Shown piece by piece: positions 1 to 30,074 of a stretch of 30,074 nucleotides of DNA. This DNA comes from a virus. The notes under the pieces were generated by a model. That model did no database searches. It saw only the letters and a program-made list of their open reading frames with translations, and was not told the origin of the DNA. Made by a program: the position numbers and the translations under genes. Positions within the stretch are counted from its first letter, which is position 1. The number at the start of each line of letters is the position of its first letter. The stretch is from positions 1 through 30,074 of IMG/VR virus record IMGVR_UViG_3300042294_000464. One strand, 5' to 3'.

Positions 1-2
1 CT

Positions 3-2024
3 CAATCTCACTACAACATCTTGTGGGCTAATGTACAAACTCTGAAGGCTGCAACCTTTAGCCGTATGCCTAAGCCTGATGTATCTCGCAGACACAAAGA
101 CAGTGACCCTGTTGCCCGTGTTGCGTCTATGTTGCTAGAGCGTGCCTTAGACTTTGAGATAAGCAATACAGAAGACTTCTATCACTCTCTTAACTCATGC
201 GTCTATGACCGCTTCTTAGGTGGTCGTGGTACATCATGGATACGCTACGAGCCTATCATTGAAACAGATGACACCTTCGTGTCTGAAGACGAACTAGACA
301 GCGACTCTGTATCTGAATACCTGGACATCGAGCAAACACCAGTAGACTATGTGCATTGGCGTGACTTTGGTCATAACTCTGCCAGGACATGGGACGAGGT
401 GTCTTGCGTATGGCGTAAAGTCTACATGACCCGTCAAATGCTTAAAGAGCGTTTTCCTGAAGACAAGTTTGATGACTTGTGGAAAAGAATACCGTTAGAC
501 GCTTCACCTGATGAGCCTCGCACTAAGATGACCGAAGGTGTTACTAAGCGTGGTCTAATCTACGAGGTATGGGACAAAGAAGAGAAGTGCGTCTATTGGA
601 TTAGTAAATCCATGGGCAAGATACTAGACAAGCGTGAAGACCCACTACAGTTAGAGGAGTTCTTCCCATGTCCAGAGCCTATATTCTCTACATTGACCAA
701 TGAGTCACTTGTACCAGTTCCTGACTTCACTCTATACCAAGACCAAGCTAACGAGCTAGACACGCTATCAGACCGTATTAAGGGTCTAGTGGATGCCATG
801 AAGGTTCGTGGCTTCTATGACGCAGCAAATGCTGACCTTGGCCGTCTATTCACAGAGGGTGACAACAATACACTTATCCCTGTTAAGAACTACGCTGCCT
901 TTGCTGAAAAAGGTGGATTGGGTGGTGCTGTAGAGTTCGTTGACCTAACACCTATTGCTAACGCATTGAACATGGCTTATCAGGCTATGGGTCAAGTTAA
1001 GCAACAAATCTACGACATTACAGGTATATCTGACATCATTCGTGGTGCTAGTGTTGCGTCTGAAACAGCTACTGCTCAACAAATCAAAGGTCAGTACGCT
1101 ACATTGCGTCTTAAAACTTACCAAGACGAAGTGGCTCGTTTTGCGTCACAAATACTTAAGATTAAAGCACAGATTATCTGTCAACACTTCCAACCTGAAA
1201 CCATTATGAAAATTGGTGGTGCAGAGTTGCTAAGTCAAACAGACCAACAGTTAGTGCCACAAGCTATTGAGTTGCTAAAAGACAGTCCTATGCGTACATT
1301 CCGCATTGAGATTGCTACTGACTCCATGCTTTACGCTGATGAAGCCCAAGAGAAGCAAGACCGTGTAGAATTCTTACAAGCTACAAGCTCGTTTATCGAG
1401 AAAGCTATACAAGGCGCTCAAGCTGTGCCTGAGTTGACTCCATTGTTGATGGACTTGCTCAAGTTCGGTGTCCAAGGCTTCCGTGTTGGTCGTACGCTTG
1501 AGGGTGAGTTTGATACATTTGCTGATGCAGAGAAAGAAAAACAAATGCAAGCAGCTGCTAACCCACAACCACCAGCTCCAGACCCTGAAATGATTAAAGC
1601 TCAAGCTGAACAACAAAAAATGCAGATGGAAGCTCAACTAGAGCAAATGCGTATGCAGTTGGAAGGTCAAAAGCTAGAGTTTGAGAAATACAAAGCTGAC
1701 TTAGATAACCAAACTAAGGTCGTTGTGGCTGAGATAAACGCTAAGACAGACCTACAGCTTAAGTCGCTTGATATTAACGCTGGTAAAGAGCAAGAAGGTC
1801 TTACTGAAATCACTCCTGGTGGCATTGAGCAACCTACATCTGCGTTATCAGGCTTGGTTGAGGCAATTAACAACAACATGGCTACTATGGTGGCCGTACA
1901 AGCTCAACATAACACTGACCTATTGACGCAACAACAAATGGCTCATGAGAACTTGGTGCAACAATTAACTAAACCTAAGCAAGTGGTAAGAGGCGCAGAC
2001 GGTAAAATAGTCGGGGTGGCATAA
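3..2024 (+). CDS. Portal protein (5'-truncated by the window edge)
   Basis: The frame is open from the left edge (reading QSHYNILWANVQ) with no convincing start inside, so the N-terminus lies outside the window; the TTG at 21 is only an internal codon. The segment NVQTLKAATFSRMPKPDVSR is typical of portal proteins of P22/BPP-1-like podoviruses. These form the dodecameric ring at the capsid vertex through which DNA is packaged and ejected. The last ~150 residues are a Q/E/K-rich helical region (repeats such as EQQKMQMEAQLEQMRMQLE), resembling the C-terminal coiled-coil barrel of P22-type portals. The stop codon overlaps the next start (TAATG). Family assignment is from recognised sequence patterns; the large terminase expected nearby is not present. 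Confidence 0.9.
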   Translation, partial: QSHYNILWANVQTLKAATFSRMPKPDVSRRHKDSDPVARVASMLLERALDFEISNTEDFYHSLNSCVYDRFLGGRGTSWIRYEPIIETDDTFVSEDELDSDSVSEYLDIEQTPVDYVHWRDFGHNSARTWDEVSCVWRKVYMTRQMLKERFPEDKFDDLWKRIPLDASPDEPRTKMTEGVTKRGLIYEVWDKEEKCVYWISKSMGKILDKREDPLQLEEFFPCPEPIFSTLTNESLVPVPDFTLYQDQANELDTLSDRIKGLVDAMKVRGFYDAANADLGRLFTEGDNNTLIPVKNYAAFAEKGGLGGAVEFVDLTPIANALNMAYQAMGQVKQQIYDITGISDIIRGASVASETATAQQIKGQYATLRLKTYQDEVARFASQILKIKAQIICQHFQPETIMKIGGAELLSQTDQQLVPQAIELLKDSPMRTFRIEIATDSMLYADEAQEKQDRVEFLQATSSFIEKAIQGAQAVPELTPLLMDLLKFGVQGFRVGRTLEGEFDTFADAEKEKQMQAAANPQPPAPDPEMIKAQAEQQKMQMEAQLEQMRMQLEGQKLEFEKYKADLDNQTKVVVAEINAKTDLQLKSLDINAGKEQEGLTEITPGGIEQPTSALSGLVEAINNNMATMVAVQAQHNTDLLTQQQMAHENLVQQLTKPKQVVRGADGKIVGVA

Positions 2025-4339
2025 TGGCATTAGTCCTAGCGGATAGAGTATTAGAAACGACTACTGTCGCTGGTACAGGGAACGCTGCATTATCAGGCGC
2101 TCAAGCAAACTATCAACCATTTTCCGTAATCGGCAATGGTTCTACTACCTACTACACGATTGTAGACAATACAAACAACGAGTGGGAAGTGGGTGTTGGT
2201 ACTTATGTATCAGCAGGTAACTACATCTCCCGTGACACAGTGCTGTCATCATCTAACGGTGGTGCATTGGTCTACTTTGGTAGCGGTGACAAGGATATAT
2301 TCCTAGACCTACCATCAGAGGCTGTGTTATTGAGTGCTGGTGATGTAACTGGCCCTGCTAGTGCTGTAGCCAACAACTTTGCTGCGTTCAACATGACCAC
2401 AGGCAAGCTAATTAAGGATAGTGGCTATAACGCTTCTAGCTTTGCTACTGCCGCTCAAGGTGCTAAGGCTGATACGGCTGTGCAACCAGGCTCACTAGGT
2501 TCGGCTGCTTACTTAACTGCTGGTGCAGCTAACGGTGTAGCGACACTAGACGCTGGTGGTAAAGTGCCAACAAGTCAAATCCCACAAATGGGTGACTTAA
2601 ACTATCAAGGCACATGGAACGCATCTACTAACACGCCTACATTAACTAGCTCTGCTGGCACTAAAGGCTTTTACTATGTCGTGTCAGTTGCTGGTTCTAC
2701 TAACCTAAATGGCATTACCGATTGGAAAGTAGGCGATTGGGCTGTGTTTAACGGCTCTGTATGGGAAAAGATAGACAACACGGATGCTGTGACCTCTGTA
2801 AACGGTTTTACAGGCACTGTCGTATTAACGGCTAGTGATGTAGGCGCTCAACCTGCTGGCACTTATGTGACCTCTGTAAGCGCTACAAGCCCTGTTACAA
2901 GCTCTGGTGGCACAACCCCTACTATTGCTATGCCAGCCGCTACTACAAGCGTGTCAGGTTACCTTGCTAGCGCTGATTGGACTACATTTAACGGCAAACA
3001 AGATGCGTTTGGAAGCCAAACAGCTAATTATGTTTACGCAGCTCCTAATGGTTCTGCTGGTGCGCCAACATTCAGAGCATTGGTTGGTGCGGACATTCCA
3101 TCTTTGTCTAGCACATACATACCATACACAGGCGCAAGTAGTGCAATTAATCTAAACGCACAAACAGTAGTCAATGTTGACCACTTAGGTATAGGCACTA
3201 CATCAGTTCCTACTATTTTAGTAAGGGCAATAGGCGATAACAACTCAAGCTCTCGAATAGCAGTTCGTGGCTATTCTAGCAATGCTAACAGCTCATCAAT
3301 GCGAGTTACTAAATTCAGAGGCACTGCTGGTGCGCCTCAAGCACCACAAAGCGGAGATAGCTTAGGTAAGTTTGAGTTAGCAGGTTACGGCACTACATCT
3401 TCAGAAGGTTACCCACAAGCGTCATTTGAAGGCGTTGCTACACAGAGTTGGGGTGCTACTGCTAGGGGAGCTAAGACTTTAATTAAAGTTACGCCTAACA
3501 ATACAATAACGCAAGTTACAGCCGTAACTGTAGACCAAGATAGCAAAGTAACCTTGGCTGGTGCATTAGATGTAACAGGCACAACTACACTAGCTACATC
3601 ATTAAGTGGTTTGGCTAAACTAACATCGGGTGTAGTGTCTGCTGCAACAAGTGGCACAGATTACGCTCCAGCTACATCAGGCACATCTATTCTTTACGGT
3701 AACGGCTCTGGTGGCTTTAGCAATGTAACAATAGGCACAGGCGTATCATTTGCTGGTGGCACATTATCTGCTACAGGTTCAGGCGGTACAGTAACTAGCG
3801 TAACAGGTACAGCCCCTATTGCGTCTACTGGTGGTGCTACACCTGCTATTAGCATTAGCCAGGCTACTACAAGCACAGATGGCTACTTGTCTAGCACAGA
3901 TTGGAATACATTTAACAATAAATCCAATACTACTGGCACTGTAACTAGTGTAGGCGGTACAGGCACAGTCAATGGTATTACGCTAACAGGCACAGTCACT
4001 AGCTCAGGCAACCTAACACTAGGTGGCACATTAGGTGGCATTGGTAACAGTCAGCTAACTAACTCTGCTGTAACGGTAGGTACGACAGCAATCAGCTTAG
4101 GCAGTAGCTCTACTACACTAGCTGGCTTGACTTCAGTTACCTCAACTAACTTAACAGCAACGGCTGCGGTAACAGGTTCAGTAGTATCAGCAACAAACGG
4201 TTTAGTAATAAACAACATGACAATTGGTGCAAGCTATACCATCCCTACAGGCTACTCAGCTAGTTCTGTAGGTGCAGTAACGATAGCAAGTGGTGTAACG
4301 GTAACCGTGCCTAGTGGCTCAAGATGGGTAGTTTTATAA
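2024..4339 (+). CDS. Large tail fibre protein with repeated modules
   Basis: A 771-residue fibre-like protein rich in Gly, Ser, Thr and Ala. The first ~105 residues (MALVLADRVLETT, then GNGSTTYYTIVD and SRDTVLSSSNGG) are the conserved N-terminal virion-attachment domain seen in many phage fibres. The shaft carries two copies of a module of the type TSV-x-TxP-SxGGxTP-TTSxxGYL-S-DWxTFNxK, at about residues 279-327 and 587-632. The C-terminus ends SGVTVTVPSGSRWVVL, a cap also found on the fibre at 19073-19765. It probably forms a trimeric fibre used in host recognition. It starts by TAATG coupling to the portal stop. The position between portal and scaffold, rather than after the tail genes, is notable. 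The exact receptor is unknown. Confidence 0.85.
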   Translation: MALVLADRVLETTTVAGTGNAALSGAQANYQPFSVIGNGSTTYYTIVDNTNNEWEVGVGTYVSAGNYISRDTVLSSSNGGALVYFGSGDKDIFLDLPSEAVLLSAGDVTGPASAVANNFAAFNMTTGKLIKDSGYNASSFATAAQGAKADTAVQPGSLGSAAYLTAGAANGVATLDAGGKVPTSQIPQMGDLNYQGTWNASTNTPTLTSSAGTKGFYYVVSVAGSTNLNGITDWKVGDWAVFNGSVWEKIDNTDAVTSVNGFTGTVVLTASDVGAQPAGTYVTSVSATSPVTSSGGTTPTIAMPAATTSVSGYLASADWTTFNGKQDAFGSQTANYVYAAPNGSAGAPTFRALVGADIPSLSSTYIPYTGASSAINLNAQTVVNVDHLGIGTTSVPTILVRAIGDNNSSSRIAVRGYSSNANSSSMRVTKFRGTAGAPQAPQSGDSLGKFELAGYGTTSSEGYPQASFEGVATQSWGATARGAKTLIKVTPNNTITQVTAVTVDQDSKVTLAGALDVTGTTTLATSLSGLAKLTSGVVSAATSGTDYAPATSGTSILYGNGSGGFSNVTIGTGVSFAGGTLSATGSGGTVTSVTGTAPIASTGGATPAISISQATTSTDGYLSSTDWNTFNNKSNTTGTVTSVGGTGTVNGITLTGTVTSSGNLTLGGTLGGIGNSQLTNSAVTVGTTAISLGSSSTTLAGLTSVTSTNLTATAAVTGSVVSATNGLVINNMTIGASYTIPTGYSASSVGAVTIASGVTVTVPSGSRWVVL

Positions 4340-4349
4340 AGGAAAAAAT

Positions 4350-4913
4350 ATGGCTTCAACGATAAATGCCTCAACTGCTGGTGTAGGTGGTGTAATTACC
4401 ACAGCAGATAATACTGGCAACTTAAACATACAAAGCGGTGGCACTACTAAAGTAGCTATTACATCGGCAGGTGTAGGAATTGTTGGCACAACGACTAACA
4501 ATGACGCTAGTGCAGGATATGTTGGTGAATATATTCAAAGTGTCGTAGCTGCCGATAGTGTAACGGCTGCTGCTAATGGGGTATATAAAGACTTAACATC
4601 AATAACATTGACTGCTGGTGATTGGGATGTAACATTTTTAATGGATATAAATAATGTTGGTGCAGCAGCAACATTGTATGGTGGCGGTATAGGAACAGCG
4701 ACTGGAAACTCAGCAACAGGTTTAGTGATAGGTTCAAACTTTCTCTATACAGGGGGAACGGTATCCGTTGGCGCAAATACGGGTATTGCTATACCTTCTT
4801 ACAGAATATCCATAGCTAGTACCACTACATATTACGGCAAATGTATTGCTTATTACCCAGCTGGTGGTCCACCTAAATTTGGTGGTCGTGTTTCTGCAAG
4901 GAGAGTTAGATAA
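4350..4913 (+). CDS. Short fibre-like virion protein
   Basis: 187 residues. The N-terminal ~45 residues (MASTINASTAGVGGVITTAD, then SGGTTKVAITSAGVGI) match a beta-rich leader common to small phage fibre and appendage genes. The remainder looks like a jelly-roll-type tip ending in basic residues (GGRVSARRVR). The start follows a good AAGGAAAAA ribosome site 10 bases after the previous fibre stop. It is probably a receptor-binding or decorative spike component cotranscribed with its neighbours. Function is inferred from composition and position; no enzymatic motif is visible. Confidence 0.65.
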   Translation: MASTINASTAGVGGVITTADNTGNLNIQSGGTTKVAITSAGVGIVGTTTNNDASAGYVGEYIQSVVAADSVTAAANGVYKDLTSITLTAGDWDVTFLMDINNVGAAATLYGGGIGTATGNSATGLVIGSNFLYTGGTVSVGANTGIAIPSYRISIASTTTYYGKCIAYYPAGGPPKFGGRVSARRVR

Positions 4914-4941
4914 TGAATAACACAGAACAAGGAATAACATT

Positions 4942-5481
4942 ATGAGCGGTGTAATTATAGCTGGTAACACATCGGGTAGTGTCACACTAGACGCACCAGC
5001 AGTATCAGGAAGTACGGTTATTACTCTGCCTACAGTAAGTGGGACTATGCTGACTAATAAATCTGTTGGTACTGTGTTGCAAGTGGTAAGTAGTACACCT
5101 TATACAACAGTACAATCAACAACTTCTGCAGCATATTCATCTACTGCTGTTGTTGCAAGTATAACGCCAACTAGCGCAACTAGCAAAATTTTAATTAAAT
5201 ACACAGGGCAAGCCTATATTGATAGAAATGCTGGAGAGGCTTTACTTGCTATATATAAAAATTCAGGATTTTTAGTTGGGGGGTACGCAATATATTCTGC
5301 TTCAGCAGGATTTATTACAACTTCAGCAAATATTGAGTATTTAGATTCGCCTGCAACTACATCAGCTATTGAATACAGACTATATATAAAAAGTAATAAT
5401 GGTGTAGCAGGTGTAGGTATTAATCCTAATAATAGTACAGACATTCCATCAGTTATTACCCTTATGGAGATAGCGGCATGA
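4942..5481 (+). CDS. Short fibre-like virion protein
   Basis: 179 residues. The N-terminal segment (MSGVIIAGNTSGSVTLDAPA, then STVITLPTVSGTML) is a recurrent anchor in small phage fibre genes: 'GNTSGSVTLDAPAVSG' followed by a glycine/threonine beta region. The following domain (residues ~50-179) has regular alternating hydrophobic strands and no enzymatic motif. The 3' two-thirds of the gene is visibly more AT-rich than its 5' end, as expected for exchangeable receptor-binding tips. Its stop overlaps the next start by four bases (ATGA). Confidence 0.65.
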   Translation: MSGVIIAGNTSGSVTLDAPAVSGSTVITLPTVSGTMLTNKSVGTVLQVVSSTPYTTVQSTTSAAYSSTAVVASITPTSATSKILIKYTGQAYIDRNAGEALLAIYKNSGFLVGGYAIYSASAGFITTSANIEYLDSPATTSAIEYRLYIKSNNGVAGVGINPNNSTDIPSVITLMEIAA

Positions 5482-5738
5482 TACACACATCTATATTTAA
5501 GCTATATCCTAATGTAACTGTTATTCGTGGTGATGTTGCCTACGACAAAGACGAGAACATTGTTGAATACGACCTATCCTTAGTCCAAGCAGAACAAGCA
5601 GCAGAAGCCAAGCGTCAAGAGGCACTAGCCTACTTAAGCCAAACAGATTTTATGATGACTGCTGACTACGACAAAGACACTACAGCGGTTAAAGCACTAA
5701 GAGCTGAAGCTCGCAATGTAATAAGAGGAGTTAAATAA
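5478..5738 (+). CDS. Tail fibre assembly / chaperone-like protein
   Basis: 86 residues, starting by ATGA overlap with the upstream fibre. The C-terminal half, AAEAKRQEALAYLSQTDF followed by DKDTTAVKALRAEARNVI, resembles the helical C-terminal segment of phage tail-assembly chaperone-like proteins, in which a short 'AYLxxTDW' motif precedes 'xxRxxAR'. The location between two fibre genes fits a role in folding or attaching fibres. It could equally be a small virion component. Composition is unlike the flanking Ser/Thr-rich fibres: it is acidic and helical. Confidence 0.5.
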   Translation: MIHTSIFKLYPNVTVIRGDVAYDKDENIVEYDLSLVQAEQAAEAKRQEALAYLSQTDFMMTADYDKDTTAVKALRAEARNVIRGVK

Positions 5739-6247
5739 TGGCTATAGTTTTAGACGGAACGGTTGGTATTACCACACCAACAGAACAGGCTACCACTACC
5801 ATAGGTGTAGGTAATGCAACGCCTTCTACATCAGGTGCAGGTATAACATTCCCTGCTACACAGAGTGCTAGTACAGATGCTAATACGCTGGATGATTATG
5901 AGGAAGGTACTTGGACAACAACTGTTGGCTCGTTGATTAACATTACAGGCACACCAACATTAGCAAATGGTACATATACAAAAATAGGTAGGCAAACTAT
6001 ATTAAATGGCACTTTTACTATAAATGTAACAACAGGTTCAACTTTAGCTTATATGAATTTTACATTACCTTTTACCCAAAATGCTGCTAATAATAGAGCA
6101 GGTACTTGTGCTAATGATTCTGATTCTAAAGCTGGTTATGTAGGAAATTCTGGAGTATCAACAGTAAACGCATATCTTTTTATTCCATCTTATGCTTCAA
6201 TTGCAGGTTCAAAAACCTATATTTTTAGTTATATTACTTACGATTAA
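5738..6247 (+). CDS. Short tail fibre / appendage protein
   Basis: 169 residues. It contains the very recognisable phage fibre motif GITFPATQSASTDANTLDDY followed by EEGTWTTT (residues ~36-62), widespread in fibres of aquatic phages, and then a beta-rich domain with the typical GTYTKIGRQ motif. The first part of the gene is moderately GC-rich, while the distal part from about 5940 is strongly AT-rich, suggesting tip replacement. It starts by TAATG coupling. Probably part of the adhesion apparatus. Confidence 0.7.
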   Translation: MAIVLDGTVGITTPTEQATTTIGVGNATPSTSGAGITFPATQSASTDANTLDDYEEGTWTTTVGSLINITGTPTLANGTYTKIGRQTILNGTFTINVTTGSTLAYMNFTLPFTQNAANNRAGTCANDSDSKAGYVGNSGVSTVNAYLFIPSYASIAGSKTYIFSYITYD

Positions 6248-6267
6248 CTACACCATATTAGTGTAGT
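6247..6267 (+). other. Intergenic hairpin after the fibre cassette
   Basis: Perfect 7-bp inverted repeat ACTACAC / GTGTAGT with a 7-base loop, beginning at the last base of the fibre stop codon. There is no U-run after it, so it is more likely an mRNA-processing or stability element, or a weak pause, than an intrinsic terminator. Confidence 0.5.
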
Positions 6268-6291
6268 CGGACACAACAAGGAGAAACACAA

Positions 6292-6531
6292 ATGGCATTA
6301 ACAGAAACTAAAGTAATAGACCAAATAACAGTAACAGAAAACGGCACTATCCTTTACCGTGAGGCTACTCGTATTTTAAAAGATGGTGAGCAGATAGCAC
6401 AAACCTATCACCGTTCTAGCCTAGCACCAGCGAGTGACTTAACAGACGTACCAGCTAACGTAGCAGCCATTGCTAACGCAGCTTGGACGAAAGATGTAGT
6501 AACAGCTTATCAAGCGTCATTGCCAGCATAA
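6292..6531 (+). CDS. Small conserved phage protein next to fibres
   Basis: 79 residues beginning MALTETKVIDQITVTENGTI. This pattern (I-D-Q-I-T-V-T-E-N-G-x-I-x-x-R-E, then a short Y-H-R-S region and A-x-A-x-A-W-T near the end) is common in small phage proteins encoded beside tail fibre genes. Their function is not established to my knowledge. A strong AAGGAG ribosome site lies 9 bases upstream of the start. The stop overlaps the next start (TAATG), so the two genes are probably translated together. Confidence 0.65.
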   Translation: MALTETKVIDQITVTENGTILYREATRILKDGEQIAQTYHRSSLAPASDLTDVPANVAAIANAAWTKDVVTAYQASLPA

Positions 6532-6815
6532 TGGAAAAGATAATCGCTAAACTTAACGCTTTCTTAAGCCAATTCTGTATCGTGTGCAAAGTACCTTGCG
6601 ACAAGCAAATGCACTTTATCTGTGGCTTTATCATAGCTGCCGTATTGACACCGTTTATTGGCTTCTACGCTGTTGTTGTCGTGGCTATCATTGCGCTACT
6701 TAAAGAGATATACGATGCACTACATTCTGACAAGCACACTGCTGACTTTTGGGATTGGGTAGCAACTACATTAGGTGGCTTAGTAGGATTTGTTACCGTT
6801 AGCTTATTAGGATAA
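6531..6815 (+). CDS. Small integral membrane protein
   Basis: 94 residues from the ATG that overlaps the previous stop; an upstream in-frame ATG at 6483 would run far into the preceding gene and is not favoured. Hydrophobic segments lie at about residues 27-57 (one or two helices) and 79-93. The pattern DKQMHFICGF, KEIYDALHSDKHTADFWDW and ATTLGGLVG recalls YfiM/VanZ-like membrane proteins (D-K-x-x-H-F, K-E-x-x-D, D-xx-D-xx-A-T-x-L-G-G). In phages such proteins lie near lysis or tail genes; a role in the envelope, for instance as a holin-like or superinfection factor, is only inference. Confidence 0.6.
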   Translation: MEKIIAKLNAFLSQFCIVCKVPCDKQMHFICGFIIAAVLTPFIGFYAVVVVAIIALLKEIYDALHSDKHTADFWDWVATTLGGLVGFVTVSLLG

Positions 6816-6818
6816 TTT

Positions 6819-7181
6819 ATGTTTGGATTTAACGCATTTGCATCTACAGCGTTTAATTCACTATTAAAAGCAATTACGCCACCATCTCCTGATGTATGGG
6901 GTTCTAGGGGTGGCATAGGTAAAAAGAAGAAAGAACACATACGCAAGTCAGCTAGAGCTGAGATGCAAGACCATGTAAAAGAGTTGTTTGCAGAGCCAGT
7001 AGCAGCAGAGTTAAAAGAAGAAGTCGCTAAGTATGTTAAGCCCTCACAAGGCTTATCTATTCATTCCATTGATTACGGTAAGTTAGCTCAAGACGCAGAG
7101 TTAGTGCAACGGATTATTGGCAGATTTAAAGAAATGCAACAAGAACAGGAGGATGAGGCATTACTACTAATGCTCATGTAA
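6819..7181 (+). CDS. Hypothetical phage protein, charged and helical
   Basis: 120 residues. The short N-terminus MFGFNAFASTAFNSL is of a kind seen at the start of many small phage virion-locus proteins. It is followed by a lysine-rich patch (GIGKKKKEHIRKSARAEM) and a long acidic helical C-terminus ending EMQQEQEDEALLLMLM. No catalytic motif is seen. It sits in a run of tightly packed genes between the fibre cassette and the scaffold and is followed by the next start after two bases. Function unknown. Confidence 0.55.
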   Translation: MFGFNAFASTAFNSLLKAITPPSPDVWGSRGGIGKKKKEHIRKSARAEMQDHVKELFAEPVAAELKEEVAKYVKPSQGLSIHSIDYGKLAQDAELVQRIIGRFKEMQQEQEDEALLLMLM

Positions 7182-7183
7182 CC

Positions 7184-7630
7184 ATGGCAGCAATCAACGA
7201 GATAACAGGCGATTCTATACAGACTCGCATGAAGGGTAAAACCTTTGATGACAATTACGACAAGATAGACCGAACAGTAAGATTAGAAGAAAAGCAAGAC
7301 GAGCAAGAAGACGATTTAGTAACAATGAAAGCTGACTTCCTAGAGCGATGGAATCTTAGCGGTGAAGAAGGTGAAAAGGTTTGGCAAGAAAAGCTAATTA
7401 TGATGTACAGACAAGGCACTGTATCGTTGCCTTATGTTCGTGAAGACTACAAGCCCTATCAGTCAATGATTGATGGTCGCATGATAGAAGGTAAGAAAGC
7501 CCATAGAGAGCATTTAAAGCGTAACAACTGCATAGAGGCAGGTGATATGCCTATAAAGAATCCAGAAAGACCCAAGGATAACTTGAAAGAGCATATTGCT
7601 AGAGAAGTTTACAACAAATTGCGTTATTAA
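7184..7630 (+). CDS. Conserved phage head-locus protein of unknown function
   Basis: 148 residues, highly charged. The N-terminal part has the coiled-coil-like stretch TVRLEEKQDEQEDDLVTMKA. The central motif YQSMIDGRMIEGKKAHREHL followed by KRNNCIEAGD corresponds to a frequent phage motif ('Y-x-S-x-I-D-G-R-x-I-x-x-R-x-x-x-R-E-x-L-x-x-x-x-C-x-E') found in small proteins encoded between portal and scaffold genes. No enzymatic function is known for these. The position next to capsid genes suggests a head morphogenesis role, which is inference. Confidence 0.55.
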   Translation: MAAINEITGDSIQTRMKGKTFDDNYDKIDRTVRLEEKQDEQEDDLVTMKADFLERWNLSGEEGEKVWQEKLIMMYRQGTVSLPYVREDYKPYQSMIDGRMIEGKKAHREHLKRNNCIEAGDMPIKNPERPKDNLKEHIAREVYNKLRY

Positions 7631-7643
7631 CAAGGAGCAACAA

Positions 7644-8000
7644 ATGGCAAAAGTTTCAAATTTAACAGGTTCAGGTATCGCTGGTGGTGCTGCACAATCT
7701 GTAGTTGGTTATGTATCATTAGCTCAAGCAGCTACTGGTACTGCACAAGGCGGTCAAACAGTTGTAAGTGACATCGTTCAATACACAACATCAACATCTA
7801 ACTACGGCCCTACATTGTCAGCCACAGCAGCACCTGGCGACACAGTAACTGTAATCAACGGCTCAGCTAACACAATTAAAGTATGGCCAGCTTCAGGCTT
7901 TTCAATTGATGGTGGTACAGCAGACGCTGCGGTAACTCAAACAACATTAGTTACTAAACAATATGTTTCACTAGGTAATGGTAACTGGGTAACGCTATAA
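7644..8000 (+). CDS. Putative capsid decoration / head fibre-like protein
   Basis: 118 residues from ATG 7644, chosen because AAGGAG at 7632-7637 is well placed; an upstream TTG at 7596 would overlap the previous gene. The sequence NLTGSGIAGGAAQSVVG, then PGDTVTVINGSANTIKVWPA and ending LGNGNWVTL, is of a small all-beta type common beside phage capsid genes: two strands around 'G-D-x-V-x-V-x-N-x-x-x-N-x-x-x-V-x-P'. Such proteins are thought to decorate capsids, so a cement or head-fibre role is likely but unproven. It is followed by a strong hairpin. Confidence 0.6.
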   Translation: MAKVSNLTGSGIAGGAAQSVVGYVSLAQAATGTAQGGQTVVSDIVQYTTSTSNYGPTLSATAAPGDTVTVINGSANTIKVWPASGFSIDGGTADAAVTQTTLVTKQYVSLGNGNWVTL

Positions 8001-8003
8001 GCA

Positions 8004-8030
8004 ATCGACATAACTTAGTTATGTGTCGAT
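8004..8030 (+). other. Intergenic hairpin upstream of the scaffold gene
   Basis: The sequence forms a bulged stem: ACATAAC pairs with GTTATGT across a 3-base loop, and ATCG pairs with CGAT beyond a 2-base bulge. It is followed by AAAAATC rather than a U-run, so it is probably not a classical terminator. It occupies most of the 63-base gap before the scaffold and capsid genes and could be an RNA-processing or stability element setting their high expression. Confidence 0.5.
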
Positions 8031-8063
8031 AAAAATCAGTTTCATAAACACAAGGAAAGCAAA

Positions 8064-9095
8064 ATGGATATTAACCAGACTACTCTGGAAGAGCCAATTA
8101 GCCTTCGAGATACAATCGAAAATGCTATTGAATCAACAGAATCAGCAGTAACAGAAAATGCGACCTCACAGGACGCTGTAGAAAGCGATAAAACTTCTCG
8201 CCCTAGGGATGAGTCAGGTAAATTCGCTAAAACCTCTCAAAACGCTTCAAAAGAGCTTACAGAGGCATCTGATGACAATGTTGTAGAAAATGATACAAAT
8301 GTAGCAGAAATTAACACAAAACCTCGTCCTAGTTCTTGGAAAAAGGATTATGAAGAGCATTGGGGTAAGTTAGACCCAACTTTGCAGGATTATATTCAAC
8401 AAAGGGAAGCTGATTACGCTAAAGGCGTTTCAACTTACAAGAATCAATGGGACATGGCTCAACCATTAGTCCATGCGATAGAGCCATTTATGCCTTTATT
8501 GCAAGAACACAGTATTGAGCCATCTACATGGATAAGTAATTTAGGTAAAGCTCATGCAACCCTAGCTATGGGTTCGCCAGAGCAAAAGCAACAAATGTTT
8601 GCTCAGCTTGCTAATGACTATGGCATTAACTTAGGCTCTATAACTGGCCAAGGTTACGACCCACAGTTCTCACAATTAGCACAAGAGTTGAATCAAATAA
8701 AGAATCAATGGACTAGCTTTCAAAGCTCTCAAGAGCGGATAGAGCAAGCCCAATTGCAGAATGAGATTTCGTCATTTAAAGATGACAAGCCTTATTTTGA
8801 GGAAGTTCGTGAAACCATGGCTGGATTACTCCAAAGCGGAATGGCAAACGACCTTCAATCAGCTTATGACAAAGCTATCCGATTAAACGATGATGTATTT
8901 CAGAAAGTAAACGCTACACAAGCGCAGAAATCCGAGGCAGCTCAACGAGAAAAGGTAGCACAAGCAAAAGCGAAGGTACTTTCACCTAAGTCAACAACGC
9001 CTACAGCGTCAATGTCTAGTGGTGGTAAGTCCGCAAGTTCCGCTAGAGATGCAATTATGCAAGCTTTTGAACAGCACTCTAGTGGTTTAATCTGA
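8064..9095 (+). CDS. Capsid scaffolding protein
   Basis: 343 residues, acidic and helical, directly before the capsid gene. The linker RPRDESGKFAK (residues ~46-56) and the block RPSSWKKDYEEHWGKLDP through AKGVSTYKNQWD (residues ~88-130) form a signature frequently found in scaffolding proteins of podoviruses. These line the inside of the procapsid during assembly and leave before or during DNA packaging. The C-terminal ~60 residues are K/A/S-rich with a helical end, where scaffolds usually bind coat protein. The start follows AAGGAAAGC. Identification is by motif and gene order. Confidence 0.8.
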   Translation: MDINQTTLEEPISLRDTIENAIESTESAVTENATSQDAVESDKTSRPRDESGKFAKTSQNASKELTEASDDNVVENDTNVAEINTKPRPSSWKKDYEEHWGKLDPTLQDYIQQREADYAKGVSTYKNQWDMAQPLVHAIEPFMPLLQEHSIEPSTWISNLGKAHATLAMGSPEQKQQMFAQLANDYGINLGSITGQGYDPQFSQLAQELNQIKNQWTSFQSSQERIEQAQLQNEISSFKDDKPYFEEVRETMAGLLQSGMANDLQSAYDKAIRLNDDVFQKVNATQAQKSEAAQREKVAQAKAKVLSPKSTTPTASMSSGGKSASSARDAIMQAFEQHSSGLI

Positions 9096-9116
9096 CAATA
9101 AATAAGGAGTGACATT

Positions 9117-10112
9117 ATGGCTTTTGCCAATTCAACCGTGTCAGACATTATTGCAACTACCATCCAAAGTCGTAGTGGCAAACTGGCTGATAATGTGACA
9201 TTAAACAATGCGGTTTTAGACCGTTTACGCAAGCGTGGCAATGTACGACCATTCTCTGGTGGTAATGTGATTTTAGAAGAAATCATGTACAACGACAGCA
9301 ATACAAACAACACTAACTCATACAGCGGTTACGAAACTCTGAACATTGCGCCTAACAGCCCAATCTCAGCAGCTCAATTCTCTATCGCTCAATATGCGTC
9401 TGCTGTTACCATCTCTGGCTTGGAAATGTTGCAAAACAGTTCTAAAGAGGCAATCATCGACTTGTTAGAAGGTCGTGTACAAGTTGCTGAAGGTCAATTG
9501 ATGAATCGTATCCAAACTGACATCTACGGTGACGGTACTGGTAACGGTGGTAAAAACTTAACTGGTTTGGCTGCTGCTGTTGCAGATAGTCCATCTACTG
9601 GTGTATACGGTGGCATCAACCGTGCAACATGGTCATTCTGGCAAAACCAAGCTTTCTCTGGCGTAACCAATGGCGGTGCTGCTGTTTCTGCTGCTAACAT
9701 TCAATCTTACATGACTCAACTAGCTATTAAATTAGTTCGTGGTCAAGATAAAGCTGATTTGATTGTAGCTGACAACAACTACTACTCATTGTATGTAAAC
9801 TCATTGCAAGCTATTCAGCGTGTAACATCTGCTGATGAAGGCGCTGCTGGTTTCGCATCATTGAAATTCTACGGTGGCGGTACATCTGCCGATGTAGTAT
9901 TAGGTGGTGGTATTGGTTCTCAAGCAACTGCAAACCATATGTGGTTCTTGAACACTAACTACATCTACTTCCGTCCACATACAGACCGTAACTTTGCCCC
10001 TATCGGTGGCGAGCGTCAATCTGTAAACCAAGACGCTGTAGTTAAACTAATCGGTTGGGCTGGTAACTTAACTAGCTCTGGTCCACAATTCAGTGGCGTT
10101 CTTAAGGCTTAA
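9117..10112 (+). CDS. Major capsid protein
   Basis: 331 residues with a strong AAGGAG site and the least AT-biased, most regular codon use of the region, as expected for the most highly expressed gene. The pattern VLDRLRKRGNVRPFSGGNVI, NSPISAAQFSIAQYASAVTI followed by SGLEMLQNSS, then LLEGRVQVAEGQLMNRIQTD, is characteristic of a family of HK97-fold coat proteins found in BPP-1-like podoviruses and many uncultured phages. It self-assembles into the icosahedral head with the scaffold encoded just upstream. The length is full for this family. Confidence 0.92.
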   Translation: MAFANSTVSDIIATTIQSRSGKLADNVTLNNAVLDRLRKRGNVRPFSGGNVILEEIMYNDSNTNNTNSYSGYETLNIAPNSPISAAQFSIAQYASAVTISGLEMLQNSSKEAIIDLLEGRVQVAEGQLMNRIQTDIYGDGTGNGGKNLTGLAAAVADSPSTGVYGGINRATWSFWQNQAFSGVTNGGAAVSAANIQSYMTQLAIKLVRGQDKADLIVADNNYYSLYVNSLQAIQRVTSADEGAAGFASLKFYGGGTSADVVLGGGIGSQATANHMWFLNTNYIYFRPHTDRNFAPIGGERQSVNQDAVVKLIGWAGNLTSSGPQFSGVLKA

Positions 10113-10123
10113 GGGGAAATAAC

Positions 10124-10414
10124 ATGGCATATTCAGTAACCCCACTTGCTGGGATTGATTTGGTTGACACGATTACAGCAGTAGAAATTGCTGCTGGCTC
10201 ACCTGTAAACGCTTTACTTGGTACTCAAGTATGGGGTTCAGACGGTCGTCGTTATGTTTTTGCAAAAGCAAGTGATTCTATTGCAGCATCAGATACAACT
10301 TGCTCTATAGATGCAACTACATTTGCAGCAACTAATGTTGGCGGTACATACGATTCACCAGCAACAGCAATGGTTGTTGGCGATTACGGTTGGTTCAGCG
10401 AAGCATCAGTGTAA
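10124..10414 (+). CDS. Putative capsid cement / small head protein
   Basis: 96 residues immediately after the coat gene with a GGGGAAAT ribosome site. It is a small beta-rich protein (LLGTQVWGSDGRRYVFAKAS) with no charged clusters, similar in size and position to capsid-stabilising or decoration proteins. The identity is inferred from synteny, since such proteins diverge quickly. It is followed by two consecutive hairpins, so it probably ends a highly expressed head transcript segment. Confidence 0.55.
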   Translation: MAYSVTPLAGIDLVDTITAVEIAAGSPVNALLGTQVWGSDGRRYVFAKASDSIAASDTTCSIDATTFAATNVGGTYDSPATAMVVGDYGWFSEASV

Positions 10415-10427
10415 TCTAAAAGATTCT

Positions 10428-10450
10428 CACCTCTTCGGAGGTGGGTTTCT
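10428..10450 (+). terminator. Candidate terminator or partial attenuator after capsid genes
   Basis: Perfect 6-bp stem CACCTC / GAGGTG closed by the very stable TTCG tetraloop, followed by GGTTTCT. The U-tract is short and interrupted, so termination may be incomplete, allowing lower expression of downstream tail genes. Confidence 0.6.
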
Positions 10451-10451
10451 A

Positions 10452-10476
10452 GGTAGTTTTCATTTCGAGAGCTATC
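10452..10476 (+). other. Second hairpin after capsid genes
   Basis: GGTAGTTTTC can pair with GAGAGCTATC across a 5-base loop: ten pairs, three of them G-U. It lies immediately behind the TTCG hairpin and before the next ribosome site. Tandem hairpins suggest either reinforced attenuation or protection of the capsid mRNA 3' end. Confidence 0.4.
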
Positions 10477-10506
10477 TACAAACCCCAAACCACTTTGGAG
10501 ATTCAA

Positions 10507-11100
10507 ATGCAATACAACACAGACGTAAATAACCCCGATTCACGATTAAACGTGAAGTTTTACCAACGAGCAGTAAGTAACGAGTTCAAGAGTGCTTTAG
10601 AAGGCCGTCCTATCATGGAAATGGCAGACTTTATCTTAATAGAAGTTCCAGGCAACACTCACACAGTAATTGACACCTTTGCTGCAGCAGAGCATAAAGA
10701 CCGCTTCCCTATACAATGGGCAAGGTATCAGAACGAGAAAACAGATGGCGATATTGAAGGCACATTGCTTCACGATTGGCCAGTTTTAAATGCAGCTTCA
10801 GCGGCTGAGTTAAAACACTTTAAATTTTATACAGTAGAGCAGGTAGCACAAGCCTCTGATGCCCAATTAGGCACTATGGGTATGGCAGCAGGTATGTCAC
10901 CACTAGCTCTGCGTGACAAGGCAAAAGCTTTCTTATCTAGCGCCAAAGGCACAGCATTAGTTCAACAACAAGCAGACGAACTTCGTAAGCGTGATGAAGA
11001 GCTATCAGCAGTCAAGGCACAACTAGCAGAGTTAGCACAAAAAATGAATCAACCTAAAGCTGCGCCTAAAAAGGCTAAAGCAGAGGAATTAGAGGAATAA
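10507..11100 (+). CDS. Conserved phage virion-locus protein
   Basis: 197 residues from ATG 10507; TTGGAG at 10495-10500 acts as its ribosome site, so the in-frame TTG at 10495 is not the start. The first ~95 residues form a compact domain (DFILIEVPGNTHTVID, FPIQWARYQNEKT, GTLLHDWPVL). Next comes a helix-hairpin-helix-like stretch (ELKHFKFYTVEQVAQASDAQ), then a lysine/glutamate coiled-coil tail rich in AAPKKAKAEE. Proteins of this layout occur between coat and connector genes in many podoviruses and are usually called structural. No enzyme motif is visible. Confidence 0.6.
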   Translation: MQYNTDVNNPDSRLNVKFYQRAVSNEFKSALEGRPIMEMADFILIEVPGNTHTVIDTFAAAEHKDRFPIQWARYQNEKTDGDIEGTLLHDWPVLNAASAAELKHFKFYTVEQVAQASDAQLGTMGMAAGMSPLALRDKAKAFLSSAKGTALVQQQADELRKRDEELSAVKAQLAELAQKMNQPKAAPKKAKAEELEE

Positions 11101-11101
11101 T

Positions 11102-12019
11102 ATGGCAACAACTCTCTTGCAATTAGTGCAACAAGCATCAGCCGAGATGGGCTTGGCTATCCCCAATGCGGTGGTAGGCAATACAGCGGCAGATGTTACC
11201 CAACTTTATTATTTAATTAATGCGGCAGGTAACGAAGTTGCGAGAGAGTATCCATGGGAAGCTCTAAATGTTGAATACGATTGGTATTCACAATACTCTG
11301 AATCAGATGGTGCTATTCTTTACGGCACTAGCGTAATTACAGGTGTAGACCCTGCTACAGTAGCGTTTATTAATGCGGCTGGCGCAACTAACTTCCAAGT
11401 GCAAGGTGAAGGTGTAATTCAAAGCACTGCTGTGGTGTCTGCTACTGGAACTACCGTTACAATCAATAGTGCTGCGACTAGCGATGGTTCAGGCAACTAT
11501 GTATTTGGTCAAGTTATGTATGACTTGCCTACAGGCTTTGACCGTATTACAGACCGTACACAATACGACAAATCTAAACGCTGGGAAATGTTAGGCCCTG
11601 AAACACCACAACAATGGCAATGGCTCAAGTCTAGTTATATCTCAACTGGCCCTCGTATTCGTTGGCGTATTATGGGTCAGAAGTTTCAAATATGGCCACT
11701 TACATCTACTAACGAATACTTAAGCTTTGAGTACATCTCAACAAACTGGGCAACATCTGCCACAGGCACAACACAATCACAATTCTTAGCGGACACTGAT
11801 ACTTGTATCTATCCTAACCGCTTGATGGTGTTGGCGCTTAAAAAGAAATACTTTGAAATAAAAGGTTTTGACACATCATCATTCCAGCGTGATTATGATA
11901 TGCAACTTAACATCGCTAAAGCTAACGATGCAGGTTCTGCTACACTATCACTAGCACCAAGAACAGCCAATGTCCTAATTGGTTGGGAGAACATTCCAGA
12001 CGCTAACTACGGAGCTTAA
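11102..12019 (+). CDS. Head-tail connector protein (P22 gp4-like)
   Basis: 305 residues beginning MATTLLQLVQQASAEMGLAI, then LYYLINAAGNEVAREYPWEAL. This N-terminal helical arrangement is characteristic of podovirus gp4-like adaptors, which bind under the portal ring after DNA packaging. The middle holds a small beta insertion (ATVAFINAAGATNFQVQGEG), and the later part (LPTGFDRITDRTQYDK, WQWLKSSYISTGPRIRWRI) is conserved in the family. It is followed by the DNA-stabilising protein at 12432, as expected. Confidence 0.75.
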   Translation: MATTLLQLVQQASAEMGLAIPNAVVGNTAADVTQLYYLINAAGNEVAREYPWEALNVEYDWYSQYSESDGAILYGTSVITGVDPATVAFINAAGATNFQVQGEGVIQSTAVVSATGTTVTINSAATSDGSGNYVFGQVMYDLPTGFDRITDRTQYDKSKRWEMLGPETPQQWQWLKSSYISTGPRIRWRIMGQKFQIWPLTSTNEYLSFEYISTNWATSATGTTQSQFLADTDTCIYPNRLMVLALKKKYFEIKGFDTSSFQRDYDMQLNIAKANDAGSATLSLAPRTANVLIGWENIPDANYGA

Positions 12020-12021
12020 CA

Positions 12022-12432
12022 ATGGCTGATAAATATGCTTTAAAATTAGCAGCATTGTTAGGCAAATCACCTAAACAAGGTGGTTTAATGTATGGGGATT
12101 ACCCACATCCATTTAGAAATCCTAATGTTGAAGGTGGTGGTTTAAGAGCGTACATAAACAAAGATGGCTCTTATGGCGGTGAGATGATGCCAAAGGGTCA
12201 AGGATGGTTAAACGAGCAAATGACTCCACAAGGTCAAACAATGACAGAATTGTCTGTAGGTAATGGCCAAATGGACTTTCCATCATTAACGCCAAATCAA
12301 TCACCAGAATTAGTGCGTCAAATAGTTAAAACAGGAGAAGTTTCTCCTCAAGCATATAAAAATGCTTTAGATTGGGCTATGTCAAGAAAGGCCAAAGGAT
12401 TAAGCCCATTTAGAGATGCAGAGGATAAATAA
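12022..12432 (+). CDS. Small conserved phage protein
   Basis: 136 residues. The C-terminal part, MTELSVGNGQMDFPSLTPNQ, then ELVRQIVKTGEVSP and DWAMSRKAKGLSPFRDAE, matches a small phage family whose members share 'T-x-x-E-x-S-x-G-x-x-x-x-x-x-x-P-[ST]-L-x-P', an 'h-h-G-x-x-x-P' turn and a final 'A-x-x-R-x-x-x-G-x-S-P-F'. Function is not known. It sits between connector and stabilisation genes and overlaps the next start by one base, so it is probably expressed with tail genes. Confidence 0.55.
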   Translation: MADKYALKLAALLGKSPKQGGLMYGDYPHPFRNPNVEGGGLRAYINKDGSYGGEMMPKGQGWLNEQMTPQGQTMTELSVGNGQMDFPSLTPNQSPELVRQIVKTGEVSPQAYKNALDWAMSRKAKGLSPFRDAEDK

Positions 12433-13952
12433 TGGCTAGAGCTAAAAGAGCTGTATCACAGCCAGTATCACTGCCAGCACCAGTAGGTGGATGGAACGCT
12501 AGAGATTCATTGGCAGCAATGAGTCCGCTAGACGCAGTTGTGTTAAATAACTGGTTTCCAGCTACAACAGAATGTGTAATGCGTAAAGGTTACACAAAAC
12601 ACGCTACAGGTATTACAGGTCAAGTAGAAACCATCATGGCCTACTCTGGAGGCGCTACAGACGAGTTATTTGCTATCGCTGGGGGCAAAGTATACGATGT
12701 AACATCATCAGGCGCTGTAGGGGCTGCTGTGCTGTCTGGATTGACTAATTCACGCTGGGGTTATTGCAACATTGCAACCTCTGGTGGCAATTTCCTATCC
12801 ATGGCTAATGGTGTAGATGCACCTCGTAACTATAATGGCTCTACATGGTCTACACCTGCTATAACAGGCGTAACAGCCACTACATTGCGTGACCCTATCC
12901 TTTACGCTGAAAGACAGTTCTTTATACAAGATAACAGTCTTAAGGTTTGGTATCTACCAGTAGATTCTATTGCTGGTGCTGCGGCTGCTGTAGACATAGC
13001 TTCATTTATGACCAAGGGCGGTTACATTGTAGCTCACGGAACATGGACAATTGATGCTGGCCAAGGTGTAAACGACCACTATGTAATTATGACCAACAAA
13101 GGTCAAATCATCGTGTATCAAGGCATAGACCCTACATCAGTTACAACATGGTCTATGGTAGGTGTATGGGATATTGGTGCGCCAATAGGCCCTAGAAGTT
13201 TATACAAGTACGCTGGCGATATGCTTATTATTTGCCAAGATGGTGTAGTTCCATTATCAGGTGCTTTGCAATCATCTAGAGTTCAACCTAGGGTAGCCAT
13301 TACCGATAAAATACAGTTTGCTATTAGTGAAGCTGTAACTAACTATGCTACTAACTTTGGCTGGCAATTAATGTATGTGCCAACTATTAACCAATTATGG
13401 TTAAATGTGCCTGTGCAAGAAGGTGTAAATCAACAGCAATATGTAATGAACACTATTACAGGCTCATGGTGTAACTACACCAATTGGAACTCCAATTGCA
13501 TGGAGATGTTTCAAGACGAGCCTTACTTTGGTGGCAATGGTTATGTAGCTCACGCTTACAATAGCAATACAGACGGTGGCAACAACATTCAATCGTTTGG
13601 CTTGCAAGCATTTAACAACTTTAGTGGCGCAGGTACATTAAAACGCTTTACTATGTCACGCCCTATACTAAGGGCTGATGGTTCACCATCTGTTTACGCT
13701 GGCGTCAATATAGACTTTGACACAACCGATACATCTACAATCTTAAACTATGTGCCTGTAAACTATGGCGTGTGGGACAGTGGTATATGGGATGCGTCTG
13801 CATTTGGTGGTTCTCCTACTGTGTATCAAAACTGGCAAGGTCTAAATGGTGTTGGTTATTATGGCGCACCTGTGGTCAAGGTTTTATCAGCGCAGTTAAA
13901 TGTAAGCTGGGTAGGCACTGACATTGTTATTGAGGGCGGTGCAATCTTGTAA
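12432..13952 (+). CDS. Packaged-DNA stabilisation / tail nozzle protein (P22 gp10-like)
   Basis: 506 residues. The N-terminus PVSLPAPVGGWNARDSLAAM, followed by SPLDAVVLNNWFPATTECVM and RKGYTKHATG, is the hallmark of the gp10-like family. These proteins form a beta-propeller-like nozzle below the connector, keeping packaged DNA inside and supporting the tail tip. The rest is beta-rich, with repeated propeller-type segments (VIMTNKGQIIVYQGIDP, DMLIICQDGVVPLSG). The length fits the family. TAATG overlaps link it with both neighbours. Confidence 0.82.
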   Translation: MARAKRAVSQPVSLPAPVGGWNARDSLAAMSPLDAVVLNNWFPATTECVMRKGYTKHATGITGQVETIMAYSGGATDELFAIAGGKVYDVTSSGAVGAAVLSGLTNSRWGYCNIATSGGNFLSMANGVDAPRNYNGSTWSTPAITGVTATTLRDPILYAERQFFIQDNSLKVWYLPVDSIAGAAAAVDIASFMTKGGYIVAHGTWTIDAGQGVNDHYVIMTNKGQIIVYQGIDPTSVTTWSMVGVWDIGAPIGPRSLYKYAGDMLIICQDGVVPLSGALQSSRVQPRVAITDKIQFAISEAVTNYATNFGWQLMYVPTINQLWLNVPVQEGVNQQQYVMNTITGSWCNYTNWNSNCMEMFQDEPYFGGNGYVAHAYNSNTDGGNNIQSFGLQAFNNFSGAGTLKRFTMSRPILRADGSPSVYAGVNIDFDTTDTSTILNYVPVNYGVWDSGIWDASAFGGSPTVYQNWQGLNGVGYYGAPVVKVLSAQLNVSWVGTDIVIEGGAIL

Positions 13953-14359
13953 TGCTAGTCCAAGGCGAATATGTAGCTCGTTGGGTGATGGAAAAGGTAG
14001 GCTCTTATACCGAGGGCATGACTGCTCTTGGTTGGGAAATAGACGGTGTTATTGTTGCTGGTACGGCCTTTGAAAACTGGAACGGCAACAATATGTTTGG
14101 CCATCAACGAATAGACTCACCACCACCTAAAGGTTACTGGATTACAGTAGTAGATTACATTTTTAATCAAGTAAAGGTTAAACGCTTTACAGCTACCGTA
14201 GAAGCCGACAACCACAAAGCAATAAGCCTTAATCATAAGATTGGGTTTGTAATAGAAACAACTTTAAAAGACGCAGGTCGTAATGGTGATTTACTTATAA
14301 TGACCTTATGGCCTGAAAACTGCAAAATGTTAAACTGGAGTAAAAAAAATGCTAGGTAA
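13952..14359 (+). CDS. GNAT-like acetyltransferase-fold protein in the tail module
   Basis: 135 residues. The stretch FTATVEADNHKAISLNHKIG followed by FVIETTLKDAGRNGDLLIMT fits the C-terminal half of the GNAT fold (A-x-N-x-x-A-I-x-L-x-x-K-x-G-F-x-x-E-x-x-x-K-D-A). The ending LWPENCKML recalls 'M-x-R-x-x-C-R-W-L' endings of phage GNAT-like proteins. A clean R/Q-x-x-G-x-G/A acetyl-CoA loop is not evident, so activity is uncertain. Similar small GNAT-like genes are seen in podovirus tail modules. It overlaps its downstream neighbour by 11 bases. The substrate is unknown. Confidence 0.6.
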   Translation: MLVQGEYVARWVMEKVGSYTEGMTALGWEIDGVIVAGTAFENWNGNNMFGHQRIDSPPPKGYWITVVDYIFNQVKVKRFTATVEADNHKAISLNHKIGFVIETTLKDAGRNGDLLIMTLWPENCKMLNWSKKNAR

Positions 14360-15455
14360 ATTCGTGCAATTAAGATTGCAAGGTGTTCGTGACCCATTTA
14401 TATCAATGGCTAACGGTAAAGCTAAAGCACCACCAGCGCCTGACTACATTGGCGCAGCTAAAGAAACATCTGCTGGCAACTTAGAGGCTGCAAGGGCTAC
14501 TGCTGCTGCTAACCGTACTAACCAAGTAACACCATACGGCAATTTAACATACACAGCCAATCCAGGTACTGATGCTTACGGCAATACTTTGTATACAGCC
14601 ACACAAACATTATCTCCAGAACAACAAGCTATTTACAACCAAGAAAGCAAGCTTAATCAAGGATTGATGCAAACAGCAAATACTGGATTAAATTATGCAA
14701 ATAAAGTATTAAGCGAGCCTGGGGTAGATACATCTAAATTGCCATCTTACGGCATTAATCCTGGCGAAACATACTCTGACGCCATTATGCGTAGGTTAGC
14801 ACCACAAATTGCTCAAGAAAGCGAGATGTCTGATGCTCAGTTAGCTAACCAAGGTATTGCTCAAGGCACACAAGCTTATGAGAACGCTAAACGACAATTA
14901 GCTATGAGTCAAAACGACAGACAACTTGCCGCTATTACAGGTGGCATGAATGTAGGTTTAGGTGCTAATCAACAAGCCTTTCAACAACAAGCTTATAATC
15001 AAATGCAACCTATCAATGTTATTAATGCGTTGCGTACAGGTTCTCAAGTGCAAAATCCAAGCTTTGCTGCTACACCTCAACAAGCCAATACTGGCGGTGC
15101 TGATATACTTGGTGCTACGCAAGCAGGTTATAACGCTCAACTAGCCGCTACAAACGCTGCCAACTCTGCTAAAGGTGGATTTATGAGTGGTTTAATGGGT
15201 CTAGGCGGTGCAGCTTTAATGTCACCAACAGGTACATTTACATCAGATATTAATGCTAAAGAAAACATTACTAAAATTGGTTCATTAGACAATGGCCTTA
15301 ACCTTTACTCATACAACTACAAAGATGGCTATGATTTGCCTGAAGGCAGACAAATTGGTGTTATTGCTCAAGAAGTTGAAGCGGTTATGCCAGAGGCTGT
15401 TGTTGAAATGGCTAATGGGTTTAAAGGTGTTAATTACGCAATGTTAGGGGTTTAA
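14349..15455 (+). CDS. Virion protein with C-terminal S74 intramolecular chaperone domain
   Basis: 368 residues. The N-terminal part (APPAPDYIGAAKETSAGNLE, then RTNQVTPYGNLTYTANPG) and Q/A-rich helices resemble ejection-module proteins. The last 70 residues form a compact peptidase S74 domain: it begins SDINAKENI at residue 299, where Ser299 and Lys304 match the Ser-Lys pair of the self-cleaving SDxRxK motif, and continues QIGVIAQEVEAVMPEAVVEM and GVNYAMLGV. S74 domains help trimeric beta-structures fold and then cut themselves off. The start at 14349 follows GGAG at 14337-14340. S74 domains usually cap tail fibres; here one caps a protein in the ejection cassette. Confidence 0.75.
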   Translation: MLGKFVQLRLQGVRDPFISMANGKAKAPPAPDYIGAAKETSAGNLEAARATAAANRTNQVTPYGNLTYTANPGTDAYGNTLYTATQTLSPEQQAIYNQESKLNQGLMQTANTGLNYANKVLSEPGVDTSKLPSYGINPGETYSDAIMRRLAPQIAQESEMSDAQLANQGIAQGTQAYENAKRQLAMSQNDRQLAAITGGMNVGLGANQQAFQQQAYNQMQPINVINALRTGSQVQNPSFAATPQQANTGGADILGATQAGYNAQLAATNAANSAKGGFMSGLMGLGGAALMSPTGTFTSDINAKENITKIGSLDNGLNLYSYNYKDGYDLPEGRQIGVIAQEVEAVMPEAVVEMANGFKGVNYAMLGV

Positions 15456-15456
15456 T

Positions 15457-16755
15457 ATGAATTTTGCAAAATACTTACCATCAGCATTGCAAGGCTTAAT
15501 GCCTGGTGAGTCTAGTGGTACGCCTAATCAAATGCCACAAGATGACACAATGATGCAGCTTGAGATGCAGCGCAGAATGAAGTTTGCTGATGCGTTACGA
15601 GGTCAAGAAGCCCCTCAAGGACAAATGGTGTCGGGTCATTATGTGGCGCCTTCATGGACGCAACAATTAGCTAGTTTAGCCAATAAATATGTTGCTGGTA
15701 AAAATGAAGAAAACGCTATTAAACAATACGGTGAATACACCAAAGGCAAGCAAGCTAAAATGGCTGAAGCTTTAGGACAATACCAAAAAGACATAATGCC
15801 TCGCACTGAGCAAGCACCTCAACAACCTACAGTGGTTACAGGTTCTACTGGTGAAATAGCCCCAAACATGGGTATGGTTAATGCACCAGCTCGTCAAGTG
15901 CCTTTAACTGCTAATGACCGTTATGCTGCATTGTTGAAATACAGCTCTGCAACTGGCAATCCACAATTAATGCAACAAGCTATGATGGGTGGGTTAGAGT
16001 CTGCTAACAAGGCAGAAGACACTGCTGCTGACCGTGCTTTCCGTGAGAAACAAACTGCTGGTGACCAAGAATTCCAAAGAATTCAAATGAAAGACCGTCA
16101 AGGCTTTGAACTTACGCAAAATGAAAAACAGTTTGCTAATCAAATGGCATTGCAAAAATCTAGTCAAGGTTTCCAAGCTGGTCAAAATGCAGCAAATGCA
16201 CCTCTTGTTACGATTATTGGTTCTGATGGCAAACCTAAACTTGTGCCTCGCAATCAAGCTGTTGGCGCACAACCTTACAGCGCTGCTCAAGAAGCTAAAG
16301 ATGTTGTTAAAGTTCAACAAAAAGCACAAAACGAAATATCTGCTCAACAAGTTCTTGACCAAGCTCAAGCTTTATTCTCTCATGGTGGTAGAAAAGCTGG
16401 AACAGGCGTAAGCAGTTGGATGGGTTCAATACCTGGAACAGATGCTAAAGACTTTGCTGCTAATCTAGCTACATTTAAAGCCCAAACTTTTGTTCCAATG
16501 GTTTCCGCCCTTAAAGGCATGGGTGCATTATCTGATGCTGAAGGTAAAAAACTTACTGAATCTGTTGGTGCTTTAGACCCAAGCGTAAATGAAGCTGCTT
16601 TTGTTAAAAACTTGCAAAATGCTACAAAAACTTTATTTCAAAAAGCTAAAGCTGCTGGATTAAATGTTTCTGAGCCTGAATTTTTAAAACAATCAACTGG
16701 CGCTTCAGCAACAAACGCAATTCGCTCTCAAGCCGATGCAATTATAGGACGATAA
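15457..16755 (+). CDS. Internal virion / DNA-ejection-type protein
   Basis: 432 residues, Q/A/K-rich and largely helical. The N-terminus MNFAKYLPSALQGLMPGESS is followed by low-complexity coils (e.g. REKQTAGDQEFQRIQMKDRQ). A better-ordered C-terminal domain (TFKAQTFVPMVSALKGMGAL followed by SDAEGKKLTESVGALDPS) resembles C-terminal regions of phage internal virion proteins. Such proteins are packed in the head and injected with the DNA to form a conduit across the envelope. Assignment rests on composition, position after the stabilisation gene and this C-terminal pattern. Confidence 0.6.
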   Translation: MNFAKYLPSALQGLMPGESSGTPNQMPQDDTMMQLEMQRRMKFADALRGQEAPQGQMVSGHYVAPSWTQQLASLANKYVAGKNEENAIKQYGEYTKGKQAKMAEALGQYQKDIMPRTEQAPQQPTVVTGSTGEIAPNMGMVNAPARQVPLTANDRYAALLKYSSATGNPQLMQQAMMGGLESANKAEDTAADRAFREKQTAGDQEFQRIQMKDRQGFELTQNEKQFANQMALQKSSQGFQAGQNAANAPLVTIIGSDGKPKLVPRNQAVGAQPYSAAQEAKDVVKVQQKAQNEISAQQVLDQAQALFSHGGRKAGTGVSSWMGSIPGTDAKDFAANLATFKAQTFVPMVSALKGMGALSDAEGKKLTESVGALDPSVNEAAFVKNLQNATKTLFQKAKAAGLNVSEPEFLKQSTGASATNAIRSQADAIIGR

Positions 16756-16756
16756 T

Positions 16757-19072
16757 ATGGCAAATGCAGATGATTACGCACAATGGATTGTAGCCAATCA
16801 AGCTAAAAAAGGTACGCCTGAATTTAATACTGTTGCTCAAGCTTATCAAGAGGCAAAGTCTGAGGATAGTGGTGCGCTTAATTACAACAAGTTATTTCAA
16901 CAAAAAGCTCAAGAGCAAAAGTTAAGGTCAGAGTTACAAGCAGAGCCTTGGTTGCAGCGTAATATAAAAGGCTTTATGACAGCGCCATCTAATATACTAG
17001 AAGGCGTTAAACAAGGTGCTTACAATTTAGCTAATCAAACTGGCCCATGGGATGCAGAGCAACGTGGCAAATTAAGGCCACAATACGATACATCTAAAAT
17101 TCGTGAGAACAGGGTTATTGCTAGTGAAGCTCCTGCTGGTGCGTTTGCTGGTAATGTTGCTACTGCTGTGCCATTGGCATTTGCTCCAGGTGGCACTACT
17201 GCTTTAGGTGGAGTTGGATATGGTGCGTTATATGGTGCTTCTCAACCAGTATTGGAAGACGAAAGCCGTCTTGAAAATGTTATTACAGGCGGTTTTACTG
17301 GTGGCATTGTACCAACTACAGTTGGCGCTGCAAAGACTGTAAAAGCCATTGTTGAGCCTTTGACGGCAGGTGGTAAAGAGCGTATTGTTGGTAGGACATT
17401 AAGGTCTGCTGCTGGTGAAAATGCTCCAGAAGTTACTAGAAAATTAAAGCTAGCTCAAGAGCTTATTTCTGGTAGCGCACCTACTGCGGCTGAAGTTGCT
17501 GAAAGTGGTGGCATATCATCATTACAAAGAGCTGCTAAATCAGCATTTCCTGAAGCTTTTACTACTAGAGATTTGCAGCAAAAGGCAGCTCGTATTGGCG
17601 CAATACAAAACATAGCTAAAGATTCCGAGGCTTTAAGCAAATTGGAGTCATTAAGAACATCTGTTACAGAGCCTATGTATGAGAAGTTTCGTCAAGCTCA
17701 TGTTATTGGTGGTGACGATTTAAATAGTTTATTGTCAAGAATGTCACAAGCTGGAGCTTTGCAGGAGGCTAAAAGTCTTTCTGGAATTAGAGGTACTAAG
17801 TTTGACATTCCTGTAGTTGATTATCCTCAATACGGTGAAATAGCAGAAAATGAAATTCCTGCTTTAATTAAAACTGTTACAGAATTGCCTAAAAAAGTAG
17901 GTCTTGAAAAAGAACCTGTTGGAATTACTGGTTATTTAAAAAAATTAGGCGGTATTAGCACCAGTCATATTTTAGATGTTACTGGTGAAAAGGTGCCTAA
18001 AAAGTCAGGTGCAACCGTTGGATTATTTACTAAAAGCGGTCGTGGATTAGATGATGCTGTGCAATTTGCTGTAGAAGGTGGATATTTGCCTCCTACTGTA
18101 TTAGAAGAAGTGGATGGAGGTGTTGATGCTTTAAGTAACCTTATTCATGGTGAAATAAATGGCAGCAAAGCTTATCCAATGGGTTTTGATAAATTTGCTC
18201 AACAAATGACAAAAGAGTTTAATCAAACTCCACAAGAATTTGGTGAATTAATAGGCAAAACTGGCGTTCAAGCGCCTACAGCTCCTGATACCATTGTAGG
18301 CAAAAGAATAAGCGGTAGTGATTTGTTAAACCTTAAAAAAGGTCTTGATGAAAAAATTAAATCTGCTATTCCAGGTAGTCCATTGCAACAAGAATTGTTA
18401 AGTTTAAAAAACGATTACATGGGTTGGTTAGATAATCAAGGTGCTGGATTTTTAGAGGCTAATAATAAATTTGCTGACATGAGCAAACCAATTAATAGAA
18501 TGAAAGTAGGTCAAACTTTATTGGATAAAATACAACCTGCTTTAAGTGATTTTGGTGCTTTAGGCAAAGAAACGGCTGCTACTTATGCTAAAGCATTAAA
18601 AGACTCAATGCAAACTGTTAAAGAAGCTACTGGTTTTAAACAGCCAATAGAAAAATTAATGAGTCCTAAAGATTTAGAAATGTTAAAAAATGTTGGTCGT
18701 GACTTAGCTAGAAAATCTAATGCACAAGAGCTTGGCATGGCTGGTGGGTCTAACACATTTCAAAATTTAGCAATGAATAGTTTAATAGACCAATCGGCAA
18801 CACCTAAATTGACTAACGCGACTATTAAAACAATTGATGCGCTTTTAAATAAAGCCCCATTAGGATTTAATTTACTTGCACCAAGCAATTTGCTTAAAGG
18901 TGAAAATGCAGCATTGCAACAAAAACTTGCGGAAGCGTTATTAAACCCTCAAGAAACAGCAAGGCTTATGGATTTAGCTAACAAATTGCCTTCTGCTAAA
19001 GGTGCTATGTTGAAAAAATTAATACAAGGTGGAATGTTATCTATTCCAGCTCAAAATAAAGAGGAGCAATAA
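16757..19072 (+). CDS. Large internal virion protein
   Basis: 771 residues. It begins MANADDYAQWIVANQAKKGT followed by PEFNTVAQAYQEAK, the N-terminal motif of many large phage internal or ejection proteins. A Gly/Ala-rich hydrophobic region follows at about residues 125-170 (AFAGNVATAVPLAFAPGGTT, GGVGYGALYGAS), which could insert in membranes during DNA ejection. The rest is mostly helical and AT-rich (many AAA/TTA codons), more so than the head genes. No lytic transglycosylase motif is evident. It follows the previous gene after one base and precedes a fibre gene. Confidence 0.62.
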   Translation: MANADDYAQWIVANQAKKGTPEFNTVAQAYQEAKSEDSGALNYNKLFQQKAQEQKLRSELQAEPWLQRNIKGFMTAPSNILEGVKQGAYNLANQTGPWDAEQRGKLRPQYDTSKIRENRVIASEAPAGAFAGNVATAVPLAFAPGGTTALGGVGYGALYGASQPVLEDESRLENVITGGFTGGIVPTTVGAAKTVKAIVEPLTAGGKERIVGRTLRSAAGENAPEVTRKLKLAQELISGSAPTAAEVAESGGISSLQRAAKSAFPEAFTTRDLQQKAARIGAIQNIAKDSEALSKLESLRTSVTEPMYEKFRQAHVIGGDDLNSLLSRMSQAGALQEAKSLSGIRGTKFDIPVVDYPQYGEIAENEIPALIKTVTELPKKVGLEKEPVGITGYLKKLGGISTSHILDVTGEKVPKKSGATVGLFTKSGRGLDDAVQFAVEGGYLPPTVLEEVDGGVDALSNLIHGEINGSKAYPMGFDKFAQQMTKEFNQTPQEFGELIGKTGVQAPTAPDTIVGKRISGSDLLNLKKGLDEKIKSAIPGSPLQQELLSLKNDYMGWLDNQGAGFLEANNKFADMSKPINRMKVGQTLLDKIQPALSDFGALGKETAATYAKALKDSMQTVKEATGFKQPIEKLMSPKDLEMLKNVGRDLARKSNAQELGMAGGSNTFQNLAMNSLIDQSATPKLTNATIKTIDALLNKAPLGFNLLAPSNLLKGENAALQQKLAEALLNPQETARLMDLANKLPSAKGAMLKKLIQGGMLSIPAQNKEEQ

Positions 19073-19765
19073 ATGGCACGCAACGGCAGTGGGGTATATT
19101 CTTTACCAGTAGGTAATCCTGTTATTACGGGAACTACAATTTCCTCAACTTGGGCTAATAATACATTAAATGATATTGCGTCAGCTCTTACAGCATCGCT
19201 TACATCAGACGGTCAAACTACACCTACGGCTAACTTGCCTATGGGTGGATATGTATTGTCTGGTGTAGGCTCTGCTACGCTGCGAACTCAATCAGCTTCA
19301 GCAGGTCAGATACAGGACTCTGTATTTCAATACTTAACAGGCATTAGTGGCACAGATACTATCGTTGCTACGGCTGCTTTAGGTATGACGGCTTATGCTG
19401 CTGGTCAAGTGTTTAGGTTTATTGCGTCAGGAACTAACACAGGCGCTGTGACAATTAACATCAACGCTATTGGCGCTAAAAACATTACTAAGAATGGTGC
19501 AATTAGCTTAGTTGCTGGTGACATTACATTAAACGCTATTGTGCAAGTGGTTTACGATGGCACGCAATTCCAGTTAGTAGGAATAGGTGGTGGTGGTGGT
19601 GCTACTGGTGGTGGTTCAGATGAAGTGTTTATCGAAAACGACCAAGTGGTAACAACAAGCTATTCAATCCCTGCAACCAAAAATGCAATGACTACTGGCC
19701 CAATAACAATAAACGCTGGTGTTACTGTAACCGTTCCTGGCGGTTCACGCTGGGTAGTATTATAA
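19073..19765 (+). CDS. Tail fibre / appendage protein
   Basis: 230 residues. The first ~70 residues (MARNGSGVYSLPVGNP, TTISSTWANNTLNDIASALT, DGQTTPTANLPMGGY) are the well-known N-terminal domain of podovirus tail fibres. A beta region (GTNTGAVTININAIGAKNIT) follows, then a poly-Gly linker and a C-terminal cap ending AGVTVTVPGGSRWVVL. The cap matches that of the 771-residue fibre at 2024-4339. It probably forms a receptor-binding trimer. The start is immediately after the preceding stop. Confidence 0.8.
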   Translation: MARNGSGVYSLPVGNPVITGTTISSTWANNTLNDIASALTASLTSDGQTTPTANLPMGGYVLSGVGSATLRTQSASAGQIQDSVFQYLTGISGTDTIVATAALGMTAYAAGQVFRFIASGTNTGAVTININAIGAKNITKNGAISLVAGDITLNAIVQVVYDGTQFQLVGIGGGGGATGGGSDEVFIENDQVVTTSYSIPATKNAMTTGPITINAGVTVTVPGGSRWVVL

Positions 19766-19774
19766 GAGGCTGCG

Positions 19775-20008
19775 ATGGAAACTCAAAACTTAATCAACAT
19801 TGTAGGCGGTACAGTTCTTTCTGTTCTAGGCTGGTTTGCTAGACAGTTATGGGATGCTGTGCAAGACCTAAAGCGTGATGTAAAAGCGATTGAGGTTGAC
19901 CTGCCTACATACTATGTTCGCAAGGAAGACCTAGAAGCTAGACTAGACCGCCTAGAAGCTGTGCTTAACCGTATATTTGAGAAGCTTGACCACAAAGCTG
20001 ACAAATGA
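19775..20008 (+). CDS. Small membrane-anchored coiled-coil protein
   Basis: 77 residues. One hydrophobic helix is at residues ~5-21 (NLINIVGGTVLSVLGWF); the rest is charged and coiled-coil-prone (KRDVKAIEVDLPTYYVRKED, RLDRLEAVLNRIFEKLDHK). The layout (N-terminal anchor, periplasmic coil) is shared by a small phage family near lysis genes and recalls inner-membrane spanins or gp-like membrane proteins. It could supply the inner-membrane spanin function for the lipoprotein at 22664. Its end overlaps the next start (ATGA). Confidence 0.6.
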   Translation: METQNLINIVGGTVLSVLGWFARQLWDAVQDLKRDVKAIEVDLPTYYVRKEDLEARLDRLEAVLNRIFEKLDHKADK

Positions 20009-20181
20009 ATCAACAACAAAAATTAGAGGCATTGTTTGACAAGTTAGTTGGTCAAAGAATTGACGAAGTTGGTATTGACAACGATGAGTTTGTAATGTAT
20101 ACAGAGGATGGCACTTGCGTAGTGCTTTTCTCTGATGAGGACTTACAACTATATTATGAGCTTCCTGACAAAACCCACTAA
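20005..20181 (+). CDS. Small acidic phage protein
   Basis: 58 residues (MNQQQKLEALFDKLVGQRID, then EVGIDNDEFVMYTEDGTCVV), found by reading the frame that starts in the ATGA overlap at 20005-20008. It is strongly acidic with an alpha then beta pattern resembling small phage 'I-x-x-V-x-x-D-x-x-x-F-x-x-x-T-E-D-G' proteins. It overlaps the metallophosphoesterase gene by 26 bases. Function unknown. Confidence 0.6.
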   Translation: MNQQQKLEALFDKLVGQRIDEVGIDNDEFVMYTEDGTCVVLFSDEDLQLYYELPDKTH

Positions 20182-20935
20182 GACACACTTCGTGTTGCCT
20201 GATGTCCAGGCTAAAGATGGCAATGACTTTACATTCCTAACCTGCATAGGTAAATACCTTGTAGACAAAAAGCCTGATGTAATTATATGTATAGGGGACT
20301 TCGCTGATATGGAGTCCCTTTCTTCTTATGATGTGGGTAAAAAGTCATTTGAAGGTCGTAGCTACCAAAAAGATATTTGGGCTGCTAGAGAGGCTATGGA
20401 TGCCCTTCTACAGCCTATATATGACTACAACAAACAAGCCAAAAGTTTTAAACACAAGCAATACAAACCTCGCATGGTTTTAACGCTTGGCAACCATGAA
20501 GACCGTATTAATCGTGCCATTAACGAGGATAGGAAGCTAGACGGCCTTATCTCCATTGATGACTTGCCTTACCAAGACTGGGAAGTTATCCCATTCCTAG
20601 AGGTTATCGTAATTGATGGCATAGCTTACGCTCACTACTTTACATCGGGTGCTATGGGCAGACCTATTGGCTCTAGTGCAGCACTACTATCTAAAAAGCA
20701 CATGAGTTGCTTTGCTGGCCACCAACAAGGCAGACAAATCTCTTACGCTATGAAAGCTAATGGTCAAGAGATGACAGCTATTATTTGCGGATCGTGTTAC
20801 GAGCATAATGAGGACTACTTAGGCGCTCAAGGTAACAATCACTTTCGTGGGTGCTATATGCTATACGATGTAGAGGATGGTCGTTTTGACGAATTGCCAC
20901 TAACACTCAAATACCTTAAGAGTAAGTATGCCTAG
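20156..20935 (+). CDS. Metallophosphoesterase
   Basis: 259 residues from ATG 20156; another in-frame ATG at 20135 gives seven more residues, and neither has a strong ribosome site. Calcineurin-like phosphoesterase motifs are in order: Asp16 in VLPDVQ (the usual D-x-H has Gln instead of His), GDFAD at 47-51, GNHED at 112-116, His160 in AHYFTS and GHQQG at 188-192. These coordinate a dimetal centre that hydrolyses phosphodiesters or phosphomonoesters, but the substrate cannot be told. Proteins of this type occur beside lysis genes of many podoviruses. Its stop codon lies in the stem of a terminator. Confidence 0.82.
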   Translation: MSFLTKPTKTHFVLPDVQAKDGNDFTFLTCIGKYLVDKKPDVIICIGDFADMESLSSYDVGKKSFEGRSYQKDIWAAREAMDALLQPIYDYNKQAKSFKHKQYKPRMVLTLGNHEDRINRAINEDRKLDGLISIDDLPYQDWEVIPFLEVIVIDGIAYAHYFTSGAMGRPIGSSAALLSKKHMSCFAGHQQGRQISYAMKANGQEMTAIICGSCYEHNEDYLGAQGNNHFRGCYMLYDVEDGRFDELPLTLKYLKSKYA

Positions 20936-20952
20936 CCCTTCGGGGCTTTTTT
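20934..20952 (+). terminator. Intrinsic terminator
   Basis: Stem AGCCC / GGGCT with a TTCG tetraloop followed by six T residues (counting the last stem base). It begins inside the TAG stop of the metallophosphoesterase gene. This is the clearest Rho-independent terminator in the window and probably ends the late virion transcript. Confidence 0.85.
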
Positions 20953-20955
20953 ATT

Positions 20956-21090
20956 ATGATACTACACCAAATGCGCTCATTAAACGGCAAGCTACTTGTA
21001 AGAGGTAGAGGTCGTATTGTCAGGCGTGTAGATAGGACAGCTCGTAAAATTGCCCGTCTATACAAACTACGAGGGAAGTTACGGCTATGA
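20956..21090 (+). CDS. Very basic 44-residue peptide
   Basis: An open frame (MILHQMRSLNGKLLVRGRGR, then IVRRVDRTARKIARLYKLRG) with about a third Arg/Lys residues, beginning just behind the terminator. No convincing ribosome site is present, so expression is uncertain; ATG 20971 is an alternative start. Its stop overlaps the next start (ATGA), which supports it being real through translational coupling. The composition suggests nucleic-acid binding, but nothing more can be said. Confidence 0.45.
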   Translation: MILHQMRSLNGKLLVRGRGRIVRRVDRTARKIARLYKLRGKLRL

Positions 21091-21227
21091 AACTAATCAA
21101 ACTCTGCGAGTGTTGCGGAGAGCCATACGAGGTAGACGATGCTGACATAGATTTTCATGTTTGCCATGAGTGTAATGTTTTTGACCCAGATTTAATTGGA
21201 ATTATTGATATTGAGGATGAGATATAA
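21087..21227 (+). CDS. Small zinc-ribbon protein
   Basis: 46 residues with two CxxC pairs: Cys7-Cys10 (LCECCGEPYE) and Cys26-Cys29 (HVCHECNVFD), spaced as in a zinc ribbon, followed by an acidic tail (IIDIEDEI). It starts in an ATGA overlap with the basic peptide and ends in a TAATG overlap with the next gene, so it is embedded in a coupled operon. It is likely a small DNA/RNA- or protein-binding factor; target unknown. Confidence 0.6.
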   Translation: MKLIKLCECCGEPYEVDDADIDFHVCHECNVFDPDLIGIIDIEDEI

Positions 21228-21628
21228 TGGCTGACCCATTAGATTTTTTTAAAAGAACAAGGGATTTATATCCTGGTGAAGACCAGTATTTTAAATCTAA
21301 TCCACAAGTAGGTGGCATGGCTACTGAAGACCAGTATGTAGTTTTAAATCCATACTCAAAATTATCCCCACAAGAAAAATCTGCTGTTCATGTTAATGAG
21401 GCTGCTCGTTTATACATGAATAAAAATGGTGTGCCAAATGTAAGTTTAACTAGAGAACAAGAGCAAAATCTTTCTGGACTTGGTGCATACGCTAATGCTG
21501 ACCCACAGTATAGAAAAGCCACTATGATGGCTAGAATACTGTCTGGAGATAAAACTGGAGGAATTCCTACAATGGAGCAATCTGAAGCCTTAAAACCAAT
21601 GTTATTTTTAAAGGATTTAATGAAATGA
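21227..21628 (+). CDS. Conserved phage protein ('LNPYSKL' family)
   Basis: 133 residues. The central region VVLNPYSKLSPQEKSAVHVN followed by EAARLYMN, then LTREQEQNLSGLGAYAN and ATMMARILSGDKTG, is a pattern I recognise from small phage proteins ('h-N-P-Y-S-x-L', 'N-E-x-A-R', 'T-x-x-Q-x-x-x-[FL]-x-G', 'T-x-x-A-R-I-h-S-G-D'). Their function is not established. The gene is more AT-rich than its neighbours. It overlaps the next start by four bases. Confidence 0.55.
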   Translation: MADPLDFFKRTRDLYPGEDQYFKSNPQVGGMATEDQYVVLNPYSKLSPQEKSAVHVNEAARLYMNKNGVPNVSLTREQEQNLSGLGAYANADPQYRKATMMARILSGDKTGGIPTMEQSEALKPMLFLKDLMK

Positions 21629-21987
21629 TAGGTGAATTTATAGCAACATTGTTTTTAGCCCGTGATGTAGCACACAGAGAACATCTACGCACTAAAAGTT
21701 ATTCTCAACACAAAGCATTAGGCCACTTTTATGAAGACATAGCTGGTATAGCTGACAAGCTTACAGAAGCCTACCAAGGCCGTTATGGGATCATTAAAGA
21801 GATACCCATATTGACCGAGGAAGAGAAGTATAAAGAGCCTCTATATTGCCTAGCTGGCAAATTAGCTTACATAGAGAAAAATCGCTACAAGTGCATACCT
21901 AAAGAGGATTCTGCGTTACAGAACATTGTGGATGAGGTAGTAGGCGAGTTCTTAAGCTTGATCTACAAGTTGGAAAACCTTAAATGA
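21625..21987 (+). CDS. Conserved phage helical protein of unknown function
   Basis: 120 residues, mostly helical. The N-terminal block ATLFLARDVAHREHLRTKSY followed by SQHKALGHFYEDIAGIADKL and TEAYQGRYG resembles a phage family (DUF5856-like) with conserved H-x-x-H-L-x-T-x-S-Y-x-x-H-x-A-L. The His/Glu-rich pairing might suggest a ferritin-like bundle, but that is speculation. It is coupled by ATGA overlaps on both sides and lies directly before the endolysin gene. Confidence 0.55.
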   Translation: MIGEFIATLFLARDVAHREHLRTKSYSQHKALGHFYEDIAGIADKLTEAYQGRYGIIKEIPILTEEEKYKEPLYCLAGKLAYIEKNRYKCIPKEDSALQNIVDEVVGEFLSLIYKLENLK

Positions 21988-22421
21988 AGTTGAGCGAGCA
22001 TTTTACGCTTGAGGAATTAACATTCTCACAAACAGCAGTTCGCAACGGCATAAACAACAACCCATCCCAAGCAGTTAGAAACAACCTTAAAACACTAGCT
22101 GACAACCTTGAGAAAATACGCACATTCTTAGGCCATCCATTACGGATTAGCTCTGCATTTCGTTGCATGGAGCTTAATCGCAAGATAGGCGGTTCTGTAA
22201 ACTCTGCACACATGGACGGTTTAGCTGCTGACTTTACTTGCGCTGGTTTTGGCAAGCCTATTGATGTAGTAAAAGCTTTATTTAAGTCTGGCATTAAAGT
22301 AGACCAAGTTATTGAGGAAGGCGCTTGGGTTCATGTATCGTTTGACCCTAAAATGCGTCAGCAATTCTTAACGGCAACCTTTATGAACGGCAAGCCATCT
22401 TACAAACCTTTTAAGGAGTAA
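21984..22421 (+). CDS. Endolysin, peptidase M15 family
   Basis: 145 residues. The M15 zinc peptidase signature is complete: RISSAFRCMELNRKIGGSVN then SAHMDGLAADF with His76 and Asp83, and WVHVSF with His117. These residues bind the zinc that cleaves peptide cross-links in peptidoglycan. The short single-domain form without a signal peptide implies that a holin is needed to release it, and one is encoded directly downstream. The start is by ATGA overlap with the preceding gene. Confidence 0.85.
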   Translation: MKLSEHFTLEELTFSQTAVRNGINNNPSQAVRNNLKTLADNLEKIRTFLGHPLRISSAFRCMELNRKIGGSVNSAHMDGLAADFTCAGFGKPIDVVKALFKSGIKVDQVIEEGAWVHVSFDPKMRQQFLTATFMNGKPSYKPFKE

Positions 22422-22423
22422 TT

Positions 22424-22591
22424 ATGAAAGCATTTTTATTAGCCCGTGGCAAAGAATCATCTACATGGAGGGGTCTAGTAGCCCTTTTAACAGCCGTAGG
22501 CTTGACTTTATCACCAGAGCAAGGTGAAGCTATTGTCGCACTCGGTTTAAGCGTTATAGGCGCTTTAGGCGTGTTTACAGCAGACAAATGA
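22424..22591 (+). CDS. Holin
   Basis: 55 residues, preceded by AAGGAGTA. The sequence ESSTWRGLVALLTAVGLTLS, then PEQGEAIVALGLSVIGALGV, has two hydrophobic helices (~residues 16-28 and 36-52) separated by a short SPEQ turn. This is a common phage holin type, recognisable by the 'K-E-S-S-T-W-R-G' start and 'S-P-x-Q-x-x-A-I' turn. It would permeabilise the inner membrane so that the M15 endolysin reaches the wall. It overlaps the next start by ATGA. Confidence 0.75.
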   Translation: MKAFLLARGKESSTWRGLVALLTAVGLTLSPEQGEAIVALGLSVIGALGVFTADK

Positions 22592-22794
22592 AATACCTGT
22601 TAGCAATCATAGATAGGTTGCTTGCTCTATACCAAGAGTGGGCAGCTAAAAAGGAGCAGAAAGATGTGCAACAAGAGAGTGAGCAAATTGAGGCAGCTCC
22701 TGCTGATTGGTTTGAGCAGCACTTTGATAGCTTGCACGACTACCATGCCAAAGCCGTATCCCCTCAAACCGACCCTCAACATCCAAAAGGTTGA
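22588..22794 (+). CDS. Rz-position protein (putative inner spanin subunit or accessory)
   Basis: 68 residues, starting in the ATGA overlap with the holin. The N-terminal helix YLLAIIDRLLALYQEWAAKK is amphipathic rather than a clear transmembrane segment because it contains Asp, Arg and Gln. An acidic region and WFEQHFDSLHDYHAKAVSPQ follow. The position between holin and a nested Rz1-like lipoprotein is that of Rz. The weak membrane anchor makes an i-spanin role uncertain; it may only be a carrier frame for the nested gene. Confidence 0.55.
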   Translation: MKYLLAIIDRLLALYQEWAAKKEQKDVQQESEQIEAAPADWFEQHFDSLHDYHAKAVSPQTDPQHPKG

Positions 22795-22867
22795 TGGTGG
22801 CATGTGTTTAAGTAAAGAAGACACAGCAAAGCTTGGTAAATATATACTTGAATTGGAAAGACGATAA
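22664..22867 (+). CDS. Rz1-like outer-membrane lipoprotein (o-spanin)
   Basis: 67 residues read in another frame inside the Rz-position gene. The start ATG 22664 has an ideal AAGGAG site at 22651-22656; the longer TTG start would bury the signal. The signal peptide LRQLLLIGLSSTLIAC carries a lipobox (L-I-A-C) with Cys24 as the lipidated residue, and a Pro-rich segment follows (TTTMPKPYPLKPTLN). Nested lipoprotein genes of this type are the outer subunits of Gram-negative phage spanins, which fuse the outer membrane at lysis. Confidence 0.75.
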   Translation: MCNKRVSKLRQLLLIGLSSTLIACTTTMPKPYPLKPTLNIQKVDGGMCLSKEDTAKLGKYILELERR

Positions 22868-22868
22868 T

Positions 22869-22983
22869 TAGTGCTTTTCACTAGATTGCATTAATAATCC
22901 TACCGATGTGTAAAAAACCTAATTCTGATACTATGTATCTTACAGTATACATTTCGTATGCTTTGTAAATTAGGAGATACATT
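22869..22983 (+). promoter_or_regulatory. pqqA upstream region with dyads and ribosome site
   Basis: The 116 bases between the spanin stop and pqqA contain a small hairpin TAGTG-CTTTT-CACTA at 22869-22883 and a dyad ATGTAT-n8-ATACAT at 22933-22952. A candidate extended -10 element, TGA then TACTAT, lies at 22926-22934, without a good -35. AGGAG at 22972-22976 is seven bases from the pqqA start, a near-ideal ribosome site. Promoter assignment is weak; the ribosome site is strong. Confidence 0.4.
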
Positions 22984-23055
22984 ATGTGGACAGCACCAGT
23001 AGCTACAGAAATGCGTTTTGGCTTTGAAGTTACAATGTATGTAATGAACAAGTAA
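22984..23055 (+). CDS. pqqA: PqqA, precursor peptide of pyrroloquinoline quinone
   Basis: A 23-residue peptide too short for usual gene calling. It begins MWTAP and contains RFGFEVTMY, with Glu15 and Tyr19 spaced E-x-x-x-Y. These are the two residues of PqqA that PqqE cross-links to build PQQ. Length, the MW-[TK]-x-P start, R11, G13 and the F-E-V-T-M-Y core agree with bacterial PqqA of the 23-residue Pseudomonas/methylotroph type (established family knowledge). AGGAG is placed seven bases upstream. Departures are Ala4 for the common Lys, Val20-Met21 after the Tyr, and Lys23 for Arg. No pqqB, C, D, E or F is in the window, so host enzymes would be required. Its location between phage lysis genes and a convergent phage operon makes it a viral gene. 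Confidence 0.9.
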   Translation: MWTAPVATEMRFGFEVTMYVMNK

Positions 23056-23132
23056 TTGTTTTTAGGCGGTTAAGCCGACATTAGAGGATGTAGTAAGTAG
23101 CGAGTTTTTCGGCTTTCTGCGTTACATGTAAC
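23047..23132. other. Convergent intergenic region with inverted repeats
   Basis: A weak terminator-like hairpin AACAA-GTAA-TTGTT followed by TTT overlaps the pqqA stop (23047-23063). A larger perfect 7-bp inverted repeat, AAGCCGA (23072-23078) and TCGGCTT (23109-23115), encloses a 30-base loop. A perfect 12-base palindrome GTTACATGTAAC lies at 23121-23132. The region separates plus-strand late genes from the end of the minus-strand operon, so it likely acts in bidirectional termination; the palindrome could be a binding site. Confidence 0.4.
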
Positions 23133-23143
23133 AACTACCAAAT

Positions 23144-23245
23144 CTACGCCTTACTTGTTTTATAAACAATAAACGCTCCGCAAACTAGACCCATTCCAAA
23201 AGCTGTGGAATAGCACAGCACATAACTAATTATTGTTTGTAACAT
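23144..23245 (-). CDS. 33-residue single-span membrane microprotein
   Basis: Minus-strand frame MLQTIISYVLCYSTAFGMGL, then VCGAFIVYKTSKA: nearly all of residues 4-28 are hydrophobic, followed by a lysine-containing tail (positive-inside). It starts 20 bases inside the upstream DUF3310 gene and would be translated by coupling; no strong ribosome site is visible. It is the last gene of the minus operon. Function unknown; existence is supported by hydrophobic organisation and operon overlap only. Confidence 0.42.
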   Translation of the reverse strand: MLQTIISYVLCYSTAFGMGLVCGAFIVYKTSKA

Positions 23246-23495
23246 CGTATACCGTCCGTAAGATTAATTCACAATAGTGTATAGCTTTTTTTACATCGTC
23301 AGCACCGTTTTTAGCATGATGCCTGGATATATACTTAACCACATTACCCTCAAGAAAAGTTAGGTTATTGGCCACTATAAACTCTACTGGCTGTATGGCC
23401 ATACTAGCGTAGTGATTGCCACCCACCTGTTTCATTAAAGCGTCCACTTGATCCATAGACTCTTCCCATGCTTGCTCTGACATACCATCACTCAT
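23226..23495 (-). CDS. DUF3310 family protein
   Basis: 89 residues from the ATG at 23495, which has AGGAG just upstream; a longer start at 23522 lacks this. The DUF3310 signature is clear: GGNHYASMAIQPVEFI (residues 25-40), then GNVVKYISRHHAKNGADDVK followed by KAIHYCELIL. The family is widespread in phages and often labelled a nucleotide kinase, but its biochemistry is not established; the helical pattern recalls MazG-like folds. It overlaps the upstream gene by 8 bases. Confidence 0.82.
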   Translation of the reverse strand: MSDGMSEQAWEESMDQVDALMKQVGGNHYASMAIQPVEFIVANNLTFLEGNVVKYISRHHAKNGADDVKKAIHYCELILRTVYDVTNNN

Positions 23496-23706
23496 AGTGT
23501 TCTCCTGTAGGGCCATTAGCACCCACTATGTCCATGCGTTTTTCGTCTTCTTCAGTCCACCAGGCTGGGTCTTTCTTTAATGCCTCTGTTAGCACGGCAA
23601 TAAAACCTCGCTCAATCAGCCATCGTTTAGCATCGTCATCCATGTCTATTTCACAGATAGCGCTGCCATCATCATTCTCTTTCATGTGTTTTACATTAAT
23701 AATCAT
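23488..23706 (-). CDS. Hypothetical acidic protein
   Basis: 72 residues (MIINVKHMKENDDGSAICEI, then DMDDDAKRWLIERGFIAVLT and EALKKDP). The pattern D-x-x-x-x-x-L-I-x-x-G-F-I-x-h-L-x-x-A-L occurs in small phage proteins of unknown function. GGAGG lies ten bases upstream of the start at 23706, which overlaps the previous stop (ATGA). Met8 is an alternative start. Part of the early minus-strand operon. Confidence 0.6.
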   Translation of the reverse strand: MIINVKHMKENDDGSAICEIDMDDDAKRWLIERGFIAVLTEALKKDPAWWTEEDEKRMDIVGANGPTGEHYE

Positions 23707-23873
23707 TTGTTTCTAGCCTCCCTAGCATCTCGTTCAGCTTCTTGTTGAAACCGTAAATATACATTCTCAATCAACTGGCCCAAGTTACTGCTTGTCGTGT
23801 TTGGCAAACTTAACACTATCCTGCGGACAGATTCCCCAAAGCTATCAACATTCCTATCATCAAGTTTGTCCAT
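23703..23873 (-). CDS. Hypothetical small protein
   Basis: 56 residues from the ATG at 23873, preceded by GGAG at eight bases and sharing a TAATG with the preceding stop; the longer TTG start at 23918 is not needed. The sequence MDKLDDRNVDSFGESVRRIV ends in a charged helix, FQQEAERDAREARNK. No family is recognised. ATGA overlap with the next gene supports coupled translation. Confidence 0.55.
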   Translation of the reverse strand: MDKLDDRNVDSFGESVRRIVLSLPNTTSSNLGQLIENVYLRFQQEAERDAREARNK

Positions 23874-24082
23874 TAGGTTTGCTCCTGCACCGTGTAATAA
23901 CTTAACAAGACTTTGCAAGCTTTAATGTTTGCTTTATACGCAGCCTTGTCATCTTTATGCATAAAAGTTTCAAGATACATTTCGTTTTCTGTCAATTCAG
24001 CTTTAAGCAAAGTAACAAACAAAGCCTCTCTAATATCTAGCAGTACATTGTCGTTATCCTCAAAATCCATTTGTATTTTCAT
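23873..24082 (-). CDS. Hypothetical helical phage protein
   Basis: 69 residues with the start preceded by AGGTAGGT. The pattern LLDIREALFVTLLKAELTEN followed by EMYLETFMHKDDKA, then KACKVLLSYYT, resembles small phage proteins with 'L-x-x-x-L-x-x-E-x-x-x-x-E-x-x-x-x-F-x-H-P-E-D ... h-x-A-x-x-V-V-x-x-Y-Y'. Probably a helical bundle; function unknown. It starts two bases after the upstream stop. Confidence 0.6.
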   Translation of the reverse strand: MKIQMDFEDNDNVLLDIREALFVTLLKAELTENEMYLETFMHKDDKAAYKANIKACKVLLSYYTVQEQT

Positions 24083-24084
24083 AC

Positions 24085-24267
24085 CTACCTCATTTTGATG
24101 TGTTTAACGAAGTTTTGTGGGTGCAGACGATACTTACTATCAATTCTAATTTTTAACAGCTCTACGGCCTCTTTACGAGCCTCTACGACCCCTTCTGGAG
24201 GTGGTGAAAGCAGTCTTAAATCATTAATCATGCCTACAGATGGATAATACGGTAATATATTTAACAT
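24085..24267 (-). CDS. Hypothetical small protein
   Basis: 60 residues from ATG 24267, chosen because of the strong AGGAGG five bases upstream; longer in-frame starts lie inside the SSB-like gene. The sequence LLSPPPEGVVEARKEAVELL then KIRIDSKYRLHPQNFVKH has a Pro turn followed by a helix. It is basic at the C-terminus. No family recognised. Confidence 0.55.
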   Translation of the reverse strand: MLNILPYYPSVGMINDLRLLSPPPEGVVEARKEAVELLKIRIDSKYRLHPQNFVKHIKMR

Positions 24268-24279
24268 ATTGCCTCCTAG

Positions 24280-24295
24280 AAGGGCTTTCGCCCTT
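24280..24295 (-). other. Intergenic hairpin with GAAA loop in the minus operon
   Basis: On the minus strand, AAGGGC and GCCCTT form a 6-bp stem with a GAAA tetraloop, located between the SSB-like stop and the next ribosome site. No U-run follows on the minus strand, so it is more likely a translational or stability element; in plus orientation it is followed by TTCTT. Confidence 0.5.
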
Positions 24296-24298
24296 TTC

Positions 24299-24556
24299 TT
24301 AAAATGGAATCGAGGAATCTTCATCATTTTGTGGCTGATAGCCATTTGCTTTAGCTGGCTCACCATCTTTCACATACGGTTCACTAAATGAAAAGCTAAA
24401 GAACTTGCCAGCTTTGCCTTCTTTTAACCAGGCTGACATACGCATCTCTTTACCGTTGATCATGCAATTACCAGTGTAATCAGGGTGATTATCTTTTTCT
24501 TTGCGGTTGTTCTTAAAAAGACTGCCGCTGTTATCTCGTTGTTCGTATTGTGCCAT
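24299..24556 (-). CDS. Putative ssDNA-binding protein with acidic SSB-like tip
   Basis: 85 residues. The N-terminal block YEQRDNSGSLFKNNRKEKDN then HPDYTGNC and SAWLKEGKAGKFFSFSFSEP matches a phage/bacterial family ('N-x-G-x-L-F-K-N-x-[KR]-K-E-x-x-x-H-P-D-Y-x-G') with a small beta-barrel-like core. The C-terminus NDEDSSIPF imitates the acidic tip by which SSB recruits partner proteins. The position directly after the ERF annealing gene supports a recombination or replication role. It is shorter than a canonical OB-fold SSB, so the assignment is tentative. Confidence 0.6.
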   Translation of the reverse strand: MAQYEQRDNSGSLFKNNRKEKDNHPDYTGNCMINGKEMRMSAWLKEGKAGKFFSFSFSEPYVKDGEPAKANGYQPQNDEDSSIPF

Positions 24557-24557
24557 G

Positions 24558-25175
24558 TTAGTTCCCTTTTTGATATTTCTTAAATGTTGATCGTGTCTTG
24601 CTATCTAATAAGCCCCACAAGAATAACTTTTGGTCATTGTCTAGTGAGTCCCATGTTACTTTAGCCTCTTGTGGATTGCCGTCAGCTACAAACGCTGTAA
24701 ACGAATCAGCTAACTCATGCAGTATATCCATTTCCTCTTTGCTAAACTCTGGTTGCTTTAGCTCAAGTTCAGGCTTTTTTGCTGGTGTGCCTGTGTCCGT
24801 TCCTGTGACAGCATCTAAGATGTCGTGTTCAACTATCTCAAGCGCAGTAACATATAGGTAGCGTCTTTGGTAGGTTTCACAAGCACCGATATTTTGCACA
24901 TCGTGACAACCCTTTAACGCTGCGCTACCCATAGGGCTAGTGATGGTTATTTGTGAGCCATCATCTATGTCAGTGATGGTTAGTGTTGCTAGGTCGGCTG
25001 TAAAGCTAACTGTGCCACACAAACCTAAGTTCCAAAAGATTGTGTTGATTGTAGGTAAGAAGTCACCAAGTTCAAAGTATCTATAACCAGCAAACTTGTT
25101 ATGACCAGACTTGTTAAGCTTGGTGTTTTGCAGCTGGATTCTAGCGTCCATAAGCTTTTTATATACATTACTCAT
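24558..25175 (-). CDS. erf: ERF-family single-strand annealing protein
   Basis: 205 residues. The N-terminal domain bears the ERF signature: NKFAGYRYFELGDFLPTIN (residues ~26-44) and MGSAALKGCHDVQNIGACET followed by YQRRYLYVTALEI (~82-114). ERF proteins coat ssDNA and anneal complementary strands in phage recombination, replacing RecA or Red beta. The C-terminal ~80 residues form an acidic, separate domain. It starts eight bases inside the upstream gene and is followed after one base by the SSB-like gene, forming a recombination pair. Confidence 0.85.
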   Translation of the reverse strand: MSNVYKKLMDARIQLQNTKLNKSGHNKFAGYRYFELGDFLPTINTIFWNLGLCGTVSFTADLATLTITDIDDGSQITITSPMGSAALKGCHDVQNIGACETYQRRYLYVTALEIVEHDILDAVTGTDTGTPAKKPELELKQPEFSKEEMDILHELADSFTAFVADGNPQEAKVTWDSLDNDQKLFLWGLLDSKTRSTFKKYQKGN

Positions 25176-25398
25176 CTATTGCCTCCATATTTGCTACTAA
25201 AATTAAGTTAAGCTCGTTATACAAGCCCAATGCTCGGATTAAAGGTAATACATCAACGCCTAAATACAAAGCTGATTTAGTTTCTGCTCTAGGCTCTGTT
25301 AAAGCTTCCAAATCACCAAAGTAAGCGTAGGTTGGTTGTTCGTAATCGTATTCAACTTCTAAAGTAACACCGTCTTCCAATTGCAAATGCGTAATCAT
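25168..25398 (-). CDS. Hypothetical acidic protein
   Basis: 76 residues from ATG 25398, which has GGAGG seven bases upstream; the in-frame ATG at 25404 would be only one base from the ribosome site. The N-terminal strand pattern THLQLEDGVTLEVEYDYEQP is followed by a helical half (LPLIRALGLYNELNLILVAN). The start overlaps the stop of the HTH gene (ATGA) and its stop overlaps the ERF start. No family is recognised. Confidence 0.6.
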   Translation of the reverse strand: MITHLQLEDGVTLEVEYDYEQPTYAYFGDLEALTEPRAETKSALYLGVDVLPLIRALGLYNELNLILVANMEAIDE

Positions 25399-25532
25399 TT
25401 CCATGCCTCCAATATGACCCAAGAATGGCCGTGTTTAATTGCTTTTAATTTGCCTTGTGAGCATAAATACCTCACCCAGCGCCCTGACTTGCCCATCTGT
25501 GTTGCGATTTCGTCTACTGTGTAAATCGTCAC
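25395..25532 (-). CDS. Small excisionase/MerR-like HTH DNA-binding protein
   Basis: 45 residues starting at GTG 25532 with GGAG six bases upstream. The sequence YTVDEIATQMGKSGRWVRYL then CSQGKLKAIKHGHSW fits the HTH_17/excisionase winged-helix core: 'Y-T-V-x-E-I-A-x-x-h-G-x-S-x-x-x-V-R-x-h-x-x-x-G-K-L-K-A-I-K'. It is essentially a DNA-binding domain alone. A 16-base palindrome and a TATAAT lie directly upstream, which suggests autoregulation. In a phage without a visible integrase it is more likely a transcription regulator than an excisionase. Confidence 0.72.
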   Translation of the reverse strand: MTIYTVDEIATQMGKSGRWVRYLCSQGKLKAIKHGHSWVILEAWK

Positions 25533-25546
25533 TACCTTCTCCTGTT

Positions 25547-25588
25547 ATTCCAAAATTGGAATTATACATCAATCTCTTGTATTGCAAA
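25547..25588 (-). promoter_or_regulatory. Operator palindrome and promoter for the HTH/ERF segment
   Basis: The palindrome ATTCCAA-AA-TTGGAAT (25547-25562 in plus orientation) lies 14 bases upstream of the HTH start codon. It overlaps a perfect minus-strand TATAAT (25561-25566). A weak TTTGCA lies 16 bases upstream of that (25583-25588). Binding of a dimer here would block transcription of the HTH, ERF and SSB-like genes. Geometry is seen in the sequence; function is inferred. Confidence 0.55.
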
Positions 25589-25757
25589 AGCTATTTGTTC
25601 CACAGCAGATTGTTTTATTATTTTGCGGATTGCCACATATTAAACATACATTTGGTGATCCAAGTAAAGAGCTGTATTGAATGTCTGATGGGTAATCAAC
25701 CCATTCTTGCATGGCCAACTCGTCCATCACTTCAGCCTGGTATTGTTGCTGGCTCAT
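25569..25757 (-). CDS. Small cysteine-rich (zinc-ribbon-like) protein
   Basis: 62 residues from ATG 25757 (GAGG nine bases upstream). After an acidic helical start, MSQQQYQAEVMDELAMQEWV, the C-terminal third has CLICGNPQNNKTICCGTNSF plus a final Cys: Cys38, Cys41, Cys51, Cys52 and Cys58, able to bind zinc. It overlaps the upstream gene by 26 bases. It is likely a small regulatory or adaptor protein; target unknown. Confidence 0.6.
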   Translation of the reverse strand: MSQQQYQAEVMDELAMQEWVDYPSDIQYSSLLGSPNVCLICGNPQNNKTICCGTNSFCNTRD

Positions 25758-25926
25758 ATACAAAGTCCTCCTCGTTAAGACCGTCTGCAAAACTTTCAAA
25801 CAGATCTACATAGTTATCTAAGATGTAATCCTCGTTATGGTAGCCATTTTCTAAACACCAGCTCCAAAACTCGCTTTCGTATTTTTCTTCTGTGGCTTCC
25901 CAATCAATGTTTTTAGGAAATGTCAT
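25732..25926 (-). CDS. Hypothetical very acidic protein
   Basis: 64 residues, with about a quarter Asp/Glu (WEATEEKYESEFWSWCLENG then YHNEDYILDNYVDLFESFAD). It starts one base after the stop of the upstream membrane microprotein without its own strong ribosome site, so it is probably coupled. The acidic, aromatic-rich composition is of the kind seen in DNA-mimic or inhibitor proteins, but no family is recognised. Confidence 0.55.
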   Translation of the reverse strand: MTFPKNIDWEATEEKYESEFWSWCLENGYHNEDYILDNYVDLFESFADGLNEEDFVYEPATIPG

Positions 25927-25927
25927 G

Positions 25928-26044
25928 TTAAGCCACCAATAGCAAGTATAAGAAAATTGACAATAAGACTACACCAACAAAGCAAATGCTTTCTATCCAT
26001 GGTGTAAGGTCTGTTTTAGGTTTGTAATTTTTGTAATCAGTCAT
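25928..26044 (-). CDS. 38-residue single-span membrane microprotein
   Basis: Minus-strand frame MTDYKNYKPKTDLTPWIESI, then CFVGVVLLSIFLYLLLVA. A polar lysine-containing N-terminus precedes one long hydrophobic helix (residues ~18-38) ending at the stop. It begins 8 bases before the end of the upstream gene. Tail-anchored microproteins of this kind occur in early phage operons; function unknown. Confidence 0.55.
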   Translation of the reverse strand: MTDYKNYKPKTDLTPWIESICFVGVVLLSIFLYLLLVA

Positions 26045-26366
26045 TTGTCCATCCTTTTGAAGTGTTATAAGCAGCTACAGCATTATCATTTGCACGAAGT
26101 TGCTCAGGTGTAAATTGGCTCATGTAATTAGCTAAATGGCGTTTGATAACTACATCGTAAACAGAACGAGTTACATCTTTAACAGATTGTGCATCTAAAC
26201 CAATTAAAAGATTTTCTGCGTCATCTTGTTTTTCTAAAGACTTAACAACAATGTCATCAGGAATCATAACCTTTGATTGACCTTCTAATAATTCCCAGTA
26301 CACATCAAATGTTTTGCCTCGTAGATGTGGGTTTGAGCTGTAAATAATTGCTGTATCTAAATTCAT
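26037..26366 (-). CDS. Hypothetical early-operon protein
   Basis: 109 residues with a good AGGAGAT ribosome site. Sequence features: NPHLRGKTFDVYWELLEGQS, then a helical C-terminal part ending in SQFTPEQLRANDNAVAAYNT. No conserved family is recognised and no catalytic motif is seen. It is the second gene of the minus-strand operon. Confidence 0.6.
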   Translation of the reverse strand: MNLDTAIIYSSNPHLRGKTFDVYWELLEGQSKVMIPDDIVVKSLEKQDDAENLLIGLDAQSVKDVTRSVYDVVIKRHLANYMSQFTPEQLRANDNAVAAYNTSKGWTND

Positions 26367-26375
26367 GTTAATCTC

Positions 26376-26531
26376 CTAAAAAATTAATTCATTTAAATTG
26401 GTTGGTGTTATTAGCTTTTTAAAAGCTTCTTTATCTTCTGGCCATTGTGCTGCAAGCTCAAAAGCATCACGGTCTTTTTGTGAATTAAATTTGTAAACAA
26501 TAACTTCATTTATTTTTGATTCATCTTGCAT
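26376..26531 (-). CDS. Hypothetical first protein of the minus operon
   Basis: 51 residues (MQDESKINEVIVYKFNSQKD, then AFELAAQWPEDKEAFKKLIT). The start at 26531 is chosen because GGAG lies six bases upstream and because the more upstream ATG at 26564 falls inside the -10 element of the promoter, so it would not be in the transcript. No family is recognised; the short alpha/beta pattern could be a small regulator. Confidence 0.55.
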   Translation of the reverse strand: MQDESKINEVIVYKFNSQKDRDAFELAAQWPEDKEAFKKLITPTNLNELIF

Positions 26532-26562
26532 AACAATCTCCGTTTGCGTTGTTGATGTAGAC

Positions 26563-26590
26563 ATTTTATACCGTTCTTGGAAGCTGTCAA
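26563..26590 (-). promoter_or_regulatory. Strong sigma70-type promoter of the minus operon
   Basis: On the minus strand, a perfect TTGACA (26585-26590) is followed after 16 bases by TAAAAT (26563-26568), with a very AT-rich stretch upstream like an UP element. The predicted start near 26556 gives a leader of about 25 bases before the GGAG and ATG of the first gene. Confidence 0.78.
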
Positions 26591-26645
26591 GCATTATTTA
26601 TATTTATTTTTTTATCAATAACAAGTTAATCATAAGTAAAACTAA

Positions 26646-26675
26646 TTGGACTTTTAAGGGTGTTTGTGGTAGACT
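26646..26675 (+). promoter_or_regulatory. Candidate promoter of the replication operon
   Basis: TTGGAC at 26646-26651 and TAGACT at 26670-26675 are separated by 18 bases, and a TGG immediately before the -10 makes it an extended -10 promoter. It would start transcription near 26682, directly before the structured leader. The match is moderate; the position, diverging from the minus promoter, supports it. Confidence 0.5.
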
Positions 26676-26683
26676 GTTTTTAA

Positions 26684-26791
26684 TTCGCTTGGAGGCGAAA
26701 TAGAGTAAGCCTTGAATAGACTCCTGCACCGACTCGGTGTCCTCCAACTGCCGTAAAACGCAGAGGGGTCTACTCAGGGCTTTTTGTTTTT
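26684..26791 (+). ncRNA. Structured leader RNA / attenuator or small RNA
   Basis: First a hairpin TTCGC-TTGGAG-GCGAA (26684-26699). Then a long closing stem: 26707-26724 pairs with 26765-26782, with one A-C mismatch and two G-U pairs. The stem encloses CACCG-ACT-CGGTG (26727-26739) and CTGC / GCAG (26748-26763), making a three-way junction. The closing stem runs straight into TTTTTGTTTTT, the form of an intrinsic terminator. Then come AAGGAG and the start of the replication gene. It could be an attenuator, a riboswitch-like leader or a free ~110-nt RNA. It does not match a class that I can name. Confidence 0.6.
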
Positions 26792-26804
26792 AAGGAGTAC
26801 CATT

Positions 26805-27470
26805 ATGGCAGAACGCAGAATGTTTGCAAAGACAATCATTGACAGCGATGCTTTTCTAGATATGCCCCTCTCTACCCAGGCTTTATACTTTCACCTTTCC
26901 ATGAGGGCCGATGACGATGGGTTCATTAACAATGCTAAAAAAATTCAAAGAATGTTAGGCTGCACAGACGATGACATGAAAATACTGTTATCTAAGAATT
27001 TTGTAATTCCATTTGAAACTGGTGTATGTGTAATCAAGCATTGGAAAATACACAATCTTATTCAAAAAGACAGATACAAACCTACTGTATATGTTGAGCA
27101 TAAAGACAAATTATCCTTAAAAGACAACAATGTATATACGCTGGATACAGTATGGATACAAGATGGATACAAAGTGGATACGCAGGTTAGTATAGGTGAG
27201 GTTAGTTTAGTTAAGGCTAATAACGATGAGTTTGATATTTTTTGGAAAGAATACCCAAACAAAAGCGGTAAAGCTAGAGCTTTAAAAGCATGGATTAAAG
27301 CTAAACCTGATTTAAATGCTGTGCTTGGAGCTTTGTCGTGGCAAAAAGAAACTAGGCAATGGAAAAGTAAATACATTCCAATGGCAGCTACTTATATTAA
27401 TGATGCTAGATGGGATGACGAAAATCCTGAAGATGAAACTTATAACGACATATTTGCAGGTGCAATATGA
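26805..27470 (+). CDS. Replisome organiser / replication initiator-like protein
   Basis: 221 residues from ATG 26805 with AAGGAG eight bases upstream. The N-terminal block MAERRMFAKTIIDSDAFLDM then PLSTQALYFHLSMRADDDGF is the winged-helix start of phage replisome organisers, followed by IKHWKIHNLIQKDRYKPT. The C-terminal domain FDIFWKEYPNKSGKARALKA through SKYIPMAATYINDARWDDE resembles the DnaT/O-type C-terminus that contacts helicase loaders. It likely binds the phage origin and recruits the helicase encoded two genes downstream. Confidence 0.78.
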   Translation: MAERRMFAKTIIDSDAFLDMPLSTQALYFHLSMRADDDGFINNAKKIQRMLGCTDDDMKILLSKNFVIPFETGVCVIKHWKIHNLIQKDRYKPTVYVEHKDKLSLKDNNVYTLDTVWIQDGYKVDTQVSIGEVSLVKANNDEFDIFWKEYPNKSGKARALKAWIKAKPDLNAVLGALSWQKETRQWKSKYIPMAATYINDARWDDENPEDETYNDIFAGAI

Positions 27471-27871
27471 TTAATAATCTATTAAGCCGATTAAACAAGG
27501 TTAAGTCTACTGGTCGCAACTCTTATTTGGCTTGTTGCCCAGCTCACGATGACAGAAGCCCTAGCCTATCCATTAAAGAGGAAGCAGACGGCCACATACT
27601 ATTGCATTGCTTTGCTGGGTGCAGTGCTGTTGATGTTGTCGGGGCAATAGGTGTTGACATAGGTGACTTGTTTCCAGAGCAAGTTCACCACAAAGCGCCA
27701 GTTAAGAAGAAGTTTTACGCTACTGACATTTTAGAGGCCATCAAGTATGAGTCGCAAATCGTTCTTTTAGCTGCGTTTGAGCTAAAGAAAAACAAATCGC
27801 TTGACGAAACTGACTTACAGCGTTTACAGTTAGCTTACGAAAGAATTAGAGAGGCGGTAGATTATGAGTAA
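27467..27871 (+). CDS. CHC2 zinc-finger primase-domain protein
   Basis: 134 residues overlapping the preceding stop (ATGA). The motif CCPAHDDRSPSLSIKE with HILLHCFAGCSAVDVVGAIG forms the CHC2 zinc ribbon of DnaG/gp4-type primases; zinc ligands are probably Cys24, His27, Cys48 and Cys52. The catalytic TOPRIM domain is missing, so this is either a DNA-recognition subunit working with another primase or a regulatory remnant. It sits between the initiator and helicase genes. Confidence 0.75.
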   Translation: MINNLLSRLNKVKSTGRNSYLACCPAHDDRSPSLSIKEEADGHILLHCFAGCSAVDVVGAIGVDIGDLFPEQVHHKAPVKKKFYATDILEAIKYESQIVLLAAFELKKNKSLDETDLQRLQLAYERIREAVDYE

Positions 27872-28832
27872 CCTAGAAAGAGGCGCTACAGCTTTAGACG
27901 AGGCTAGACGCAAACGAGCAAGCATGATGTTGCCCAAGGTTGACTTTGAAGGCTTTATGAAAGCCAGGGAAGAAGACAAGGCTAATGTTAAGTCAGCAAG
28001 CCAGTATCAGTCAGAGGTTATAGACTACTTTTACAAAGACGAGCAGATGCAAGGCGTTAAGCTGCCTTGGGAAAAGACCTTTGACCAGTTTAGGTTGCGT
28101 TTAGGTGAGGTAAGTCTGTGGTCGGGTATTAACGGCCATGGTAAGAGTCAGCTAGTGGGCCAAGTGATTAACTCTATCGTGCAGCAGAATTTTAAGGTCT
28201 GTGTAGCTTCTTTTGAGATGCACCCATACTCAACTTTACAGCGTATGACTAGACAGGCCACAGGCACAGAAAAGCCTACCGAGAAGTTTATTGGCGAATA
28301 CTTTACATTCCTAGACAACAGGCTGTATATGTATGACCAGCAAGGAACTGTAAACGGTGAGCGAGTAATTGCTGTTTTGTATTATGTGGCTGAAACGCTA
28401 GGTGTGCAGCATTTTGTGATTGACAGCTTAATGAAGTGCGGTGTAAGGTCTGATGACATGAACGCTCAAAAGGAGTTCTTGGATAAGCTTTGTGCTGCGG
28501 CTAGGGATTTGAATGTCCATGTGCATTTAATTGCTCACAGCCGCAAAGGTGAGGATGAGTTTAGCCCACCTAACAAGATGGATGTAGCTGGCTCGGCAGA
28601 CATTACCAATCAAGTAGATAATGTAATGACCGTCTGGCGTAATAAGCGTAAAGAAAAGGCAGTAAGAACTGGCAAGGCAAAAGAGGAAGAGTTAAACGCA
28701 CCTGATTGCTTGTTGATATGTGACAAGCAGCGTCATGGTGAATGGGAAGGCGAAATTGCATTGTGGTTTGATGCAGCGTCTATGCGATACAAGGGAAGCC
28801 AACACGAACGAGTGTGGCAATTAAAATTTTAG
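27864..28832 (+). CDS. DnaB/gp4-like replicative helicase
   Basis: 322 residues. The RecA-like core shows Walker A SGINGHGKS (87-95), the ASFEMHP segment (115-121), Walker B HFVIDSL (183-189), the HLIAHSRK motif (221-228) and the C-terminal DKQRHGEWEGEIALWFD (287-303). This is the helicase part of DnaB or T7 gp4-type enzymes without a primase. It would unwind DNA at the replication fork as a hexamer. It overlaps the CHC2 gene by 8 bases, so primase zinc domain and helicase are encoded separately but coupled. Confidence 0.85.
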   Translation: MSNLERGATALDEARRKRASMMLPKVDFEGFMKAREEDKANVKSASQYQSEVIDYFYKDEQMQGVKLPWEKTFDQFRLRLGEVSLWSGINGHGKSQLVGQVINSIVQQNFKVCVASFEMHPYSTLQRMTRQATGTEKPTEKFIGEYFTFLDNRLYMYDQQGTVNGERVIAVLYYVAETLGVQHFVIDSLMKCGVRSDDMNAQKEFLDKLCAAARDLNVHVHLIAHSRKGEDEFSPPNKMDVAGSADITNQVDNVMTVWRNKRKEKAVRTGKAKEEELNAPDCLLICDKQRHGEWEGEIALWFDAASMRYKGSQHERVWQLKF

Positions 28833-28841
28833 GAGGTTGAT

Positions 28842-29063
28842 ATGCCATGTAATCAAAACTGTAATCAAGGCCGCAACTGTGATTGTTCAAAAGACAGGAA
28901 TATAGATAGAACCACCGTAGTGGTAGTAACCCTTATGCTCATTGCTTTTGTTTCTATGGGATATGGAGTATGGAAGCTTTTTAATGGAACCAAAGGGCAA
29001 AAGTGTGAAATAACATTTCAGTTTAAAGACAGTAAGGCTACCTACATAGGGAAGACTGTTTGA
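28842..29063 (+). CDS. Small cysteine-rich membrane protein
   Basis: 73 residues with an AGGAGGT ribosome site. The N-terminus MPCNQNCNQGRNCDCSKDRN has four cysteines (3, 7, 13, 15). A single transmembrane helix follows (residues ~24-44, RTTVVVVTLMLIAFVSMGYG), then a C-terminal beta segment (KCEITFQFKDSKATYIGK). No family is recognised; possibly an envelope-located accessory factor. Confidence 0.6.
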   Translation: MPCNQNCNQGRNCDCSKDRNIDRTTVVVVTLMLIAFVSMGYGVWKLFNGTKGQKCEITFQFKDSKATYIGKTV

Positions 29064-29128
29064 TATATCACTTTTTTGAGTTTAATTATGTGCGTAAGTC
29101 TACACTTTTAGTTTAGTTTTGAACTATT

Positions 29129-29188
29129 TGTGTAAACCATAGGATACAAATATGAAATTGTGTAAATTATAGGATACAGATATGAAAT
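29129..29188 (+). repeat. Tandem 30-bp duplication of a translation start region
   Basis: Positions 29129-29158 and 29159-29188 are direct repeats of exactly 30 bases with three differences (CC to TT, and A to G). Each copy carries AGGATA and ATATGAAAT. The first ATG (29152) opens a six-codon frame, M-K-L-C-K-L, whose TAG overlaps the second ribosome site; the second ATG (29182) starts the 74-residue gene. The arrangement looks like a duplicated initiation region making an upstream mini-cistron. Confidence 0.8.
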
Positions 29189-29406
29189 TTAGTGAAACAG
29201 AATTTTACAAGCATTTTGGCGATGCAGAGTGGAAAGTAACCACTAACGATGGCAAGGTTTACAAGTCTAGGAACTGGCTGCCATCTTACGAAGACAAGAA
29301 TTACAAAGAAGGGTCAATATATGTGTCAGAAAAGCCAATTGAAAGTTTGCTCGTTATGCGGTCAAAGTCAAAGACGGTCATTGCCACAAAACGCACGGTT
29401 GCATAA
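29182..29406 (+). CDS. Hypothetical protein with duplicated start region
   Basis: 74 residues (MKFSETEFYKHFGDAEWKVT then TNDGKVYKSRNWLPSYEDKN). The C-terminus is basic. It starts in the second copy of a 30-bp repeat containing its ribosome site. Its last 86 bases overlap the NinB-like gene in another frame. No family is recognised. Confidence 0.5.
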   Translation: MKFSETEFYKHFGDAEWKVTTNDGKVYKSRNWLPSYEDKNYKEGSIYVSEKPIESLLVMRSKSKTVIATKRTVA

Positions 29407-29644
29407 GCTGTTTACTATGATGAGTGAGCAGTTAAAAGGCAAAGATAAGCTGTATCACCCAACTATGTATTGGAAAGTTTTGTCCAAAGACCAATGGCTA
29501 GGATATGACGAAGTGCAACATCCTGACGGCCGTACAATATATGCTTTAAAGTCTACAGCTAACCTTAGTGTAGAAGAGCTTAACAATTTTATGAATGAAG
29601 TTGAACGATACTGCGCTGTGCGTGGTGTGTATTTACAGGATTAA
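29321..29644 (+). CDS. NinB-like recombination protein with zinc knuckle
   Basis: 107 residues from ATG 29321 (GAAGGG nine bases upstream); a longer in-frame start at 29249 would add residues that do not look family-like. After a CSLCGQ pair comes RRSLPQNARLHKLFTMMSEQ, then VLSKDQWLGYDEVQHPDGRT and ANLSVEELNNFMNEVERYCA. This is the pattern of NinB-type proteins (R-S-x-x-Q-N-x-x-x-H ... h-x-F-h-x-x-V-x-x-x-A), which bind ssDNA and assist phage recombination. It is a compact version with an added N-terminal Cys pair. Confidence 0.65.
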   Translation: MCQKSQLKVCSLCGQSQRRSLPQNARLHKLFTMMSEQLKGKDKLYHPTMYWKVLSKDQWLGYDEVQHPDGRTIYALKSTANLSVEELNNFMNEVERYCAVRGVYLQD

Positions 29645-29645
29645 T

Positions 29646-30074
29646 ATGATAGCTGTTTTATTTGCAAGGAATGACAGCCGATACAAAGAGCTAGATGGCT
29701 ATGATGTGTATGACATACATCGTGACGCCAGGAACTATTGTTTAAGCTACCCAGTGTTAGCACATCCACCTTGCAGAGCATGGGGTCAACTAAGCCACAT
29801 GGCTAACCCTAGACCAGACGAAAAACAATTAGCTTTTTTTGCTTTAGCGCAAGTTAGGTTAAATGGTGGTGTGTTAGAACATCCTGCTGGGTCAAGATTG
29901 TGGCGAGAGGCAAATTTACCTTTAGAAGGCGAGTTTCCTGACGAATTTGGTGGATTTACTATTGAGGTAGACCAATATGATTTTGGCCATGTAGCGCACA
30001 AGAAAACAAAGCTTTACATTTGCGGTATAGCTATGAGAGAGTTACCGGCCCCCCCGGGGGGGGGGGCGGGGGGT
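29646..30074 (+). CDS. Truncated cytosine methyltransferase-like phage protein
   Basis: The frame opens at ATG 29646 (one base after the NinB-like stop) and runs off the window; ~133 residues are reliable before the terminal artefact. Motifs: VLAHPPCRAWGQL (like the Pro-Cys motif IV of C5 methyltransferases), GGVLEHPAGSRLW (at the place of the ENV motif) and GHVAHKKTKLYICG. This is a known phage type sometimes annotated as a DNA methyltransferase; whether it is active is unclear. The C-terminus is missing. Confidence 0.6.
   Translation, partial: MIAVLFARNDSRYKELDGYDVYDIHRDARNYCLSYPVLAHPPCRAWGQLSHMANPRPDEKQLAFFALAQVRLNGGVLEHPAGSRLWREANLPLEGEFPDEFGGFTIEVDQYDFGHVAHKKTKLYICGIAMRELPAPPGGGAGG
30046..30074. 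other. Probable assembly or sequencing artefact at the contig end
   Basis: The last ~28 bases are nearly pure C then G runs, abruptly different from the AT-rich coding DNA before them. They would translate to a proline/glycine stretch that breaks the family pattern. Most likely an artefact, so the true sequence ends near 30045. Confidence 0.8.

Follow-up and report, generated by a model that had tools for sequence, protein, structure and literature searches.

Does a frame of 23 codons in a virus genome encode a genuine precursor of the redox cofactor PQQ, and what would a virus gain from carrying one? The frame lies in an IMG/VR virus record, the whole 30,074 bases of which are referred to here as the window. 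In PQQ biosynthesis, PqqE cross-links the Glu and Tyr of PqqD-bound PqqA, and a protease, PqqB and PqqC finish the cofactor (PMC10906245). The window frame opens with ATG at 22984, closes with TAA at 23053-23055 and encodes MWTAPVATEMRFGFEVTMYVMNK, a peptide of 23 residues with an N-terminal Trp (W2) and a Glu-x-x-x-Tyr pair formed by E15 and Y19. The initial annotation had pointed to this frame, its AGGAG site and the Glu15/Tyr19 pair, all of which we confirm (Table 1), and had named the product PqqA. Profile searches uphold that name, as the peptide scored 34.4 bits (E 1.4e-8) against TIGR02107 and 36.5 bits (E 4.6e-9) against PF08042, above the curated cut-offs of 20 and 21.1 bits, respectively. 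This was the only PqqA match in the whole record and none was obtained in 14 control genomes; the match is therefore far beyond chance. The peptide also has the features expected of the family, namely a length of approximately 20-30 residues, an N-terminal Trp, a Shine-Dalgarno sequence of its own and a Glu/Tyr pair that could be cross-linked. Judged by family, by this pair and by its translation signals, the gene appears to be a host-derived pqqA of the functional type, and the competence of its product as a substrate is well supported.

Table 1. Features of the pqqA locus and its surroundings in the window
Feature	Position	Strand	Basis and remarks
M15 peptidase endolysin, upstream neighbour of pqqA	21984..22421	+	Family matches
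Small hydrophobic ORF, probable holin	22424..22591	+	Sequence and position
Overlapping ORFs (22588-22794 and 22622-22867), Rz/Rz1 spanin-like	22588..22867	+	Suggested by layout
Left border block of the pqqA slot	22868..22940		Conserved in relatives, including one without pqqA
Predicted stem-loop of the 5' leader, immediately before the Shine-Dalgarno sequence	22940..22968	+	-7.6 kcal/mol, z -1.47
AGGAG Shine-Dalgarno sequence, 7 nt before ATG	22972..22976	+	Sequence; SD-like motif in 163/169 viral copies
pqqA, PQQ precursor peptide	22984..23055	+	23 codons plus TAA; PqqA profiles
Right border block of the pqqA slot	23062..23225		Conserved in relatives; alignments of ~162-170 nt, 89-98%
DUF3310/nucleotide-kinase-like gene, convergent, downstream of pqqA	23226..23522	-	Family matches

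The window contains genes for a P22-like portal, the M15 endolysin, an ERF annealing protein and a DnaB-like helicase, and its major head protein shares ~53% identity with those of Stenotrophomonas phage BUCT555 and Myxococcus phage Mx8. It is a tailed phage, and its portal, capsid and lysis genes mark it as a genuine phage genome. Within the lysis region, the candidate holin had no match in family searches and the first of the two spanin-like ORFs had no Pfam match, while the second contains a lipobox-like LIAC motif. No integrase was detected among the scanned window proteins of a record that may be incomplete, nor was a methanol dehydrogenase among the same proteins, and pqqB-E are absent from the window. 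The window also encodes a calcineurin-like metallophosphoesterase (20135-20935, plus strand), a type of gene noted in related OM43 phage genomes (MEP401/MEP402 paper, PMC10580990).

In relatives of the window phage, whose endolysin genes are 86-96% identical to its own at the DNA level, pqqA occupies the same place and points the same way: it follows the Rz/Rz1-like genes, precedes the convergent DUF3310 gene and is flanked by the two border blocks, with both the frame and the Glu/Tyr pair retained, as the initial reading would have it. The slot itself is variable. In contig L316 (= L389) both border blocks are present at 3930-4140 and pqqA is absent; in contig L314 (= L392), positions 4393-4467 hold a diverged PqqA-like peptide, MAWTKPSATEHRIGFEITCYAMCR, in which the core has changed and the Glu and Tyr are kept; and in contigs L300 and L307-L310 other genes take the place of pqqA from ~3884, right after the Rz1-like gene. 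Another variant of the peptide, MWTKPAATEMRFGMEITAYVMNR, occurs in contig L396. Given retention at the same locus in some relatives, yet empty or differently filled slots in others, the pqqA slot is a site for variable accessory genes, at which pqqA is favoured but dispensable.

Among 84,980 species genomes, a pattern for EMRFGFEVTMYV matched 120 stretches or more. The majority of the matches listed belong to the Methylophilaceae or to groups within it (Methylotenera, Methylophilus, Methylovorus, Methylobacillus, Methylopumilus, OM43), and the rest of those listed carry broader labels only, such as Betaproteobacteria, Nitrosomonadales or Pseudomonadota. The PqqA of this family resembles that of the window in length, in at least 20 of 23 residues and in the layout of the Shine-Dalgarno sequence, and 3 of 69 bases separate the window gene from its nearest host counterparts. 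Because the peptide type is a signature of the family and the nearest host genes are so close, the host of the window phage is probably a Methylophilaceae methylotroph, in agreement with the methylotroph host proposed initially. Methylophilaceae, which include OM43 and LD28, are abundant methanol oxidisers of coasts and lakes, and their main energy comes from methanol oxidised by PQQ enzymes. All 121 Methylophilaceae genomes searched contain pqqA, in 1-12 copies each and mostly in several; even among genomes of 1.2-1.4 Mb, most retain 2-3 copies, which suggests that dosage matters. The orphan state of the window gene is itself the rule in hosts, in that pqqB-E are missing from the retrieved DNA of 97 of 120 host loci, while the other 23 contain pqqB, pqqC, pqqD or pqqE; neighbouring pqqB-E, usual for the operon copy, are thus no requirement of the family. 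PqqE scored above its cut-off in all seven host-family genomes tested. In Methylobacillus flagellatus, an Rfam Methylophilales-1 RNA (RF03011; L130:1205-1303) lies ~6 kb from one pqqA gene.

Using the window peptide as a tblastn query, we detected pqqA in all nine genomes of cultured Methylophilales phages that were found (P19250A, MEP301, Venkman, MEP401, MEP402 and four Melnitz variants; MEP431-434 and HIM624-A are not among them), as well as in the genome of a Manatee Spring podovirus. The isolate peptides are 77-91% identical to that of the window over 22-23 residues, and the isolates belong to phage lineages and morphotypes that differ from the window phage. None of the nine isolate records uses the name PqqA. 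In five of the ten records, counting Manatee Spring, the matching stretch bears no annotation at all, and the other five have only a hypothetical protein there, which in both of the two records inspected lies on the opposite strand. Text searches of the isolate papers (PMC9004378, PMC8024684, PMC10580990) likewise found no passage that attributes PqqA to a phage. In IMG/VR, a DNA-level pattern for GFEVTMY matched at least 120 stretches, and all of those listed encode a PqqA-like peptide. The initial annotation held that the rest of the pathway was missing and that the phage would depend on its host; this extends beyond the window, as pqqB, pqqC, pqqD and pqqE are absent from the retrieved DNA of 127 viral pqqA loci (the window and 126 others), and processing of the viral peptide would therefore depend on host enzymes. 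The same absence, together with the presence of pqqA in isolate genomes, rules out contaminating host DNA as the source of the viral genes. One candidate was discarded as most likely bacterial DNA, namely an unannotated pqqA assigned to Acinetobacter phage MD-2021a (L008, CAKLQF020000010) that lies beside pqqB, pqqC, pqqD and a radical-SAM gene.

In a near-identity DNA search, the window shared with P19250A, Venkman and the Manatee Spring phage only a patch of ~75-90 bp around pqqA, indicating that the gene is conserved, or mobile, independently of its surroundings. Clustering by shared ORFs did not cleanly separate the phage lineages, because genes are common between them. The alpha-proteobacterial type of PqqA was found in only two viral stretches in the whole IMG/VR scan, and carriage of pqqA by viruses is, as judged from peptide type, centred on the gamma/beta type. 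Other PqqA types, such as MKWSKPTYQKLRLGFEVTMYFKQV, occur on contigs with a phage portal gene (L032, L035 and L084, of which L035 also has a terminase), perhaps from phages of methanotrophic gammaproteobacteria.

Selection acts on the viral peptide. With a search pattern that left both codons free, Glu and Tyr were kept in every one of 143 distinct viral contexts, many of which had also been recovered by an earlier pattern that fixed the two residues; the Tyr codon was split between TAC (74) and TAT (69). Over 141 distinct viral genes pN/pS was 0.16, a value biased by the search pattern, compared with 0.14 in hosts; over all viral genes, at positions outside the pattern, it was 0.30. In 23 distinct genes from the window's own phage group, collected through their endolysin or DUF3310 neighbours and not through pqqA, pN/pS was 0.10, bearing out the expectation that related phages would hold the gene under purifying selection. 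Synonymous sites of viral pqqA are strongly diverged (pS 0.57); conservation is therefore at the level of the peptide and not of the nucleotides. Viral pqqA is under purifying selection and is neither isolated nor decayed. The window gene is consequently a host metabolic gene that lies in a genuine phage genome and is maintained by purifying selection, a combination expected of an auxiliary metabolic gene, which would also alter host metabolism during infection.

The viral gene also has upstream signals of its own. It is intergenic in 96 of 106 viral loci examined and its upstream neighbour is on the other strand in 47 of 103, and many viral copies would therefore need their own promoter. Within 100 nt upstream, 39 TATAAT boxes occur in 103 non-redundant viral copies against 20.1 expected (sd 4.5), with a peak 40-60 nt before the ATG, whereas 125 host copies have a single box against 9.8 expected, a depletion. 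The window copy showed no sigma-70 promoter above shuffled sequences, and may be transcribed together with the lysis operon. Viral copies are enriched in a stem-loop just before the Shine-Dalgarno sequence, 32% reaching p<0.05, and so are host orphan copies, at 38%, but not the loci with the host pqq operon (0 of 21); other genes of the same phages show no such enrichment (mean z -0.07, versus -1.23 for viral pqqA). In viral and host orphan genes alike the sequence of the stem-loop varies while its position is similar. In the window, 2% of shuffles fold equally well, over a slightly different stretch, and an Rfam search of the leader gave no family match. Protection of a short mRNA and keeping the Shine-Dalgarno sequence open are possible roles.

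We favor the explanation, at a probability of roughly 0.7, that this is a functional, host-derived pqqA acting as a tiny auxiliary metabolic gene, whose added dosage sustains PQQ-dependent methanol oxidation during infection. Against it stand the dispensability of the gene among relatives and the lack of a convincing promoter for the window copy. The initial annotation had raised the alternative of a decoy on the strength of residues that it took to be altered. In this view the phage peptide would occupy PqqD and PqqE, lower PQQ synthesis and make available to the phage what the host would otherwise spend on methanol oxidation, and inhibition by substrate-like peptides is possible. However, Val20 is found in 129, Met21 in 89 and Lys23 in 94 of 130 distinct host pqqA genes, and Ala4 in 4, so that the supposed alterations are residues of host PqqA and the argument built on them was dropped. 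Moreover, a decoy could lose the Glu and Tyr, which are needed for the chemistry and not for PqqD binding, yet both are invariant. A decoy is thus distinctly unlikely, and supply of precursor is the better supported reading. A different objection is that the peptide, or PQQ itself, serves regulation, signalling or antioxidant defence rather than methanol dehydrogenase. Other uses of PQQ do exist, but these hosts depend chiefly on PQQ enzymes that oxidise methanol, and it is mostly their phages that carry this gene type, the alpha-proteobacterial type being so rare among viruses; we consider this alternative unlikely.

Two further possibilities would deny the peptide any function in the phage. 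The closeness of the coding DNA to that of the nearest host gene and the variability of the slot among relatives could reflect a recently captured host fragment carried as a passenger, but this is very improbable in light of strong amino acid constraint alongside many silent changes, the occurrence of pqqA in several phage lineages and the phage-specific TATAAT boxes. Alternatively, the DNA itself might be what counts, perhaps as a copy of host pqqA that serves for integration; host pqqA genes are numerous and short, and the near-identity of the window phage to others is indeed confined to the patch around pqqA. The strong synonymous divergence of the viral genes and the lack of an integrase among the scanned proteins of this possibly incomplete record speak against it, and we regard it as scarcely credible.

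Each PQQ made uses up one PqqA, whereas the enzymes of the pathway are reused; therefore, adding the substrate gene alone, at a cost of 72 bases, would be the cheapest way to raise cofactor supply. Under the favored reading of functional precursor supply, host PqqD, PqqE, protease, PqqB and PqqC would convert the phage peptide to PQQ. Phage pqqA would sustain the cofactor supply of methanol dehydrogenase, and thereby energy and formaldehyde flow, at the stage of infection when host pqqA transcripts would fall. Expression during infection, processing by host PqqE and a gain in phage yield would all be expected. Sustained methanol oxidation as the benefit is likewise suggested by host methylotrophy and, by analogy, by the methanol dehydrogenase genes of Lake Baikal phages (PMC7678222). 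A study of a methylotroph carrying five copies of pqqA observed that expression of the most active ones increased along with PQQ production (PMC9851590).

Viral pqqA is a kind of gene already known. The initial annotation knew of no characterised example, and while PqqA has been reported in the Lake Baikal T4-like phage population VP_266 (PMC7678222) and viral pqqA was listed in reservoir sediment in a 2026 survey (PMC13188868), neither amounts to experimental characterisation; the statement therefore stands for characterisation and fails for prior reports. Like the window gene, the VP_266 gene is in a phage assigned to Methylophilaceae; VP_266, however, is T4-like and has a methanol dehydrogenase, whereas the window phage has its P22-like portal and Mx8-like capsid. 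For phages of this host family that carry methanol dehydrogenase the same purpose has been proposed, and P19250A was stated to encode none of the proposed genes (PMC7678222), contrary to our tblastn result. We found no account of the extent of viral pqqA, of evidence for its conservation or of the regulatory contrast between viral and host copies in the literature searched, most subscription journals and bioRxiv lying outside it. What is new here is the near-ubiquity of the gene, its absence from isolate annotation and its phage-specific upstream signals. In sharing a leader stem-loop the window gene is like orphan Methylophilaceae pqqA; unlike the host gene, it is virus-borne without pqqB-E and belongs to a class with TATAAT boxes that host copies lack.

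A broader proposal, to which we give even odds, is that pqqA is a near-hallmark of Methylophilaceae phages, in podovirus as well as myovirus lineages, that its shortness has caused it to be missed, and that it travels as a mobile unit of leader stem-loop, Shine-Dalgarno sequence and 23 codons in which the host promoter has been replaced by a housekeeping-type one. Being among the smallest conceivable auxiliary metabolic genes, pqqA shows that gene callers overlook genes of this kind, and viral pqqA provides a sequence marker by which viral contigs can be linked to Methylophilaceae. By encoding a substrate for a key redox cofactor of these hosts, a virus would tie infection directly to one-carbon oxidation. 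If the broader proposal is true, supply of PQQ precursor would be limiting, and viruses of methanol oxidisers would in general lift that limit by supplying only the one substrate that the pathway consumes.

Follow-up and report, generated by a model that had tools for sequence, protein, structure and literature searches.

A doubly pseudoknotted, terminator-like leader RNA at the head of early operons in phages known mainly from freshwater sequencing

The virus record IMGVR_UViG_3300042294_000464 (positions 1 to 30,074, that is, the whole stretch of 30,074 nt that was analysed and is referred to as the window) is that of a podovirus-like phage with a P22/Mx8-type portal, as judged from protein matches, for which no close cultured relative was found in the phage collection. 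Its replication genes (table 1) share the right side of the window with NinB, and SSB and an ERF annealing protein are encoded on the left side. Between the replication initiator and a divergent leftward operon lies an intergenic region that contains a sigma-70-like promoter, with a start predicted at approximately 26682–26684, followed by an unusually stable stretch: nucleotides 26682–26804 fold to −49.3 kcal/mol, as compared with −31.5 ± 3.4 kcal/mol for dinucleotide shuffles (z = −5.2), and none of 200 shuffles was as stable. The question raised by this locus is what such a fold, inserted between a promoter and a replication initiator, is selected for, and what it does to the operon behind it.

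Architecture of the RNA and its conservation

With the initiator protein of the window as the query, 80 loci were obtained from IMG/VR, and in many of them the same RNA was found directly upstream of the initiator gene. A covariance model (R1), built from six other phages with the window left out, retrieved the window at 71.9 bits (E = 5e-15), and with it 25 further true copies in a set of 100 records. In viral contigs, at least 120 stretches were matched by a degenerate DNA pattern describing the RNA, most of them true members according to the covariance model, and at least 100 IMG/VR contigs carry the RNA, abundance counts of the family being lower bounds from a sample biased to the search pattern. 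The sequence-only reading of this DNA had tied the reality of the fold to compensatory changes in relatives, and these are abundant: among 17 distinct RNAs, 96.7% of the cells at helical positions are paired and two-sided changes are found at 29 of the 39 pairs (17.4 in shuffles, 4–8 with slid partners), and among 69 distinct RNAs the corresponding values are 97.3% and 32 of 39 (20.5 ± 1.6 shuffled, 10–18 slid). In the latter set, G·U cells outnumber A·C cells by 132 to 3, from which it follows that selection acts on the plus strand as RNA, and single-stranded DNA or a minus-strand structure as the functional form is ruled out by the same asymmetry. A leader peptide in place of this RNA (class 1 in what follows) is likewise ruled out, by compensatory changes in every helix.

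The family member in the window spans 26684–26782. The order of its elements from 5′ to 3′ is that of the family as a whole, namely the P0 hairpin, a variable linker, a PK2 strand, the 5′ strand of P1, UG, the P2 hairpin, UC, a PK1 strand, the P3 hairpin, A, the 3′ strand of P1 and the U-tract. A three-way junction, the T5GT5, the AAGGAG and the ATG are all found where they had been placed from the sequence alone, the two inner hairpins described at that stage being P2 and P3; the closing stem then drawn (26707–26724 with 26765–26782) does exist, each of its arms having been taken one base too long. However, the fold is not a plain three-way junction, being doubly pseudoknotted (PK1 and PK2) and including the P0 hairpin.

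Table 1. Features of the leader RNA and of the surrounding genes, in window positions.
Feature	Position	Strand	Details and evidence
72-aa protein of unknown function, first gene of the divergent leftward operon	26376–26594	−	left bound of the intergenic region
Sigma-70-like promoter	26646–26675	+	TTGGAC 26646–26651, 18 nt, TAGACT 26670–26675 (sequence)
5′ hairpin P0	26684–26699	+	26684–26688 with 26695–26699, loop UUGGAG; 98% of cells paired, two-sided changes at 4/5 pairs (69 homologues)
PK1, 5′ strand (P0 loop UUGGAG)	26689–26694	+	pairs with 26742–26747; 99% of cells paired (69 homologues)
PK2, 5′ strand (GAGU)	26703–26706	+	pairs with ACUC of the P2 loop, 26732–26735
P1, 5′ strand (closing terminator-like stem)	26708–26724	+	pairs with 26765–26781; two-sided changes at 16/16 counted P1 pairs (69 homologues)
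P2 hairpin	26727–26739	+	26727–26730 with 26736–26739; 100% of cells paired, two-sided changes at 4/4 pairs (69 homologues)
PK2, 3′ strand (ACUC, apical loop of P2)	26732–26735	+	partner-shuffle test
PK1, 3′ strand (CUCCAA, junction between P2 and P3)	26742–26747	+	compensatory changes
P3 hairpin, A-rich loop	26748–26763	+	26748–26751 with 26760–26763; 98% of cells paired, two-sided changes at 3/4 pairs (69 homologues)
P1, 3′ strand	26765–26781	+	compensatory changes
U-tract T5GT5, terminator-like	26781–26791	+	adjoins the stem; 26781 also in the last P1 pair
Shine–Dalgarno AAGGAG (26792–26797) and start codon ATG (26805–26807)	26792–26807	+	sequence
DnaD-like helicase loader / replication initiator, first gene of the operon	26805–27470	+	PHROG 5708, E = 2e-72
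CHC2 zinc-finger primase-like protein	27467–27871	+	Pfam PF01807 and PHROG
DnaB-like helicase	27864–28832	+	Pfam PF03796 and PHROG

PK1 joins the P0 loop to the strand that separates P2 from P3, and its two sides co-vary as sets (UUGGAG/CUCCAA, UUGCAG/CUGCAA, UUGGCG/CGCCAA, UUGACG/CGUCAA, UUGGAA/UUCCAA); at alignment pair 10/76, for example, C-G is found in 55 of the 69 homologues, A-U in 8 and U-A in 6. In PK2, the linker that follows P0 pairs with the apical loop of P2 (UGAGUA/UACUCA, CUAGUA/UACUAG, UUAGGUA/UACCUAA), which is fully taken up by this interaction, over 4 bp in the window and usually 7 bp in relatives. With their own partners these strands form 6.4 contiguous pairs versus 4.6 with crossed partners in the first set of relatives, and 6.69 bp versus 4.95 ± 0.11 bp with shuffled ones in the larger set (52 linker/loop combinations); the PK2 triplet is hypervariable but compensated. 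The loop of P3 is of the GNRA type in many relatives. Outside the helices, invariance is limited to five alignment positions, U48, G49, U73, C74 and A117, all of them junction bases (the UG, UC and A named above).

The closing stem P1 comprises 17 positions, with a single break 9 or 10 positions from the base in 64 of the 69 homologues and almost none elsewhere. The place of the break is kept and its identity varies (A × G, U × U, C × U, A × C), the single internal mismatch in the window being A26716 × C26773. In one sub-family the outer part of P1 seemed to be invariant, an appearance that was discounted because the subset had been picked by that very sequence, which makes the argument circular. 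A variant RNA (L017, 288–376) is devoid of 12 nt of the 5′ strand of P1, with the 3′ strand intact; its terminator stem would be lost, unless the gap is an assembly error.

The geometry around the fold is also conserved. In all 77 distinct homologues the stem is directly followed by five U residues, and the next positions are U in 96, 88 and 88% of them, the length of the tract across the family being U5–9; in 71 of the 77, the distance from the first U to the start codon is 16–20 nt, with the window as an outlier (24 nt). The invariance of the U residues near the stem, with later positions variable despite the kept distance from the start codon, is what a terminator needs. Upstream of the fold, the end of the −10 box is mostly 5–11 nt 5′ of the first base of P0 in the 77 homologues (mean best score, 8.4 of 12, versus 5.9 in shuffled upstream DNA), so that transcription should begin at the fold itself. 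The layout of an attenuator is, thus, present, with a promoter directly upstream, a terminator stem with a U-tract, and a gene on the same strand downstream, and the original description is borne out in that the leader lies just behind an early promoter and ahead of the replication initiator, and closes with a terminator-like stem and a U-tract. A promoter and terminator scan of the window left the terminator unreported because the loop limit of the scan is 8 nt.

Carriers of the RNA and its replacements at the same locus

The carriers are many phages, known mainly from freshwater sequencing. The RNA was found at 100 bits in MW202462, a complete phage record from a spring, in which a hypothetical protein (UOF77143.1; L311 817–1059, minus strand) is annotated antisense across it; this is probably not a real gene. 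A prophage and host search across 84,980 genomes gave only one true match, on a 3.4-kb contig of a Burkholderiales metagenome-assembled genome, and the search of plasmids gave none. With model R2, no match to the RNA was obtained in four relatives from the databases that have a similar replication protein, namely Limnohabitans phage DC33, Xanthomonas phage PBR31, Methylophilales phage Venkman and MW202640; in PBR31, MW202640 and Venkman a gene annotated as repressor or Cro-like is present at or near the place of the RNA. By taking into account the spring phage, the Burkholderiales contig and the related replication proteins of the named phages, betaproteobacterial freshwater hosts are likely.

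The gene that follows the RNA varies, and may encode one of several unrelated initiator types, an HNH endonuclease, a ParB-like protein, a methylase or small unknown proteins, and the position of the RNA relative to it is constant whatever that gene is. The RNA is, therefore, not specific to replication genes, on which the initial proposal had it act. One copy of the RNA per record is found in 32 of the 34 records with a match. Two divergent copies are present in L239 (2853–2956, minus; 3624–3723, plus) and in L272 (1968–2071, minus; 2739–2838, plus), and in L239 each copy heads one of the divergent operons and is followed by an HNH endonuclease gene. In L014 the RNA (3915–4019) precedes a DNA-methylase-like gene (MKVLIACEFSG...) approximately 700 nt upstream of the initiator, an arrangement indicating that the RNA can be separated from the replication genes by inserted accessory genes.

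Comparison of closely related loci revealed that the RNA is replaced as a cassette. Between L005 and L006 the identity is 88% upstream, 52% (chance level) in the RNA and 99% downstream, so that, between conserved flanks, the whole RNA has been swapped for an unrelated one built on the same plan. Between L001 and L085 the upstream region is 95% identical, the RNAs are 49% identical and the downstream gene differs too. The replacing RNA (class 2) consists of a long 5′ hairpin and a terminator stem of 17 positions, with loops that match each other; the stem contains a spot of wobble or mismatch 10–11 positions from its base, and U7–8 and the Shine–Dalgarno sequence come next. Its loop pairs, read by eye without controls, are GGACAAG/CUUGUCC, GGACUAG/CUAGUCC, GGUCAAG/CUUGACC and GAGCAG/CUGCUC, and it is carried at the same locus by L083 (4840–4930), L004, L006, L022, L029, L085, L101, L278, L288 and others. 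A third form, in L009 and L023 (approx. 4860–4985 in the latter), sets a GUGCAAG loop against a CUUGCAC terminator loop, again as read by eye. That different RNAs with one ground plan are found at the same locus points to a single functional slot.

Other observations were made in the course of these comparisons. In class 2, in addition to the covarying complementarity of 6–7 nt between loops, an alternative hairpin (UGAUGCC-UCU-GGUAUCA) competes in a switch-like manner with the lower half of the 5′ hairpin; in the third form, too, an alternative hairpin (ACUGCU-AUUA-AGCAGU) was noted. In L082, L087 and L092 the promoter is the same, and the place of the RNA is taken by a conserved open reading frame of 39 codons, with a short hairpin ahead of it, for a peptide containing ISFYSIAES and RGFYLLDLSSSPLLNR. 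A recurrent element, TTTTTTTGGGTGAAAGCTATGYRAGTARCCCATCTATTC, is found approximately 4–5 kb downstream of the helicase gene and before different genes (L100 9674, L082 9918, L084 10940, L088 10086 and others), and is possibly another structured or promoter element. Finally, L083 contains on the minus strand (1022–1088) a strong promoter (TTGACA...TATAAT) and a hairpin leader (ATCGGT...ACCGAT), with a weak match to freshwater-2, ahead of a leftward gene starting MAYVSNLKK.

Comparison with known RNAs

No match was obtained with the covariance models of Rfam 15 at the gathering score or at a permissive E-value for the window and the relative L166, and the class-2 leader is also without a match, in agreement with the first impression that the RNA resembles no nameable family. 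No description of it was found in the open-licence literature searched. It is, thus, rated as a new RNA family, the kind being known (phage leader and attenuator RNAs) and the architecture new. A CRISPR/tracrRNA likeness of the P2 hairpin of the window (CACCGACTCGGTG) was rejected, the stem sequence not being conserved in relatives.

Several known systems share one or another property with the phage RNA. In the pistol ribozyme the loop of a 5′ hairpin also pairs with a junction strand, so that the topology of PK1, and only this, is alike; the phage RNA has no Rfam match. The put RNA of phage HK022 acts in cis, as two simple stem-loops at the start of the early transcripts in both directions, and causes the polymerase to ignore terminators. 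The place at the start of early transcripts, and the divergent copies of L239 and L272, recall put, whereas the phage RNA itself ends in a terminator-like stem. In the satellite phage P4, the CI RNA derives from the structured leader of the replication operon, the short form of which goes with premature termination, and, once processed, it pairs with the leader in trans to provide immunity. The likeness here is that of a structured replication-operon leader, and no Rfam family matched the phage RNA. Freshwater-2 (RF02980) is similarly aquatic and cis-regulatory, with a U-tract, AAGGAG and the start codon right after the fold; identity with it was rejected (19.3 bits versus a cut-off of 49.9 bits, and none of 15 records over the cut-off), and its few likely members in viral contigs fold differently and precede a gene starting MGRPLxKK.

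Riboswitches provide further parallels. In the ZTP (pfl) riboswitch a pseudoknotted domain is invaded by the forming terminator, and non-complementary stem positions tune the read-through (PMC10085676). As in the ZTP and fluoride riboswitches, in the phage RNA a 5′ domain is pseudoknotted with the region that the terminator hairpin needs, and the terminator, the U-tract and a gene come next. However, there is no match in sequence or by covariance model, the phage RNA has a different fold (P0/PK1, PK2, and P2 and P3 inside the terminator stem), conserved unpaired bases of the kind that bind a ligand are almost lacking, the genes belong to early operons rather than being metabolic, and the closed structure and the terminator look compatible at equilibrium in the geometric model described below. 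IsrK of the Salmonella prophage Gifsy-1 has its own promoter and a terminator that is passed by part of the transcripts, so that both a short RNA and an mRNA are made, and it acts in trans on its own read-through mRNA to control an antiterminator cascade (PMC4825925). The likeness is that of a phage-borne RNA with its own promoter and terminator; the action of IsrK in trans sets it apart, and no structural relation is apparent.

Function of the leader and its possible meaning

The reading to which we lean, with moderate confidence and on the basis of the sequence pattern, is that of a cis-acting leader RNA that would operate as a promoter-proximal, structure-controlled partial terminator, or attenuator, of the phage early operon, and that probably sets the output of the replication genes. 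Transcription would start at the first base of P0, the hairpin that would form first as the RNA emerges. PK1 would follow, with capture of the P2–P3 junction strand by the P0 loop, and so would PK2, with capture of the P2 loop by the linker, to yield a compact head (P0, PK1, P2, PK2 and P3) that would be complete before the last strand of P1 is made. By closing the 17-position stem, broken once 9–10 positions from its base, this strand would generate, with the U5–9 tract, an intrinsic terminator. A share of the polymerases would stop at the U-tract and release an RNA of approximately 100 nt, and the remaining ones would read through into the replication mRNA, with its Shine–Dalgarno sequence right after the U-tract. 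The fold with its two pseudoknots, the plus-strand sense of the RNA, the spacing of promoter, U-tract and start codon, and the cassette swaps are established by the sequence comparisons, whereas termination, partial read-through, regulation and its trigger are what we infer in this scheme, in which the head and the placed mismatch would set, and may regulate, the read-through fraction.

This partial-terminator reading is favoured by the stem and U-tract, which fit an intrinsic terminator, by the place at the head of the transcript with a gene behind, and by a head that would fold before P1. Also in its favour are the covariation of all helices, the predicted start at P0, the cassette swaps, the repressor or Cro-like genes in three of the relatives devoid of the RNA, and the fixed place of the break in P1, the counterparts of which tune read-through in ZTP riboswitches (PMC10085676). 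Stepwise folding of the window RNA, with a program that does not consider pseudoknots, showed a transient helix of the PK1 strand until P1 can close, and the 5′ strand of P1 held inside an enclosed region before that event. In a crude rigid-helix model, full P1 and both pseudoknots were found to be nearly compatible, with a strain of 2 Å for a 7-bp PK2, which is relieved by opening 3 bp at either end, and none for the form of the window. Mutual exclusion of the pseudoknots and full P1 is, thus, unsupported by this crude geometry: at equilibrium the terminator could close with the head in place, and any opposition between the two would have to be kinetic. A clear conserved anti-terminator helix was looked for and none was found.

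The near-fixed distance of the start codon counts against a partial terminator in that it would also suit a role in translation. On it is built the alternative that survives best, which we regard as possible though unlikely: a 5′ untranslated module for mRNA stability or translation, with a fold that buries the 5′ end, a U-tract that loads the ribosome or S1, a closing stem just outside the ribosome footprint, and little or no termination. Such a module would explain why the start codon is kept at 16–20 nt from the stem whatever the gene, and the near lack of conserved unpaired bases would reflect selection on shape; the modelled geometry would permit one compact fold including P1, and the predicted transcription start at the first paired base is also in line with it. 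However, a long stem with a GC-rich base and at least five U residues, invariant next to the stem, is the canonical intrinsic terminator, and the spacing is longer in the window (24 nt).

Doubtful as well, and ranked after the untranslated module, is a small RNA acting in trans, the terminated product of approximately 100 nt being the functional species (on phage or host messages, or in immunity as in P4 and IsrK) and the replication genes being served by leakage. The RNA has its own promoter and terminator and a compact fold, it is replaced by unrelated RNAs of the same ground plan, and the hypervariable but compensated PK2 triplet could be read in this sense. IsrK provides a precedent, being encoded by a prophage, acting in trans and having a terminator that is read through (PMC4825925). 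However, the RNA is always found just before a gene at a near-fixed distance, with no copy detected away from such a gene, which argues for a role in cis, and the obvious single-stranded stretches are paired internally and covary with their own partners.

With respect to the attenuator or riboswitch-like switch proposed by the sequence-only reading, an attenuator, or an RNA made by partial termination, remains the best interpretation, and the riboswitch is weakened because five invariant bases outside the helices, all at junctions, leave little room for a ligand pocket. A metabolite riboswitch or a self-cleaving ribozyme, suggested by a pseudoknotted three-way junction ahead of an operon and by the PK1-like pairing of pistol ribozymes, is very improbable: such bases are too few for a pocket or an active site, Rfam gave no match even at permissive thresholds, and unrelated RNAs replace the RNA at the same locus. 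A chance structure or an artefact of one genome can be dismissed, given at least 100 contigs, E values down to 1e-26 with models that most of them were not used to build, and far lower values in the slid-partner controls.

As to the meaning of these findings, a broader interpretation is put forward as speculation, and on the whole we give it little credence. According to it, many freshwater phages would carry an RNA-only control device at the place that in some relatives is occupied by a repressor or Cro-type gene; this pseudoknotted leader, swapped as a cassette and having arisen independently in two or more unrelated forms on one ground plan (a 5′ hairpin loop pairing into the head of the terminator stem), would set early and replication gene expression, and its variable pairing may serve to tell the early transcripts of different phages apart, in an RNA-based competition or immunity. 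What has been found is a common and strongly conserved RNA, undescribed as far as searched, that either controls the first transcript of many uncultured phages or accompanies it, and that offers an RNA handle on early gene control where phages have no obvious repressor at that place. For studies of co-transcriptional folding, the family also offers many natural variants of a putative terminator that combines two pseudoknots with a built-in mismatch, and the replacement of the RNA by a different one of the same plan makes its function directly testable, the function being whatever both RNAs do.
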